64,000 nt of DNA from Lyngbya sp. HA4199-MV5 (lineage in GTDB: Bacteria > Cyanobacteriota > Cyanobacteriia > Leptolyngbyales > Leptolyngbyaceae). The notes below the pieces were generated by a model that saw only the letters and a list, made by a program, of their open reading frames with translations, was not told where the DNA came from and did not search any database. Every line of letters begins with the position of its first letter. Within the stretch, counting starts at the first letter, position 1. The DNA is taken from the NCBI GenBank assembly GCA_019359375.1, contig JAHHHL010000017.1, positions 1-64,000 of the forward strand, in the 5' to 3' direction. The translations under genes and the position numbers were made by a program. Below, one piece after another: positions 1 through 64,000 of this stretch.

Positions 1-158
1 TGGCACAAGGCAAAAGCAATCAGCAAATTGCCGATGACCTGCATCTCTCAGAAAGCGCGATTAAATATCATGTCAACAATATCTTGAGCAAGTTAGGTGT
101 GAGCGATCGCACCCAAGCCACGATCGTTGCCCTCAAACGCGGCTTAGTGAATCTTTAG
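1..158 (+). CDS. LuxR/NarL-type response regulator, C-terminal fragment
   Basis: Only the last 52 codons are in the window; the frame starts at base 3 and ends at TAG 156-158. The peptide reads as a GerE/LuxR helix-turn-helix: NQQIADDLHLSESAIKYHVN followed by ILSKLGVSDRTQA, the usual positioning and recognition helices of NarL-type DNA-binding domains. The upstream part (expected receiver domain) is outside the window, so I infer but cannot see that it is a two-component response regulator. Target genes unknown. Confidence 0.85.
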   Translation, partial: AQGKSNQQIADDLHLSESAIKYHVNNILSKLGVSDRTQATIVALKRGLVNL

Positions 159-571
159 CTCATGCAATCAACTGATTCACCTTAACTGCTCAATTGGAAT
201 GAAATAGCCCTGGACTAAATTGAGGTTCTTCTCAGTTGGCTAATCTCAATCTCTGCGCCATAGCCATGACGACCAAAATGTCGAAAGCCACGTAGGCGAT
301 TGAGCACATCGAAGGGTTTTTCAGCCAAAAAGGCGGGTCGAACGCTCTTTGTAGAAGCGGTTGGCGATCGCGCTCCGATTGCTCCCGCTGTTGAGCCAGC
401 TTTTCGTCAAGTAACGGCATGGGGAATGTCATTTCCTGATCCTAACCTGGTTCAATCATTTCCTCTCTTTGATCGGTGGCGCAACGAACCATCCTTTGCA
501 TCGTTTGGCGACCAGTAGCCGATCGCCCAGGGAATGTGTCAGGATCGGGTGTTGCTTAAATCGGGACTGCC
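159..571. other. Intergenic stretch, possible degenerate coding remnant
   Basis: About 410 bases between the LuxR-type gene and the ureohydrolase gene. Short open frames exist on both strands. The minus-strand one (432 to 232) ends in a hydrophobic stretch containing WLKNP and AQRLRLAN that loosely recalls the end of IS1634-type transposases, but the match is weak and the frame short. I see no convincing intact gene. Confidence 0.3.
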
Positions 572-1480
572 ATGCTGGTGCAAACGTCTTCTTCATTGCC
601 GTTTTTAGGGTCGGATGTTGCGGCGACCTACGACAACGCCAAGGTTGTCATTCTGCCCATTCCCTATGAGGCGACCACGACCTATCGTCGCGGCTGTGAG
701 CATGGTCCTGATGCCATTCTGGATGCGTCGCAGCAGGTTGAGTATTACGACGAAGAACTCGATCGAGAGTTGTGGGAGGTCGGGATTTATACGGAAGAGG
801 CGATCGCCGATACCCGCAACGGGCAGAAAGTCTCATCGGAAGAGATGCTTCGTGCGACGCAGGAGACGGTTTACAGGCTTGCTTCAGATGGCAAATTTGT
901 GATCTCGTTGGGCGGTGAACACAGCATCACGACGGGGATTGTCGAAGGCTATCGGCAGGCGTATCCGGGGGAAGCGTTTACAGTTGTGCAGGTCGATGCT
1001 CACGGTGATTTGCGCCACGAGTACGAAGGTTCCATTCACAACCACGCTTGCGTCATGCGGCGGATTGTCGACATGGGCTTGCCAACGGTGCAGGTGGGCA
1101 TTCGCAGCATTTGCAAAGAAGAAGCAGATCTCATCAAAGAAAAGCAGCTTGCTGTCTTTCGCGCACGGGAAATTGTGGTGCAGCCCGACTGGATCGATCG
1201 CGCCGTTGCCAGCATCAAAACCGAGAAAGTCTTCATCACAATCGACCTTGACGGTATCGATCCCACGCTCATTCCCGGTGTGGGCACTCCCGAACCCGGC
1301 GGACTGAACTGGTATAGCCTGCTCACCTTCATCCAGCGCATTTTTGCTGCCCATCAGGTCATTGGCTGCGATGTCATGGAACTCGCTCCCATTAACGATT
1401 CTGTGGTATCGGAGTTTACGGCAGCCAAATTGGTCTATAAACTAATGGGATATCAGGCGATCGCGCAGAACTGGGAATAG
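572..1480 (+). CDS. speB: Agmatinase/ureohydrolase family protein
   Basis: 302 aa, the usual length for bacterial agmatinases. The binuclear manganese site of the arginase/agmatinase fold is complete: GGEHS (His117), DAHGDLR (Asp142, His144, Asp146), and DLDGIDP (Asp225, Asp227, Asp230), plus SIHNHACVMRR and PGVGTPEPGG. Known family chemistry is hydrolysis of a guanidino compound to urea and an amine; agmatine to putrescine is the default guess. Some cyanobacterial members act on guanidine or other guanidino acids, so substrate is inferred. It stands alone between an intergenic remnant and a repeat-filled spacer. Start ATG 572 lies shortly before the conserved core. Confidence 0.85.
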   Translation: MLVQTSSSLPFLGSDVAATYDNAKVVILPIPYEATTTYRRGCEHGPDAILDASQQVEYYDEELDRELWEVGIYTEEAIADTRNGQKVSSEEMLRATQETVYRLASDGKFVISLGGEHSITTGIVEGYRQAYPGEAFTVVQVDAHGDLRHEYEGSIHNHACVMRRIVDMGLPTVQVGIRSICKEEADLIKEKQLAVFRAREIVVQPDWIDRAVASIKTEKVFITIDLDGIDPTLIPGVGTPEPGGLNWYSLLTFIQRIFAAHQVIGCDVMELAPINDSVVSEFTAAKLVYKLMGYQAIAQNWE

Positions 1481-1690
1481 TTGTTAGTTTTTAGTTGTTG
1501 GTTGTTAGAAGGAGGCAGAAGGCAGAAGGCAGAGGGCAGCAGGCAAGGGATGAGGGATGAAGACTAAACTGCTAACTCCTGACTTCCCAACTCAAAACTT
1601 CCATGCTGACCGCTGACCGCTAATGGCTCAATCAACTCAAAACTTTCTCTGCTTCCCTCTTCCCAGCTAACAACTAACAACCAACAACTA
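1481..1690. repeat. Short tandemly repeated sequences (TTGTTAG-like and GGCAGAA-like)
   Basis: Spacer made of degenerate heptamer-like units: TTGTTAG/TTGTTGG next to the speB stop, then GCAGAAG/GCAGAGG units, then the complementary AACTAACAACC type near 1665-1690. The same unit families recur at many spacers in this window. No gene or promoter is apparent within it. Confidence 0.85.
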
Positions 1691-1729
1691 AAAACTTCTA
1701 CGCCCCTCCGCTCTACCAAGATTCACTGT

Positions 1730-2275
1730 ATGGAAAAAATGAGTACCGTGATTGGCAATTATGCTCCCGATTTTGAGATTCCGGGGATTGATGGCTCTGT
1801 GCATCATCTGGCGCGGTATCTAGAGCGGTTTCGTGCGGTGGCGGTTGTGTTTATGTGTAATCACTGCCCGTATGTGCATCGGCATCTCGATCGCCTGAAG
1901 CAGATTCAGGCAGAGTTTCAAGACCAGGGTGTGACGCTGATTGGCATTAATGCAAACGATGCCGATCGCTATCCTGATGACAGCTTCGAGAACATGAAGC
2001 GCTTTGCTGCCAACCATCAGTTGAACTTCCCCTACCTGCGAGATGTGACGCAAGAAGTTGCCCAGAGCTTTGGTGCCGAGAAAACGCCCCATATCTTTCT
2101 GCTGAACCAGAACGGGGTACTCTGCTACAGCGGCTCGGTAGACGATAGCCCGAATGATCCAGCTTCGGTGCGCGTGACATACCTGCGAGACGCGATCGCC
2201 CAGATTTTGAGCAATGCGCCTATCCGACCCACTTCTACAGAGCCAGTCGGTTGCTCGGTAAAGTGGCACCTCTAG
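1730..2275 (+). CDS. Thioredoxin-fold AhpC/TSA-type protein with CNHC motif
   Basis: 181 aa thioredoxin-like protein. The N-terminus (NYAPDFEIPGIDG) is the start of AhpC/TSA and ResA/TlpA folds. The redox motif is FMCNHCPYV (Cys43, Cys46), and KTPHIFLL carries the cis-Pro of the fold. No signal peptide or membrane segment is visible, so it is probably cytosolic. Homologues are common in cyanobacteria as thioredoxin family protein with unknown partner. ATG 1739 is an alternative start with GGAAAA just upstream. It converges on the next gene, with a hairpin repeat between the stop codons. Confidence 0.85.
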   Translation: MEKMSTVIGNYAPDFEIPGIDGSVHHLARYLERFRAVAVVFMCNHCPYVHRHLDRLKQIQAEFQDQGVTLIGINANDADRYPDDSFENMKRFAANHQLNFPYLRDVTQEVAQSFGAEKTPHIFLLNQNGVLCYSGSVDDSPNDPASVRVTYLRDAIAQILSNAPIRPTSTEPVGCSVKWHL

Positions 2276-2287
2276 GGTTTTATCTTT

Positions 2288-2315
2288 GCAGGGACGTTAC
2301 ACGCAACGTCCCTAC
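2288..2315. repeat. REP-like palindrome between convergent genes
   Basis: GGGACGTT-ACACGC-AACGTCCC hairpin, a member of the family built on GGGGCGTTACATGTAACGCC. It lies between the convergent ends of the thioredoxin-like gene (2275) and the minus-strand gene ending at 2330, so it may help end transcription, although no U-tract follows. Confidence 0.75.
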
Positions 2316-2329
2316 GGATCGGCGATCGC

Positions 2330-3190
2330 TTACTTTGCGGCTTTCGCACGATTTACAATTCGCAACCGTTGCGTGATCATGGTCATACCGTCGTGCCGTA
2401 CCAGAACGGCTGAGATCCAGCGGTTGTCTGCCGTGAGTGGAGCGCGACCCACTTTGAAAATGCCGCCAGCAGACAGCAGTTCCAGGTCAAGCGTGGTCGG
2501 ATTCACAAACCCATCGGCTTTGACAGGTTCTTCCAGCGCGGTACCCAGCAGCAAGTCATTTCCCAGTGGCTCTTGCACGACGGCATCAAAACTAAACTCC
2601 TGCCCTGTCGTCACCTGCTCTGGCAGAGTCAGCTTGACGTTAGGCGGATTTTTGCCGGAGGTGATTTGGCTGCGCTCACCAAGAATGGTTTGTCGCACGA
2701 TTTTTTGATTTTCAAACTGCTGCTGTGCCTGTAGGGTCGAGTCGATTTTGAGTTCACGATCGCCCACTTTCTGCACCCCCGTCACGTAGGTAACTGTTTC
2801 GGCTGAGATGCCAGCGTTTTCAGCTTTCCAGCTCTTGAGTTCGGTGCGGTAAGCCAGATTGGGGTAGCGCTGCCAGAGTTGCTTCAGCGCTTGCTCCAGG
2901 GTTTGGCGCGTTAAACCATCCGAGTGGGTAAAGTTGGGGCTGTAGAATGCTAGCACCGCCTGCACATTATGGCTGGTTGCGGCTTTGTCGATCGCAGCCA
3001 GTGTTTCCTTTAACGGAGCGGGTGCCGTTTCGGGTGGCTCTGCACTCACGCGGTTGGCATGGAGCGCGCTGCTAACCGTCATTGCCAACCCCAGCGCGAC
3101 GAGAAACGGTTGCCAACGCCTCTGCTTTGCCTGGAGCTGACGTGAAGCGAGTTGAGGCAGGGCAGGCAAGAAGGGCAAACGCTTAGGCAT
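2330..3190 (-). CDS. Putative exported/membrane-anchored NTF2-like (DUF4440-type) protein
   Basis: 286 aa from ATG 3190 (MPKRLPF). The open frame runs further upstream into murG, but that part is unlikely to be translated. An Arg/Lys-rich N-terminus is followed by a hydrophobic segment near residues 30-45 (FLVALGLAMTVSSAL) and an Ala-rich junction, as in a signal peptide or anchor. Residues about 55-150 contain AVLAFYSPNFTHSDG and other features of nuclear-transport-factor-2-like folds. The C-terminal half has beta-rich stretches without a family I recognise. Function unknown. It is divergent from murG over a short region holding three tandem 14-bp repeats. Confidence 0.7.
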   Translation of the reverse strand: MPKRLPFLPALPQLASRQLQAKQRRWQPFLVALGLAMTVSSALHANRVSAEPPETAPAPLKETLAAIDKAATSHNVQAVLAFYSPNFTHSDGLTRQTLEQALKQLWQRYPNLAYRTELKSWKAENAGISAETVTYVTGVQKVGDRELKIDSTLQAQQQFENQKIVRQTILGERSQITSGKNPPNVKLTLPEQVTTGQEFSFDAVVQEPLGNDLLLGTALEEPVKADGFVNPTTLDLELLSAGGIFKVGRAPLTADNRWISAVLVRHDGMTMITQRLRIVNRAKAAK

Positions 3191-3238
3191 AGGAATGGCA
3201 ATTGGTTGAATGGACGACGATTTGGAGTACAATCTGCA

Positions 3239-3280
3239 ACTTAACATCCCAAACTTAACATCCCAAACTTTATATCCCAA
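3239..3280. promoter_or_regulatory. Three tandem 14-bp direct repeats in the murG divergent region
   Basis: ACTTAACATCCCAA at 3239-3252 is repeated exactly at 3253-3266, and a third degenerate copy (ACTTTATATCCCAA) follows at 3267-3280. The array lies between the divergent starts at 3190 and 3324. Phased direct repeats in such a place could be an operator, but no regulator is identified. Confidence 0.5.
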
Positions 3281-3323
3281 GGTGGTTGGTATAGTAAACC
3301 GCAAAAGGATCGCTTGATGGGAT

Positions 3324-4517
3324 GTGCCTGCTGAGATACCGACAATGAGTGTCCGTATGGTTGAGACAACTGTGAATGATTCTCCTGATTCTACTCTGCC
3401 CGCCAACGCCAATGCTGTAGTCGCAAAAACTTCTCCCAGGCGGTTACTGCTGGCGGCAAGCGGCACGGGTGGGCACGTTTTTCCGGCGATCGCCGTAGCT
3501 GAGCAGCTTTCAGATGGGCAGACCGACTATCAGATTGAGTGGTTAGGCGTACCTGATCGACTGGAAACGCAGCTCGTTCCCGATCGCTATCCCCTCCACA
3601 CCGTTACGGCTGAAGGCTTTCAAAAGCGGGGGTTAGACAGCCTGCGCGTTGCCTTCAAGCTCATCGCCTCAGTCTGGCAGGTGCGACGCTTATTACAGGT
3701 CGGTCGGTTTCAAGGCGTATTTACCACTGGGGGCTATATTGCGGCTCCGGCAGTGCTGGCAGCACGATCGCTCGGCTTACCCGTCATTTTGCATGAATCC
3801 AACGCGCTACCGGGAAAAGTCACCCGCTTTTTGAGTCCGTGGTGTAGTGCTGTCGCCCTGGGTTTTGAAGCAGCAGCCACCTACCTGCCGCGCACAAAAA
3901 CCGTATGGACTGGAACTCCAGTGCGATCGCAATTTCAGTTAGCATCCACCGCCCTAACCGACTTAGCCATTCCCGCTGAAGCGCCCCTTATCGTCGTGGT
4001 AGGTGGTAGTCAGGGCGCAGTCGGGGTCAATCGGTTAGTGCGGCAGTGTGCCCCTGCCTGGTTTGAGGCGGGCATCTGGATCGTGCATTTGACTGGCGAG
4101 AACGACCCGGATGCAACCACGTTACAGCATCCTCAATACAAAGCGCTGCCCTTCTACACCAATATGGCAGGCTTACTGCAACGGGCAAATTTAGCCATCA
4201 GTCGATCGGGGTCTGGCACATTAACCGAATTAGCCATCACCCAAACCCCGTCGATTCTCATTCCCTATCCCTACGCCGCTGAAGATCATCAGACGTATAA
4301 CGCCGCCGTCTTTTCCCAGGCAGGAGCCGCCAAGCTATTTCAACAGGCTGACCTCACACCAGCAATTTTGCAAGCTGAAGTCTTGCAACTGCTGGGAGGC
4401 AAATTCACGCATACCCATCCATCAGACGAACTAACACACATGGCACACCAGGCTGCACATTTAGCAGTACCCCATAGTGCCGAGCAACTGGCAAAATTGG
4501 TTCGTCAATGGTTATAG
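3324..4517 (+). CDS. murG: UDP-GlcNAc:lipid I N-acetylglucosaminyltransferase MurG
   Basis: 397 aa GT28 enzyme that adds GlcNAc to lipid I to form lipid II on the inner face of the plasma membrane, the last cytoplasmic step of peptidoglycan synthesis. Visible motifs are ASGTGGHVFPA (residues about 45-55), the donor-binding VVGGSQGAVGVN, SRSGSGTLTELA and IPYPYAAEDHQTYNA. The N-terminus carries about 38 extra residues before the first strand. ATG 3345 or 3357 are alternative starts. It stands apart from any mur/dcw cluster and ends just before a perfect 34-bp palindrome that separates it from convergent txlA. Confidence 0.95.
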   Translation: MPAEIPTMSVRMVETTVNDSPDSTLPANANAVVAKTSPRRLLLAASGTGGHVFPAIAVAEQLSDGQTDYQIEWLGVPDRLETQLVPDRYPLHTVTAEGFQKRGLDSLRVAFKLIASVWQVRRLLQVGRFQGVFTTGGYIAAPAVLAARSLGLPVILHESNALPGKVTRFLSPWCSAVALGFEAAATYLPRTKTVWTGTPVRSQFQLASTALTDLAIPAEAPLIVVVGGSQGAVGVNRLVRQCAPAWFEAGIWIVHLTGENDPDATTLQHPQYKALPFYTNMAGLLQRANLAISRSGSGTLTELAITQTPSILIPYPYAAEDHQTYNAAVFSQAGAAKLFQQADLTPAILQAEVLQLLGGKFTHTHPSDELTHMAHQAAHLAVPHSAEQLAKLVRQWL

Positions 4518-4530
4518 GTCTCAATGACTG

Positions 4531-4564
4531 TCTGTAGGGGCGTTACATGTAACGCCCCTACAGA
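4531..4564. repeat. Perfect 34-bp REP-like palindrome
   Basis: Perfect inverted repeat centred on GTTACATGTAAC, with arms TCTGTAGGGGC and its complement. It sits between the convergent ends of murG (4517) and txlA (4610). Related copies lie at 2288, 9823, 19723, 26523 and 60013. Confidence 0.9.
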
Positions 4565-4609
4565 CGATTGTGGAACACTGCCACAAAATTTGCCTGATTG
4601 CCGCGATCG

Positions 4610-5212
4610 CTATGCCCCTTGATCCACAACCTGGCTACCGTGACTGCGCGGATCGCTGCTGGCGCTAGGGGTTGACACAGGCGCAGAAAAGGTAGACGTT
4701 TGACCACTCGCCTGGGCGTAAGGAAGTGCGTCACCCGATGAGAGCGCAACGAGGTTTGCCTCCATCACAGCATGGGGTTGTTCGCCGATCGCCTGTGCGA
4801 TCGCCGTCCCATCCTGACCCAAAAACACAAAGTGGGGGATGCCGTCCACCCGGTACGACAGCACTTCAGGCAACCATTTGCTGTTATCCACATTCAGCAT
4901 GACGAAATTGACCCGATCGCCATACTGCTGCTTCAGTGCCTCGACATCCGGTGCCATCGTCTGACAGCTTGTACACCAGTTGGCGTAAAATTCTACCAGC
5001 GAAGGCTTACCATTGCTCAGCGCCACCTCCAGCGGCACCGCTTCTTCTGCCATTGTGGCTAGCAACCCTGACCCCGTTTCCGTCTTCAGCCCCAGAAACA
5101 CCGACGAAGCAAGCACGATCGCCACCAGCACAATGATGAAATTTCGGACTCGTCTACCCATCGTAGCTTGATCATCCGACGGCAGATTCGTTGGGTCTGG
5201 AGGGGCAGTCAT
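4610..5212 (-). CDS. txlA: Membrane-anchored thioredoxin-like protein TxlA/HCF164 type
   Basis: 200 aa. One N-terminal membrane segment at residues about 23-41, then a thioredoxin fold with EFYANWCTSC (Cys80, Cys83), and VDGIPHFVFL carrying the cis-Pro. This is the layout of cyanobacterial TxlA and plastid HCF164, which pass reductant across the thylakoid membrane for cytochrome maturation and b6f assembly. The C-terminal 40 residues are Ser/Ala/Gln-rich and probably disordered. The family role is known; the topology here is inferred. Confidence 0.9.
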   Translation of the reverse strand: MTAPPDPTNLPSDDQATMGRRVRNFIIVLVAIVLASSVFLGLKTETGSGLLATMAEEAVPLEVALSNGKPSLVEFYANWCTSCQTMAPDVEALKQQYGDRVNFVMLNVDNSKWLPEVLSYRVDGIPHFVFLGQDGTAIAQAIGEQPHAVMEANLVALSSGDALPYAQASGQTSTFSAPVSTPSASSDPRSHGSQVVDQGA

Positions 5213-5300
5213 AGGTCAAAGGGTTTTCAGCCACGGATGGAACATTCTCCATTGTAGCGATCGGTGCTTTGACTGGAGCGATTGAAGAGGATTCAAAGGT

Positions 5301-5456
5301 CAGAAGGCAGAGGGCAGAGGACAGAAGGCAGGGGGAATAGGGATGAAGGATGACTCAGAACTCTTTTTTCTCCTCACCCCTCATTCCTCTCTGCCAATTC
5401 AAAACTCAACACTCCCAATCTGCCTCCTGCCTCCTGCCTTCTGCCTCCTGCCTCCA
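5301..5456. repeat. Short tandem repeats upstream of argB
   Basis: GCAGAAG/GCAGAGG units at 5301-5335 and CTGCCTC/CTGCCTT units at 5410-5455 face each other, so the transcript could form a long imperfect hairpin. They occupy most of the spacer between txlA and argB. Confidence 0.8.
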
Positions 5457-5497
5457 CTCAATTCTCCAGATTGTTGCAATTGACATAGCCGAAAGCG

Positions 5498-5511
5498 GTA
5501 AGCTCCTTTAC
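5498..5511 (+). promoter_or_regulatory. Candidate NtcA box (GTA-N8-TAC) upstream of argB
   Basis: GTAAGCTCCTTTAC, an exact GTA-N8-TAC palindrome, 32 bases before ATG 5543. A TACACT -10-like hexamer overlaps its right half, and TTGACA lies at 5480-5485. The position suits control of an arginine/nitrogen gene, but the short motif occurs by chance, and the usual NtcA-activated spacing to a -10 box is not evident. Confidence 0.35.
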
Positions 5512-5542
5512 ACTGCATATGATTTGTTTCGATCCTGCTGCT

Positions 5543-6436
5543 ATGACTAACGAGAGTGAGTATATTCGCAAAGCGGAAGCCACCAGAGTCCGCGTTTTAA
5601 GTGAAGCGCTGCCGTACATTCAGCAGTTTGCTGGCAGAACGGTGGTGGTTAAGTACGGTGGGGCTGCCATGAAAGACGGTAGCTTGAAAGACAAAGTGAT
5701 CCGCGATGTGGTCTTTATGGCGTGTGTGGGGCTACGCCCAATCGTCGTGCATGGGGGTGGACCAGAGATCAACATGTGGCTGACAAAACTCGGCATTGAG
5801 CCACAGTTCAAAAACGGCTTGCGTGTCACGGATGCCGCCACGATGGATGTTGTAGAAATGGTGCTGGTCGGGCGGGTGAATAAAGAACTTGTCGCGTTGA
5901 TCAATCAGGCAGGCGGTTCGGCGGTTGGGCTATGCGGGATGGATGCCAACCTGATTAAAGCCCGTCCCGTCGATGCGGTAGATGTGGGTTTTGTGGGCGA
6001 AGTCACCAGCGTTGATACGCGCATTCTCGAATCACTGGTCAAAGATGGACACATTCCAGTGGTTTCGAGCGTCGCAGCCGATGAGACAGGGCAGACCTAC
6101 AACATTAACGCCGACACAGTAGCCGGGGAAATTGCGGCAGCGTTAGGTGCCGAAAAAATGATCCTGCTCACCGATACAGCGGGCATTCTGCGCGATTACA
6201 AAGATATGTCTACCCTGATTCCCAAAGTGGATATTCAGGAAGCACGGAAGCTCATTGATGATGGCACCGTCTCTGGTGGCATGATTCCGAAAGTCAATTG
6301 CTGTGTGCGATCGCTCGCTCAGGGTGTCCGTGCTGCCCATATCATTGATGGACGCATTCCCCACGCGCTGCTGCTCGAAATCTTTACCGATGCCGGGATT
6401 GGGTCAATGATTGTGGCATCGGAGTTTATGGGGTGA
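5543..6436 (+). CDS. argB: N-acetylglutamate kinase
   Basis: 297 aa amino-acid-kinase fold enzyme phosphorylating N-acetyl-L-glutamate in arginine synthesis. Visible are [10 protein letters not shown] near the N-terminus, [37 protein letters not shown] and GGMIPKV. The N-terminal helix ([20 protein letters not shown]) is the extension found in arginine-sensitive hexameric NAGKs, which in cyanobacteria are activated by PII. PII control is inferred from family, not seen here. I chose ATG 5543 (MTNESEY) over ATG 5519 because family members begin at this helix. Confidence 0.95.
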
Positions 6437-6449
6437 GAGGGGAGGGGAA

Positions 6450-6690
6450 AGTTTTTGGTTGTTAGTTGTTAGCTGGGAAAGACGAGCAGGGGAAGAGAAG
6501 AGAGCAGAGGAAGCGGGGGAAGGTTTGGGTTGTAGACAGTTACCAGCGAACCAGTCACTACGGGATCAACCCAGTTTGGCTAACAACTAAAAGACTGACT
6601 TCTGACTCCTTCTAACAACCAACAACTAACAACTAACAACTCTCTTGCCTCCTGCCGCCTGCTTCTATTTGCCTTCCCCACCCCCCACCC
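6450..6690. repeat. Short tandem repeats and polypyrimidine tract
   Basis: TTGTTAG units at 6455-6475, complementary AACAACTAAC units near 6605-6640, CTGCC-type units at 6645-6665 and a C-rich run at 6675-6700 fill the spacer after argB. No gene is seen. Confidence 0.8.
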
Positions 6691-6801
6691 CCCCACCCGT
6701 CTTACCAGGGTTGAGACGTTCTTTACGTGGATTAAGATAAAGCAGCGTTTATTCTTGCTCAAAATTTATCCTTTAGCCCTTATCCTTTATCCTTCTCCCC
6801 T

Positions 6802-7824
6802 ATGCCCAATTATTCTGATTTGACCCAAACGATCGCGGCTCAAGCAAAAGCCCGTGAAGATGCTCTTCCCCTTCGCAACGAGTCTTGCCGCTCCAAGTTT
6901 CTCTTTCACAGCGCTCCAACCAAAAAGGTGTGCCTGTTTTTTCATGGCTTCACAGGCTATCCCGACCAGTTTTTGCCGTTGGGCAAAGCCCTCTTTCAGC
7001 AGGGATATAACGTGCTGATTCCCCTTCTGCCAGGGCACGGCAAGGCGGGGAAATGGACACGCGATAACCCAACTCCATTGCCCACTGACTCGAAGGTGTA
7101 TCAAGATTTTGCGCTGCAATGGATTCAGCAGGCGCAGGCATTGGGTCAGCAGGTAGTGATTGGTGGGTTATCGGGTGGCGGCACGTTATCAGCCTGGGTG
7201 GCGTTGAACCATCGTCCGTTGATCGATCGGGCCCTGTTGTTTGCTCCGTATCTCAGCGGCAACAGCATTACCGACAAGCTCTTTATCAAGCTATCGAATT
7301 CTTACTACTCTTGGGGTGGCGATGCGGATCGAGCGATCGGCTACACCAACTTTCAGGTGCCAGCACTCCGTCTGTTTTTGGATATGGGCGCTCAACTGAT
7401 GAAGCAAGCCCGGTCAACGCCTGCTGCACCCATGTTCATCTTCTCGACAGAAATTGATGATTCGGTCGATACCAACGACCACAAAGCCTTTTTTGCGGAT
7501 GCCCTTCGGTTGCAGCCAAAGTGCTGGGCGCATTGCTTCGATCGCTCCTACAAAGTCCCTCACACGATGATGACGGTCGCCGAGGGCAATCAATCGGCGG
7601 CACTGCTCTACCTGATGGCAAAAGCCTACGTTGAAAGTGACCTGACCTGGGCAGACGTGGAGGAAATTGGGTTTCAGATGACGCAGGGTAAAACGTTCCC
7701 CAGCATTGTTGCAGCACTGGGGCTTGCCGATCGTGTGGGACCCAATATGCCCGCCATGATGACAATGGTTGATAAAGCGGCAATCGTGCGATCGCGCAAC
7801 CCATCTATGAGCGATAACAACTAG
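6802..7824 (+). CDS. Alpha/beta hydrolase (serine esterase/lipase-like)
   Basis: 340 aa alpha/beta hydrolase. The oxyanion strand reads VCLFFHGFTGYPDQF (about residues 43-57), and the nucleophile elbow is GGLSGGGTL with Ser124. The probable acid and histidine are in STEIDDSVD and VPHTMM. Resembles monoacylglycerol lipase or carboxylesterase-type proteins. Substrate unknown. No signal peptide, so cytosolic. It is flanked by repeat spacers and shows no operon partner. Confidence 0.8.
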   Translation: MPNYSDLTQTIAAQAKAREDALPLRNESCRSKFLFHSAPTKKVCLFFHGFTGYPDQFLPLGKALFQQGYNVLIPLLPGHGKAGKWTRDNPTPLPTDSKVYQDFALQWIQQAQALGQQVVIGGLSGGGTLSAWVALNHRPLIDRALLFAPYLSGNSITDKLFIKLSNSYYSWGGDADRAIGYTNFQVPALRLFLDMGAQLMKQARSTPAAPMFIFSTEIDDSVDTNDHKAFFADALRLQPKCWAHCFDRSYKVPHTMMTVAEGNQSAALLYLMAKAYVESDLTWADVEEIGFQMTQGKTFPSIVAALGLADRVGPNMPAMMTMVDKAAIVRSRNPSMSDNN

Positions 7825-7896
7825 CCCGAAAAATCACATCAGCAAACGGGAAGTCTGCGCTACAAGCGTGCTTATCAAAGTCTCTGCATTGGTCAA

Positions 7897-8436
7897 TCAC
7901 ACCTGTAGAGGCTTGAGAGCAAGATTGCGCTGGAGCTCTGCTAGCTCGTCTCGATGTGCTGTTACTGTGACAACGCTCAACGAACCAGCGTCTGAGGTGC
8001 TTGAGCCTTCAACCTGAAGCAAAATTTTCTCAGGACGAGCAGCCCTGCGCCAGTAGAAAACTCCTGCGATCGGCGATAGCACCGTTAACCCCAACCAGGC
8101 TGTAGAGCCAAAGGGAAGCAGCATGATTAGCATCAGAGCTAGACAAAGCAAGCCGATCGCGGCTAGCAACGTCAAAAAGATCGCCATCCCTATACTGGGG
8201 CGAACAAACCCTTCAAACGTTGCTTTAAGTTGCGCTGCATCCGCTGCCGTCAGTCGATAAGCCCGTTGCGTAAAGTAAGCCTGAAGTTGGTTTAACAGCG
8301 AGACCTCTGACTGATCTGAAGCCAGCCTGACTACTTCAATCCGATCTTTGACTGAGGCTCGGATAAAAAACACTAACCCGATTGCCAGCAACACAGTTAG
8401 CACAAAAGTGGACGGCAAAACAGAAGCACTCATCAT
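7897..8436 (-). CDS. CCB-type cofactor assembly of complex C protein (cytochrome b6 haem ci attachment)
   Basis: 179 aa from ATG 8436; the frame is open further upstream but the conserved part begins at MMSASVLPSTF. Two hydrophobic regions (residues about 8-25 and 80-125) flank a short soluble part with FIRASVKDRIE and VTFEGF-like ATFEGFVRPS. I recognise this as the cyanobacterial protein family annotated cofactor assembly of complex C subunit B (probably CCB1-like), which in chloroplasts attaches haem ci to cytochrome b6. Assignment to the CCB1 rather than the CCB2/4 branch is from memory of sequence style. Confidence 0.7.
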   Translation of the reverse strand: MMSASVLPSTFVLTVLLAIGLVFFIRASVKDRIEVVRLASDQSEVSLLNQLQAYFTQRAYRLTAADAAQLKATFEGFVRPSIGMAIFLTLLAAIGLLCLALMLIMLLPFGSTAWLGLTVLSPIAGVFYWRRAARPEKILLQVEGSSTSDAGSLSVVTVTAHRDELAELQRNLALKPLQV

Positions 8437-8733
8437 GGGGAACTCTTGCTCAAAAGGAACGCCTGAACTCAAACACCTGAATGGCAGCGGTTGCTGAGAA
8501 CAATGCACCATCACCAGTCTACGTCGTTTCACATTCTCTCTGTCAGGCGACTAAACGAAAAAGATCATGCAAAAGAGGGGAGCGCAAACAGCTACCCCCC
8601 TCCATCCAAACAACAAAAGCCCGATCAACGATGGAACCTCAAAGTGCCCAAGACTGAAGCGCTCAAAAACTGAAGCGATAAATGCGCGATCGTGCTAATG
8701 GAAGTAGCCACACAGTCACAGGCGCATTAAACG

Positions 8734-9126
8734 CTAATTGTGACTTGCAGCTAACCCATTCGAGTGAGCCACAGTGCTGTGATTTCTGACATAGTCGTAC
8801 CATAACCGCGTAAGGTCTTGTGCCTGTTGCGCCATCTCCGAGCGGATTTGGTACATACGACGGGGGCGACCCCGACCTTCAACCTTTTTCCAGTATCCCT
8901 CTACAATCTGCTCATCTTCCAAAAACTTCAGCGCGCTGTAAAGCACAGTGTCAGAAAGACGATAAGTTGGATAATCGGACTCTAAAAGCTGAATCAGCTC
9001 GGTACCGTAGGAGTCACCCCGCGATAGAACAGCGAGGACGTAACACACTGCCAACTCTTTGTTGAGGTAGAACGGTGGAGGCGCTTGGAAAAACTGATAA
9101 ATATCATCAAACTTCATCTTTCCCAT
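8734..9126 (-). CDS. PadR-family transcriptional regulator
   Basis: 130 aa winged-helix regulator. ELAVCYVLAVLSRGDSYGTELIQ, then YRLSDTVLYSALKFLEDE and the wing GRGRPRRMYQ are diagnostic of PadR. ATG 9117 (MKFDDIYQF) is an equally good start. Cyanobacterial PadR proteins include the clock-related Pex, and this one could be in that branch, but I cannot separate Pex from other PadR members without alignment. Effector unknown. It faces away from a 1-kb gene-free region. Confidence 0.85.
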   Translation of the reverse strand: MGKMKFDDIYQFFQAPPPFYLNKELAVCYVLAVLSRGDSYGTELIQLLESDYPTYRLSDTVLYSALKFLEDEQIVEGYWKKVEGRGRPRRMYQIRSEMAQQAQDLTRLWYDYVRNHSTVAHSNGLAASHN

Positions 9127-9822
9127 CCAGACATACGAGTTATGTTCACTTAACTCTGCAAAGAGTTGCAGAAGGAACAGAGGACAATATCAACAGACTA
9201 GCAACGATACCCCAAGGACGAACATCATCCAAAAGCATTAAATTTTCAATCAAAGTAAAAAATCATGCTATTGGGCTACATGCTCCACTGAGGCACCTGA
9301 ACTGACCAAAAAGTCATCTTACTGCAACCTGGCATCTTCGCTAGAAACCGCATACGTTAAGCTCAAGAATCGGAATCCTAATCGAAAAGGTTGTCAGTAG
9401 GGGCTTTCACCCCTGCGATACCCACGACTAAGCCCTAATTTTTCAGAATAAAGACGCGATCGAACACATTGAGCGTTGTAGCACATATTCAGCTCAGAAG
9501 CTGTAAGCTTTCGCTTCAAGACTTCAAGAGCGCAGAGAACACAAGGCGACGCTCTGTTAGCAATGACAGGAACTATGACTGTTATACACCCTGATAGTAG
9601 ATCGAAACCGGAATATTGTCCGTATAAAAAGTAATAAGCCGCGTTTTTTTAAAATAAGGGAAGAACAAGTGAGCTTCAACTAGGAGGGTGCCAGCTAAAG
9701 AAGTGGTCGATCCTCAGGACAACATTTTACCTTGACCGTAGATATGCCTTTGAAGGTCTCCTCTCGGCTAGCATCAACACGCTATGGGCGCTTAGGAACG
9801 AGAACAGAATAAAACCGGTCAT
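9127..9822. other. Gene-free stretch
   Basis: About 700 bases upstream of the PadR gene with no convincing coding frame. A small hairpin-forming segment (AGGGGCTTTCACCCCT around 9399-9414) is present. No other repeat or RNA gene is recognised. Confidence 0.5.
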
Positions 9823-9856
9823 TCTGTAGGGATGTGACATGTCACGTTCCTACAGA
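9823..9856. repeat. REP-like palindrome, imperfect
   Basis: TCTGTAGGGATGTGACATG pairs with the following GTCACGTTCCTACAGA with a few mismatches. It is the same family as the perfect copy at 4531-4564. Confidence 0.8.
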
Positions 9857-9895
9857 CCTACAGAAAGACTTACACCTTGTTAAATTCGCGTTCCC

Positions 9896-10024
9896 TAGGG
9901 GCTGTCATCAATTAATACTACACATTGCTTGCAGCAAGGGTTCCAGCCCCCAGCCTGGTGTGTTGGGACGGGCGTGGCACTGCTGATATTGCAAGGTTTC
10001 GGAGCTAATTGATGACACGCCCTA
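9896..10024 (+). mobile_element. Miniature inverted-repeat element, family 1, copy A
   Basis: 129 bp with ends TAGGGGCTGTCATCAATTA and TAATTGATGACACGCCCTA, which are inverted repeats with two mismatches. It carries no coding capacity. TA at both borders may be a 2-bp target duplication. Copies at 13797, 16276 and 30008 are 128-129 bp, and a 57-bp half copy is at 23766. It lies 116 bp before the histidine kinase start. Confidence 0.85.
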
Positions 10025-10139
10025 ACAAGCAGACTTTTTTTTAATGGCAATGTATCACATACGATACATCTACTGTGCTTCCCCACTGCACAAATGCTAA
10101 GGTCTGAGGCATGGCTCTAACGGTTAAGAGGACGCTGGG

Positions 10140-11834
10140 ATGGTGGATCTGGCGCTGAACTTGCAGCAGCTATGTTTGTTTGTTGTTGAGACTGATTGGC
10201 GCGGTGCCGCTCTGCTGTTGGTACTGAGTGGTGGCGCGATCGCTGGTCTGGGGCTGTTGTCGCTTTTTTTGATGTACCAGCTTCAGCAGCACAAACAAAC
10301 GAGCCAGCAAGTGTTAGATCAGGTTCAGGACGAACTCAAGCGCCAAAACGAGGCTTTGGAGCAGCATTTCCAGCAACGCACCATTGCACTCCAACAACTG
10401 ACCGAACAGCAGCAGGCTCTGGCAGAAGTCGTTAGCAAGATTCGCTCCCCTCTTGAGCTAGACATGATCTTTAAGTTGGCAGCCACCGAGGTGCGTCAAT
10501 TACTCAAGGTTGATCGAGTCGGCATCTTTCGGTTCTACCCCGACTCAGGGTTTGATGATGGTGAATTTGTGTCCGAAGCGGTACTGCCGCCCTATGAGTC
10601 GGTGCTCAAGCGCCCTATCCATGACCACTGCTTTGGCGAACAGTATGCAATTCATTATCAGCATGGGCAAATCCAGGCGGTAGCCGATGTGCTCAACGCT
10701 GGGCTGACCGATTGCCATGTTGCAGTGTTAACTCAGTTTCAAATCAGGGCGAATCTGATTGTGCCGCTTCTTAGAGGTAAAGTGCTGTGGGGGTTATTGT
10801 GTATTCATCAATGTTCTGATCCGCGTGAGTGGCAGGCAGCAGAAATTGAATTTGTTAGCCAAATTGCGACGCAGCTTGATGTCGCGCTCTATCAGGCAGA
10901 ATTACTCAAGGAAACACAGCACAAAACTCAACAGCTAGAGGAAACCTTGCATCAGTTGCAGACCGCGCAGCTTCAGTTGGTGCAATCTGAAAAGATGTCA
11001 TCCCTGGGGCAGCTTGTGGCAGGTGTGGCGCATGAAATCAACAATCCAGTCAATTTCATTTATGGCAACCTGGCTCACGTTGACCACTACACACAAGATT
11101 TACTCGACTTGTTGCAGCTTTATCAAGAGATCTATGTTGTACCGCCAGCAGATGTGCAGGCAAAGATTGACCTAGTTGATCTGGATTTCATTTTGGCAGA
11201 CTTGCCCAGGCTACTGGCATCCATGAAAGTGGGTGCCGATCGCATTCGTGAAATTGTCCTTTCACTGCGGAATTTCTCGCGCTTAGACCAGTTTGAAATG
11301 AAGCCAGTACGTCTGCATGAAGGCATTGACAGTACGCTGATGATTTTACAGCATCGCTTGAAGCCGACCCCATACCAACCTGAGATTGAAGTCATTAAAC
11401 AATACGGCGAGTTGCCGTTGGTGGAATGTTCTGCGGGGCAGTTAAATCAGGTGTTTATGAACCTCTTGTCGAACGCGATCGATGCGCTGCAAGGATTACA
11501 CATCAACCCTGTTGAGACGGCGATCGAGCAGTCAGGAGTGATTACCATTCAAACCCAACGACTTGACTCAGAGCGCGTTCAGATTATGGTGCGCGACAAT
11601 GGACCAGGCATAGCAAGCGCCGCTCAACACAAACTGTTTGACCCGTTTTTCACCACCAAAGCAGTTGGGAAAGGTACTGGTTTGGGGCTTTCCATTAGTT
11701 ATCAAATTGTTGAACGGCATCACGGCACCTTGAGATGTGTGTCTGCACCCAATCAAGGTGCCGTCTTTTATCTTGAAATTCCCATTGCTCAAACAGCGGA
11801 AAAGGCTGACGCTAACGCTACGGCGTTGGGATAA
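10140..11834 (+). CDS. Candidate DXCF-type cyanobacteriochrome histidine kinase
   Basis: 564 aa. Membrane segment at residues about 22-46, coiled coil about 47-100, one GAF domain about 105-255, a second coiled coil, then a histidine kinase core. The H-box is AHEINNPVNF (His298), the N-box NLLSNAIDAL (Asn445), with DNGPGI, FFTTK and GKGTGLGLSIS. The GAF domain has the hallmarks of bilin-binding cyanobacteriochromes: HDHCF (Asp162-Cys164-Phe165, the DXCF motif), DCH (Cys192-His193, canonical chromophore Cys), then RANLIVPL and LWGLLCIHQC. The two cysteines are 28 residues apart, the spacing I recall for TePixJ. It would be a membrane-anchored light-sensing kinase, likely of the blue/green or violet class. 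No response regulator gene is adjacent. Bilin binding is inferred. Confidence 0.85.
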   Translation: MVDLALNLQQLCLFVVETDWRGAALLLVLSGGAIAGLGLLSLFLMYQLQQHKQTSQQVLDQVQDELKRQNEALEQHFQQRTIALQQLTEQQQALAEVVSKIRSPLELDMIFKLAATEVRQLLKVDRVGIFRFYPDSGFDDGEFVSEAVLPPYESVLKRPIHDHCFGEQYAIHYQHGQIQAVADVLNAGLTDCHVAVLTQFQIRANLIVPLLRGKVLWGLLCIHQCSDPREWQAAEIEFVSQIATQLDVALYQAELLKETQHKTQQLEETLHQLQTAQLQLVQSEKMSSLGQLVAGVAHEINNPVNFIYGNLAHVDHYTQDLLDLLQLYQEIYVVPPADVQAKIDLVDLDFILADLPRLLASMKVGADRIREIVLSLRNFSRLDQFEMKPVRLHEGIDSTLMILQHRLKPTPYQPEIEVIKQYGELPLVECSAGQLNQVFMNLLSNAIDALQGLHINPVETAIEQSGVITIQTQRLDSERVQIMVRDNGPGIASAAQHKLFDPFFTTKAVGKGTGLGLSISYQIVERHHGTLRCVSAPNQGAVFYLEIPIAQTAEKADANATALG

Positions 11835-12029
11835 GCTATTGGGCATCACACTGAGTCTATTCTCAAAGCTTAAGCACGGGCGATCGCGACAATGGCTCGA
11901 TCTAAATTGGATTTCTGAACCGTAAACTTGTGGGTTTAAATCGGCAATGGCAGTTCAGGTAGAAATGCTTGGACTGCAATCAATTTATAACCATAAGCTG
12001 ATTGATGTGACCAACTGATGGTTGGACTC

Positions 12030-12275
12030 CTGATTGACTGACAAATCTTGCTGCGATTACCTGCCCCGCCCTGCACTGAAAGTGCGGGCTAACTGAAGGA
12101 AGTCCTCTATAGGCTTTGCCTTCCCGAAGGGTAGAGGACTGCAAAGGTCTTTCAACCCGTTACCCTTTGGGAAGGCAAAGCCTACAACGAGTCTCATGCG
12201 ATTAGCCCGGATTTTAATCACGGGCGGGTAAGCAACGAAGCCATCAACCTTTCAGGACCTTTGCTAGTCAACCAG
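12030..12275 (+). mobile_element. Miniature inverted-repeat element, family 2, copy 1 (9-bp target duplication)
   Basis: 246 bp. Left end CTGATTGACTGACAAA and right end TTTGCTAGTCAACCAG are imperfect inverted repeats (three mismatches in 16). It is flanked by an exact 9-bp duplication, GTTGGACTC, at 12021-12029 and 12276-12284. The interior is a series of hairpins (GCCCTGCAC/GTGCGGGC, AGTCCTCT/AGAGGACT, CCCG near both ends) with no gene. Compared with the second copy (19508-19710), both loops at 12110-12133 and 12161-12184 hold extra 24-nt segments complementary to each other. Confidence 0.9.
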
Positions 12276-12319
12276 GTTGGACTCACACTTTAGCGTTACT
12301 ACTTTTACCGACAGTCAAA

Positions 12320-12391
<72 letters not shown>

Positions 12392-12413
12392 ATACTCTAA
12401 CAGTGCGCACTCC

Positions 12414-12443
12414 ATAGTACTGATAATTGAGCTGTTTTGACAA
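12414..12443 (-). promoter_or_regulatory. Candidate sigma-70 promoter of tRNA-Asn
   Basis: On the minus strand TTGTCA (12443-12438), an 18-bp spacer, then TACTAT (12419-12414). Predicted initiation is about 15 bases upstream of the tRNA 5' end. Confidence 0.6.
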
Positions 12444-12486
12444 GCATTCTGGCACTTTTTTTGATGAACCTGACGGGCGAGCCAGC

Positions 12487-13452
12487 TTAAAGGCTCGAAA
12501 TAGTTGCTGCATTGCGCCGTCGGAGGGTTTCAAGCAGAGTTGTAAAGCTGGCAGGAATGGGGGCCGTAACCGCGATCGTTGTGGCTAAAACGGGATGTTC
12601 CAGTTGGAGTCGCCATGCGTGAAGCGCCTGTCCAGACAGGTTTACACCCACCGAACGCCCTGTTCCATAGACCGGATCACCCACGATCGGATGTCCCATT
12701 TTGGCGCTGTGTACCCGAATTTGATGGGTACGTCCGGTTTCCAGCGCAAACTGCATTAATGTATAGTTTCCTAACCGTTCTTTCACCTGCCAGTGGGTAA
12801 TAGCACGACGACCTCCTTTTTCTTCAGGCACGATCGCCATTTTTTTGCGATCGATGAGATGTCGCCCGATCGGCAAATCGATCAGACCGCTTTCTGTCGC
12901 AGGTGCTCCATAAACAACCGCCAAATAATCCCGCCGTGCGGTTTTGGCTTTCAGTTGTGCCTGTAAGTGCTGGTGTGCCTGGTCGGTCTTGGCAACGGCG
13001 ATCGCGCCACTGGTGTCTTTATCCAACCGATGCACAATGCCGGGACGCTGCACACCGCCAATTCCTGCCAGATGATCGCAGTGTGCCAGTAGCGCGTTGA
13101 CTAACGTGCCGCCCTCATGACCTGGAGCGGGATGCACCACCAATCCTGCTGGCTTGTTGAGAATCAGCAGATGATCGTCTTCGTAAAGAATCTCCAGGGG
13201 AATATTTTCTGCCTGAAGATCTAGCGGTTGGGCATCGGGAATGGTGATGTGGATGCGATCGCCCACCTGCACGATCGCCTTTTTGGAGGTACACACCTGC
13301 CCATTCACCTGAATCTGCCCTTGCTCAATCAGATTTTGCAGCCGCGATCGCGAAATGTCCACTAGCTGCTCAGCCAGATAGCGATCGAGCCGATGGTGTA
13401 GCACCTCAGCATCACTTAATGCGGCAACTTGTAAGGCAATTTGGGAAGACAA
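12487..13452 (-). CDS. rluD: RluA/RluD-family 23S rRNA pseudouridine synthase
   Basis: 321 aa. An N-terminal S4 RNA-binding domain (about residues 18-75, SRSRLQNLIEQGQIQVNG) is followed by the RluA-type catalytic domain with the signature GIVHRLDKDTSG, catalytic Asp144, and RTHQIRVH. Length and S4 domain fit RluD (helix 69 of 23S rRNA) better than RluA. The exact uridines modified are inferred from family. It is the first gene upstream of the tRNA-Asn promoter region and is transcribed in the same direction. Confidence 0.9.
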   Translation of the reverse strand: MSSQIALQVAALSDAEVLHHRLDRYLAEQLVDISRSRLQNLIEQGQIQVNGQVCTSKKAIVQVGDRIHITIPDAQPLDLQAENIPLEILYEDDHLLILNKPAGLVVHPAPGHEGGTLVNALLAHCDHLAGIGGVQRPGIVHRLDKDTSGAIAVAKTDQAHQHLQAQLKAKTARRDYLAVVYGAPATESGLIDLPIGRHLIDRKKMAIVPEEKGGRRAITHWQVKERLGNYTLMQFALETGRTHQIRVHSAKMGHPIVGDPVYGTGRSVGVNLSGQALHAWRLQLEHPVLATTIAVTAPIPASFTTLLETLRRRNAATISSL

Positions 13453-13796
13453 TGGCTAAACCTTGACTCAGAACTACTCATTTCGATTACACGTTTTATG
13501 GGCAATGCCTAAAGCTCTGGACGGGCTTGGCGTTTAGCAGATGATTTTGTTGCCAAGCGATCAGCCCCTGCACTTCAATGCACATCAGGCGTATTGCTCT
13601 AAACAGCAGCAAAATCAACTCCGCTCTTTGCCTTTTCCTGCGTTATCTCGCTGAGGTCGTGTTGGCGATCGTTTAATTTAACCCTAACGCACGAAACAAC
13701 CACCTGGAAATGCGACGGCGTTACAAGGCTATTTTATGCTGTCAATCGCCCATGAGCCGCTGAGCACTCTAAATTGAGAGGCACACCTGAGATCGT
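13453..13796. other. Gene-free spacer
   Basis: About 340 bases between the pseudouridine synthase start and miniature element B. I see no coding frame, RNA gene or clear repeat in it. Any rluD promoter should lie here. Confidence 0.4.
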
Positions 13797-13924
13797 TAGG
13801 GCGTGTCATCAATTAGCTCCGAAACCTTGCAATATCAGCAGTGTCACGCCCGTCCCAACACACCAGGCTAGGGGCTGGAACCCTTAGTGAGAGCAATGTG
13901 CAGAGTAATTGATGACAGCCCCTA
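13797..13924 (-). mobile_element. Miniature inverted-repeat element, family 1, copy B
   Basis: 128 bp, inverted relative to copy A: begins TAGGGCGTGTCATCAATTA and ends TAATTGATGACAGCCCCTA. The terminal CTA at 13922-13924 is the TAG stop codon of the minus-strand gene 13922-14179, so the element abuts or truncates that gene's 3' end. Confidence 0.85.
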
Positions 13925-14179
13925 GCAGTGGCTGACCAGTTTTGGTGCAACGATCAGCGTAATGTTCTGTCGATCGACCACATAGACGATGTCTCCAGGC
14001 TGTAACGCGGCTTCCTGCGTGCAGCGAGCTTTCCAGTACGAACCGCTAAACGACACGCGCCATTGCCGTTTAGGTTGAATCACTTCCATCACGATCGCCT
14101 CTTGATCAAAGGCAGGTGGTTGTAATTGGTGGGTATGGTCTGCAAACAACCACTGAAGCAGTCCGAGTTTTTTCAGCAT
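13922..14179 (-). CDS. Small NfeD-like/OB-fold protein
   Basis: 85 aa from ATG 14179 (MLKKLGLLQW). The stretch QEAIVMEVIQPKRQWRVSFS, then WKARC and LQPGDIVYVVDR, resembles the C-terminal OB-fold of NfeD proteins (a soluble beta-barrel modifying membrane partners). No membrane segment. The stop codon coincides with the edge of miniature element B, so the original C-terminus may have been a little longer. It lies directly downstream of the zinc-ribbon gene at a 16-base gap, suggesting one transcript. Confidence 0.65.
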   Translation of the reverse strand: MLKKLGLLQWLFADHTHQLQPPAFDQEAIVMEVIQPKRQWRVSFSGSYWKARCTQEAALQPGDIVYVVDRQNITLIVAPKLVSHC

Positions 14180-14195
14180 CGGTTTAAGCTCGCTA

Positions 14196-14483
14196 TTAGT
14201 GCGTGTAGGGATAGCGCTGCTCACCTGGAGCATCGGTTGAAGGTGCATTGGTAGGAGCCAGTGGAGTCGCTGGCGGTTTTGTAACATCTTGCAGGATTGC
14301 TATCAGAATGATCAAAAAGATGAAGCCCCAAATAATCAAACTACTAGAGCCTGGTTCGTAGGTTTCTAAATCTTTTTTGTAGCCGCAGTAGATACATTCA
14401 TAGTTTGTATCCCCGCGTTGAATTAAAGCTTCTTCTCTACAGGAAGGGCATTTAAGCGCATAACGTTCTCTCATTGCTGGCAA
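14196..14483 (-). CDS. Small zinc-ribbon membrane protein, function unknown
   Basis: 95 aa. An N-terminal ribbon has CPSC near residue 12 and CIYC near residue 30, likely binding one zinc ion. One membrane segment follows (LIIWGFIFLIILIAIL) and then a Pro/Ala/Thr-rich tail. ATG 14474 is an alternative start. No family name can be given. Its position just before the NfeD-like gene is consistent with a two-gene unit. Confidence 0.7.
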   Translation of the reverse strand: MPAMRERYALKCPSCREEALIQRGDTNYECIYCGYKKDLETYEPGSSSLIIWGFIFLIILIAILQDVTKPPATPLAPTNAPSTDAPGEQRYPYTH

Positions 14484-14568
14484 GCCCTCTCTCGATGAAT
14501 GCCTACAGTTAATTATGCTAAAGGCGCTAAAAGTGTGACATTTCTAATGATGAGAACGCCTAAAAAGA

Positions 14569-14598
14569 CAAAAAAGCGCGGTTTACACAAACCACGCT
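14569..14598 (-). terminator. Rho-independent terminator
   Basis: On the minus strand AGCGTGGTTT-GTGT-AAACCGCGCT forms a 10-bp stem with one G-U pair and is followed by a run of T. It lies about 30 bases after the stop codon of the 14630-14998 gene. Confidence 0.8.
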
Positions 14599-14629
14599 CC
14601 TCACATAATATGGGTGGAAAGGTAATGCG

Positions 14630-14998
14630 TTAACAGCCTATGACCTGCCATGCTCGTTGCCTAAACTCTCCGGAGCATGGAAAGACAAGCTTTTGAAAGG
14701 TGGGTATTTTTGAGTGGGCTACAGCGGCTGGTTGCAAGCCAATCTGCTCTCTCAATTCAGCCTGCTGCTGCTTATAGCGTTCACGATCGGTACAATTTAG
14801 CAGTCCCAATTCATGCGCCATGAAGTGATCTGCTTCGTTGAGCAAAAAGGTTAACGCCTCATCAGTCTCCGCGAGAATGAGGATTTCGGTTAAACGCTCT
14901 GCATCTTGTTCGGATAGATGCTCTTGGGCTGCAAGCTGGCAATAAGCACGCAGAGTGTCTCCATACTTACTGTCGAGCTGCGATTGGTCAATCCACAT
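14630..14998 (-). CDS. Hypothetical protein
   Basis: 122 aa, mostly helical and acidic in the first two thirds (LSEQDAERLTEILILAETDE), without signal peptide, membrane segment or a motif I know. Cysteines at positions 20, 69, 108 and 122 show no metal-site spacing. It is followed by a clear terminator, which supports real expression. Function unknown. Confidence 0.65.
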   Translation of the reverse strand: MWIDQSQLDSKYGDTLRAYCQLAAQEHLSEQDAERLTEILILAETDEALTFLLNEADHFMAHELGLLNCTDRERYKQQQAELREQIGLQPAAVAHSKIPTFQKLVFPCSGEFRQRAWQVIGC

Positions 14999-15323
14999 GA
15001 TTAACTCCTGATTTAATCTCGTTCCAAGGTCTCATGGTCGATCGCCTCTCTGATGACCTTGCTTTCGGAAACAAATAGGCATGACAACAGAGCAACGTTC
15101 TTGCACAAGATAACGACAATTGAGCGAAATAGGCGCGTTTACTGACTGTGGTGGACATCAATAGCCACTTGTAGTCTACACAACAGCGCTCTAACGATGC
15201 CTTTGCGAGAATTCACGTTTTTGAACCATGAACCTTTCGCGAGACAAAGCGCTGCTGCCAGAGCTTCTCAACCAGTGCAAATCTCTTCGGATAAATCAAA
15301 CGGAGAAATGCACCCTGTACTTT

Positions 15324-15449
15324 AGGTATATGTTGCGCCTGCTGACTTTGTGACAGAGATTTGTTCTGCGTTTGTGAGCTTTACTTAATCTCTATATTAA
15401 GGACGTTAATTTGAAGGTGTCACAAAGCCGCTGGTTACGACATATACCT
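15324..15449. repeat. Symmetric bipartite inverted repeat of unknown nature
   Basis: Left arm AGGTATATGT, 12 bases, CTTTGTGACA (15324-15355). Right arm TGTCACAAAG, 12 bases, ACATATACCT (15418-15449). Both 10-bp boxes are perfect inverted repeats, and the 12-base spacers are equal in length but not in sequence. A 62-base AT-rich centre separates the arms. It lies in the 650-bp gene-free region before the sigma factor gene. Confidence 0.6.
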
Positions 15450-15650
15450 GTGTAGGTGTTCGCTTTGAAATAGCCCGTTTGAAATTGAGCCGTTGTTTGC
15501 ACCAGCACGCTACCTGTTGAATCGCTTAGTTGATCGATCGTTTCAGTTGAGTTCAGGTTGTGAGACCTCTGAGTGGCGATCGACCGTGCTGCTCAGAACA
15601 ATCTGTTAACCCAAAGTCCTTGGATTGTGGTGTGAGAATCGCATTGACTG

Positions 15651-16274
15651 ATGAACGTTGCCCTCTGGGAGACTTCAGTAATGAGAGAACGCTTTGATTT
15701 AGAGTTCCAGGCGCTCTTAGATCGAAATAATCCTGACACGCGATCGATTTGGTGCTTTGTTGAGCGCACGATCCGACAGTACCAACTGGGTGGCGATATA
15801 ACCGCAGATGAAGTGCTGATGGAAGCCTATGTGCGAGGCATCCGCCAGATTGTCACCAGGCAAAAAATGATTGTGAATCCTTTAGGTTGGATTCGCCTGA
15901 CTGCAAACTATATTATTCTCGAATACTCTCGGACTGTACGCCGCAACGTGCCGCTTGAAACAGGTGGTGCCGCAGAAGCAAAGCTAGCGGTGGCAGGAGA
16001 GATGGATCGGCTGGTGAGAGAGGAGGAGATTGAGGCAAACATTCAAGCGCTGTATGCGGCTCTCGCGCAGTTATCCCCCAGAGAACAAGAAATTTTGCTG
16101 TGGCGGCATGTGGACGACCTGCCCTGGTGCGAAGTGGGAAAGCGGCTCATTGACTGTGGTGAAGCTGACGTGAATGAACCCGCACTACGACAGCAGGGGT
16201 ATCGTGCCTTAGTCCGTCTACGCAAACTTTTCCATGCTCTCAACGTCCAAGATCCAGATGATAAAGTGGCTTAG
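15651..16274 (+). CDS. Sigma-70-like (ECF/alternative) sigma factor
   Basis: 207 aa. The N-terminal half has region-2-like helices (EVLMEAYVRGIRQIV, then NPLGWIRLTANYIILEYSR). The C-terminal half has a region-4 helix-turn-helix beginning LSPREQEILLWRHVDDLPW and ending ALVRLRKLFH. A 13-residue insertion in the helix-turn-helix is unusual. Both ATG 15651 and ATG 15681 (MRERFDL) are possible starts. No anti-sigma gene is adjacent. Promoter targets unknown. Miniature element C begins two bases after the stop codon. Confidence 0.7.
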   Translation: MNVALWETSVMRERFDLEFQALLDRNNPDTRSIWCFVERTIRQYQLGGDITADEVLMEAYVRGIRQIVTRQKMIVNPLGWIRLTANYIILEYSRTVRRNVPLETGGAAEAKLAVAGEMDRLVREEEIEANIQALYAALAQLSPREQEILLWRHVDDLPWCEVGKRLIDCGEADVNEPALRQQGYRALVRLRKLFHALNVQDPDDKVA

Positions 16275-16275
16275 C

Positions 16276-16404
16276 TAGGGGCTGTTATCAACTATGACCA
16301 CACATTATTTTCAGCAAGGGTTCCAGCCCCTAGCCTGGTGCGTTAGGGCGGGCGCGATCGTGCAGATACCAAAACGTTTTGGAGCTAATCGATGACGCGC
16401 CCTG
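16276..16404 (+). mobile_element. Miniature inverted-repeat element, family 1, copy C
   Basis: 129 bp, same orientation as copy A but more diverged (TAGGGGCTGTTATCAACTA at the left; GATGACGCGCCCTG at the right). It starts immediately after the stop codon of the sigma factor gene, so it may now form the 3' end of that transcript. Confidence 0.8.
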
Positions 16405-16554
16405 GCTCAACACGACCCCACCCTAAAACAGCCTGTCTAGTTGGGGCTGATCGGTTTATCAGCATACGGTCAAGATTGCGGGGCAGGTGTTGCCCATAGC
16501 AGACAACGCGGTAGAGTAGTGAGACAGTACGATCGACGCTAGATGCGATGCCCT

Positions 16555-16791
16555 ATGGAAAATCTTCAAGACATTCTGACCCTTGCTGCGACTGTGGTTG
16601 AATATTTTTTCTTTGCGTATCTGGCGGTTGCTTTCGTGGTCTACTCGCTGAAGTCGCCTTACCCAGTCCAGCAGGGACGCTCAGTAGTCGTACCCTCGCC
16701 AGCAGCAACCATCCTTGCAACAGCCGTACCCTACAAAACCTGGGAGCCAACCTCTACACCAAGTGCGCCCCTGGCAGGGGTGGCAGGATGA
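16555..16791 (+). CDS. Small membrane protein, hypothetical
   Basis: 78 aa from ATG 16555. One strong hydrophobic segment (about residues 8-30, TVVEYFFFAYLAVAFVVYSL) is followed by a Ser/Pro/Thr-rich tail. No family recognised. Real coding is plausible because the hydrophobic helix is well formed, but the frame is short. Confidence 0.4.
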   Translation: MENLQDILTLAATVVEYFFFAYLAVAFVVYSLKSPYPVQQGRSVVVPSPAATILATAVPYKTWEPTSTPSAPLAGVAG

Positions 16792-16887
16792 GCCGATTGT
16801 TTTTTACCCATTGATAAGGCTCGATCGCAGGCAACCTGCCCTTACCCAAGCCTTACTTGCCACGATCGCACCCTGTGTTTGTAAGCA

Positions 16888-18162
16888 TCAGGCTGACGAT
16901 CCCAACGTCATTAAGAGCCGTGTGAGGAGGTACAGGCGTGGTGCTATGCGATCCAGGTCGATATATTCCTCAGGGCTATGAGCACCGCCACCAACCGGAC
17001 CAAGGGCATCCAGTGTGGTTGTGCCAACAGACGCGGCATAGTTTCCGTCGGTGCCGCCACCGCTACCTTCTACGCCAAGCGTGAGTCCCATTTCTTGATA
17101 GATGGCTTGCGCTTTCTTTACGAGTGCATCTGTTTGAGGGTTGGGTGGAAACGGTGGACGACCTTGTTCTGCGCGTACTTTAATCTTGGTGCAAGGTAAC
17201 AGTTTGGTTTGAGCTAGGCGCGTCAAGTCACGGGTGAGGCGATCGTACTCTTGAGCCTCCAGTACCCGCACATCGGCTTGCACGCTGGCAGTATCTGGAA
17301 TCGTATTGGGACGATCGCCTGCCTGAAAAACCGTGACATTTACCGATGTCTGCTTGCTTGGATTGCTCAGCTTACTCAATTTTAGGGTTTGATATGCAGC
17401 TTCTACCAGCGCATTGCATCCCTTTTCTGGTTCTGCTCCTGCATGGGCGGCTCGACCTTTAACCTCCAGACCATAATATCCGATGCCTTTGCGCCAAGCA
17501 GTAACTTTGTCCTGTGGCGACCCAAATTCCAGCACCAGAGCTACATCATGCTGTTTCGCCGTCTCTTTGATCAACGCACGGGAACCAAATGAGCCTTTCT
17601 CTTCATCGGGATTAATCAAAAAGGTGATAGTGTCAAAGTTCTTAAAGCGTAGTGCTTGTAAAATTTTGAGCGCTTCGATGCCGAGCAGAATGCCACCTTT
17701 GTCATCCATCACGCCGGGACCGTAGGCTTTGCCATCCATAATCTTGAAGGGGCGCTGCGCTGCGGTACCTGCTTTGAAAACCGTGTCGGTGTGTGCCAGA
17801 AGGAGAATTTTGCCTTTGCCAGTACCTTGCAGCGTCGCCAGAATCGTTCGTCCCACACTAGGCGTTGCCGCGACGGTTTGTACGGTTGCACCAACGGCTT
17901 GAAGTTGCTCGATGACCAGATTTTCAACCTGCATTAAGCCGTTTTGATCACCCGTCCCAGAATCAAGGTTGACGAGAGTTTCCAGGGACTTGAGAAAGGT
18001 ACTTTGAGCCTGTTGCGTCTGGTTATACAGCGTTGGATCGGGAGCTGCTACGACATGAGGGGGCTGTGTCACTAGCAGCATGATCGCCACCATCACACTC
18101 AACAACCCTCCGATGAACGAAGAACTTAAAGCTATACTGCTTCTGCACGTCTCGTCTCGCAT
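16888..18162 (-). CDS. Exported M20-family zinc peptidase (glutamate carboxypeptidase-like)
   Basis: 424 aa from ATG 18162 (MRDETCRSS). A signal or anchor segment at about residues 15-35 ends near VVAAPDP. The M20 metal ligands are all present: LLAHTDTVF (His), YGPGVMDDKGG (Asp), NPDEEKGS (catalytic Glu and ligand Glu), LEFGSP (Glu) and GGGAHSPEEYI (His). Resembles carboxypeptidase G2, which removes C-terminal Glu from folates and peptides. The true substrate is inferred, location probably periplasmic. It is divergent from the MFS gene, with starts 10 bp apart. Confidence 0.9.
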   Translation of the reverse strand: MRDETCRSSIALSSSFIGGLLSVMVAIMLLVTQPPHVVAAPDPTLYNQTQQAQSTFLKSLETLVNLDSGTGDQNGLMQVENLVIEQLQAVGATVQTVAATPSVGRTILATLQGTGKGKILLLAHTDTVFKAGTAAQRPFKIMDGKAYGPGVMDDKGGILLGIEALKILQALRFKNFDTITFLINPDEEKGSFGSRALIKETAKQHDVALVLEFGSPQDKVTAWRKGIGYYGLEVKGRAAHAGAEPEKGCNALVEAAYQTLKLSKLSNPSKQTSVNVTVFQAGDRPNTIPDTASVQADVRVLEAQEYDRLTRDLTRLAQTKLLPCTKIKVRAEQGRPPFPPNPQTDALVKKAQAIYQEMGLTLGVEGSGGGTDGNYAASVGTTTLDALGPVGGGAHSPEEYIDLDRIAPRLYLLTRLLMTLGSSA

Positions 18163-18172
18163 AGAACGCTGA

Positions 18173-19390
18173 ATGTCAATGAACCGCAGCTTTTGGATCA
18201 CGACTTTAATTGCTTTTGTCAACTCAATTAGTTTTACCATCCTCATTCCCATTCTCTATCCTTATGGCAAACAATTTGGGTTAACCGACTTTCAGACAAG
18301 CCTACTGTTTTCAATCTATGCAGGCGCACAATTTTTAGCGACCCCCGTGATTGGTAAGCTGTCCGATCGCTACGGGCGCAAACCGCTTTTACTGATTAGT
18401 CTAGCGGGAACTGTGATTGCAAGCTTGATGGCAGGTACGGCGCAGAGTGCCATGATGCTCTTTCTAGCACGATTTTTTGATGGCATTACGGGGGGTAATG
18501 TGTCTGTCTCTCAGGCGATCGTGTCGGATGTTGTGTCGTCTCAAGAACGAGCGAAAGCTTTTGGTATTTATAGTTCAGCGACGTTTGGTTTGGGCTTTAT
18601 TCTAGGTCCAGCAAGTAGCCTGATGGCTCAGCAAGTTTCGCTGGGTGCAAGCTTTTTGGTGTCGAGTGGGCTTGCTTTCGTTGCACTACTGGTAACGTGG
18701 TTCTTCTTGCCAGAAACACTACAGGTTAAAGCGGAGAAGGCAACGAATATCTTTGATATTGGTCTGGGAAATTTAATCAAGGGTTTAACCATTCCACGAG
18801 TGGGTATTCTGCTCGTGATCAACTTTTTGATTGGCACCACATTTACGATTTTTACCTTTGCTTTTCAGCCTTACTTCATTCATGTGTTGGGTCAGAATAG
18901 TGAGTCACTGACACTCATGTTTGTTTTGTTTGGCACGCTGATTCTTGTCATGCAGGTCAAAGGCATTCCATTCCTGACGCAGCAGTTGAGCCTGGTGCAG
19001 ATCTTGCTCCTGTCTTTGCTGATTCGTAGCGTCTCGTTTCTGGTGATGCCTATCGTACCAAGCTTGACGTATTTTGTGAGCGTGAGCATCCTTTTTTCAC
19101 TGTTCAACGCCTTAGTGCAACCGATGATCACGACACTCATTTCGCTCAATGCTAAGCCAGATGTGCAAGGCACAGCAATGGGGTTGAACGCTTCCTATCT
19201 GAATGTTTCTAATGCGTTTGGACCGATGATTGCTGGCAGCCTGATCCATCAACAAAACCCTGTCACCTATACCTATCCACTGTATTTGGCTGGCATTCTT
19301 ACTTTTTTAGTCTGGCTGCTTGCGATCGCCACTCGCCAACACTATACGCCTCAAGCTCCAGGGAGTTCGCTAAAGGATCGGGCGACATAG
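18173..19390 (+). CDS. MFS transporter (TetA-like drug:proton antiporter type)
   Basis: 405 aa with twelve hydrophobic segments. The loop 2-3 signature is GKLSDRYGRKP (MFS motif A), and GFILGPASS-like residues in helix 5 match the antiporter motif. Membrane protein of the plasma membrane, exporting an unknown compound. ATG 18179 is an alternative start. The start is 10 bp from the divergent M20 peptidase start, so the two promoters must overlap the other gene's 5' region, suggesting shared control. Confidence 0.85.
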   Translation: MSMNRSFWITTLIAFVNSISFTILIPILYPYGKQFGLTDFQTSLLFSIYAGAQFLATPVIGKLSDRYGRKPLLLISLAGTVIASLMAGTAQSAMMLFLARFFDGITGGNVSVSQAIVSDVVSSQERAKAFGIYSSATFGLGFILGPASSLMAQQVSLGASFLVSSGLAFVALLVTWFFLPETLQVKAEKATNIFDIGLGNLIKGLTIPRVGILLVINFLIGTTFTIFTFAFQPYFIHVLGQNSESLTLMFVLFGTLILVMQVKGIPFLTQQLSLVQILLLSLLIRSVSFLVMPIVPSLTYFVSVSILFSLFNALVQPMITTLISLNAKPDVQGTAMGLNASYLNVSNAFGPMIAGSLIHQQNPVTYTYPLYLAGILTFLVWLLAIATRQHYTPQAPGSSLKDRAT

Positions 19391-19507
19391 TAATCTTGAG
19401 CCTATGAGTTGTTTCTAAGATTCAGCTTGCAAGCGATCGACGTGCTTAGGGCAAAGTCGCTAATTTAACTCATACCAGTTTAAACAGACTTCACGACACA
19501 TCGACCC

Positions 19508-19710
19508 CTGGTTGACTGACAAATCTTTGAGCGAGTACTTGAACCCGCCCTGCACTGAAAGTGCGGGCTGATGGCAGGAAGTCCTCTCAAGAGGACTACG
19601 AGCGCCTGACAACCCGTTTGAACGGGTTTCGCACCATTAGCCCGGATTTGAATCACGGGCGGGTGAGCAACGAAGCGACCAGCCTTTCGAGACTTTTGTC
19701 AGTCAATCAG
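19508..19710 (+). mobile_element. Miniature inverted-repeat element, family 2, copy 2 (9-bp target duplication)
   Basis: 203 bp. Ends CTGGTTGACTGACAAA and TTTGTCAGTCAATCAG are inverted repeats with one mismatch. It is flanked by an exact 9-bp duplication, CATCGACCC, at 19499-19507 and 19711-19719. Internal hairpins GCCCTGCAC/GTGCGGGC, AGTCCTC/GAGGACT and AACCCGTT/AACGGGTT, no gene. It lies between convergent MFS and WecG-like genes. Confidence 0.92.
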
Positions 19711-19722
19711 CATCGACCCTCT

Positions 19723-19750
19723 GTAGGGGCGACCGACCGTTCGCCCCTAC
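19723..19750. repeat. REP-like palindrome
   Basis: GTAGGGGCGA-CCGACCGT-TCGCCCCTAC, a 10-bp perfect stem adjoining the right target duplication of the family-2 element. It sits between convergent gene ends. Confidence 0.8.
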
Positions 19751-20009
19751 CCCATCTGCAACATTCTCAAATCAAATTGCTCTGAAAATGCGGTTGTTCA
19801 CACCCTACACCCCACACCCTTTTCATTCCTTGGGGTGCTAAAGCTTAGCATGGACGATTGGTATCAGATGCTTAGTTTTGTCAGTCAAGCAAGATCCATT
19901 AGACAAAAGCAAATATGGTTGCTGCGAAGGTTTCTTGATGACTCAGTATGGAAATTTTGAGTTAAACCAGGTGGTGGTGGTTGGCTTACCCAAGCAGTAA
20001 CCACTGTAA

Positions 20010-20786
20010 TTACCGTTTTGTCACGCGATACACCAGCGATCGCCATGCAAACTGGGGTAACGCCAACATCCGCCGCCAGCGCCACGGTTCCTGATACAGG
20101 CGATAGACCCACTCCAGATGATTGTCTCGTAACCAGCCTGGAGCGCGAGTTTTCACGCCTGCCCACACGTCAAAACTACCCCCCACACCGATCCAGATCG
20201 CCTTTGGGCAGACCTCACGGTGCTTGGCAATCCAAAACTCCTGGCGAGGAACCCCCAACCCAACCAGAATCAACTGTGGTTGTGTGTCTTTGAGCGTTTG
20301 CAGAAAGGCGGGTTCGTCTTCAGGGGTGAGATAGCCGTGTTGCGCGATCGCGATCGCAATCCCTGGTGCCCGCTCCTGCCAGATGGTTGCTGCTTGTTGA
20401 ATCACTTCAGGCTTACCACCAAAAAAGGCAACGGTACCTAGAGAAGGCGGTTGTGAAGCAGCCCGCAGGTCTCGCCCAAACTCCCGCAGCAGTGTTTCTG
20501 CTAGCTCAATGCCGGGACAGCGCTGAGTCGATCGACCGTACAATTTCAGATACAGCACAATCCCCGCACCATCGGGAATCACCAACTCTGCGTCCCGAAT
20601 GATCTGGGCTAACGGCAAATTTTGCTCTGCTGCCATCGTCATCTCAGCATTTAGCGTGACAACATGACACCCCTGTTGCTGCCGCGCACACGCAAGGAGC
20701 CAGCCTATATAATCATCGAGCAGATGAACGGGCAACCCCAGAACCGAAAAGGGTTTGGGTGCCTCTAGTGGAACAAATTTCTGCAC
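20010..20786 (-). CDS. WecG/TagA/CpsF-family glycosyltransferase
   Basis: 258 aa, typical length of GT26 enzymes. Visible are VVTLNAEM, VIPDGAGIVLYLK (the PDG motif), VAFFGGKPEV, GYLTPED, LVGLGVPRQEFW and GVGGSFDVWAG. The family transfers N-acetylmannosamine-type sugars to lipid-linked intermediates for teichoic acids, enterobacterial common antigen or extracellular polysaccharide. In a cyanobacterium an exopolysaccharide or LPS role is likely. No polysaccharide operon surrounds it. Confidence 0.9.
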   Translation of the reverse strand: MQKFVPLEAPKPFSVLGLPVHLLDDYIGWLLACARQQQGCHVVTLNAEMTMAAEQNLPLAQIIRDAELVIPDGAGIVLYLKLYGRSTQRCPGIELAETLLREFGRDLRAASQPPSLGTVAFFGGKPEVIQQAATIWQERAPGIAIAIAQHGYLTPEDEPAFLQTLKDTQPQLILVGLGVPRQEFWIAKHREVCPKAIWIGVGGSFDVWAGVKTRAPGWLRDNHLEWVYRLYQEPWRWRRMLALPQFAWRSLVYRVTKR

Positions 20787-20867
20787 AGTGCTGCCTCACG
20801 CCCTCAGAGTCGGTTTTCAGACAATCGATTTTACCCTAGAAGTTGCTTGTGGATAGCGAGAGAGTTT

Positions 20868-21060
20868 TGAGTTGAGTTAGTTGTTGGTTGTTGGTTGTTG
20901 GTTGTTGGTTGTTAGAGAAGAGTAGGGATAGGGAGTGGGAAGTGGGGAGTCGGGCTAAAGGATGTAGCTTGCTTCCCATAGGATTAGCTGACTCCTGACT
21001 TCTGGCTCCTTCTAAAAACTAAAAACCAAAAACCCCCTTGCCTTCTGCCCTCTGCCTCTT
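20868..21060. repeat. Short tandem repeats
   Basis: TTGTTGG units in at least four tandem copies at 20881-20915, GGGAGTGG units at 20935-20955, and CTGCC units near 21045-21060. It separates bioB (ends at 21065) from the glycosyltransferase start. Confidence 0.85.
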
Positions 21061-21064
21061 GTCT

Positions 21065-22048
21065 TTATCCTTTCTCTCTTGGCACCATCCCCAATCGCTG
21101 CAACAACCGCTCATCCTGGCTGCTGTCAGGGTTGGGGGTCGTCAAAAGAACGGGACCTGTAAAGATGGAATTGGCTCCTGCCAGTAAACACAGGGCTTGC
21201 AGTTCGTCGCTCATTTGCAACCGTCCCGCTGAGAGCCGCACGATCGCCCTGGGAAACAAGACCCGCGTTGTAGCAACCATCCGCACCAGCTCAATGGCAT
21301 CGACGGGCGCAACGTCTTGTAACGGGGTTCCAGCAACGGGAACCAGGCAGTTGATGGGAATGGACTCTGGCACCGGATCGAGTGCTGACAGGGCGGCTAA
21401 GAGCGCGAGGCGATCGTCCACCGATTCTCCCATGCCCAAAATGCCACCACAGCACACTGAAATGCCCGCAGCACTCACGGCTTGAATGGTTTCCAAGCGG
21501 TCTTGATAGGTGCGTGTGGTGATCACCTTACCGTAGTAGTCTGGCGACGTGTCGAGGTTATGGTTGTATGCCGTTAGCCCCGCTTCCTTCAAACGCCTTG
21601 CCTGATGGGGTTTGAGCATACCCAACGTGCAGCAAACTTCCATCTCCAGCGCGGCGACCTGACGCACCATTTCCAGCACGCGATCGAACTGGGCACCATC
21701 CTTCACTTCTCGCCATGCCGCACCCATACAAAATCGAGTCGAGCCGTGTGCCTTTGCCGCCTTCGCTTCTGCCAGCACTGTTTCAAGCTTTGCCAACGGC
21801 TGTGGCTCTAGCGCCGTTTTATTGTGGACGCTTTGAGAGCAGTAGCCACAGTCTTCAGGACATAGCCCCGTTTTGATATTGCAAAGGGTGCAGAGCTGCA
21901 CGGCGCGCGGATCGTGATGCTGACGGTGAACCTGTTGTGCCTCAAACAATAGATCGGGCAGGGGTTGGTGATAGGTGCGATCGATCCGCTCCCGCACGGA
22001 TTCCTGAGCAGCGTGTGAAAGTTGAGGCAGCGTTGTCGTCATAAGCAC
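21065..22048 (-). CDS. bioB: Biotin synthase
   Basis: 327 aa radical-SAM enzyme inserting sulfur into dethiobiotin. The SAM cluster motif is CPEDCGYC (Cys63, Cys67, Cys70) in TGLCPEDCGYCSQS. Also present are KAHGSTRFCMGAAWR, CCTLGM, YNHNLDTSPDYY and RLSAGR. The family auxiliary-cluster ligand Arg/Cys residues are consistent (CCTLGM, CCGGILGMGE). Start ATG 22048, alternative 22042. Ends in a repeat-rich spacer; no other bio genes are nearby. Confidence 0.95.
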   Translation of the reverse strand: MLMTTTLPQLSHAAQESVRERIDRTYHQPLPDLLFEAQQVHRQHHDPRAVQLCTLCNIKTGLCPEDCGYCSQSVHNKTALEPQPLAKLETVLAEAKAAKAHGSTRFCMGAAWREVKDGAQFDRVLEMVRQVAALEMEVCCTLGMLKPHQARRLKEAGLTAYNHNLDTSPDYYGKVITTRTYQDRLETIQAVSAAGISVCCGGILGMGESVDDRLALLAALSALDPVPESIPINCLVPVAGTPLQDVAPVDAIELVRMVATTRVLFPRAIVRLSAGRLQMSDELQALCLLAGANSIFTGPVLLTTPNPDSSQDERLLQRLGMVPREKG

Positions 22049-22108
22049 TTCCCTACAGGTCTACGAAAACGCCAATCGTCACGTTTTGACGCGATCGCTT
22101 TCGCTAGA

Positions 22109-22948
22109 TTACACCGTCTCTACAATCTCTGGATAGAGAAATTGATAGCCTGCATCAATCAACTTCTGATTGGACACTCTGGCATTGTAAGGACGGGTGC
22201 TGGGTTGTGACGCATCCCACACCACGTTAGGTAGATTGTGAACTGCAAACACACGCTCCAGCAACTCCCGCGTTGTCACCGGGACACCACCCACCAGGTT
22301 GTAGATGCCTGTTAGTGAGTGCTGTCTGGCGAAGTCGATCGCGCCCACAATATCATCTAAATGCACCCAATTTGCCGCATCGTCACCATTGCCTGGTCGC
22401 GTCGTACCTGCTGCCCGCCCAAAGATTTTTACCAATCTACGCCCTGGTCCATAGATGCCGCCGAGCCGTAGCACACATACCTTCAGCGTGTCACTCGCTG
22501 CACTCAGCAACACCTGCTCCGTCTCTGCCAAAATCTCACCATTGCGATTGGCAGGCGCAACCGGAGACGCTTCATCTACCCACGCACCCTGTCGATCGCC
22601 GTACACCGCGTAGCTGCCTGTGTAAATCACCTGCCGCACAGAGGGAACCGAATTCAGCACTGCCACCAGCGTTTTTGCCGTTTGCAGATACGCCTCTTCA
22701 TAGGCATTTACATTCGGGGCACCCACACTCAGCAACACAACCGACTGATCTTGGAGGAGCGATCGCAGTCCCGCTTCATCATTCCCCTTCACGACCTGTA
22801 CGTTCTGCGCGATCGCAGACAGTTCTTCAACGCGATCGGGCGTTGTTGTCGTTACCGTCACTGTCAATGACTGCCGCCACCGTTGCGCCACCGCCCTGCC
22901 TACGTACCCACAGCCAATAATTGTTACGTTTGTCACCCTTACCCCCAC
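22109..22948 (-). CDS. NAD(P)-dependent epimerase/dehydratase-like SDR protein
   Basis: 279 aa atypical extended SDR. The Rossmann motif is IIGCGYVGRAV near the N-terminus, and the active site has YTGSYAVYGD with Ser/Tyr, then RLGGIYGPGR and NWVHLDDI. Similar cyanobacterial proteins are annotated NAD(P)H-binding or YeeZ-like sugar epimerases, with substrate unknown. The start follows the rhomboid gene stop by 3 bases on the same strand, so the two probably form one operon with the rhomboid gene first. Confidence 0.8.
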   Translation of the reverse strand: MGVRVTNVTIIGCGYVGRAVAQRWRQSLTVTVTTTTPDRVEELSAIAQNVQVVKGNDEAGLRSLLQDQSVVLLSVGAPNVNAYEEAYLQTAKTLVAVLNSVPSVRQVIYTGSYAVYGDRQGAWVDEASPVAPANRNGEILAETEQVLLSAASDTLKVCVLRLGGIYGPGRRLVKIFGRAAGTTRPGNGDDAANWVHLDDIVGAIDFARQHSLTGIYNLVGGVPVTTRELLERVFAVHNLPNVVWDASQPSTRPYNARVSNQKLIDAGYQFLYPEIVETV

Positions 22949-22951
22949 ACC

Positions 22952-23578
22952 CTACACCCCAGCCCCTACACCCTTCTTCGGCGTTAGTACCCGTGCTGCC
23001 AGTATCCCACCGATGAACCCAAAGAGATGCCCTTCCCAGGAGATTCCCACACGGGTAGGTAACACGCCCCAGATGAGGCTACCGTAGAGTGCGCCGACGA
23101 AAAGTGACATGGCGATCGCTGTCATACTTCGCTCAAAATAGCCTCGTGCTAACAGATAACCGAGGTAGCCAAAAATTACCCCGCTAGCACCGATGTGTAC
23201 ACCAGGTGAACCAAAAAGCCATGTTCCTAACCCACTCACAACAGCCGTAATGAGGCTAACCCAAAAGAAATCGCGGGTTTCGCGCAGCATAATCAACCAG
23301 CCCAGCGCTACAAACGGCACGGTGTTGCCAATCAGGTGAGCAAAGTTGCCGTGCAAGAAAGGCGCAAAGAGAATGCCACGCAGCCCAATGATAGTGCGCG
23401 GAATGATGCCATAGATGTCTAACGTTCGACGCAGCCCCACCCGAAACACAAACTGATCCAGAATCTCGATCGCCCACATAGCCGCTACTAAGCCACCCAA
23501 AATCCACATCTGGGTCTTAAACTCTTGCGCGATTGCCTCTTTTTCGCCACTACTGCTCATCTTGCTTCTGTCGTCCAT
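22952..23578 (-). CDS. Rhomboid-family intramembrane serine protease
   Basis: 208 aa from ATG 23578 (MDDRSKMSSS); the frame is open further upstream. Six hydrophobic segments. HGNFAHLIGN carries the oxyanion His/Asn, GASGVIFG holds the catalytic Ser, and GHLFGFIGG the catalytic His. It should cleave single-pass membrane proteins in the lipid bilayer; substrate unknown. Its stop is 3 bases upstream of the epimerase-like gene start. Confidence 0.9.
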   Translation of the reverse strand: MDDRSKMSSSGEKEAIAQEFKTQMWILGGLVAAMWAIEILDQFVFRVGLRRTLDIYGIIPRTIIGLRGILFAPFLHGNFAHLIGNTVPFVALGWLIMLRETRDFFWVSLITAVVSGLGTWLFGSPGVHIGASGVIFGYLGYLLARGYFERSMTAIAMSLFVGALYGSLIWGVLPTRVGISWEGHLFGFIGGILAARVLTPKKGVGAGV

Positions 23579-23765
23579 AACGCTGTAAGGGGTTCTGACT
23601 GCAACTACACCCGCAACACACCTTCCTCTGCTATTGTACAAACTCTGGCTAAGGATGCCCTGCTCCACCCCACGCTTAACCCGCTATCGATCGTGCCAAT
23701 GGTTCGGCAAAGTGTTTGCTGGCAAAGGGTACATTTCCGCAAAAGCTCGTCTCAATACATGAAGC

Positions 23766-23822
23766 TAAGGGCTGGAACCGTTGCTGCAAACAATGCGCGA
23801 TCGTCATTGATGACAGCCCCTA
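23766..23822 (-). mobile_element. Half copy of family-1 miniature element
   Basis: 57 bp matching the CCAGCCCCTAG-bounded half of the 129-bp element: begins TAAGGGCTGGAACC and ends GATGACAGCCCCTA. Its ends are themselves inverted (TAAGGGCTG/CAGCCCCTA), and TA sits at both borders, so it may be an independent short element rather than a truncation. Confidence 0.7.
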
Positions 23823-23911
23823 GAACGCTGGCAGGTCTCTATTGGAGGCTTTTGCTAGCCACACCGCTTGCGAAAGAGTACCCATGAGGGTACTAGGGGA
23901 TCGCAGAGAAG

Positions 23912-26470
23912 GTGGCTAAAGTCCAAACGTTGCACAGCATTCCTGAGTGGAGAACAGACATGGCGCAAACACACGAGTGGATGTTTTATGAAGCGATGTG
24001 GCGGGCCAAAGCAAGGGGAGAAGTTTTTCCTTTGCCCTGGTGGGTGCAGCAGTATTTTCGCCGCTGGAGTGACTCCTTTGACGGCGGCTTGTTTGACTCG
24101 AAGGAAGGGGCATTTGCGTCCAATGCCAACTACCGCTACTGGAACATGGTAGGCGTGAAAGACCACCACCAGGAGAGTCTGGTTGGTCAGGCGGGTGAAA
24201 TTGAACCCGTGTACGACAATTACGCCATCAGCTTTTTTCTCTTTGACCCGCAGACTCGAAAACTCTACCATCCCCAATTTCCCAAAGCCAGCGGCAACCT
24301 ATCGCCCCTGGAGCAGGAGATGGAAGACGGCTACTTGCCAGTGGTCAAAACAACGTTTCGATCGCCCATTGGTATTGAAGTGGAAGAAAAAGCGATCGCA
24401 ACCACTATTGGTGTCCGTCAGCGGAGTGTCGTGCTAGCGCGTTTGAAAGCACAGCTAGCAGGTATATCGGCTGCCAGAGCGTGGCTATGTGTGGCTGTGA
24501 CACCTCTGGGTGTCACCGGGTTTGAACGCCATGACAAAGCCGGACGGTTGAGCAGCGACAAACGCATTTCGTTCCTGCGCTATGTGCAGTCCGAACAACG
24601 GGTGGAAATCAATTCCCGTTGGGGTCCATTGTTTGATGAGGCTCCGGTTTCATTTGGGCTGTACGGCAACGAAGGCGGCTCGTTCAATCCCGATGACTAT
24701 TTAAACAACAGCGCTTATCTAGATTTGGCAACCAATGGCAGGCTGAACGGGCGGGATACTACGAGCGATCGCATCGCCGGGTTGTGTACGGCTGTCTTTG
24801 CCTGGGATCTCAACTTGAATGCGACGAACTCAACCTTTTTGCTGGATGTGAAACTGCCCGTGGATGACTATCGCGGGGCGGCTGATCTGACAGAGCTACG
24901 TTCAGCAAACGCGGATACGCTGGAAAAGAACAACCGCAACTTCTGGGTCAACAAACTCGACAGCAGTGGTTTCCAGGCATCCTTGCCACCTTCAGTCGAG
25001 CATCTCTTCAAGCTCTATCGTACTTGCCGCGCCAATCTGCTCATTCTGGCAGACGATGGGCAAATTCACCCCGGTCCCACCATTTACGACTCCTTTTGGG
25101 TGCGCGACTCTTCGGTGGAAGGCATTGCCTGTGCCCTCAGCGGTGATCAGGATTTAGCCGAACGACAGTTTGGTGTTCACTATCCCAACGTCTTCAACCG
25201 CAGCTTCGATCGCTGGGGTCCTGTCTCCCTGCACGGTTTCTTTGGTGCCGAACACGAAAAGAATGACCAGGAATGGGACAGCAATGGTCAGGCACTTTGG
25301 GCAATCAGCCGCTTTGACCGCATTCTAGGACGGGGACGCGCCTTTGGTGCTGGCATGTTCACTCCTTATATCATCGACGGTGCCCGCTGGCTACGCGACA
25401 ACCGTAGCTCCTTTGGCTTGCTGCATAGTGGCTGGAGTGCCGAGCACATCGGTGACAAAGACAAACCCCACTACTGGGATGACTTCTGGGGCATCGCCGG
25501 TTTGTGGGAAGCCGCCCGATTGGCAGAGCGGATTGGTGCCACCAACGAAGCCCGCGAAATCTGGTCCATCTATGACGACCTGAACCGGGCAACGGCTGAC
25601 TCCATTCGCTGGGTGCTGGGCGAACAGCGGCGGCGAGGCTTCTGGGAAACCTTCATTCCCACAGGTCCAGGTGATGTGGGTCGGCTCGACTCTACGATCA
25701 TTGGGGCACTGGCATACTTCCACCCCTGTCGCCTTTACATGGGCGCAAAACTCGGTGCAGACGTCGATCTGGCAGCCCGCCAGACCCTCGATACCATCTG
25801 GGGCAAGTTTATGGATGGCGGCTTTCGGCACGATTCCGCGTGGCACTGCTACGGTCCCTATCTGACGCTGCAACTGGCTCACGCTTTCTTGCTGATTGGT
25901 GACATCAACCGGATGGATCAGTGCCTCTCCTGGACAGTGGGCAATGCGGGCTATGCCAAAGTCAGCCGCTTTGAGGGCAGTGATGACAAATGGCAGGTGG
26001 TTTCCGGTGCCTGGAACGAACAGCACTGCTATCCGATCGCGAAGGACTTTGCCGAAGTTCCCGGTAGTTGGTGGTATATGGGCGACATTCCCCACGGTTG
26101 GGCGTGTGCTGAATACACCATGCTGCTGCGCGATATCCTCTTCTTTGAAGCCGATGAGGATGGCAGTGCCCACATCTACCTGGCTCCAGGTGTCATGCCT
26201 CACTGGGTTGGCGATGGGCGATCGGTCGGTGTGTCGAATGCACCCACCCTCTTTGGCACACCCTTTGGCTACAAACTCACCCACAACCAGTCCAGCAAAA
26301 CGGTAGACATCCAGATCCTGCAAGCGCCGCCTGCAACTGTGGGGTTTGTCTATCCCTGCCGCTTTGGCACTGTGCGAGGCGTGACGGTAGATGGGCGATC
26401 GCTCCCAGTTAGCGGTAATGAAGTGCAACTTCCTGCTGGTAGCCGCCAAATCACTGTTTCTTACGCCTGA
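23912..26470 (+). CDS. Large six-hairpin glycosidase-like protein
   Basis: 852 aa, cytosolic by sequence (no signal peptide). The C-terminal two thirds has repeated helical hairpins with aromatic and acidic clusters (IYDSFWVRDSSVEGIAC, EWDSNGQALWAISRFDR, HYWDDFWGIAGLWEAA, DSTIIGALAYFHPC), as in (alpha/alpha)6-barrel glycosidases of the GH15/GH63/GH37 type, acting on alpha-glucosides. The N-terminal 380 residues look beta-rich. I do not recognise a named family and cannot pick the catalytic acid/base. A role in glycogen or compatible-solute metabolism is a guess. ATG 23960 (MAQTHEWMF) is an alternative start. Confidence 0.7.
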   Translation: MAKVQTLHSIPEWRTDMAQTHEWMFYEAMWRAKARGEVFPLPWWVQQYFRRWSDSFDGGLFDSKEGAFASNANYRYWNMVGVKDHHQESLVGQAGEIEPVYDNYAISFFLFDPQTRKLYHPQFPKASGNLSPLEQEMEDGYLPVVKTTFRSPIGIEVEEKAIATTIGVRQRSVVLARLKAQLAGISAARAWLCVAVTPLGVTGFERHDKAGRLSSDKRISFLRYVQSEQRVEINSRWGPLFDEAPVSFGLYGNEGGSFNPDDYLNNSAYLDLATNGRLNGRDTTSDRIAGLCTAVFAWDLNLNATNSTFLLDVKLPVDDYRGAADLTELRSANADTLEKNNRNFWVNKLDSSGFQASLPPSVEHLFKLYRTCRANLLILADDGQIHPGPTIYDSFWVRDSSVEGIACALSGDQDLAERQFGVHYPNVFNRSFDRWGPVSLHGFFGAEHEKNDQEWDSNGQALWAISRFDRILGRGRAFGAGMFTPYIIDGARWLRDNRSSFGLLHSGWSAEHIGDKDKPHYWDDFWGIAGLWEAARLAERIGATNEAREIWSIYDDLNRATADSIRWVLGEQRRRGFWETFIPTGPGDVGRLDSTIIGALAYFHPCRLYMGAKLGADVDLAARQTLDTIWGKFMDGGFRHDSAWHCYGPYLTLQLAHAFLLIGDINRMDQCLSWTVGNAGYAKVSRFEGSDDKWQVVSGAWNEQHCYPIAKDFAEVPGSWWYMGDIPHGWACAEYTMLLRDILFFEADEDGSAHIYLAPGVMPHWVGDGRSVGVSNAPTLFGTPFGYKLTHNQSSKTVDIQILQAPPATVGFVYPCRFGTVRGVTVDGRSLPVSGNEVQLPAGSRQITVSYA

Positions 26471-26522
26471 CCCTTCTCTAGCTAAGGAATGAGAATTAAA
26501 TCATTTCGCTACTTTCTTGTAC

Positions 26523-26542
26523 GGGCGAACGACCGTTCGCCC
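26523..26542. repeat. Perfect 20-bp palindrome
   Basis: GGGCGAACGACCGTTCGCCC, same family as the copy at 19723, between the convergent ends of the glycosidase-like gene and the amidase gene. Confidence 0.75.
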
Positions 26543-26715
26543 CTCCAGAAGACTAAAGGTTCGATCTTATTTAAGCTGCGATCCTAAGCCAGCAACGCTT
26601 CGTTATCTGCGTCTTGATGCTTCTAGGGCTGGACAATCATAAAGCTGTCAACGACCGAAATGGCTGCTGTGGGCAGATCGCAGCCGCAGTAGCCTTGGTG
26701 TGTGAGCAATTGATG

Positions 26716-28644
26716 CTACCGTTGCGTTGTTTTCAGCCATGCGGTGATGCCATCTGCGATCGCCGTTGCTAACCGTTGCTGTTCCCTTGGATTGGTAATC
26801 CACTCAAACTCATCGGGGTTGATCATAAAGCCGAGTTCTAACAACACAGAAGGAGTGGTGGTAGGGCGAGTTAGCGCCAAATTATCCCAAAACACGCCAT
26901 AGGACGATCGCTTTAGGGTTCTGGTCAGGTAATTGTGCAAAAACACTGCCAAACTGTGTGCCTGAGTGTTATACCAAAACGCCGAAACCCCTTTCGTTTT
27001 CATGGCATCCCCATCATCCGGTAATGCGTTGTAATGCAGGCTCAGCGCCAGGGTTGGCTGTACCTTCTCGATCAGGGCAACACGGTCTTGCAGGGGCACA
27101 TCAACATCGGCTTCGCGGGTGAGAAACACTGTGGCACCCCGTTGTTGCAGTCGATCGCGCACTAGCTTCGATATCAACAACGCCACAGACTTTTCAGGAT
27201 AGCCAGTTGGTCCTCTAGACCCAAGATCTTCAGCGCCCCCATGCCCAGGGTCGAGAAGAATTTTGATGCCAGAGAGGGGAGTGGGGTTGGCAGTTGTTAG
27301 TTGTTGGTTGTTAGTTGTTAGTTGTTGGTTGTTAGTTGTTAGTTGTAAAACCTTCAAGGTCGTTGCGCTAGGGGGTTTGATTGTTAGTGCTTTTTCACTT
27401 TCTGCCCTCTGCCCTCTGCCTTCTGCCCTCACGCCTCCCCCACTTGGCGGATGCTTCAACGACAGTATCAGTGTTGTCCCTTCATACCGCAGCTTGTAGC
27501 CCCACTGCTGGGTAGATTTCAGGTTAAAGGTGTACTGAATTTGCCCTGGAGCAATCTGCTGCCAATCCAGCCGTTCAATGAGCGGATCGTCGTCCAGCCG
27601 GATAATATCGGTTTGGGCAGTAGTGTTGTAGAGCGTCAGTGTGAAGGTACGATCGCCCTGCTGGACGCTCACAGGCACAGGCACTTGCAGCGGAAACACA
27701 ACTTCTGTCCAGTCGCCAGTTTGCCTTGCCTTGATGCTGCGAATTAGCGATGTTGGCGGCGCACCCGTGGGCAAAATTTGCACCTCACTACGCTTGAGCC
27801 ACGCACCGTAATCTAGCCGCACCCACTCCCCTTCGTAGCCTGTCACGAGCGCTTGCGTCCCCTTTGGCAAAGGGGTTAGACGCGAATAGTCCGTACTGGG
27901 ACCGGTGCGAGCCGTACCAGCTTCTACCGTTACAACAGCGGTTTCTAATCGGGTGGGCGACAGAATGTTGATACTGCCAAACCCAGATTGCTTGATGGTT
28001 TGACCGTCTTGAGTCAGTTGAAATTCCGGCTTGCCCAGATCGCCTAGCAAAACGGTACGCGCACAGCCTTCAAAGCGTCCAGGTGCGATCGCTGGCTGGT
28101 TTTGCTGGGTTAACACAGCAGCATTTCCGGGCAGTTCGATCGCCTGTGGACGAAGCACCAGAGGAATCGTTTGATCGGCAAGCTTCACCGAAGCGGCTGC
28201 TTTAGGAGACGCGATCGCGGCAAAACAAAGCAGCTCATTCGGCAAACGCGCAATAGCCACAGAGGGACTGAGCGAATCTTTGCCAAACGCCAGCCCTGTC
28301 GGTGGCTCAGAGGTTATGGCTAAGCGCGTGACATTAAGCGTGACAGTCTGTTTGCCATAGCGCAGATCAAACCGATTCGCCCCTACCTGCAACGGAAAAC
28401 TGGGCGCAAAATGTCCAGCTTTGCTCCGCACGATCGCCCGACCGTTGACCAAGACCGTCCCGCTGGATGGTGCAGTGCCAATCAGAAAAATGCGATCGGC
28501 AACGGTTTGGTGATTTGGTGGTGGGTAGGACACGTAGAGCGATTGAGCCGCATGAACGGGCGCTGTGGTGATGACGCAGGCAACCATGCCGCAGAAGGGG
28601 AGTAGGGAGTAGGGAGTAGGGAGTGGGGAAAAGAGTCGGTTCAT
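26716..28644 (-). CDS. Exported N-acetylmuramoyl-L-alanine amidase (AmiC type), with in-frame repeat insertions
   Basis: 642 aa. Signal peptide (to about residue 33, ending VHAAQ), N-terminal beta-rich modules, an SH3-like module about residues 235-290 (GTQALVTGYEGEWVRLDYG), an AMIN-like beta region, and a C-terminal Amidase_3 domain from about residue 455. Zinc site: LLDPGHGGAED (His, Glu) and SLHYNAL (His), with SVLLELGF carrying the catalytic Glu. It cleaves the amide between MurNAc and L-Ala during cell separation. Residues about 400-455 come from tandem repeats (QQLTTNN units, also RAEGRGQRAES), and the signal peptide also holds repeat-derived TPYSLLP. Confidence 0.9.
   Translation of the reverse strand: MNRLFSPLPTPYSLLPFCGMVACVITTAPVHAAQSLYVSYPPPNHQTVADRIFLIGTAPSSGTVLVNGRAIVRSKAGHFAPSFPLQVGANRFDLRYGKQTVTLNVTRLAITSEPPTGLAFGKDSLSPSVAIARLPNELLCFAAIASPKAAASVKLADQTIPLVLRPQAIELPGNAAVLTQQNQPAIAPGRFEGCARTVLLGDLGKPEFQLTQDGQTIKQSGFGSINILSPTRLETAVVTVEAGTARTGPSTDYSRLTPLPKGTQALVTGYEGEWVRLDYGAWLKRSEVQILPTGAPPTSLIRSIKARQTGDWTEVVFPLQVPVPVSVQQGDRTFTLTLYNTTAQTDIIRLDDDPLIERLDWQQIAPGQIQYTFNLKSTQQWGYKLRYEGTTLILSLKHPPSGGGVRAEGRGQRAESEKALTIKPPSATTLKVLQLTTNNQQLTTNNQQLTTANPTPLSGIKILLDPGHGGAEDLGSRGPTGYPEKSVALLISKLVRDRLQQRGATVFLTREADVDVPLQDRVALIEKVQPTLALSLHYNALPDDGDAMKTKGVSAFWYNTQAHSLAVFLHNYLTRTLKRSSYGVFWDNLALTRPTTTPSVLLELGFMINPDEFEWITNPREQQRLATAIADGITAWLKTTQR
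27280..27435. repeat. Short tandem repeats inside the amidase gene
   Basis: TTGTTAG/TTGTTGG units at 27296-27346 and CTGCCCT units at 27400-27430, the same families as in the intergenic spacers. They remain in frame as a linker between the SH3/beta region and the catalytic domain. Confidence 0.9.
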
Positions 28645-29416
28645 TAACTGCTTCAGAACGGCGTATCCATTTCAAGGAAAGTGAGATCCTTTGCCATGTT
28701 AATTGAAGGAGCTGCGATCGCCTTGAACGGTTTCTAGGAGAGGTCGTACCCGCATATCTTAGGGGTGAAGCATTTGGTCGATGATTCTGTGCTATTTCCA
28801 GAGATGATCTGCCGTGGCTTGCTTCCCGCAGGGTATGCTTTGCCCTTACAGGGGTAGTTTCTTTTACAGAAATCTCTCTAGCTGACTGTTCATCATGCTT
28901 CAAGACTTGAAGCGGTGTCTTCATCACTTCTTCAAATCAAAGCTGTAAAGCAACCAGGTTAATTCAAGGATTCCTCACTTTCCTCATGCTGTCACACTTT
29001 GAGAATGCCATAGAATAAAACTGTGTAAACAAAATCTATGTAACAGGACACGCTCTACCCTTGAAACGTCACTTAATTAAGACCGTTTGCTGAGGGTTGT
29101 TGCGTCAAACGCGACAGGCTTCTTTGCAATTCGGACTGCGCCTGAGCATCTATCATTGGTTCCAGCATCCATACTCCCCACACGGTATAGCGGCAGTCAG
29201 TTTAATTTGGATGAGGCTCATGCCCTGATGGGAAACGATGCCTCTACTGTTTTTCGATTCTGTTGCTTCAAGCAACCCGACACCGGACAACAGCTATATT
29301 CACGTTGTGGCACAAGTTTGAATAAGAGAAAAGTCAATGATGGTAATGCCTACGTTCCCTTGTGATGATGCCTTAGCTAGCAAGGCTGATGCCAGTGATT
29401 TCAGGGTTTCAGCCCT
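28645..29416. other. Gene-free stretch with a small dispersed repeat
   Basis: About 770 bases before the 29417 gene. At 28816-28839 there is a sequence like the 24-nt hairpin repeat in miniature element F2 copy 1 (GGCTTGCTTCCCGCAGGG). Short frames are present on both strands, but none is convincing. Confidence 0.5.
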
Positions 29417-29911
29417 ATGAGAGACGAAACCCTAGACTGCCAGCAAGATCTGATCGAGTATACAGGTGTCCGTGATATTTTGACGCAGTTGAATAGTGGT
29501 CAACTTTTGGTGGTCAACAGCCGCAGACGCAACGGCTTGATTATCTACAAACGGTTTCATGCTGAGTTCGCTGGTCCCGGTGCGGCTGTAGGCAGTTTCT
29601 TTGATGTAGATTGCCAACGAGCTGTCCCCGTAGGCGATTTATCCCTTGTTTATCCAGAAACGCAGGAAGAACGCCAGAAAGCTTATTTGATACGGCGACA
29701 GTGGATCAGGTTAACTCAGCAGTTGACAGATAATCCTGTACCGTTGCAGCGAGCACAAATGATTTTGAACCAATTTGAGAACTATTTTGGTGCTGAAATG
29801 GTAGCCCAACTGCCAGACGAAGCGTTTGCACTCTTGGTGGGGGTGTTGCCACAAACTATCCGAATGATGCGGCGTAACCCTGACAACTTTGAGCTGAGAA
29901 TTAAACTTTAA
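29417..29911 (+). CDS. Hypothetical protein
   Basis: 164 aa, soluble, without a recognised domain. Residues about 20-60 look like a beta-rich segment (GQLLVVNSRRRNGLIIYKRF), and the rest is helical (EERQKAYLIRRQWIRLTQQL). Base composition and length favour a real gene. It is followed by miniature element E. Function unknown. Confidence 0.65.
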   Translation: MRDETLDCQQDLIEYTGVRDILTQLNSGQLLVVNSRRRNGLIIYKRFHAEFAGPGAAVGSFFDVDCQRAVPVGDLSLVYPETQEERQKAYLIRRQWIRLTQQLTDNPVPLQRAQMILNQFENYFGAEMVAQLPDEAFALLVGVLPQTIRMMRRNPDNFELRIKL

Positions 29912-30007
29912 AGATTGTGGCTTAAATAACATCGGCAAAGCAAAGCGTAAGGGCTTAGCATGCGGCAGGTATGCTTTCGGTGATGACAAGGGCTTTCGCC
30001 CACATGC

Positions 30008-30136
30008 TGGGGGCTGTCATCAATGACGACTACACATTGCTTGCAGCAAGGGTCCCAGCCCCTAACCTGATGTGTTGAGACGGGCGTGACACTGCTGATA
30101 TTGCAAGGTTTCGGAGCTAATTGATGACACGCCCTA
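30008..30136 (+). mobile_element. Miniature inverted-repeat element, family 1, copy E
   Basis: 129 bp. Begins TGGGGGCTGTCATCAATGA and ends TAATTGATGACACGCCCTA; the left terminal A of TA is changed to G. It lies between the 29417 gene and the R3H ATPase. Confidence 0.85.
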
Positions 30137-30288
30137 AGCCCCTACAGAATGATCGGTTTTATTTTGTTCTCATTCCTAAAGGAAATCAACACCGGAAGCG
30201 AGACGCTTGCACTACGGCATCAATTGGGTCGATTTCTTAGGAGAAATCACCTTAAATCCATATGCGCGAGTGATCACCCCTCGCCGCA

Positions 30289-32271
30289 TCACGCTGGATA
30301 AATGCGTAAGCGTCGATTGGGTTCATCACCAAAGCTACGCGACTTGAGGTGATAGTGCTCAACCAGTTCATGCTGCATCTTGCGCACCACAGGAGAGCGA
30401 GGCAGTAACTCAACAGGCTGTCCTTTGGGAATCACGATTTGCTCAACGGCAAGTCTGGCTTCTTCAAGCGCCTCAATTTCATCATCGCTGCCATTACCCG
30501 AAAACAGCGCAAGGTCGGCAATTTCTGGCGTGCCAGCCTCGTCCATATCTAACATGCGCCGCAAACCATGCGCGATTTGGGGAATCGTACTGGCTTTGAT
30601 GGTGTGAATTGGAACTTGGCGAGCTTTGGCAATATGACGGAGTTTGGAATGATTCTTGACGTGCGATCGCAGCGCCAACACCGCATCGGCATGGTCAATA
30701 TCTTTGGTCAAAATGACAGGAAGACTAAGCGTGCGAATGACCTGATCCAACTGGTGACGGCTAACGGCGTAGGGATAGACATGCAGCACATCCTCACCGT
30801 TTGGTCCAACACGCTGCTCAGCTCCACCAAACGCCACTTCTGGGTCACCCTCCAGCACTTCATGCAAAAACGCGGCATCACCACCGCTAAAGCGTGCTTG
30901 CAGAGATTCATCCAGCATTCGCTCAAACTGCTGTTCATCCGGTGAGAGGTCTGATGGGCTGAGGGGAGATATGGGACGCATCTGCCCAGACGATCGCCAA
31001 CCGCGACTCTGCACTCCACCCAATCGTCCAGAACTCACGAAGCTGGAGCGATCGCCCACCTCACTTTGACCACCCAGAGGGCTAAGAGCGCTGCGTGTTG
31101 ATGCTAAACCACCTCGTCGCCGCTGCCCTGCTTGCGCATCTGGTTCTGCACTCGATAGCTCATGGGTAATCACCACTTTGCCGGTGTCGCTCAGAGCGCG
31201 CACTTGAGGATTGGGTTGGCGACCCCGCAACAGGCTATCAACCGTTTCAGCCACCTGTTCATGAATCACCCAGCGCTGGCGTTCTAGCATTTCCACTGCA
31301 ATGTCAAACGTCGGTGGCGCTTTACGTTCTAGCACGCTTTTTTGGCTACCACGTCGGCGGGCTTCTTCATCGCCTAACGTCACTGACTGAATGCCGCCAA
31401 TGAGGTCAGAAAGCGTGGGATTCTTAATCAGATTCTCTAGCCGATTACCGTGAGCCGTACCTACAAGCTGCACACCCCGTTCCGCAATAGTACGAGCAGC
31501 AAGTGCTTCTAGCTCCGTGCCAATTTCGTCGATCACAATGACCTCAGGCATGTGGTTTTCCACTGCCTCAATCATGACCTGGTGCTGAAGCTCAGGACGG
31601 GCGACCTGCATCCGACGGGCGCGCCCGATCGCCGGATGAGGCACATCACCATCCCCAGCAATCTCATTAGACGTATCGATGATGACAACCCGCTTTTCTA
31701 ATTCATCTGCCAGCACACGGGCAATTTCTCGGAGTGCGGTGGTTTTACCCACACCAGGACGACCCAACATGAGAATTGATCGTCCGCTCTCCACCAGATC
31801 ACGAATCATGCCGATCGTGCCAAAAATGGCTCGACCGACACGACACGTCAGCCCAATCACCTCGCCACGGCGATTACGAATGGCGCTAATACGATGCAAC
31901 GTTCGCTCAATACCAGCGCGGTTATCGCCACCAAAATCACCCACTTTGGTGATGCATTCATCAAGATCACCCTGCGAAACCAGGTCTTCAGACAAATATT
32001 CTGCCTGACCCGGAAATCGCGCTTCGGGACGGCGACCAAGATCTAAGACCACTTCAACCAGCATATCCTTCTGAGGATGCTCTTCGAGCCGCCGTCGAAT
32101 CGCATCAGGCAAAATGTCTAGCAGCTTCGTGAGATCGTCTGTAATTTGCATGCCTACAGGGTGAGAGGTATCAGCGGTAGTGCTTAAAGCTTGGCGAGGT
32201 TCCGATCGCGAAGTCTGCTCCAAATCAGGTGCAGCTTGGTCGGAAGAATTCATACCGTTAGGGTTTACCAT
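30289..32271 (-). CDS. R3H-domain AAA ATPase (Ycf45/SpoIIIAA-like)
   Basis: 660 aa. N-terminal region then an AAA ATPase core with Walker [10 protein letters not shown] (residues 170-178), sensor-like [13 protein letters not shown] and Walker [12 protein letters not shown] disordered Ser/Arg-rich linker around residues 370-440 is followed by a C-terminal R3H domain ending RLRIYPA. The R3H domain binds single-stranded nucleic acid. The family is Ycf45 in plastids and cyanobacteria, with unknown function. It is third in the ndhN-ldpA unit, 92 bp after ldpA. Confidence 0.9.
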
Positions 32272-32363
32272 TGGCTCGATAAAGGAAGAACAGGCACAGG
32301 GGATGAAAAGTCGGTGGCAGTCCAGGCAGACTATTGTTTGAAGAATGGCTCGAAAACAGATTG

Positions 32364-33674
32364 TTAGAGGTCTAAGCGCGTTCGTTGGCGGGTATCAAAA
32401 GTTTTGAGTTGCGACACCAGCGATCGTGCCAGTCCGACCGCTTCCCACAACAAATCAGGAGCCTCTTCTAAGCCGATAGACCGCGATCGTTCAGCCGTTG
32501 ACGAAAGAGACGGTTGCAGAGATGAATGGATTGTCGCGCCAGACGATCGTGCTTGCGCCATCGCCAACGCCCGTGCTGCTGGTTCGGCTACCGCCAACCC
32601 GATCGCATCTAGCTGATTGAGAATCGGCATCAGTAATGTACGGGCGTAGCTACCATAAGCCACCCCAGCCACATAAGAAGCCACACCATCGTCGGCAGCC
32701 TCATGAAATTGACGAGGAGCCACTAAAGGCTGATCCGAAAGGGGCAACACAGTTGTTGAAGCATTCAGCGACTGCGGGTGCAGCAGGTTCAGAGCCCTTA
32801 GCTTAGGGACGGTATGATGATTGGTGCCTCCTGCCAATTGAATGTAACCCGGCAACCCAGCCTGCACCACTTTTTGACCAAGCTTGACGGCGGCTCTAGT
32901 TGCACCAACCCCGATGTCACCACTCATAGGGCGACCGTCCAGTTGCCAAACTAGAGGGCAGGGTAATGGGGCAATGTGGTCATACAGTGCCCACAAATAA
33001 TCCAGCAAACTCTCACCATCGGGGCAGCTAATCGCAATCAGCTTGAGCGTGTGAACCCACGGTTCGATCGCCGCCCAAAGCCGACAAAATTCATCCATGT
33101 GACCAATCTGCGTATGGATTTCGATCGCATCAATGCCGTCTTGCAACAGGGCTGGCACCATTGCCGCTGGCGTTGACTGATAGGAACGGGTTTCAATCTG
33201 CTGCACCGGGCAAATAGGAACACAGCGACCGCAACCATAGCAGCGATCGCTTACGACACCAGCGCCTCGTCCGGGAGCCATTGTTGACGACAAAGCCGAC
33301 GCAAACACGATCGCATCGGCTGGGCAAATCAGTTCACAAGGGCGAGTACAGGCAGGTGGGCACGCGGTCGCATCAAACTCAGCCTTCCGAAAATGAGGAT
33401 CTTCGCCATCATTGAGGCTCACCATCAGCCACGGCAAGGCGTGAGGGTGCCGCTCGTCGTCCGTTTGGGTAAAGGACGCTGCTAATTTGAGTGCGGCTTT
33501 GGCTATGGCAATCACCGCTGGGTCAGCAGCGACATCAATACAATCTGCCCCGGCTAGCGTATAAGCAATGACCAGGGATCGAATAGCTGGGAGGTGTTGG
33601 AAACTGGCTCCGCAAATGAGTTTAAACCAGTGACCTTCCCTCAGGGATCGCAAAGGGTAGTACAGATCAGTCAC
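32364..33674 (-). CDS. ldpA: Light-dependent-period protein LdpA
   Basis: 436 aa iron-sulfur protein. The first cluster uses [14 protein letters not shown] (Cys105, 109, 113, 117) and the second [12 protein letters not shown] (Cys145, 148, 151, 155), ferredoxin-like. LdpA in Synechococcus elongatus senses redox and adjusts circadian period and light input. The C-terminal half is the family domain ([15 protein letters not shown]). The order ndhN-ldpA-R3H, with 72 and 92 bp gaps on one strand, suggests co-transcription. Confidence 0.92.
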
Positions 33675-33746
33675 CCCTCCATCCTAGTGCCCCTGTCATA
33701 AAATTACGAGGCATTCACAAGAACTCTTTCTCGAACGATCGCCGTC

Positions 33747-34226
33747 TTAAGCCGAAAGCAGTGCCTTCGTGAGAGGCATCCAGCGAAATGTGCGATCGCC
33801 GCCTAACTCCACTACCACCTTTAAGCGCGGCTCCAGCTTGGGTAAAGCGGCTAAATACTCAAGCTCCTGATTCGACAGGATTGAACCCTCAATAATCCAC
33901 AGCAGCAACCCTTTGGATTTCTCAGGCAGTTGCTCAATTTGGTAGCTCACAAGCGGTGGAATAAAGTAGGTATAGCCCACAGCAGCACCCGCGCCTGTGC
34001 TTTTTTTCCCAAGGTGGGGTGGACGTACCCCGTGTACACCCGTCAAATAGGCAGCCAAGTCGCCCAGACCTCGCGCCGTGATACTCAACGAAACGTATCC
34101 TGCCGTCCGAATCCGTCGCCGATAGCGTCCTTCAAAGCCACCTTCTAGTGGAACGAATACACCCAAAGCACCCAACGTTTCCAAGTCACGAATCAACTGC
34201 TTGCCAGTTGTAAGTAGTGCCATCAA
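33747..34226 (-). CDS. ndhN: NAD(P)H-quinone oxidoreductase subunit N
   Basis: 159 aa, expected length for NdhN, a plant/cyanobacteria-specific soluble subunit of the NDH-1 complex on the thylakoid membrane that serves cyclic electron flow and respiration. Characteristic are GVFVPLEGGFEGRYRRRI, the loop TGVHGVRPPHLGKK and YTYFIPPL. ATG 34223 is an equal start. It is divergent from rplC across 628 bp, an arrangement conserved in other cyanobacteria as I recall. Confidence 0.95.
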   Translation of the reverse strand: MMALLTTGKQLIRDLETLGALGVFVPLEGGFEGRYRRRIRTAGYVSLSITARGLGDLAAYLTGVHGVRPPHLGKKSTGAGAAVGYTYFIPPLVSYQIEQLPEKSKGLLLWIIEGSILSNQELEYLAALPKLEPRLKVVVELGGDRTFRWMPLTKALLSA

Positions 34227-34459
34227 ACTTCACTCCATTTGCCTGCTAGGTTGGCTCTGAACGCTACCTGGTTGCCTGAAACTGCCGAGCCTGCCAGAGG
34301 ACCCTTCATTCCTTACCGCAGCTAATCGAATAAAGCTACGGTAGGGCAATCTCAGTAATACTATATAGTCTCTCTGTTCTTGCTGACTCGATCAATTGAA
34401 AGAATTTGCGGTGAAACAGCCAGGTCTGCACAGTGCCAGAAAGAATTTTTCTAAATCAC

Positions 34460-34489
34460 TGGACATTTAAGAAGAATCTGCCTTATAGT
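34460..34489 (+). promoter_or_regulatory. Candidate sigma-70 promoter of the ribosomal cluster
   Basis: TGGACA (34460-34465), 18 bp, TATAGT (34484-34489), each one mismatch from consensus. Predicted start near 34496 gives a leader of about 360 nt before rplC, long enough for translational autoregulation, but no known L4-binding structure is recognised. Bases 34490-34854 hold no supported gene. Confidence 0.5.
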
Positions 34490-34854
34490 TGATAACTGCT
34501 GCTGAATTATTTATTCCGACGGCATTCCAGGCTCAAGTTCACATTTGCCCAGTTGTAGCAAATTGACTTGTCGGAATTTTGCCTTCGCCTTTGCGGATAC
34601 TGAGTGGCTTGCTGCTCAAGTCCTGGCGAAAAAGAGTGATAGATGTAGCGTTTATCGAGTTTCATCGGCATCTGAGGCTGACCACTGCTGGCATGGGTCG
34701 GGTTTGGATATTCCTTTTAGCGTCTTTGTGCGCGATCGAAGGGTTCTTTGCCTTGGAATGTTTGTTGAGACGATCGAGCAGCCTTGAGGTTGTTTACAGC
34801 CTTGAGACTGGCTCGGTGCGATTTTGTAGTGTGTAGAAATGGAGTCTAGTCACC

Positions 34855-35490
34855 GTGTCTGTTGGTATCCTCGGCACAAAGCTCGGCATGACCCAGGTAT
34901 TTGACGAAACAGGGAAAGCCATTCCTGTCACCGTCGTTCAAGCGGGACCATGCACTGTCACGCAAGTGAAAACAGCTCAGACAGACGGTTATTCTGCGAT
35001 CCAGGTTGGATACGGTGACGTGTCTCAAAAAGCGTTGACGAAACCCGAACTGGGTCACCTGGCAAAGTCTGGTGTGTCTCCCTTGCGGCATCTGCACGAA
35101 TATCGCCTCGATCGCTCCAGTGAATTTGAACTGGGTCAACAAATCAAAGCTGATACCTTTGAGGCGGGTCAGGTCGTTGATGTCATTGGCACCAGTATTG
35201 GTCGTGGGTTTGCTGGCTACCAAAAGCGCCACAACTTTAGGCGTGGACCGATGGCGCATGGCTCCAAAAATCATCGTGCGCCGGGTTCCACCGGTGCAGG
35301 GACAACGCCCGGTCGTGTGTATCCTGGTAAGCGGATGGCAGGGCGCTTAGGCGGTGGTCAAGTAACCGTTCGAAAATTGACGGTTGTGCGCGTCGATGTT
35401 GAGCGGAATCTGCTGCTCATCAAGGGGGCGGTTCCTGGTAAGCCCGGTGCATTGGTGAATATTGTTCCTGCCACGCTGGTTGGTCGCTAG
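34855..35490 (+). CDS. rplC: 50S ribosomal protein L3
   Basis: 211 aa, starting at GTG ([16 protein letters not shown]). L3 nucleates assembly of the 50S subunit near the peptidyl transferase centre. The conserved loop reads [20 protein letters not shown], with [20 protein letters not shown] following. It is the first gene of the cluster: no rpsJ precedes it, as in other cyanobacteria where S10 is encoded with the str genes. Confidence 0.97.
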
Positions 35491-35547
35491 TAGCGCCGTA
35501 GGTCACAGAATGCACCGCTACGTTGAATGAGAGACAAGGGTAAGACT

Positions 35548-36180
35548 ATGGTTGATTGTGTCGTAAAAGATTGGCAGGGGCAGGAAGCAGGCACGGCTTC
35601 TTTGGATTTGAAAGTCGCAAGTGAAGCAAATGCGGCTCACATTGTTCATCGTGCCCTGACTCGCCAATTGGCAAATGTGCGTCAGGGAACGGCATCCACT
35701 AAAACGCGAGCCGAGGTGCGTGGCGGTGGTCGAAAGCCGTGGCGGCAGAAAGGGACAGGACGTGCTCGTGCAGGGTCTAACCGATCGCCCCTTTGGCGGG
35801 GTGGTGGGGTCATCTTTGGTCCTAAGCCAAGAGATTACACGATCAAGATGAACCGTAAAGAGCGACGGTTGGCGCTTCGTACGGCGATTCAAAGCCGCGT
35901 TGACGATTTAGTGGTGGTGCAAGATTTTGCGGATCAGTTACCTCGTCCCAAAACCAAGGAAGTGGCTAAGGCATTGTTAGGCTGGGGCGTTGAGCCACGC
36001 TCCAAAGTGTTGCTCATTGTCGCCGAACGAGACGAAAACGTTTATTTGTCGGCTCGCAACATTGACAACCTGCGGATGATTTCTGCCAGCAACCTGAATG
36101 TGTTCGATCTGCTAGCTGCTGATCGCATTGTGGTGACGGCATCCGCGCTGACCAAAATTCAGGAGGTCTACAATGACTGA
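35548..36180 (+). CDS. rplD: 50S ribosomal protein L4
   Basis: 210 aa from ATG 35548 ([11 protein letters not shown]), preferred over the upstream ATG 35527 because GACAAGGG is well placed before it. The L4 tunnel loop is visible ([19 protein letters not shown] and [17 protein letters not shown]). In other bacteria L4 also represses its own operon. Its stop overlaps rplW by 8 bases (ATGACTGA), implying coupled translation. Confidence 0.96.
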
Positions 36181-36475
36181 CTATAATGCTGGCGCACTCG
36201 CCGACCTGGTGCGTCGCCCGATCGTCACTGAAAAAGCGACCCTCTTGCTAGAAAACAACCAGTACACCTTTGAAGTTGATCCACGAGCGAAAAAGCCAGA
36301 AATCAAAGCCGCGATCGAAACGCTGTTTGAGGTCAAAGTGGTGAACGTCAGCACTCAAAATCCTCCTCGCAAAGCACGGCGTGTGGGTAAGTTTGCAGGT
36401 CATCGTCCGCAGTATAAGCGGGCAGTTGTCACCCTTGCTGCCGGAGACTCTATTACGCTCTTCCCAGAAGTTTAA
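36173..36475 (+). CDS. rplW: 50S ribosomal protein L23
   Basis: 100 aa. [19 protein letters not shown] and [14 protein letters not shown]-like [16 protein letters not shown] are typical. L23 lies at the tunnel exit and docks trigger factor and SRP. Starts inside the end of rplD. Confidence 0.96.
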
Positions 36476-36585
36476 AGCGATGTAGTCTCTCTGCTTTCGC
36501 ACTCAGCCTCAACTTTTGATCTCAGTTGATCTCAGTATCGCAACCCCCAAGAGCTAAAAGAGCTAAAACCCAAAGAGCTAACGTT

Positions 36586-37449
36586 ATGGGCATCCGTATT
36601 TATCGACCAATGACCCCTGGGACTCGTACCCGCACGGTCTCTGCTTTTTCTGAAGTCACCAAGAGTGAGCCAGAAAAGTCACTAACCCATTCACGGCATC
36701 GCCCGAAAGGACGGAACAATCGTGGTGTGATTACGTGTCGTCATCGCGGTGGCGGGCATAAGCGCCTTTATCGAGTGATCGACTTCAAGCGCGACAAGCA
36801 CAACGTCCCTGCTAAGGTTGTCGCCATTGAGTACGACCCCAACCGAAATGCGCGGATTGCCTTGCTCTTCTATCAGGACGGCGAAAAGCGGTATATTCTT
36901 CATCCAGCCAATCTGCCCGTTGGCACCATTATTCAATCCGGTCCCGATTCGCCGTTTGAAATTGGGAATGCCATGCCGCTGAGCAACATTCCCTTAGGTA
37001 CGCTGGTGCACAATGTTGAATTGGTGCCTGGAAAAGGTGGACAGATTGTGCGGGCAGCCGGTGCCAGTGCCCAGGTTGCCGCTAAGGAGGGGAACTTCGT
37101 CACGCTCAAGCTGCCGTCTGGTGAAGTGCGCTTGATTCGGCGGGAATGCTACGCCACGATCGGCTCTGTTGGCAACGCCGACATCCGCAACACAAGCTTT
37201 GGTAAAGCGGGTCGTAAGCGCTGGAAGGGTCGCCGCCCAGAGGTGAGAGGGAGCGTGATGAACCCGGTAGATCATCCCCACGGTGGGGGTGAAGGTCGGG
37301 CACCGATCGGTCGTTCAGGTCCCGTAACCCCCTGGGGTAAACCTACGTTGGGCTACAAAACTCGCAAGAAGAAGAAGCTGAGCAACGCTCTCATTGTGCG
37401 TCGTCGCCGGAAGTCTTCTAAGCGAGGCAGAGGCGGTCGGGATTCGTAA
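36586..37449 (+). CDS. rplB: 50S ribosomal protein L2
   Basis: 287 aa from ATG 36586 ([14 protein letters not shown]); the upstream frame lacks homology. The invariant C-terminal region [16 protein letters not shown] includes the His near the peptidyl transferase centre. L2 is required for subunit association and peptide bond formation. Confidence 0.97.
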
Positions 37450-37471
37450 ATGATTGACGAGAGGTAAAAGG

Positions 37472-37750
37472 ATGGCTCGCTCACTAAAGAAAGGTCCGTT
37501 TGTTGCTGATCATCTGCTCAGCAAGATCGAAGCACTCAACGTCAAAGGCGATAAGCAGGTGATCAAAACGTGGTCGCGTGCATCGACGATCTTGCCGCAA
37601 ATGATTGGTCACACGATCGCGGTACACAACGGGCGACAGCATGTACCCGTCTATGTCACCGAGCAGATGGTTGGGCACAAGCTGGGTGAATTTGCGCCAA
37701 CCCGGACGTTCCGCAGTCATGCGGGCGGCGACAAAAAAGCGCGGCGATAA
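37472..37750 (+). CDS. rpsS: 30S ribosomal protein S19
   Basis: 92 aa from ATG 37472 ([10 protein letters not shown]), preceded by [27 protein letters not shown] and [16 protein letters not shown] are diagnostic. S19 binds the 16S rRNA head with S13. Confidence 0.97.
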
Positions 37751-37824
37751 CATTAGGGCGGTAGATGACTGGGCAATGGATGATTGGGCGATGGATAAAT
37801 CGCTTCTGCTAAAGGAAAAACGCA

Positions 37825-38187
37825 ATGGCTATTGACACCACCACTGAAGTTAAGGCGATCGCTCGCTACGTTCGCATGTCTCCTCACAAAGTTCGGCGTG
37901 TGCTGGATCAAATTCGAGGACGGTCTTATCGAGAAGCCCTCATTATTCTAGAGTTCATGCCCTATCGTGCGTGTGAACCTGTGCTTAAAGTGCTGCGCTC
38001 AGCCGCCGCCAATGCCGAACACAACCAGGGGCTAAGTCGAGCAGAACTGCTGGTGAGCCAAGCCTTTGCTGACCAGGGTCCTTCCCTAAAGCGGTTTCGC
38101 CCCAGAGCGCAAGGACGGGCTTACCAAATCCGCAAGCCTACTTGCCACATTACGATCACGGTGGCTCCGGGTGCCGTTGCTGAATAA
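37825..38187 (+). CDS. rplV: 50S ribosomal protein L22
   Basis: 120 aa. [19 protein letters not shown] and the beta-hairpin that reaches into the exit tunnel ([20 protein letters not shown]) are present. The spacer before it (37751-37824) holds GATGACTGG/GATGGAT tandem-like units. Confidence 0.97.
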
Positions 38188-38266
38188 GCTGATCGACCTG
38201 CATGACGTTTGACCGCTGCTTAGAGCCGCTCTTGACACCCTACTGCTTTTACTAGAGGACGCATTC

Positions 38267-38998
38267 GTGGGACAGAAAATTCATCCAACTGGATTCCGCC
38301 TGGGCATTAGCCAAGAGCACCGCTCTCGGTGGTTTGGTGACCATAAACGGTATCCTGAACTGCTGCAAGAAGATTACAAAATCCGCCGTTTTGTTGAGAA
38401 GAACCTCAGCAGTGCCGGGATTTCATCCGTCCGCATTGAGCGTAAAGCGGATCAAATTGATCTCGAAGTGCAAACCGCTCGTCCCGGTGTGGTGGTAGGT
38501 CGAGGCGGCACAGGTATTGAGTCTCTGCGTGCCAGTTTGCAGGAAGTACTGGGTGGGGGCGATCGCCAGATCCGCATCAACGTGGTTGAGGTTGCCCGTG
38601 TTGATGCCGATGCCGCTCTGATTGGAGAGTATATTGCGCAGCAGCTAGAGCGCCGGGTTTCGTTCCGTCGTGTGGTGCGTCAAGCCATTCAACGCGCTCA
38701 ACGAGCAGGGATTGAGGGCATCAAAGTGCAGGTGAGCGGACGCTTAAACGGGGCAGAAATTGCTCGACCCGAATGGACTCGTGAAGGGCGAGTGCCGCTC
38801 CATACGCTTCGGGCTGATATTGATTACGCCTACTGCACCGCTCAGACCATCTACGGCACGCTGGGCATCAAGGTGTGGATTTTCAAAGGCGAAATCATCC
38901 CTGGACAAGAGCAAGAGCCTGCTCCCACCAATAACCAGCCACGCCGTCGTCAACAGCGTCGTCGTCAGCAATTTGAAGATCGATCGAACGAGGGGTAA
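38267..38998 (+). CDS. rpsC: 30S ribosomal protein S3
   Basis: 243 aa, GTG start ([13 protein letters not shown]). The KH domain is visible ([14 protein letters not shown]), as is the S3 C-terminal part ending in an Arg/Gln-rich tail ([12 protein letters not shown]). It forms part of the mRNA entry channel. Confidence 0.97.
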
Positions 38999-38999
38999 C

Positions 39000-39066
39000 G
39001 GATGAAGGATGAGGGATGTTTTAGATTCCTTAGTGCCTGACTCCTGACTCCTGACTCCTGAATTCC
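39000..39066. repeat. Short tandem repeats between rpsC and rplP
   Basis: GATGAGGGATG and three TGACTCC-like units (TGACTCCTGACTCCTGACTC) fill the short gap inside the ribosomal operon. No reading frame or site is recognised. Confidence 0.75.
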
Positions 39067-39080
39067 TAAGGTACTGAGTC

Positions 39081-39500
39081 ATGTTAAGTCCAAGAAGAAC
39101 AAAATTTCGGAAGCAACAGCGCGGACGCATGAGCGGTTTGGCGACTCGTGGCAACGAACTCAATTTCGGTGAGTTTGGGTTGCAGGCACAGGAGCCATCC
39201 TGGATTACATCACGCCAGATCGAAGCCAGCCGTCGTGCCATGACCCGCTACATCCGTCGGGGCGGCAAGATCTGGATTCGGATCTTCCCTGATAAGCCAG
39301 TCACGATGCGACCCGCTGAAACCCGGATGGGTTCTGGTAAGGGTGCGCCTGAGTTTTGGGTTGCGGTTGTGAAACCCGGTCGCATTATGTTTGAAATCAC
39401 TGGCGTACCCGAAGCGACCGCCAGAGAAGCGATGCGGCTTGCCTCGTTCAAGCTGCCGATTAAAACGAAATTTATTACCCGTGCAACGGAGGAGTCTTGA
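39081..39500 (+). CDS. rplP: 50S ribosomal protein L16
   Basis: 139 aa. [37 protein letters not shown]-like [18 protein letters not shown] and [20 protein letters not shown] are the L16 signatures. It contacts A-site tRNA near the peptidyl transferase centre. The stop is followed by rpmC after 3 bases. Confidence 0.97.
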
Positions 39501-39503
39501 GTC

Positions 39504-39719
39504 ATGCCTCTTCCCAAAATGAGTGAAGTCCGCGACCTCAGTGATCAAGAGCTTGAAGCGCAAATTGTCGCCGCTAAACGTGAACTCTTTGATCTCCGCT
39601 TTCAAAAAGGCACCCGCCAGTTGGATAAATCCCATCGGTTTAAGCACACTCGCCATCGGCTTGCTCAGTTGCTCACGCTGGAGCGCGAACGGCAGTTAGC
39701 TTCAAAAGATGAAGGCTAA
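39504..39719 (+). CDS. rpmC: 50S ribosomal protein L29
   Basis: 71 aa, two-helix protein at the tunnel exit next to L23. [20 protein letters not shown] is typical for L29. Confidence 0.95.
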
Positions 39720-39825
39720 AGGCTAAGGGCTAAAAACGGTTGGAAAACATCAGCAAACCGCTGCTAATCAACTCTTCTCAGGCTTTATCCTTCATCTTTT
39801 ATCTTTTATCCTTTTCCCGGAGATG
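39720..39825. repeat. Short repeat spacer between rpmC and rpsQ
   Basis: GGCTAAGGGCTAAA units and later TTTATCC/CTTTTATC units (39780-39815). These belong to the same repeat families as the spacers outside the operon. Confidence 0.7.
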
Positions 39826-39829
39826 TCCA

Positions 39830-40081
39830 ATGGCTGCAAAAGAGAGAATCGGTTTAGTCGTCAGCGACAAAATGGAAAAAACGATCGTGGTGGCAGTGGA
39901 AAGTCGTTCTGCTCATCCGAAGTACGGCAAGATTGTGGCGCGAACCAAGCGTTACAAGGCACACGATGAAGAGAACAAGTGCCGTGTGGGCGATCGCGTC
40001 CGCATTCAGGAAACGAGACCGCTAAGCGCCACCAAGCGTTGGATCGTCACTGACGTTCTTACTACAGCGAATCAAGCATAG
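39830..40081 (+). CDS. rpsQ: 30S ribosomal protein S17
   Basis: 83 aa from ATG 39830 ([18 protein letters not shown]), with GGAGATG before it. The OB-fold protein binds 16S rRNA helices 7 and 11. [20 protein letters not shown] is characteristic. Confidence 0.96.
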
Positions 40082-40092
40082 CCGGAGGAACC

Positions 40093-40461
40093 ATGATCCA
40101 ACAAGAGTCTTACCTGAATGTGGCAGATAACAGCGGCGCACGCAAACTCATGTGTATCCGCGTGATTGGTGGTGGTAATCGTCGCTATGGGGGTGTCGGT
40201 GACATTATCATCGCGGTTGTTAAAGACGCGATTCCCAACATGGCGGTCAAAAAGTCCGATGTGGTGCGCGCTGTCATTGTGCGGACTCGCAAAGGGCTTC
40301 GGCGTGATAGCGGTATGAGCATTCGCTTCGACGACAATGCAGCCGTGCTCATCAACAACGACGGCAACCCCAGAGGAACTCGCGTCTTTGGTCCGGTTGC
40401 CCGTGAGTTGCGCGACAAAAACTTCACGAAAATTGTCTCCCTTGCACCGGAGGTTCTGTAA
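40093..40461 (+). CDS. rplN: 50S ribosomal protein L14
   Basis: 122 aa. [20 protein letters not shown] and [18 protein letters not shown] are the L14 signatures. Its stop TAA shares one base with the rplX ATG. Confidence 0.97.
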
Positions 40462-40808
40462 TGGCAAAAACTGATTCAACGCCCACTCGCTATAAGCTAC
40501 ACGTCAAGAAAGGCGATACCGTCCAGGTGATTGCAGGTAGCGATAAGGGCAAAGTGGGCGAAGTGCTACAAACGCTGCCGAAGACAAGCAAGATTGTAGT
40601 CAAGGGCGTGAACATTCGCACGAAGCATGTCAAGCCACAGCAAGAAGGCGAGTCGGGGCAAATTGTCTCTAGCGAGGCTCCCATTCATAGCTCAAACGTG
40701 ATGCTCTACTCTGAAAAGCAAAAAGTTGCTAGTCGGGTCTGTTACACCTTTGACGCGGACGGTCGCAAAGTGCGTATGCTCAAAAAAACGGGTGAAACGA
40801 TCGACTAA
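40461..40808 (+). CDS. rplX: 50S ribosomal protein L24
   Basis: 115 aa with a KOW motif ([20 protein letters not shown]) and [18 protein letters not shown]. Initiator of 50S assembly. Start overlaps the rplN stop by one base. Confidence 0.97.
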
Positions 40809-40960
40809 AGGAAGTTGTTAGCAATTAGTTGTTAGTTGTTAGAAGGAAAGGCTGATTAGTTCAACCCTCAGGCACTGCAACTCCATCTCTTTGAGACTAA
40901 CAACCAGCAACCCACAACTAAAAACTGTTTATTTCCCTGACCAAGCCCAGGGGTGATGAA
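40809..40960. repeat. Short tandem repeats between rplX and rplE
   Basis: TTGTTAG units at 40815-40840 and the complementary AACAACC/CAACTAAAAAC units at 40895-40930 fill a 164-bp gap. As inverted relatives they could pair in the transcript. Confidence 0.8.
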
Positions 40961-40972
40961 GGAACGACCACT

Positions 40973-41518
40973 ATGGCAGAACGACTCAAGACCCACTATC
41001 AAGAAAAAATTGTTCCAAAGCTGATGGAGCAATTTAACTACACCAACGTCCACCAGGTACCCAAAGTCATTAAAGTGACGGTCAACCGAGGAATGGGTGA
41101 AGCTGCCCAGAATGCGAAGGCACTGGAAGCGTCTCTAGCTGAAATCAGCCTTATCACTGGGCAAAAACCCGTTGTAACACGAGCGAAGAAAGCGATCGCG
41201 GGGTTCAAAATTCGGCAGGGCATGCCTGTTGGCATCATGGTGACATTGCGCTCTGGACGCATGTACTCGTTTCTCGATCGTCTGATTAACCTGACCTTGC
41301 CACGCATTCGAGATTTTCGTGGGATCAGCCCCAAAAGCTTTGATGGACGGGGAAATTACACACTGGGCTTGCGCGAACAGCTCATCTTTCCGGAAGTCGA
41401 GTACGACAGCGTTGACCAGGTTCGTGGTATGGACATTTCCATCATTACAACGGCAAACACCGATGAGGAGGGTCGCGCCTTGCTGAAAGAACTGGGCATG
41501 CCCTTCCGGGATAACTAA
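40973..41518 (+). CDS. rplE: 50S ribosomal protein L5
   Basis: 181 aa. [35 protein letters not shown] and [17 protein letters not shown] are the L5 signatures. It binds 5S rRNA and tRNA. Confidence 0.97.
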
Positions 41519-41541
41519 GGCAGCTTTATCAAGGGAAAACT

Positions 41542-41943
41542 ATGGCGGCACACGACACTATTTCAGACATGTTGACGCGTATTCGGAACGCGAACCTCGC
41601 GCGTCATCAAACGACTGAGGTTCCATCCACAAAGATGACCCGCAGCATTGCCAAGGTTTTGAAGGATGAAGGCTTCATTGCTGACTTTGCCGAAGCAGGC
41701 GAAGGCATTAAGCGGAATTTGGTCATCGCGCTGAAGTACAAAGGCAAGGGCAAGCGACCCATTATTACTACGTTGCGGCGCGTCAGCAAACCGGGCTTTC
41801 GGGTCTATTCTAATCGGCGAGAACTGCCACGGGTCTTGGGTGGTATTGGCATTGCGATTATTTCCACCTCAAGCGGCATTATGACCGATCGCGAGGCACG
41901 CCGAACTGGGTTGGGTGGCGAAGTGCTGTGCTACATCTGGTAA
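41542..41943 (+). CDS. rpsH: 30S ribosomal protein S8
   Basis: 133 aa. [15 protein letters not shown] and the C-terminal [19 protein letters not shown] are diagnostic. In other bacteria S8 regulates the spc operon at the rplE mRNA; no such element is recognised here. Confidence 0.97.
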
Positions 41944-42035
41944 GCCAGTTTTTAGTTTTGGCAACGGGTTTTAGATCACGTGTTCTTGAGCGCTAAGTAC
42001 CAACAACTAATAACTAACAACTGTTTTAAGTAGGA
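41944..42035. repeat. Short repeat spacer between rpsH and rplF
   Basis: Includes CAACAACTAATAACTAACAAC (about 42000-42022), the same AACTAAC family as elsewhere. Confidence 0.7.
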
Positions 42036-42045
42036 GTAGTCAGGT

Positions 42046-42585
42046 ATGTCTCGTATTGGCAAACGCCCCATTGATATCCCCGGTAAGGTCACCATAGCTA
42101 TTGATGGTCAGTCTGTAACGGTGAAAGGACCCAAAGGCGAGCTTTCTAGAGTGCTACCCGGTGAGGTGGCGATCGCCCAGGAAGGCGAAACCTTAGTAGT
42201 AACTCGCCAGGATGAATCGCGTGCTGCACGGCAACGTCATGGTCTTTGCCGCACGCTTGTTGCCAACATGGTTGAGGGAGTCTCTCAAGGCTTTCAACGC
42301 CGCCTGGAGATTCAGGGCGTTGGGTATCGTGCTCAGGTACAGGGGCGGAACTTAGTCCTGAACGTTGGCTACAGTAAACCTGTTGAACTAGAGCCGCCGA
42401 CTGGTATTCAGGTGGCAGTAGAAAACAACACAAACGTCGTGGTGAGTGGCATTGATAAAGAAATTGTTGGCAACACGGCTGCCCGCATTCGAGCCGTTCG
42501 ACCACCAGAACCCTACAAGGGCAAAGGCATCCGCTATGCCGGTGAAGCGGTAAGACGCAAAGTTGGTAAGGCAGGGAAGAAGTAA
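42046..42585 (+). CDS. rplF: 50S ribosomal protein L6
   Basis: 179 aa. [16 protein letters not shown] at the N-terminus and [19 protein letters not shown] near the C-terminus are conserved. It binds near the GTPase-associated centre. The gene ends 2 bases before rplR. Confidence 0.97.
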
Positions 42586-42587
42586 TT

Positions 42588-42950
42588 ATGAAATTAACTC
42601 GTAAGGAATCAACGCGTCGTCGTCATAGCCGAGTGCGTCGTCGGGTCACAGGCACCGCAGAACGTCCACGTTTGGCGGTCTTTCGCTCCAATCAGCATAT
42701 TTATGCCCAGGTCATTGATGACACCTTGCAACATACGCTAGCGTCGGCATCCACACTTGATCCAGACTTAAAGACTTCGATCGATTCCGGCTCAAACTGT
42801 GATGCCTCAATCGAAGTCGGTAAGCTTGTCGCTCAGCGATCGATCGCCAAGGGCATTAAGCAAGTCGTCTTCGATCGCGGTGGTAGTCTTTATCATGGTC
42901 GGGTCAAAGCATTGGCAGATGCGGCTCGTGAAGCCGGACTAATTTTCTAA
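42588..42950 (+). CDS. rplR: 50S ribosomal protein L18
   Basis: 120 aa with a basic N-terminus ([20 protein letters not shown]) and C-terminal [20 protein letters not shown]. Binds 5S rRNA. Confidence 0.97.
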
Positions 42951-43056
42951 GCTGTCAGCTAGTAGCCGTCAGTCGTCAGTTGACAAGCTGATCGCTGGTA
43001 GCTGAGTGCTGATTGCCTCACCGGATGGCATTTGAAACAATTGAGGTTAAGCAGGT

Positions 43057-43578
43057 ATGGCAAAGGGTCGTAAAACTCCTAAGAGTCGCGAAAAAGAAAC
43101 GGATTGGCAGGAGCGGGTTGTGCAAATTCGTCGCGTTACCAAAGTGGTGAAGGGCGGGAAAAAGCTTAGCTTCCGGGCGATCGTGGTCGTTGGTAACGAG
43201 CGCGGTCAGGTTGGGGTAGGCGTTGGCAAAGCCAGTGACGTTATTGGAGCCGTTAAAAAAGGGGTTGCGGATGGTAAAAAGCACCTTGTTGACGTGCCTC
43301 TGACCAAAGCAAACTCAATTCCCCACCCTGCTAACGGAACAGGTGGCGGTGCCAAAATCATGATGCGCCCAGCCGCGCCGGGTACGGGTGTAATCGCTGG
43401 GGGAGCCGTTCGCACCGTTTTAGAGCTTGCAGGTGTTCGTAACGTGCTGGCTAAGCAGCTTGGCTCTGGAAACCCTTTGAACAACGCGAGAGCGACGGTA
43501 AATGCACTTGAGACACTACGCACTTTTGCTGATGTTGCGGAAGAGCGTGGTGTTCCAATCGAAAACCTCTACGCCTGA
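43057..43578 (+). CDS. rpsE: 30S ribosomal protein S5
   Basis: 173 aa. [33 protein letters not shown] and the ribosomal-ambiguity-associated [11 protein letters not shown]-like [12 protein letters not shown] are present. It secures decoding accuracy. The preceding spacer (42951-43050) has AGTCGTCAGT/GCTGATCGC-like repeats. Confidence 0.97.
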
Positions 43579-43581
43579 ACC

Positions 43582-43648
43582 CCTCTTGACTGTTAGTTCT
43601 AGCCCTCAAAGCTGACACCAACAACCAACAACGAATAACCAACAACTG
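43582..43648. repeat. Short repeat spacer between rpsE and rplO
   Basis: Contains CCAACAACCAACAACG and AACCAACAACT (43615-43646), the AACAACC family. Confidence 0.7.
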
Positions 43649-43658
43649 GATGAAGCCG

Positions 43659-44120
43659 ATGAGACTTGATGATATTGCGCCACAAGATGGCTCTAAAAAG
43701 CGCCCTCGCCGAGTTGGGCGAGGCATTGCAGCCGGACAAGGAGCAAGCTGTGGATTTGGAATGCGCGGTCAAAAGTCGCGATCAGGGCGACCTACTCGTC
43801 CTGGCTTTGAGGGTGGGCAAATTCCGTTGTATCGCCGCTTACCGAAGCTGAAGCAGTTTCCGCTTGTGAACCGTACCCATTACACCGTGATTAACGTTGG
43901 AGCACTAGCTACACTGCCAGCTAAGATGGACGTAACGCTTACCTCCCTGATCGAAGCAGGCATTGTCACCAGTGATGATGGTCCTTTAAAGCTGCTAGGC
44001 GATGGTGAAATAACAGTTCCTCTCACAGTGCGTGCTGCTGCTTTTAGTGCTTCTGCTCGCGCTAAGATTGAAGCAGCGAAAGGAACCTGCGTCTTATTAG
44101 GTGCCGATTCGGACTCCTGA
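43659..44120 (+). CDS. rplO: 50S ribosomal protein L15
   Basis: 153 aa from ATG 43659 ([20 protein letters not shown]), matching family starts; ATG 43650 adds three residues. [20 protein letters not shown] and [15 protein letters not shown] are typical. It lies next to the exit tunnel and 139 bp before secY. Confidence 0.95.
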
Positions 44121-44259
44121 TTGGCGCAAGTTGAATTCACGCAAGTTCATAGATTTGTCAGTTAGCTGCTTTTGCCTCAAGGTTGGCTTGAAACAACCTC
44201 ACAACGGTCAACAAACTCAGCTCTGTACTTGAACGATTTACACGTAGAGGAACGGCTTC

Positions 44260-45567
44260 ATGGATAGTAGTCGAGATCGAACACCCAGTGCTCAAGAAAC
44301 GTTTGCTCAAATGGCTCAGGCGGCGGGTCTGCGAGGTCGTATCCTCCTGACGATCGGCATGCTGATTTTGATCCGCTTGGGGATGTTTTTGCCTCTACCA
44401 GGGATTGACAGAGCGGCGTTTAGTCAAAGTATTCAAAACAGCCCCCTCATTGGGTTCTTAGATGTCTTTACGGGTGGCGGTATCGCTGCATTGGGTATTT
44501 TTGCGCTCGGTATTTTGCCTTATATTAATGCCTCAATTATTTTGCAGCTTCTAACGTCTGCGTTGCCAGCACTCGAAAACTTGCAGAAGAATGAAGGCGA
44601 AGCGGGTCGGCGTAAGATTTCGCAAATTACTCGCTATGTTTCTCTGGGTTGGGCGATCGTTCAAAGTATTGGCATCGCTGTTTGGGTGCGTCCCTTTGCT
44701 GCCAACTGGGGACCGCTCTTTGTGGTTCAAACGGTATTGGCTCTGACCGCAGGCTCCATGTTTGTCATGTGGGTGGGCGAACTGATCACGGAGCGAGGTA
44801 TCGGCAATGGTGCGTCTTTACTTATCTTTGTCAACATTGTTTCTAGCCTGCCAAGATCTGTGGGTCAAACATTAGAGCTGGCGCAAAGCGGCGATCGTAA
44901 CGTGGTCAGTGGAGTGGTCATGCTGTTGGTCGTCTTTCTGGTCATGATCGTTGGCATTGTTTTTGTGCAGGAGGGGAGCCGTCGCATTCCAATCATTTCG
45001 GCTCGGCGACAGGTTGGTCGTCGCACCTATATGGAGCGCAACAGCTATTTACCACTGCGGTTAAACCAGGGCGGGGTGATGCCCATCATTTTCGCGTCAG
45101 CCGTGTTGGTGCTGCCGATTACCCTGGCTCAATTCACAAAAAATGACATCGCCATACAAGTTGCCAACTACTTAAGTCCCAACGGTAGCGCGCCCTGGGT
45201 TCATGCGGGTCTTTACTTGCTGTTAATCCTGTTCTTTAGCTATTTTTATGCCTCTCTAGTTGTCAACCCGGTTGATATGTCTCAAAACCTGAAAAAGATG
45301 GGGGCTAGCATTCCGGGCATCCGTCCAGGCAAAGCAACCAGCGATTATATTGAGCGCGTCCTGAATCGCCTTACATTTTTGGGCGCGATCTTTTTGGGTT
45401 TAGTGGCGATCGTGCCTACAGCCGTGGAAGGTGCAACCAACGTACGAACCTTTCAGGGAATTGGTGCCACTTCTCTGCTTATTCTGGTTGGGGTTGCGAT
45501 CGATACTGCCAAGCAGGTGCAGACCTACGTGATCTCCCAGCGCTATGAAGGGATGGTGAAGCAATAG
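44260..45567 (+). CDS. secY: Preprotein translocase subunit SecY
   Basis: 435 aa with ten membrane segments. Signature regions visible are [11 protein letters not shown], the second segment [36 protein letters not shown] and [19 protein letters not shown]. Forms the protein-conducting channel with SecE and SecG in plasma and thylakoid membranes. Its TAG stop shares one base with the adk GTG start. Confidence 0.97.
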
Positions 45568-46115
45568 TGGCGCGTCTTATTCTCCTTGGCGCTCCGGGCG
45601 CTGGTAAAGGCACTCAGGCTAAAGCATTAGCAACCCTGGTGCAGATTCCTCACATTTCTACTGGCGATATTTTACGGGCGGCTGTTGCTCAAAAAACTCC
45701 GCTGGGCGTGGAGGCTCAGTCCTACATGGAGCAGGGTAATCTGGTTCCTGACGATCTGGTGATCGCTCTTATTAAAGAGAGGTTGAGTCAGGCGGACGCT
45801 CAGAACGGTTGGATTTTGGACGGGTTTCCCCGCAATGAATCCCAGGCTGCATTCCTTGACAAACTTCTTGAAGAAATAGATCAGGCGTATCGCTATGCGG
45901 TCAACTTAGAGGTTCCTGATGACGTGCTGGTACAAAGAATGCTTGGGCGCGGACGAGCAGACGATACAGAGGATGTCATCCGACAGCGCTTGCAGGTTTA
46001 CCACAATCAAACGGCTCCCTTAATTGACTTCTACCGGGTTCGGCATAAGCTGGTGTCTCTTGATGGTAACATTCCACCAGAAGCGGTATTGGATAAACTC
46101 AAAAGCCTTTTCTAG
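45567..46115 (+). CDS. adk: Adenylate kinase
   Basis: 182 aa, GTG start overlapping the secY stop by one base. The P-loop is [11 protein letters not shown] near the N-terminus; ISTGDILRA and [10 protein letters not shown] are conserved. The LID is short ([17 protein letters not shown]), so this is the short form without a zinc-binding lid. Converts ATP and AMP to 2 ADP. Confidence 0.97.
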
Positions 46116-46380
46116 CAGATTCATGCTGCTCACGATCGACTTGAACAAAGCACACCCAAAGGCTCTTTTGCCAAACCTGACTACCCAGAGTAATTCAACG
46201 AATCAATACCAGAAGCCTTGTCATCCCAAACGCGTTTAGCAAAGTGCATCTAGCGCACGCCCTGTAACTCACACTCCAGATGTGCCGTACCTCGCTTGAA
46301 TGATTTAAACTCTAAAAAGAAAGCTTCTAAGCTCCATCTAATTTTTAGAACTCAAAACTGCTGCTTCGGAGGAACTCCAA

Positions 46381-46608
46381 TTGTCCAAACAAGATCTGAT
46401 TGAAATGGAAGGAACGGTGACAGAATCGTTACCGAACGCCATGTTCCGAGTCAAGCTAGATAACGAGTTCAATGTTCTTGCTCATATCTCTGGCAAAATT
46501 CGACGCAATTACATCAAGATACTTCCCGGCGATCGGGTCAAAGTCGAGCTAACGCCCTACGACTTGACTAAAGGGCGCATTACCTATCGACTCCGTAACA
46601 AAAAATAG
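46381..46608 (+). CDS. infA: Translation initiation factor IF-1
   Basis: 75 aa OB-fold factor that binds the A site during initiation. It begins at TTG (46381) with GGAGGAACT just upstream; the frame [20 protein letters not shown] fits the family. It follows a 265-base gap after adk that has no gene. Confidence 0.96.
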
Positions 46609-46669
46609 CGTCGTTGCAGATGATTCAGTCCAAGCTAAACCTTTAGCTGTCAAGCGCTTAAAAGTTTAT

Positions 46670-46699
46670 TTGACAAAATTCGCCTTAGTTTGATAAGAT
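46670..46699 (+). promoter_or_regulatory. Candidate sigma-70 promoter upstream of rpmJ
   Basis: TTGACA (46670-46675), 18 bp, TAAGAT (46694-46699). Predicted start about 28 bases before rpmJ ATG 46734. It is in the infA-rpmJ gap and may give independent transcription of rpmJ, rpsM, rpsK, rpoA and following genes. Confidence 0.6.
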
Positions 46700-46733
46700 T
46701 ATATGTTTGTAATGTGGCAAGATTGGTAAAGTC

Positions 46734-46847
46734 ATGAAAGTTCGGGCATCGGTTCGTAAAATCTGTGAGAAATGTCGCGTCATTCGCCGCCGTGGCAGAG
46801 TCATGGTTATTTGTTCTAACCCAAAACATAAGCAGCGCCAAGGCTGA
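46734..46847 (+). CDS. rpmJ: 50S ribosomal protein L36
   Basis: 37 aa, ATG 46734 to TGA 46847. [20 protein letters not shown] then [14 protein letters not shown]. Three Cys (CEKC and C near residue 27) and one His (KHKQ) make the zinc site. Smallest 50S protein. Confidence 0.97.
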
Positions 46848-46937
46848 AAGTTCCTTTTAGAAGGGTATGCAGTCAATACAAGATTGTGTCAACAGGCAGA
46901 GCAGAAGTTTTAGCAGTAGAAGACTGGGAGAAAAAGC

Positions 46938-47321
46938 GTGGCACGGATTGCCGGAGTAGACTTACCTCGTGATAAGAGGATTGAGATTGGACTGACCTAT
47001 ATTTACGGCATTGGACCAACTCGTGCAAAGGACGTTTTGCAAGCAACGGGCGTTAATCCAGATATTCGTGTGAAAGATCTGAGTGATGCTGATGTTTCGC
47101 TCTTGCGTGAGGAAGTCGAAGAGAACTATCAAATCGAAGGCGACTTGAGGCGGCTTGAGTCGATGAATATCAAGCGGTTGATGGACATTGGCACCTATCG
47201 TGGTCGCCGTCATCGACTGGGGCTTCCTGTGCGTGGACAGCGCACGCGCACGAACGCCCGCACCCGACGCGGTGGTCGTCGTACCGTTGCAGGCAAGAAA
47301 AAAGCGCCCAGCAAGAAGTAG
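46938..47321 (+). CDS. rpsM: 30S ribosomal protein S13
   Basis: 127 aa, GTG start ([14 protein letters not shown]). The helix-two-turns-helix [14 protein letters not shown] and C-terminal [20 protein letters not shown] are characteristic. It contacts P-site tRNA. Confidence 0.97.
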
Positions 47322-47527
47322 ATTGTTGCCACATTCCTTCATCTGCTGTAAAGCGAGGCGTGCTGTGCATGGAATGAACATGCCTCGCTTCATTCGACAG
47401 CAGTATTACAGGAACTGTCTTTGCCTTCATGACATAGAGCAAAACCTGACGCACTGGATCAAGCGCCTCAACACCAACAACGCCTCAATACCAAGAACGC
47501 CTCAATACCAACTTAGAGAACTGAATC

Positions 47528-47923
47528 ATGGCTCGACAACCCGCCCGAAAAACTGGAGCACGTAAGCAGAAGAAAAATGTACCAAGTGGAGTCGCTTACA
47601 TCCAGTCAACTTTTAACAACACGATCGTTACAATTTCTGACACCAACGGTGAGGTTATTTCTTGGGCATCTGCTGGCTCAAGTGGCTTTAAGGGAGCCAA
47701 GAAGGGAACCCCTTTTGCAGCCCAAACTGCGGCTGAAAGCGCTGCTCGCAGAGCTGCTGATCAGGGCATGCGTCAGCTTGAGGTGATGGTGAGTGGTCCG
47801 GGGGCAGGTAGAGAAACGGCAATTCGAGCGTTGCAAGGATCTGGTCTGGAAATTACCCTGATTCGGGACGTGACACCTATTCCACACAACGGTTGCCGTC
47901 CTCCGAAACGTCGTCGAGTTTAA
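47528..47923 (+). CDS. rpsK: 30S ribosomal protein S11
   Basis: 131 aa. [20 protein letters not shown] and the C-terminal [20 protein letters not shown] are the S11 signatures. Lies in the platform next to the E site. Confidence 0.97.
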
Positions 47924-48072
47924 TGCTTTCTTAACCAATGCGGTTTTGTGAGAATAGGCTTGTGGAAGGCGATCGTCAACGATGATTTTGCCTGGGTTTA
48001 AGGGATTGCGTACATTTTAAAGTCAAGTCGGCAAGGCGTTTGCCTTTCATCAAGAAGCGGGGAGGTTGCTAC

Positions 48073-49020
48073 ATGGCACAGTTTCAGGTCGAATGCGTTG
48101 AATCAAAAACGGAGCGGGATCAAAGCCAGAATAGCAAGTTTGTGATTGAACCTCTGGAGCGTGGACAAGGCATTACGCTTGGTAATGCTTTGAGGCGCGT
48201 ACTGCTTTCTAATCTAGAAGGCTCTGCTGTAACATCGGTGCGGATTGCGGGCGTAAATCATGAGTTTGCCACGATTCCAGGTGTTCGTGAGGATGTGCTT
48301 GATATTTTATTGAATATGAAGAAAATCGTCCTCAAGAGCTATTCATCCCAGCCACAGATTGGTCGTTTGCTGGCACAAGGACCGGCAACTGTTACCGCTG
48401 ATCAGTTCGATCTTCCCTCAGAAGTAGAGCTTGTTGATCCAAGCCAATATGTTGCGACCTTGTCTGCTGGATCAACATTAGAGATGGAGTTTCGGATCGA
48501 GCGAGGTAAGGGCTATCGTACGATCGACAAGGCGCGCGATGAAACAACCGCTTTAGACTTTCTTCAAATTGATTCGCTCTTCATGCCCGTTCGCAAGGTG
48601 AACTATACCGTTGAAGATGCCCGAGTAGGTGGTTCAGCTGAGCGCGATCGGCTGATTATGGAAATTTCTACCAATGGCAGTTTGACCCCGCAAGAAGCCT
48701 TGAGTCAGGCAGCAAATCTTTTGGTTGACCTCTTCAATCCGCTCAAGGAGATTACGTTTGAGCCGTCGGATGATGACGATAGTGATGAAGAGAATCCAGC
48801 CAATCAAATTCCGATCGAAGAGCTCCAGCTTTCAGTGCGCGCCTATAACTGCTTGAAGCGTGCTCAAATTAACTCTGTAGCAGATTTGCTGGATTACAGT
48901 CAGGAAGACTTGTTAGAGATCAAGAACTTTGGTCAAAAGTCTGCCGAGGAAGTAGTTGAGGCGTTACAGCAACGTTTAGGCATTACGCTGCCACAAGAAA
49001 AATCCTCAAAGCCCAGCTAG
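48073..49020 (+). CDS. rpoA: RNA polymerase alpha subunit
   Basis: 315 aa from ATG 48073 (MAQFQVECVES), with GGGGAGG 10 bases upstream; the longer frame start at 48040 is less likely. GQGITLGNALRRVLLSNLEG in the N-terminal dimerisation domain is typical. The alpha-CTD is ELQLSVRAYNCLKRAQINSV with KNFGQKSAEEV. The acidic linker is DDDDSDEENPANQ. It forms the enzyme scaffold and contacts UP elements and activators. Confidence 0.97.
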   Translation: MAQFQVECVESKTERDQSQNSKFVIEPLERGQGITLGNALRRVLLSNLEGSAVTSVRIAGVNHEFATIPGVREDVLDILLNMKKIVLKSYSSQPQIGRLLAQGPATVTADQFDLPSEVELVDPSQYVATLSAGSTLEMEFRIERGKGYRTIDKARDETTALDFLQIDSLFMPVRKVNYTVEDARVGGSAERDRLIMEISTNGSLTPQEALSQAANLLVDLFNPLKEITFEPSDDDDSDEENPANQIPIEELQLSVRAYNCLKRAQINSVADLLDYSQEDLLEIKNFGQKSAEEVVEALQQRLGITLPQEKSSKPS

Positions 49021-49103
49021 CCATTGAGCGTCCGTTGCTTTGCATTCATTGTTTTGAAACGGCTCGCTAACAGTAACTGTTTAACCTCTAGAAGTGAAGT
49101 CTC

Positions 49104-49454
49104 ATGCGTCACCGCTGTCGTGTTCCTCTCCTTAGTAAACCTGCCGATCAACGCCGCGCGCTCCTGCGATCGCTGACCACCGAGTTGATTCGGAATGGTC
49201 GCATCAAAACGACGAAAACTCGTGCTCGTGCCGTCCGTTCTGAGGCTGATCGGATGATTACGCTGGCAAAGGATGGGTCGCTGGCTGCCCGTCGTCAGGC
49301 GCTAGGTTATCTGTTCGATAAGCAGCTAGTGCATGCCCTCTTTGAGCAGGCTGCGTCTCGCTATGGCGATCGCAGCGGCGGCTATACCCGCATTATTCGT
49401 ACTGTCCATCGTCGCGGTGATAACGCTGAGATGGCGATTATTGAACTTACCTGA
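49104..49454 (+). CDS. rplQ: 50S ribosomal protein L17
   Basis: 116 aa. [20 protein letters not shown] and [15 protein letters not shown] are the L17 signature. It ends 5 bases before truA. Confidence 0.97.
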
Positions 49455-49459
49455 TTCTG

Positions 49460-50308
49460 ATGCTACCGTCTGCGACCCTTTCCACTCAACGCATTGCTCT
49501 GGTCATCCAATACCTGGGCACTCATTTTCATGGGTGGCAACGACAACCGCAGCAGCGCACCATTCAGGAGGAGATTGAGACGATCTTAGAGGTAATGGTG
49601 GGGCAACCTGTTGTACTCCATGCCGCTGGTCGAACGGATTCTGGTGTGCATGCAGCAGCTCAAGTGGCTCATTTTGATGCGCCTGACCATATTCCGGCTG
49701 ACCGCTGGGCTTCGATTCTCAATGCACGACTGCCTGATGATGTCCTGATTCGGGCTTCATCGCTTGTCAGCCCAACCTGGCACGCCCGGTTTTCTGCTCT
49801 CTGGCGGCGCTATCGGTACACGTTGTATACTGATCCTTGCCCTAATTTGTTCATCCGTCCCTTCGCGTGGCACTACTATTATGAACCGCTGGACGAATCG
49901 CTGATTCGAGAGGCGTTGTTTCCCCTCATTGGGAGGCACCACTTGGCAGCCTTTCATCGCGCAGGGTCAGATAGACCTCATTCTTGGGTAGATGTTCAGG
50001 CGGCTGAATGTAAACGTGACGGTTCACTGGTCTATATTGAAGTGCAGGCAAGTGGCTTTCTCTACGGCATGATGCGGCTGCTGGTTGGCATGTTGGTTCA
50101 GGTTGGGCGTGGCATGCGATCGCCGCTCAGCTTCACTGAAGTTTGGGCAAAGGAGCAACGAGAGCAGGTGAAGTATGCCGCACCCGCGAAGGGGTTGTGC
50201 TTACTGCGCGTTGGCTATCCAGACTTTCCGTTTCCGCCGGAGGTTTGGTACGATACTCAACCCGCATTGACCCTCGCCACCTTGCCTGAGCGATCGCTGG
50301 TCATTTAG
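49460..50308 (+). CDS. truA: tRNA pseudouridine(38-40) synthase
   Basis: 282 aa. LVIQYLGTHFHGWQRQP at the N-terminus and the catalytic motif AAGRTDSGVHAAAQV with the nucleophilic Asp. FLYGMMRLLVGMLVQVG is also typical. Modifies uridines in the anticodon arm. Its location between rplQ and rplM is conserved. Confidence 0.96.
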   Translation: MLPSATLSTQRIALVIQYLGTHFHGWQRQPQQRTIQEEIETILEVMVGQPVVLHAAGRTDSGVHAAAQVAHFDAPDHIPADRWASILNARLPDDVLIRASSLVSPTWHARFSALWRRYRYTLYTDPCPNLFIRPFAWHYYYEPLDESLIREALFPLIGRHHLAAFHRAGSDRPHSWVDVQAAECKRDGSLVYIEVQASGFLYGMMRLLVGMLVQVGRGMRSPLSFTEVWAKEQREQVKYAAPAKGLCLLRVGYPDFPFPPEVWYDTQPALTLATLPERSLVI

Positions 50309-50377
50309 CCCCCTCCCTGGCTCCAGCCCTTTCACGTTTTGCCATTCATTAATTCAAGCACACGCACAGAGACCGTT

Positions 50378-50833
50378 ATGACCAAGACTTATCTTCCCCC
50401 TGTCGATTCGATCGAGCGCAAGTGGTACGTCGTTGATGCAGCCGATCAGCGCCTGGGACGGCTTGCCACAGAAATAGCGATGGTGTTGCGTGGTAAAAAC
50501 AAGCCAACGTTCACACCGCATCTGGACACCGGCGATTTTGTTATTGTGATCAACGCCGAAAAAGTTGATGTGACAGGTAGAAAGCGTAGCCAGAAGCTCT
50601 ATCGTCGCCATTCCGGTCGTCCTGGTGGTATGAAGACTGAAACCTTTGCCAAGTTGCAGGCACGCGTGCCAGAACGCATTATTGAGCAAGCTGTGAAAGG
50701 CATGTTGCCTAAAAACACCCTGGGGCGACAGTTGTTTACAAAACTCAAAGTTTACGCTGGGTCTGACCATCCCCACCAGGCTCAGATGCCTGAAACACTA
50801 GCCATTCAGACAATTCCAGGAGGACAGCAGTAA
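50378..50833 (+). CDS. rplM: 50S ribosomal protein L13
   Basis: 151 aa from ATG 50378 ([20 protein letters not shown]); the upstream frame is not homologous. [20 protein letters not shown] and [11 protein letters not shown] are diagnostic. The stop shares one base with rpsI. Confidence 0.96.
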
Positions 50834-51243
50834 TGCAAGCGATAGACCAGGGTCGAGTTGTATATTTGGGAACCGGTCGCCGGAAATCAGCGGTGGCACG
50901 AGTGCGTTTAGTTCCTGGCAACGGACAGTTGACTATTAACGGCAAGCCTGGAGATCTGTATCTTCAGTTCAACGCCGAATATTTATCGGTTGCTAAAGCG
51001 CCCTTAGAAACCCTGGGGCTTGAAGGCGAATACGACATTCTCGTGAATGCTCATGGTGGTGGCTTGACCGGACAAGCAGATGCGGTGCGCTTAGGCGTAG
51101 CACGGGCACTTTGCCAGCTTGATCCCGACAATCGCAAGCCGTTGAAGATTGAGGGTTACTTGACCCGCGATCCTCGTGCGAAAGAACGGAAGAAGTACGG
51201 TTTACGGAAAGCCCGGAAAGCCCCTCAGTTCTCCAAACGATAA
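50833..51243 (+). CDS. rpsI: 30S ribosomal protein S9
   Basis: 136 aa. [19 protein letters not shown] and the C-terminal [17 protein letters not shown], whose tail reaches the P-site tRNA. Overlaps the rplM stop by one base. Confidence 0.97.
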
Positions 51244-51329
51244 GAACCTGCTGGGTTTCGGTGCTCAACACCTGAAAACAGCTCGAACGTTAGAATGAAA
51301 TTAAGAGACTGTAAGTTGGAGAGTTAACG

Positions 51330-51584
51330 ATGCCTAAGCCCGATATTCATCCCAAGTGGTACCCTGACGCAAAGGTTTATTGCAACGGGGAAGTGGTGAT
51401 GACCATTGGTTCCACGAAGCCTGAACTGCACGTCGATGTGTGGTCTGGTAATCATCCGTTTTATACAGGTACCCAAAAGATTATTGACACCGAGGGACGG
51501 GTCGATCGCTTCTTGCGGAAGTACGGCATGTTAGAAGGGGAAGATGCCGCAGACACGCAACCCCAGAAGAAGAAAAGACGGTAG
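51330..51584 (+). CDS. rpmE: 50S ribosomal protein L31
   Basis: 84 aa. MPKPDIHPKWYPDAKVYCNG and VWSGNHPFYTGTQKIIDTEG are the L31 signatures. Only one cysteine (position 18) is present, so the zinc-free type is likely. The tail is lysine/arginine-rich (QPQKKKRR). Confidence 0.95.
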   Translation: MPKPDIHPKWYPDAKVYCNGEVVMTIGSTKPELHVDVWSGNHPFYTGTQKIIDTEGRVDRFLRKYGMLEGEDAADTQPQKKKRR

Positions 51585-51702
51585 TAAAGCTGGTTTTGGA
51601 TTCGAGCTTGGCGGTCGGAGCTTTGCGAGCGAGAGCTATCAATAAAGGCTTCACTCAAGTTCAGTGTCTTAAGTCAGTGATTACTCTGCCTTTTTCTGGT
51701 GA

Positions 51703-52824
<1,122 letters not shown>

Positions 52825-53231
52825 TCACAGTAAGTTTTTGCCAGACTGTATCGTATCCCAAGCCACCGCTAAGACTGTCTGACCTGCTAGCAACATCGGT
52901 TGGCACTGTCATGCATTTGCGTTATTTCTTTGAAGGGAACGTTCGCCGGATCAGGAAAGCGCTGTTTGTACGCTTCTGATAAACTGACTGCCAAACGTCC
53001 TGGTGGGTCATACCACTTTTCCAAATTGCCCTACAGATTTGTTGCTGTCGATCGCTGACTGTCAACCAATTCCAGGAGTGGACATTGGGAGAAGCAACGT
53101 GATCAACCTGTGTAAAATCCAGCAACCAGCTTGTAATTGGGGATGAACACCGGAACCGGGATGCTTAAAGCACAATCGTTGCGTCTGCTAAACTGCTTAC
53201 CTTAAAACAATGCATCGTTTCAGAGGGTTGC
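52825..53231. other. Gene-free spacer before the TIR-WD40 gene
   Basis: About 400 bases. A 67-codon minus-strand frame (53125-52922) exists but has no recognisable domain, so I do not call it a gene. No terminator for prfA is clear. Confidence 0.4.
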
Positions 53232-56051
53232 ATGAGTGACGTTTTCATCTCTTACTCGCGCAAAGACAAGGCGTTTGTTCAAACGCTCCACACTGCTTTG
53301 CAAGCGCATCATCGGGACACCTGGATAGACTGGGAAGATATTCCTCTAACAGCCGATTGGTGGCTTGAGATTCAACGCGGTATTGAAGCTGCCAATGCGT
53401 TTGTGTTTGTGATCAGTCCGGATTCGGTCGTTTCAACCGTTTGTCGAGAGGAAGTTGACCACGCGGTAGAGCATCACAAGCGCTTAGTCCCGATCGTGCG
53501 GCGTGAAGGGTTTAACCCACAGCAGATTCATCCAGCTCTGTCGAAGCACAATTGGCTGTTTTTCCGAGAGCAAGACTCCTTTGAGCAAGCTCTGCAATCG
53601 CTGTTGAAGGCGATCGACACAGACCTGGACTACGTGCGTGCCCACACTAGACTGCTAGAACGGGCGATTGAGTGGAAGCAGCAAGGGCAAAACGATAGTT
53701 ATCTGCTGCGGGGTAGCGACCTGGAAACGGCACAGCAGTGGCTTGTACAAAGTTATGCCAAAGCCCCGGAACCGACAGCCTTGCAACGCGCTTACCTGGA
53801 TGCCAGCCATCAGGCTGAAACCCTTCGACAACGAGCCGAAATCAAACGTCAGCGCCTTGCCCTCATCAGCGGGGCAGTTGGTTTAGCCGTTGTGGCTGGC
53901 TTAGCGGTGAAGACGTTTCAAGAGTCAACGGTGGCTACGCTGCGAGAAAAAGCGGCTGAGTCAAAAAATCTGCTGTCTACACAGCCTGTTGGCGGTTTAA
54001 TGCTGGCGCTTCAGGCAACGGGGCTGAACTTAAGCAGACAGATCTTTACAGGGCAAGTGCTAGACCCAGTACAATCCAGCCTGTTTAGCGCGATCGCCTT
54101 GAACCAGGAAAAAGCCGTCTTACTGGGGCATACCAATGTGGTGAACGCGGTTGCAGTCAGCCCTAACGGTCAATTCATCGTCAGTGGCAGTGATGATCAA
54201 ACCCTTCGCCTCTGGACGCTGGAGGGACAGCCGATCGGTGAACCGCTCACAGGGCATACGGGCGCTGTCACTGCCGTGGCGATTAGCCCCAATAGTCAAT
54301 ATGTCCTTAGTGGCAGTACTGATGGAACCCTGCGACTGTGGGATGTGCAACGCCGTGCCAGCAGCCCTCCCTTTCAAGGACACAGAGGCGATGTGCTGAC
54401 GGTGGCGTTTAGTCCTGATGGGCAAACGATCGCCAGCGGTGGCAAGGATCAGACGGTGCGGTTATGGAATCTCCAGGGAACGCCTATTGGACAGCCGTTT
54501 AACCGCCATAAGGCTCCTATTATGACGGTGGCGTTTAGTCCTGATGGGCAAACGATCGCCAGCGGCAGTGAAGCAAGTGCATTACTGCTATCAGATCTTA
54601 AAGGTAACGCTGTTGGTCAACCGTTTAGAGGGCACACGCGAGCAATCACCGCTGTTGCGTTTAGCCCCAATGGGCAAACCATCATTACGGGCAGCAAAGA
54701 CAAAACGATTCGCCGTTGGAATCGTCAGGGAGTAGCGCTAGGCGACCCGTTTCAAAGCGGTCAGAATATAGTGACATCGCTAGCAGTCAGTGCTGATGGG
54801 CGCACAATCATCAGCGGTGATCATGATAACGCCGTCCGCCAGTGGCGTTGGCAAGGGAAACCCATTGGCGGGCCGTTGAGAGGACATACCGCCTGGGTTA
54901 CGTCAGTTGCCCTTAGCCCCGATGGGCGAACCATTGTCAGTGGAGCAAATGACAATACAGTGCGACTCTGGCATCCGCGCAACTATACCGCAGAGGACGT
55001 TTTCTTGAGCAAGTCTACCGCCTTATACCGACGCGCTGAGGTGGTTGCCTTCGATCAGCAGGCTCAGACCAAGCTCAGTATCAGTGAAGACGGGTTGCTA
55101 CGGATCTGGAAAGCGCCAGGTAAACCCTTCACGCAGATTCCGCTGCAAGGCTATCAGGAGGCTGTCTCTCTAGCAACCGCCGTTGCTAAAGATCAGTATG
55201 GTCCCCTGGTCATTCCAGCAGCCATTAGTCCCAATGGTCAGTCGATCGCGGTTGGCGGTACGGATCAAACGATACAACTATGGAACCTGCAAGGACAGGC
55301 GATTGGACGACCCTTTCAAGGACTAACAGCCGCTGCGACATCGTTGAGTTTTAGCCCCGATGGTCAAAGCCTGGTGAGCGGCAGCAATGATGGCACCATC
55401 CGCCGCTGGAACCTTCAGGGGCAACTACTTGGTTCCCCACTGCAAGGACACACAGGAGCTGTAACCGCGATCGCCGTTAGCCCGAATGGTCAATTCATCG
55501 CCAGCGGTAGCCGCGATCGTACCCTCCGCTTATGGGATCAAGCCGGAAAACCTGTGGGAGAACCCTTTCAGCATCAAGAAGAAATAAGAGCTGTCCTCTT
55601 TACCCCCGACAGTCGCTCAGTCGTCAGCGGGAGTAATGATGGCACGATTCGACGCTGGAGCTTGCAAGGGCAACCACTCACTCAGCCGTTTCGAGGACAT
55701 TCGAGTTGGGTTACTGCGCTTGCCATCAGCCCAGATGGTCAACTCATCGCCAGCGGCAGTTGGGATAAAACAGTACGACTGTGGAACCCGCAAGGACACC
55801 CGCTGGGTGAAGTTCTGCAAGGACATGAAGACTTTATTACCACGATCGCCTTTAGCCCCGATGGTCGCTCCCTTCTTACAGGCAGCGCGGATAGTAATCT
55901 ACGCCTGTGGCATGTCGGCAACTGGGCTGAGTGGCTAACAGCAGCCTGCGAACAGATGAAGGCTGTGGCAAACGATCCGGTCTACCTGCCGCCTGACGTA
56001 AAAAAGGATGCAACGCGCACCTGCCAGGGCTATGCATCTCAGTCACCTTAA
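53232..56051 (+). CDS. TIR domain-membrane segment-WD40 signalling protein
   Basis: 939 aa. An N-terminal TIR domain (residues about 1-130) starts MSDVFISYSRKDKAF and carries CREEVDHA, with Glu73/74 near the position of the catalytic Glu of NADase TIR domains. Residues about 170-210 are helical, and a hydrophobic segment near 213-231 (ALISGAVGLAVVAGLAV) suggests one membrane pass. Then about 14 WD40 repeats (GH-SPDGQ-W type), enough for two seven-bladed propellers, and a short Cys-containing tail (TAACEQM, TRTCQGY). Cyanobacterial TIR-WD40 proteins are thought to be signalling or defence effectors; NADase activity is inferred. The propellers would bind partners. Confidence 0.88.
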   Translation: MSDVFISYSRKDKAFVQTLHTALQAHHRDTWIDWEDIPLTADWWLEIQRGIEAANAFVFVISPDSVVSTVCREEVDHAVEHHKRLVPIVRREGFNPQQIHPALSKHNWLFFREQDSFEQALQSLLKAIDTDLDYVRAHTRLLERAIEWKQQGQNDSYLLRGSDLETAQQWLVQSYAKAPEPTALQRAYLDASHQAETLRQRAEIKRQRLALISGAVGLAVVAGLAVKTFQESTVATLREKAAESKNLLSTQPVGGLMLALQATGLNLSRQIFTGQVLDPVQSSLFSAIALNQEKAVLLGHTNVVNAVAVSPNGQFIVSGSDDQTLRLWTLEGQPIGEPLTGHTGAVTAVAISPNSQYVLSGSTDGTLRLWDVQRRASSPPFQGHRGDVLTVAFSPDGQTIASGGKDQTVRLWNLQGTPIGQPFNRHKAPIMTVAFSPDGQTIASGSEASALLLSDLKGNAVGQPFRGHTRAITAVAFSPNGQTIITGSKDKTIRRWNRQGVALGDPFQSGQNIVTSLAVSADGRTIISGDHDNAVRQWRWQGKPIGGPLRGHTAWVTSVALSPDGRTIVSGANDNTVRLWHPRNYTAEDVFLSKSTALYRRAEVVAFDQQAQTKLSISEDGLLRIWKAPGKPFTQIPLQGYQEAVSLATAVAKDQYGPLVIPAAISPNGQSIAVGGTDQTIQLWNLQGQAIGRPFQGLTAAATSLSFSPDGQSLVSGSNDGTIRRWNLQGQLLGSPLQGHTGAVTAIAVSPNGQFIASGSRDRTLRLWDQAGKPVGEPFQHQEEIRAVLFTPDSRSVVSGSNDGTIRRWSLQGQPLTQPFRGHSSWVTALAISPDGQLIASGSWDKTVRLWNPQGHPLGEVLQGHEDFITTIAFSPDGRSLLTGSADSNLRLWHVGNWAEWLTAACEQMKAVANDPVYLPPDVKKDATRTCQGYASQSP

Positions 56052-56227
56052 AGCGGTTACACGACTCAATATAGATGCCTATGCATCTACGCTGGCAGCG
56101 CTGCCGTTTTTGCACCAGCAACGATTGCAGCAATTCTCATGCATTGAGCCGTTAAGCATTTGATAAACTTTAGACTCCAGCGATCGAAGCAAAACGGCGC
56201 AACCATTGGCATAGGAGGAATCGTGGC

Positions 56228-57493
56228 GTGGCAAAACCCACGATCGAACATCGAGAACAAAACCAACGACCAGAAGAAGGATCACAAAGGCAGCGCTCCA
56301 GCGATTGGGCATGGCGGTTTTGGCTCACCGTACCGCTCTACCCCTACAGCCAACGGCGAACCCTGCGAACCGAAGTCATAACCGATACGCTGTGGACGTT
56401 TGACCAACTGCAAGGCATCTTCTACGTGGTGGTGCCCATTCGGATGACGATCGTCAAGCTTGAAGCAGACGGTCTTTTAGTCTATGCACCCGTTGCGCCA
56501 ACGCCAGAATGTCTGCGGCTTGTGAGTGAATTAGTCGCAGTGCATGGCGATGTGAAATACATCATTTTGCCCACTATTTCGGGGGTTGAACACAAGGTCT
56601 TTGTGGGTCCGTTTGCTCGTCAGTTTCCCGAAGCACAGGTGTTTGTCGCTCCCCATCAGTGGAGTTTTCCGCTGAATCTGCCGTTAAGTTGGTTGGGATT
56701 ACCTGCCAAACGAACGCAAGTGCTTCCAGACGACAGCCGTAAGGCTCCCTTTGCAGATGAGGTTGATTACGCCATTTTGGGACCGATCGCCCTTGGACCA
56801 GGACAGTTTGAGGAAGTGGCTTTTTTCCATCGACGATCGCGCACCTTACTCGTTACCGACTCGATCGTCTCTATCCCTGCCGAACCACCCGCGATCGTGC
56901 AGCTTGATCCCTACCCGCTGCTGTTTCACGCCAAAGAGCAAGCAAGCGATCGGGTGATCGATACGCCTGCGAATCGCCGTAAGGGATGGCAGCGGATTGC
57001 GCTCTTCACGCTCTTTTTTCGACCCAGCGTGCTGTCTGTCAGAAGCCTGAGGCACACGATCGCCAACGCGCCCAATGCGGTCGATCGCTCCAGGAAAGCC
57101 TATTTTGGGCTGTTTCCGTTTCAATGGCAGGACGATTGGGCGCGATCGTTCGATGCCCTGCACGGCAATGGGCGACTGCTGGTTGCACCCGTTCTACAAA
57201 CCTTGATTCTCAATCGGGCACCCAACGAAACGCTCGATTGGGCAGACACTATCGCTCAGTGGGAGTTTCAGCGAATTATTTCCTGCCACTTTGATGCGCC
57301 CATTCCAGCCACACCTCAGCAGTTTCGGCAGGCGTTTGCGTTCTTAGAAGAGTCATCTGCAAATGGCGAAGGGATGTCCAGTAGCGACGGTCAATCCCTA
57401 CGTGAAGCGGACTTTGCGCTGCTCAAAGAACTGGATGAAACGCTGAATCGGTTTGGTATCATACCGTCCGCGCAGAAAAAGGTCAGTCGATAA
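56228..57493 (+). CDS. DUF4336-type metallo-hydrolase-like protein
   Basis: 421 aa. A basic, polar N-terminus (about 60 residues) precedes a domain with RMTIVKLEADGLLVYAPVAP, HGDVKYIILPTISGVEHKVF and LLVTDSIVSI. It recalls DUF4336, a beta-lactamase-fold group found in cyanobacteria and plants whose metal-ligand pattern is partial (HKVFVGP, TDSIV). Substrate unknown. It lies 176 bp after the TIR-WD40 gene on the same strand, with repeated sequence absent between them. Confidence 0.7.
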   Translation: MAKPTIEHREQNQRPEEGSQRQRSSDWAWRFWLTVPLYPYSQRRTLRTEVITDTLWTFDQLQGIFYVVVPIRMTIVKLEADGLLVYAPVAPTPECLRLVSELVAVHGDVKYIILPTISGVEHKVFVGPFARQFPEAQVFVAPHQWSFPLNLPLSWLGLPAKRTQVLPDDSRKAPFADEVDYAILGPIALGPGQFEEVAFFHRRSRTLLVTDSIVSIPAEPPAIVQLDPYPLLFHAKEQASDRVIDTPANRRKGWQRIALFTLFFRPSVLSVRSLRHTIANAPNAVDRSRKAYFGLFPFQWQDDWARSFDALHGNGRLLVAPVLQTLILNRAPNETLDWADTIAQWEFQRIISCHFDAPIPATPQQFRQAFAFLEESSANGEGMSSSDGQSLREADFALLKELDETLNRFGIIPSAQKKVSR

Positions 57494-57667
57494 ATAAGAA
57501 GATTTGGTGAAGCCGATCGGTTTGCAGGGACGTTACTCTGGGCTTCTAGTCTAGTTTAGTAGAGTGGCGGATGCATCCTGATTGAAGTGAGAGCAAACGC
57601 GAGATCTAGCAATCAGTACAAAGCGCTTGTGGAACGCGTATCCTGAAAAGCTTTTGATAACAGCAGA

Positions 57668-57687
57668 CTCGATGTTTAAACATCGAG
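57668..57687. repeat. Perfect 20-bp palindrome over a stop codon
   Basis: CTCGATGTTTAAACATCGAG, its own reverse complement. It contains the stop codon of the small ORF above. Confidence 0.75.
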
Positions 57688-57840
57688 CATCGACGGTAAC
57701 GATGGCGCGTGATGACGAGTACCGCCACCCAAGCGCCGTCCTGGAAGACCATCATGATTTGCGGCAATAAAAATACTGACCAAAGCATTAGCTCCTAAAG
57801 TCACAGACAGGAACACCAACGTCGTTGCGATCGCAGACAT
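57676..57840 (-). CDS. Small secreted-type ORF, possible remnant of a DUF928-like gene
   Basis: 54 aa, ATG 57840 to TAA at 57678-57676. A hydrophobic N-terminus (about residues 5-26, with AANHDG after it) looks like a signal peptide, followed by GLPGRRLGGGTR. That motif recalls the start of exported cyanobacterial DUF928 proteins, but the rest is missing. The stop codon lies in a perfect 20-bp palindrome (57668-57687, centre GTTTAAAC). Could be an intact small protein or a 3'-truncated gene. Confidence 0.4.
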   Translation of the reverse strand: MSAIATTLVFLSVTLGANALVSIFIAANHDGLPGRRLGGGTRHHAPSLPSMLDV

Positions 57841-57953
57841 AAAAAGCAGCCCCAATGAAATGTCCCCAGGATTTTAGGGGGATTATAAATTTTGCGTAAA
57901 GTTAATTGTGACAGTCGCAAGGTTGTCATTTTTCTTTACCCAACTTTATGAAA

Positions 57954-59933
57954 TTAATGCGTGCCAGTTTGAATCGCCCACAAGTTGGCATAAATGCCCT
58001 GTTGCGCTAATAGCGTTTCGTGGCGACCCGCTTCAACGAGCTTGCCGTGCTCCATCACGTAAATGCAGTGGGCATTGCGGACGGTAGAGAGCCGATGGGC
58101 GATCGCAATGGTGGTACGACCCACCGTAATGCGCTCCAGCGATCGCTGAATGGCTGCTTCCGTTTCGTTATCCACCGCAGAAGTCGCTTCATCCAGAATT
58201 AAAATCGGCGGATCTTTGAGAATGGCGCGAGCGATTGCCAACCGTTGTCGCTGCCCACCAGAGAGTTTTTGCCCACGTTCGCCCACAATGGTGTCGTATC
58301 CCTGGGGCAATTGCTGAATAAACTCATGCGCCTCCGCGATGTCAGCCGCCGCCCTAATGTCTGTCGGAGTCGCATCAAAGCTGCCATAGGCAATATTTTC
58401 TGCAACGGTGCCGTGAAATAAGAACACGTCCTGATTCACCCAGCCGATCGCCCGTCGCAGTGAACCCAGCTCTAACTCCCGCACATCAACGCCATCCAGC
58501 GTAATCGTGCCAGATTGCACTTCGTACAGCCGCAGCAACAGTTTCACCAGCGTACTTTTGCCTGACCCCGTTGCACCCACGATCGCCGTCGTTTTGCCCG
58601 CTGGGATGTGCAACGATAGCTGCTCAATCACAGGTCGGCGATCGGCATAGGCAAACGTCACGTCATGAAGGTAGATGTCACCCTGAATAGAAGTTGTTGG
58701 TTGTTGGTTATTGGTTGTTGGTATTAGCGACCACTGCCCATTGAGTGTTTCATTAGCATCATTATCCTGAAAAGCTGATAGCTGACCGCTGTGGCTTGCT
58801 TCTCCGAAGGAGTCGGCTGACCGCTGCTCTAATAACAAATGTCCTGAGTGAATCGCGATCGATGTATCCAACAAATCCATCACGCGTTTCGTCGATGCCA
58901 TTGCCCGTTGATACAGATCAAAGGTTTCACCCAAACGGGTCAGAGGCCACAGCAGCGATTGGGTGAGAAAAATCAAAACACTGTAGCTACCGACAGACAG
59001 TTTGCCCGCGATCGCCAGTTGTCCACCATAGAGCAGCGTTGCCAAAAAGCCGATCAGCACCAGGATGCGGATCAACGGAATAAAGGCAGCACTCAGGGCG
59101 ATCGCCCGTTGGTTACTCCGGCGATAAGCCTCACTATCCTGGGCAATCCGCTCTGTTTCGTACGCCTCTGTCGCAAAACTTTTAATCGTGGTAATGCCGC
59201 TCAGGTTGTTGGATAGCCGACCATTGAGCAAGCTCACCTTCTCGCGCATGTCGGCGTAGCGAGGAGCCAAACGACGCTGAAAGATCACTGATCCCCACAC
59301 AATCAAGGGCATCGGCAACATCGCCATCCCTGCCACGCTGGGAGCCAGCAGAAAGAACACGCTACCAATGATGATGACAGTCGTACTAACCTGCAAAATG
59401 TCATTCGCACCACTGTTCAAAAAGCGCTCTAGCTGGTTGATGTCGTCATTGAGAATGGATAGCAAGCCGCCTGTGCTGCGTTCCTCAAAGTAAGCTAATT
59501 CCAATTCCTGTAGGTGCGCGTAGGCATCGAGCCGCAAGTTGTGCTGAATCTTCTGCGCCAGGTTGCGCCACAGACGATCGTAGGCATACTGAAACGCCGA
59601 CTCCAACCCCCAAATGCAAAACGTCAACACCGAAAGTACCAGCAATTGCGTAAACAAATCTTTGATGCCAAGGCGACCGAGTACCGAGTTTTGCTGCTGC
59701 ACAACAACATCCACTGCGGTGCCAATCAGCGCCGAAGGAGCCAGATCAAAAACCTTGTTGAGAATCGAGCAAGCGATCGCCCAACGAATGTGCCCGTGAT
59801 AATGCTGCCCGTAGTCCAGCAAACGCCTAAGCGGATGGACGTTCTGTTGATAGCGTGCTTGTGGGGGACGCGTCGATCGCAGAGAGCCTGCTTTCGCCTG
59901 CTGAGAAGAAGAATGAGCGGTAAACCGAGCCAA
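57954..59933 (-). CDS. ABC exporter (MsbA/lipid or multidrug type half transporter) with repeat-filled linker
   Basis: 659 aa. An N-terminal polar segment, six membrane helices (about residues 48-340), then the nucleotide-binding domain with Walker [10 protein letters not shown] (about 454), signature [18 protein letters not shown], Walker [11 protein letters not shown] and the H-loop IAHRLSTV. Exports an unknown, probably hydrophobic, compound; it should work as a homodimer. Residues about 364-414, between the two domains, derive from short repeats (TTNNQQPTT and nearby) and a 24-nt dispersed repeat. Confidence 0.9.
58688..58828. repeat. Short tandem repeats and a small dispersed repeat inside the ABC exporter gene
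   Basis: TTGTTGG/TTGGTTAT units at 58692-58720. At 58792-58813 a GGCTTGCTTCTCCGAAGG-like hairpin repeat lies between two copies of GCTGACCGCT (58781-58790 and 58816-58825). The reading frame is kept. Confidence 0.8.
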
Positions 59934-60012
59934 GACAGACCTCGCAACCGGATGGTAGATGCAATCAAACTGCCAACCACTCTAGCGAACTTTCTACGCC
60001 CCTAACATTTCA

Positions 60013-60038
60013 TAGGGGCGTTACATGTAACGTCCCTA
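60013..60038. repeat. REP-like palindrome upstream of the ABC exporter
   Basis: TAGGGGCGTTACATGTAACG with the complementary TCCCTA after it, the same family as the perfect copy at 4531. Confidence 0.8.
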
Positions 60039-60083
60039 CGGAAACAACAATCTCTTTGAAAGATCAACACCTGCCGCAATCCC

Positions 60084-60365
60084 CTAATGTGCCCCACACC
60101 AATCAGGGCACGCGCTCTCACTTTCCCAACCGTAGGGATGAAACCCACAAATCAGCGGCGTGCGAGCTTCGCGACTATACCCATACGCAACCCCGTGGTA
60201 GTTTGTACAGCCAGTGCATGGCTTGGGACGTGTTGGTGCCACATCCGTAAAGCCTAACTGCGATCGCAAAATGTGGCGCTTACTCTCCTGCCGATGCCAC
60301 TTTGCATGGTCAGCTTTCCGAAATAGATAGTGAATCTTCCCAAACGGGTACTGCACAGAGTCCAT
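60084..60365 (-). CDS. Small Cys-rich protein, probably metal-binding, function unknown
   Basis: 93 aa. Five cysteines in CTGC (Cys50, Cys53), LICGFHPYGW (Cys73) and CPDWC (Cys86, Cys90). The block CTGCTNYHGVAYG...GFHPYGW...CPDW recurs in short cyanobacterial hypothetical proteins as I recall. The spacing could hold a zinc ion or an iron-sulfur cluster; this is inferred. No signal peptide. It lies between the ABC exporter and the Ser/Thr kinase, all on the minus strand. Confidence 0.7.
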   Translation of the reverse strand: MDSVQYPFGKIHYLFRKADHAKWHRQESKRHILRSQLGFTDVAPTRPKPCTGCTNYHGVAYGYSREARTPLICGFHPYGWESESACPDWCGAH

Positions 60366-60655
60366 AAGGGTGCGTATGAAGGGATATCCCTTAGACTACC
60401 CATAATTGAGACTGAACTTCCTCACCCCTGCGCCTGAGATCAGGAAAAGTCTCTCTAAAGGCGTAGAAAGACAATATGTTTTTGTAGCAAATGATACTGC
60501 TTGTGCGCGTAAAGTGAGTTCGAGGTGACGGGCTAAAGGCTAAGGGCTAAAGGCTAAAGGCTAAGAAGCTGATCACTGATCGCTGATTGCTCAATCAACT
60601 CAAAATGCCCGCTGCTTCCTCTGCTTCCCCTGCACCCCTCTCTCCTCACCCCTCC

Positions 60656-62668
60656 CTACCCCAACTGCCACACCTTCACCTTACTGTCCGAACTGCCACT
60701 GACCAAAACGTGTCCATCGGCTGCGAGAGCAACAGCATTCACAGCGCTAATGTGCTCGGTCAACGTACCGATTAGAGTGCCTGTTTCCAGGTTCCAGAGC
60801 TTGATAGTCGTATCGCTGCTGCCACTGACCAAAAATTTGCCATCACTGCTAATGGCGATCGCGTTCACCGAATCCATATGCCCCGCTAGCGTTCGCACCA
60901 CAACCCCTTTCACGAGATCCCACACTTTAATCGTTTTATCTTTGCTGGCGCTGACTAAGGTTTTGCCATCAGGTGTTATCACAACGCCATTCACTGAGTT
61001 GAAGTGACCATTGGGCAGTGTACGAACGGGTTCATTGGTCTTGAGGCTCCATAGCTTGATTTGATTGTCCAAGCCACCGCTGACTAGAAACTGTCCGTCG
61101 GGACTCAGAGCCACTGATCGCACCATGCCAGCCAATCCTGAGAACGATCGCAGCGCTTCACCTGTTGCAAGCTTCCACAATCTCACAGTGCGATCTTCGC
61201 TACCGCTTGCAAGGAACTGTCCATCAGCACTGATCACAACCGAGCTGACATCTCTGGTATGCCCCGTGAGCGATCGCAGCAACCTCCCATCTGCTAACTG
61301 CCAGAGGCGAATGGTATCGTCATCACTGCCGCTGACTAAAACTTGCCCATCGGGGCTCAGGCTCAGGCAGTTGATGGGCTTGCTGTGACCTGTGAGCGTT
61401 CGCAACAACTCTCCTGTTGAACGATTCCAGACTTTAATGTTGTCGTCTAGCCCACCACTGGCGATCGTGTCAGCATTAGGGCTAATCGCAACTGCCGTAA
61501 CCCAGCGAGAATGACCGATGAGAGTATGCAAACAGTGCCACTTTTGCGCCCCCGAAAGCGGTTGCTTTGAGAGGGGTGGTTTGGCAGTAGGTTGTCTAGA
61601 CGGCGGTGTACCAACGGCACGCTGTTGACTGACGGGTTGCCCCACCGTTGGTTGGCTTACAGGCTGTCGGGCGAGAGGCTGCTGAGCGATCGTGCCTCCC
61701 GAAGGAACTGGAGCAGATGGTTGACCAATGGTTTGTTTTGCTCTGGCTGGAGGCGAGCTGATCGGTGGGCGAGATAAGGCGGTTCGCAAATCTTTCATCA
61801 CCGCATCCGCAGATTGATAGCGTTCGCTAACCAGGTCTTTCAGCATTTTGTCCAAGATTTGCGCGATCGGCTCGCTCATCGTCCGACCCTTCTCGCCCAA
61901 GCGTTCTCGCCACAGCCAGCGACCTTCTAGCGGATCGTACAGATCTTCGGGTTTCACCTGAGTCATCAAAAACAGGCAGGTGGCACCCAGACTATAGATA
62001 TCGCTGGCAGGATACGCCTTGCCGCTACGCAGTTGCTCGATCGGCGCATACCCCTCGGTGCCAATCTTTGTACCTGGTTGGTTAGATGCCTCCACTGACA
62101 GGAGTTTGGCAACACCAAAATCAATGAGCACCAGCTTATTGTCAAACTTGCGGCGAATAATATTGGACGGAGTGATGTCGCGATGAATAACCTGATGATC
62201 GTGAACGAACTTGAGGATCGGTAAAACACCCGCCAGCACTTCGCGAATGCGCTGCTCAATAAACACGCCGTTCTGAGCCAGTTCTTGCAAGAGCGTGTTG
62301 CCTTCAATGAACTGCTGCACCAAATAAAGGCGTTTATCGTGTTCAAAATATGCCAATAGCGCTGGGATTTGGGGGTGTTCACCCAGTTCATACAGCCGCA
62401 CTGCCTCTTGCTCAAAGAGCTTGACGGCTTTTTCCAATGACTTTGTGCCCTGTAGCTGGGGTGAAAACTGCTTGATGACGCACTTTGCTTTCAGGCGATC
62501 GTCATCCAATGCCAGGTACGTTCTGCCAAAACCACCCTGCCCGATCGGACGCATGAGCCGATAACGTCCCCGCAACAAGGGTATCAGTTTGGTGCCACAA
62601 CTAAGGCAAAACTCGGCATCATCAGCGTTTTGGGGGTGCTGGCAGTCTGGATTAAGGCAGCAGGTCAT
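60656..62668 (-). CDS. Serine/threonine protein kinase with WD40 propeller
   Basis: 670 aa. An N-terminal zinc-ribbon-like segment (Cys3/4, Cys9, Cys21, Cys24), then a Hanks-type kinase domain at about residues 35-300: GQGGFGRTYLA glycine loop, Lys66 in CVIKQF, catalytic HRDITPSN (Asp164, Thr166), DFG (Asp183). A Pro/Gln/Ser-rich linker (PVSQPTVGQPVSQQ) leads to seven WD40 repeats forming one propeller. In typical kinases the HRD+2 position is Lys, here Thr. The cytosolic kinase would phosphorylate targets bound through the propeller; partners unknown. An upstream spacer (60520-60660) holds TAAAGGCTAAGG and CTGCC repeats. Confidence 0.92.
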   Translation of the reverse strand: MTCCLNPDCQHPQNADDAEFCLSCGTKLIPLLRGRYRLMRPIGQGGFGRTYLALDDDRLKAKCVIKQFSPQLQGTKSLEKAVKLFEQEAVRLYELGEHPQIPALLAYFEHDKRLYLVQQFIEGNTLLQELAQNGVFIEQRIREVLAGVLPILKFVHDHQVIHRDITPSNIIRRKFDNKLVLIDFGVAKLLSVEASNQPGTKIGTEGYAPIEQLRSGKAYPASDIYSLGATCLFLMTQVKPEDLYDPLEGRWLWRERLGEKGRTMSEPIAQILDKMLKDLVSERYQSADAVMKDLRTALSRPPISSPPARAKQTIGQPSAPVPSGGTIAQQPLARQPVSQPTVGQPVSQQRAVGTPPSRQPTAKPPLSKQPLSGAQKWHCLHTLIGHSRWVTAVAISPNADTIASGGLDDNIKVWNRSTGELLRTLTGHSKPINCLSLSPDGQVLVSGSDDDTIRLWQLADGRLLRSLTGHTRDVSSVVISADGQFLASGSEDRTVRLWKLATGEALRSFSGLAGMVRSVALSPDGQFLVSGGLDNQIKLWSLKTNEPVRTLPNGHFNSVNGVVITPDGKTLVSASKDKTIKVWDLVKGVVVRTLAGHMDSVNAIAISSDGKFLVSGSSDTTIKLWNLETGTLIGTLTEHISAVNAVALAADGHVLVSGSSDSKVKVWQLG

Positions 62669-62877
62669 ACGTATGCACCAGGAACTTGTACTCTATTTTC
62701 CCTGATTCGCCGCGTTCTACACTACTCTTGTACGCGATCGCCAAGACTCGCTGACATGAGCAACCCTTGAGGCTTCTGCCCAAACACCCTTACAGAGTCA
62801 AGAAGCGAAGCTGGGTTTAACCTTGTTTCGTCACCACTGGCTTTACCCAACCTACTCAAGAATCGGGGTTTTGAGCG

Positions 62878-62894
62878 TTTTGTCAGTCAATCAG
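62878..62894 (+). repeat. Solo right end of the family-2 miniature element
   Basis: TTTTGTCAGTCAATCAG, identical over 17 bases to the right end of the element at 19508-19710. No matching left end or target duplication is seen, so it is a remnant or chance match. A diverged one lies near 19875. Confidence 0.45.
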
Positions 62895-63034
62895 GGTGCT
62901 TAGACAAAGGTTGTTCAAACGCAATTGAACCTCTTCCAACGCTGAGCAGTCTAACGTTTGACTCAATGCTTCTGCCGCTTCATCGCCTTGCTGCCAACGC
63001 AAACGTCTCTAACCTTTATTCGGTTCAACCACGT

Positions 63035-64000
63035 ATGACTACGCAGAAATTTTTTGCTAGAACAGCCGTCTTAGTCGCTACAACGGTACTCGTTACGGGT
63101 GCGGCTAGTAGTTCCAAGAGTTGGGCAGAGCCGCAACCGAGTCCAAAGCAACTGGTAAATCAAGTCTGGCAGATTCTCGATCAAAACTATGTTGACAGCA
63201 GTTTTAATCAACAAGATTGGAAAGCGGTACGGCAAGATTATTTAGGGCGCACCTACAGCTCCAAACAGCAAGCCTATACGGCGATTCAGCAGATGGTGGC
63301 GAAGTTAGGCGATCGCTACACCGAATTTTTTGAGCCGCAGGCATATAATGCTCTCAATACCGAAATTAGCGGCAATCTCTCTGGCATTGGTCTGGAGCTT
63401 GCTGCCAATGAAAAGACAAAAGCGCTAACAGTCGTTGCCCCCATCGAGCGATCGCCCGCAGCATTAGCAGGCATTTTACCGGCTGATGTGATTACTAGCA
63501 TTAATGGACAGTCCACGCGCGGCATGAACATCAACGATGCCGTCAAAAGAATTAAAGGACAAGCAGGGACGCAGGTTGTACTCAACATCCTGCGAGGCAA
63601 CCAAGACCTGACCTTCAAGCTCACGAGAGCCAACATCACCATCAATCCCGTGTCTTTTCGCACAGAAACGACTGAGTTTGGCAAAATCGGCTATATTCGT
63701 CTGCCAGAGTTTACGCAAACAGCGCCTGCTGAGATGAATCGTGCGATCGTCACCCTGGAAAAGCAAGGTGTGCAAGGCTACGTCCTTGACCTGCGGTCTG
63801 ATCCAGGTGGGTTGTTGGATGCCAGCTTAAAGATCGCCAGCATGTGGATGGAGCGAACCCCGATCGTCTCCCTCGTGAATCGGCAAGCAGTCAAAGAGCG
63901 CTACGAGACAGAAGGGCGATCGCTGACGCAAAAGCCGTTAGTTGTGTTGGTAGACGGTGGTTCTGCCAGCGCCAGCGAGATTTTAGCAGGAGCGCTGCAA
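63035..64000 (+). CDS. ctpA: S41-family carboxyl-terminal processing protease, N-terminal part
   Basis: ATG 63035, open to the window edge (322 codons, no stop). A signal peptide (about residues 6-33, ending KSWAEPQ), then SxxxFxxQDW-type N-terminal helices (VDSSFNQQDWKAVRQDYL), a PDZ domain at about residues 110-190 (SGIGLELAANE, VITSINGQS) and the start of the protease core (KIGYIRLPEF, LDLRSDPGGLLD, then VVLVDGGSASASEI with the catalytic Ser). Cleaves C-termini such as that of precursor D1 or lumenal proteins in cyanobacteria. CtpA, B or C type cannot be decided from the fragment. Confidence 0.9.
   Translation, partial: MTTQKFFARTAVLVATTVLVTGAASSSKSWAEPQPSPKQLVNQVWQILDQNYVDSSFNQQDWKAVRQDYLGRTYSSKQQAYTAIQQMVAKLGDRYTEFFEPQAYNALNTEISGNLSGIGLELAANEKTKALTVVAPIERSPAALAGILPADVITSINGQSTRGMNINDAVKRIKGQAGTQVVLNILRGNQDLTFKLTRANITINPVSFRTETTEFGKIGYIRLPEFTQTAPAEMNRAIVTLEKQGVQGYVLDLRSDPGGLLDASLKIASMWMERTPIVSLVNRQAVKERYETEGRSLTQKPLVVLVDGGSASASEILAGALQ

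Follow-up and report, generated by a model that had tools for sequence, protein, structure and literature searches.

A candidate membrane-anchored histidine kinase with a single DXCF-type cyanobacteriochrome GAF domain and an additional conserved cysteine in a Lyngbya genome

The gene at positions 10140–11834 (+ strand) of the window, by which we mean the whole 64,000-nucleotide stretch of Lyngbya sp. HA4199-MV5 DNA that was analysed, most probably encodes a membrane-anchored, single-GAF, DXCF-type cyanobacteriochrome histidine kinase; we put the probability of this reading, based on sequence comparisons and structural models, at about 0.88. The open reading frame starts with ATG, and in the 564-aa translation a membrane helix, a coiled coil, a DXCF cyanobacteriochrome GAF domain and a histidine kinase follow one another. 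Pfam matches and orthologs with 64–81% identity over the full length agree with this order, which bears out the original prediction of a reading frame with a membrane helix, a GAF domain and a kinase. The protein is a good but fairly ordinary representative of an already known class, and its single unusual point is a further conserved cysteine, C221. Bilin binding, colours, kinase activity and its regulation, the partner, the topology and the membrane location of the 564-aa protein are what we infer. The source genome comprises 6.9 Mb and is rated 100% complete. All features of the gene given below lie on the + strand.

The cyanobacteriochrome GAF domain extends over residues 106–250 (10455–10889; Pfam PF01590, E 2e-20), and all of its closest solved structures by sequence in a PDB search were cyanobacteriochrome GAFs (best E 6.6e-41). 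In the alignment with TePixJ, C164 of the DXCF motif D162-H163-C164-F165 (10623–10634, within HDHCF), the second cysteine of the class, corresponds to C494, whereas the canonical pair C192-H193 (10713–10718, within DCH) corresponds to C522-H523. D162 and N205 are the equivalents of D492 and N535, and V196 and C221 replace Q526 and I551, respectively. The TePixJ bilin is attached to C522 through its C3(1), and in the blue state its C10 is additionally bonded to C494 (PMC6955287). The two cysteines named in the original prediction thus match C494 and C522 both by sequence and by structural superposition (on 4glq), and occupy bilin-bonding positions rather than positions outside the chromophore pocket. 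Among 47 aligned clade members, C192, D162 and N205 are invariant and H193 is present in at least 90%.

C164 and C192 are separated by exactly 28 residues, the same distance as in TePixJ. For a survey of this spacing we fetched 230 related GAFs; 133 of them contained D-X-C-F, and all but one of these (132/133) carried a Cys exactly 28 residues downstream. The distance is therefore the norm of the class, and we rejected it as a special feature of this protein. Since the PDB matches were all cyanobacteriochromes and the DXCF relatives share the spacing, its occurrence here is not a matter of chance.

An AlphaFold model of residues 89–262, calculated with 47 aligned relatives, reached a mean pLDDT of 89.9. 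In a Foldseek comparison of this model with known structures, cyanobacteriochromes were the best matches (E 1e-21). VIA-align gave a Z of 22.3 and an rmsd of 2.2 over 149 residues with 36% identity for TePixJ 4glq, and Z values of 23–25 for other cyanobacteriochromes. The ranges superimposed on 4glq (15–166 on 436–584) fit the alignment with one three-residue insertion. Phytochrome GAFs reach similar VIA-align scores, so the identification as a cyanobacteriochrome rests on sequence and not on the fold alone. The GAF fold, the canonical Cys with its His, and the Cys of Asp-Xaa-Cys-Phe, three features of the DXCF class, were all found. The pocket differs from that of TePixJ in details (V196 in place of Q526, C221 in place of I551), and the TePixJ photocycle may fail to transfer.

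By analogy with TePixJ, we propose that C192 would attach phycocyanobilin at C3(1) and that, in the dark, C164 would additionally form a bond to C10, which would make this state blue-absorbing; a blue dark state is likely. The bilin may be converted partly or fully into phycoviolobilin. Light would isomerise C15=C16 and the C10 bond would be broken, yielding a form that absorbs at longer wavelengths (green, teal or orange). The change could then be transmitted through a continuous helix leading out of the GAF domain to the dimer helix that bears H298, altering autophosphorylation of H298 and phosphotransfer to a response regulator whose gene lies elsewhere, while the single N-terminal helix, probably N-out/C-in, would anchor the dimer at the membrane. 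As for the pigment, the source genome encodes a heme oxygenase and PcyA (348.8 bits against an NCBIfam cut-off of 206), so that the host has the means to make phycocyanobilin; PebA and PebB are also encoded, each above its NCBIfam cut-off. The genes for PebA, PebB and PcyA share a contig (C85:8344–21280, L171–L173), with hits of the cyanobacteriochrome GAF query close by, at C85:25115–25633; this contig is possibly a pigment and light-sensing region.

The place of the GAF domain among cyanobacteriochromes was examined in a second, unrooted tree of 59 GAFs, which omitted the long GAF rows that had been poorly placed in the first tree. The domain groups with its four orthologs (support 97/98) within a larger DXCF clade of 29 rows (100/96), and this clade together with the XRG group is split from TePixJ and others (99/93). 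Uniting the clade with TePixJ lowered the log-likelihood by 28 (p-AU 0.008; the group had been named after the first tree was seen). The DXCF-type placement, for which the original prediction had proposed such a tree, was therefore upheld as regards the DXCF clade, but a grouping with TePixJ was not. As the tree has no outgroup, a position next to XRG describes the split only; it agrees with the reported origin of XRG from DXCF lineages through loss of the second Cys (PMC11284453). The clade is large, given that relatives of the GAF domain are encoded in at least 531 genome stretches, and it is not uniformly dual-Cys, since some members have DHLF, DRFF or DQHF instead of the DXCF Cys. No characterised, named member of the clade was found, and the matches of a plasmid search remained below 42% identity. 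As a clade that is DXCF by motif yet adjoins the red/green group, it offers a good place to study how red/green sensors originated from two-cysteine sensors.

In the source genome itself, the cyanobacteriochrome GAF query has 37 matches. TePixJ-type DPCF domains are among them; these and the GAF domain described here represent two distinct DXCF lineages within one strain. A protein encoded on one contig (C24:28528–30024; L004, L007 and L008) has three tandem GAFs, two of which are of the DPCF type and the third of which has a Cys at the C221 position and no DXCF Cys.

The position next to XRG and the loss of the DXCF Cys in some members would both suit a sensor in which C192 binds the bilin and no stable dark C164–C10 adduct is formed, that is, a single-Cys red/green or green/teal sensor like its XRG neighbours. 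Formation of phycoviolobilin by some cyanobacteriochromes without a C10 adduct (PMC11284453) speaks for it as well. We nevertheless consider this unlikely, because C164 lies in an intact DXCF motif and is kept by all five orthologs and by no fewer than 90% of the 47 clade members, and because the XRG motif WXDXXL is absent. The sequence here is I160-H161-D162-H163-C164-F165, and in printed pairwise alignments I160 aligns with an Ile of TePixJ and occupies the position of the XRG Trp; pairwise alignments were used for this residue because the corresponding column of the MAFFT table was disturbed by a gap in the XRG rows, which show Ile or other residues in that column even though the pairwise alignments display their WXDXXL Trp. 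A more radical explanation is that the GAF domain has lost light sensing altogether and the membrane kinase responds to another cue (redox or a ligand), with the conserved cysteines serving as thiols. The presence in the same genome of GAF relatives without the canonical Cys, and the two extra conserved thiols C221 and C225, could be read in this way, but the retained C-H pair, D162 and N205, three residues of which do not vary in the aligned clade members, make it extremely improbable. We therefore prefer the two-cysteine, light-sensing reading.

The remaining peculiarity of the GAF domain is C221 (10800–10802), which lies in the clade sequence LWGLLC[IV]HQC (LWGLLCIHQC here) together with another conserved thiol, C225. 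It is invariant in the 47 aligned clade members and nearly invariant overall, with a Gly in clade member L070 as an exception. Elsewhere the position is occupied by Ile (TePixJ I551) or Ala (AnPixJg2 A350 and NpR6012g4), and most other GAFs of the same genome have no Cys there, one of the tandem GAFs (L004) being an exception. The Cys corresponds to position I1076 of PMC11284453, and the equivalent residue position is reported in that paper to face the D ring of the bilin; C221 is thus probably located near the D ring. Members L157, L044, L079 and others have lost the DXCF Cys (DHLF, DRFF, DQHF) and retain C221, which implies that any role of C221 is independent of C164. If C221 were involved in the photocycle, for instance by supplying a third thiol to bond or tune the D ring or the photoproduct, the clade would consist of three-cysteine cyanobacteriochromes; we regard this as a very unlikely, speculative proposal drawn from residue conservation. 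A search of the openly licensed literature for a three-cysteine cyanobacteriochrome returned nothing relevant. The clade lends itself to asking whether colour tuning depends on its extra conserved Cys close to the D ring.

At the N-terminus, a transmembrane helix is predicted at about residues 24–46 (10209–10277), where the mean hydropathy over 19 residues peaks at 2.23 (residues 26–44). Comparable segments occur in all four orthologs (maxima of their N-terminal parts, 1.84–2.26), two of which, the closest, come from same-genus genomes (81% and 76% identity); 33 other single-GAF relatives shorter than 600 aa do not exceed 1.54. The helix is thus confined to the five-member ortholog group. The original prediction had called such a helix less usual: its presence is well supported, but it is unusual within the clade only, because membrane binding or a membrane helix is also documented for UirS, PixJ1 and CcaS (PMC5812497, PMC5121610), and for the same reason we rejected membrane anchoring as a novelty. 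The distribution of charges around the helix (D3, E17, D19 and R21 before it; K52, K67 and R68 after it) suggests an N-out, C-in topology. Between membrane and GAF domain, residues 47–105 (10278–10454) are predicted to form a coiled coil, judged from sequence composition, ortholog conservation and the helical course of a low-confidence full-length model (five sequences, pLDDT 48), which we otherwise set aside because of that low confidence. In L066, the nearest relative beyond these orthologs, the GAF-kinase core is the same (66% identity) and the frame is 893 residues long; a longer N-terminal sensory part was hence probably swapped out to give the short form.

The kinase core, which had been described as intact, contains all five box motifs, namely AHEINNP (H), NLLSNAIDAL (N), DNGPGI (G1), DPFFTT (F) and GTGLGL (G2). 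The HATPase_c catalytic domain at residues 434–550 (11439–11789) was matched with an E of 3.9e-24 in Pfam, whereas the HisKA match, which starts at residue 289 and covers the N-terminal part of the profile only, stayed below threshold (24.9 bits against a cut-off of 26.9). H298 in AHEINNP (11031–11033), invariant in the orthologs, is the predicted phospho-acceptor. The putative signalling helix between it and the GAF domain (10890–11030) belongs to a segment of constant length: counted from the HQC Cys, the phospho-His lies 73 aa away in all 29 clade kinases of the HEINNP type and 78 aa away in all 28 of the HDLRxP type. Constancy of this segment in proteins that range from 421 to 1297 aa fits the expectation of a rigid signalling helix, although common descent may also have contributed. 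In a miniaturised CcaS (TM-GAF-HK), linker length alters the response and in one case reverses it (PMC5121610).

The flanking-gene scan found no response regulator either in the window or beside the four orthologs, in agreement with the original prediction that no partner is adjacent. The scanned neighbours have no connection with two-component signalling and vary among the four orthologs (USP and a lipoprotein; TetR and a NUBPL-type ATPase; DUF2269 and a NUBPL-type ATPase; YacP), and for this reason we rejected gene order as a guide to the partner. Within the scanned set, no neighbour in the window was matched by a gene next to any of the orthologs. With no adjacent regulator and no conserved gene order, the kinase looks like an orphan.

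Among known systems, the blue/green DXCF sensor TePixJ of Thermosynechococcus (PDB 3vv4, 4glq and 6p58) shares with our protein both bilin-bonding cysteines, the equivalents of D492 and N535, and the fold. The GAF domain described here differs from it in belonging to another clade, in having DHCF rather than DPCF and in a three-residue insertion ahead of the DXCF region, and its output is a kinase, whereas that of TePixJ is an MCP domain. UirS/PixA of Synechocystis (Slr1212) is likewise a membrane-bound cyanobacteriochrome histidine kinase, in which phycoviolobilin is doubly linked (PMC5812497). It has three membrane spans, an ethylene-binding domain and the partner UirR, whereas our protein has a single span and no regulator gene next to it; the likeness to UirS is by description, as is that to CcaS. 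CcaS also combines a single N-terminal membrane helix with a GAF domain and a histidine kinase, and its miniaturised form has the same domain order (PMC5121610), but it is a green/red sensor with two PAS domains in nature. Within the clade, soluble single-GAF DXCF kinases are widespread in Nostocales (e.g. L097–L130); their GAF domains are 60–68% identical to the present one and conserve C221 and C225, but they have no membrane helix and are mostly of the SHDLRAP kinase type with a linker of 78. The XRG domains AnPixJg2, NpR6012g4 and Slr1393g3, which form the neighbouring tree group, have WXDXXL and no DXCF Cys, in contrast to the DHCF and the Ile at the Trp position found here. As a compact natural TM-GAF-kinase with the layout of the hand-made miniaturised CcaS, the protein could provide a basis for building an optogenetic kinase controlled by blue light.

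Repeated sequences were observed on both sides of the gene. A 129-bp element at 9896–10024 of the window ends 115 bp before the kinase gene and is bounded by 19-nt terminal inverted repeats (TAGGGGCTGTCATCAATTA / TAATTGATGACACGCCCTA). It belongs to a MITE-like family with about 40 full-length copies of 95–98% identity in the source genome (40 of 342 first-look candidates were scored). Downstream of the gene, at 12079–12215, lies a 66-nt inverted repeat, the arms of which are 71% complementary and separated by 5 nt, and near it, at 12319–12392, is a tRNA-Asn gene.
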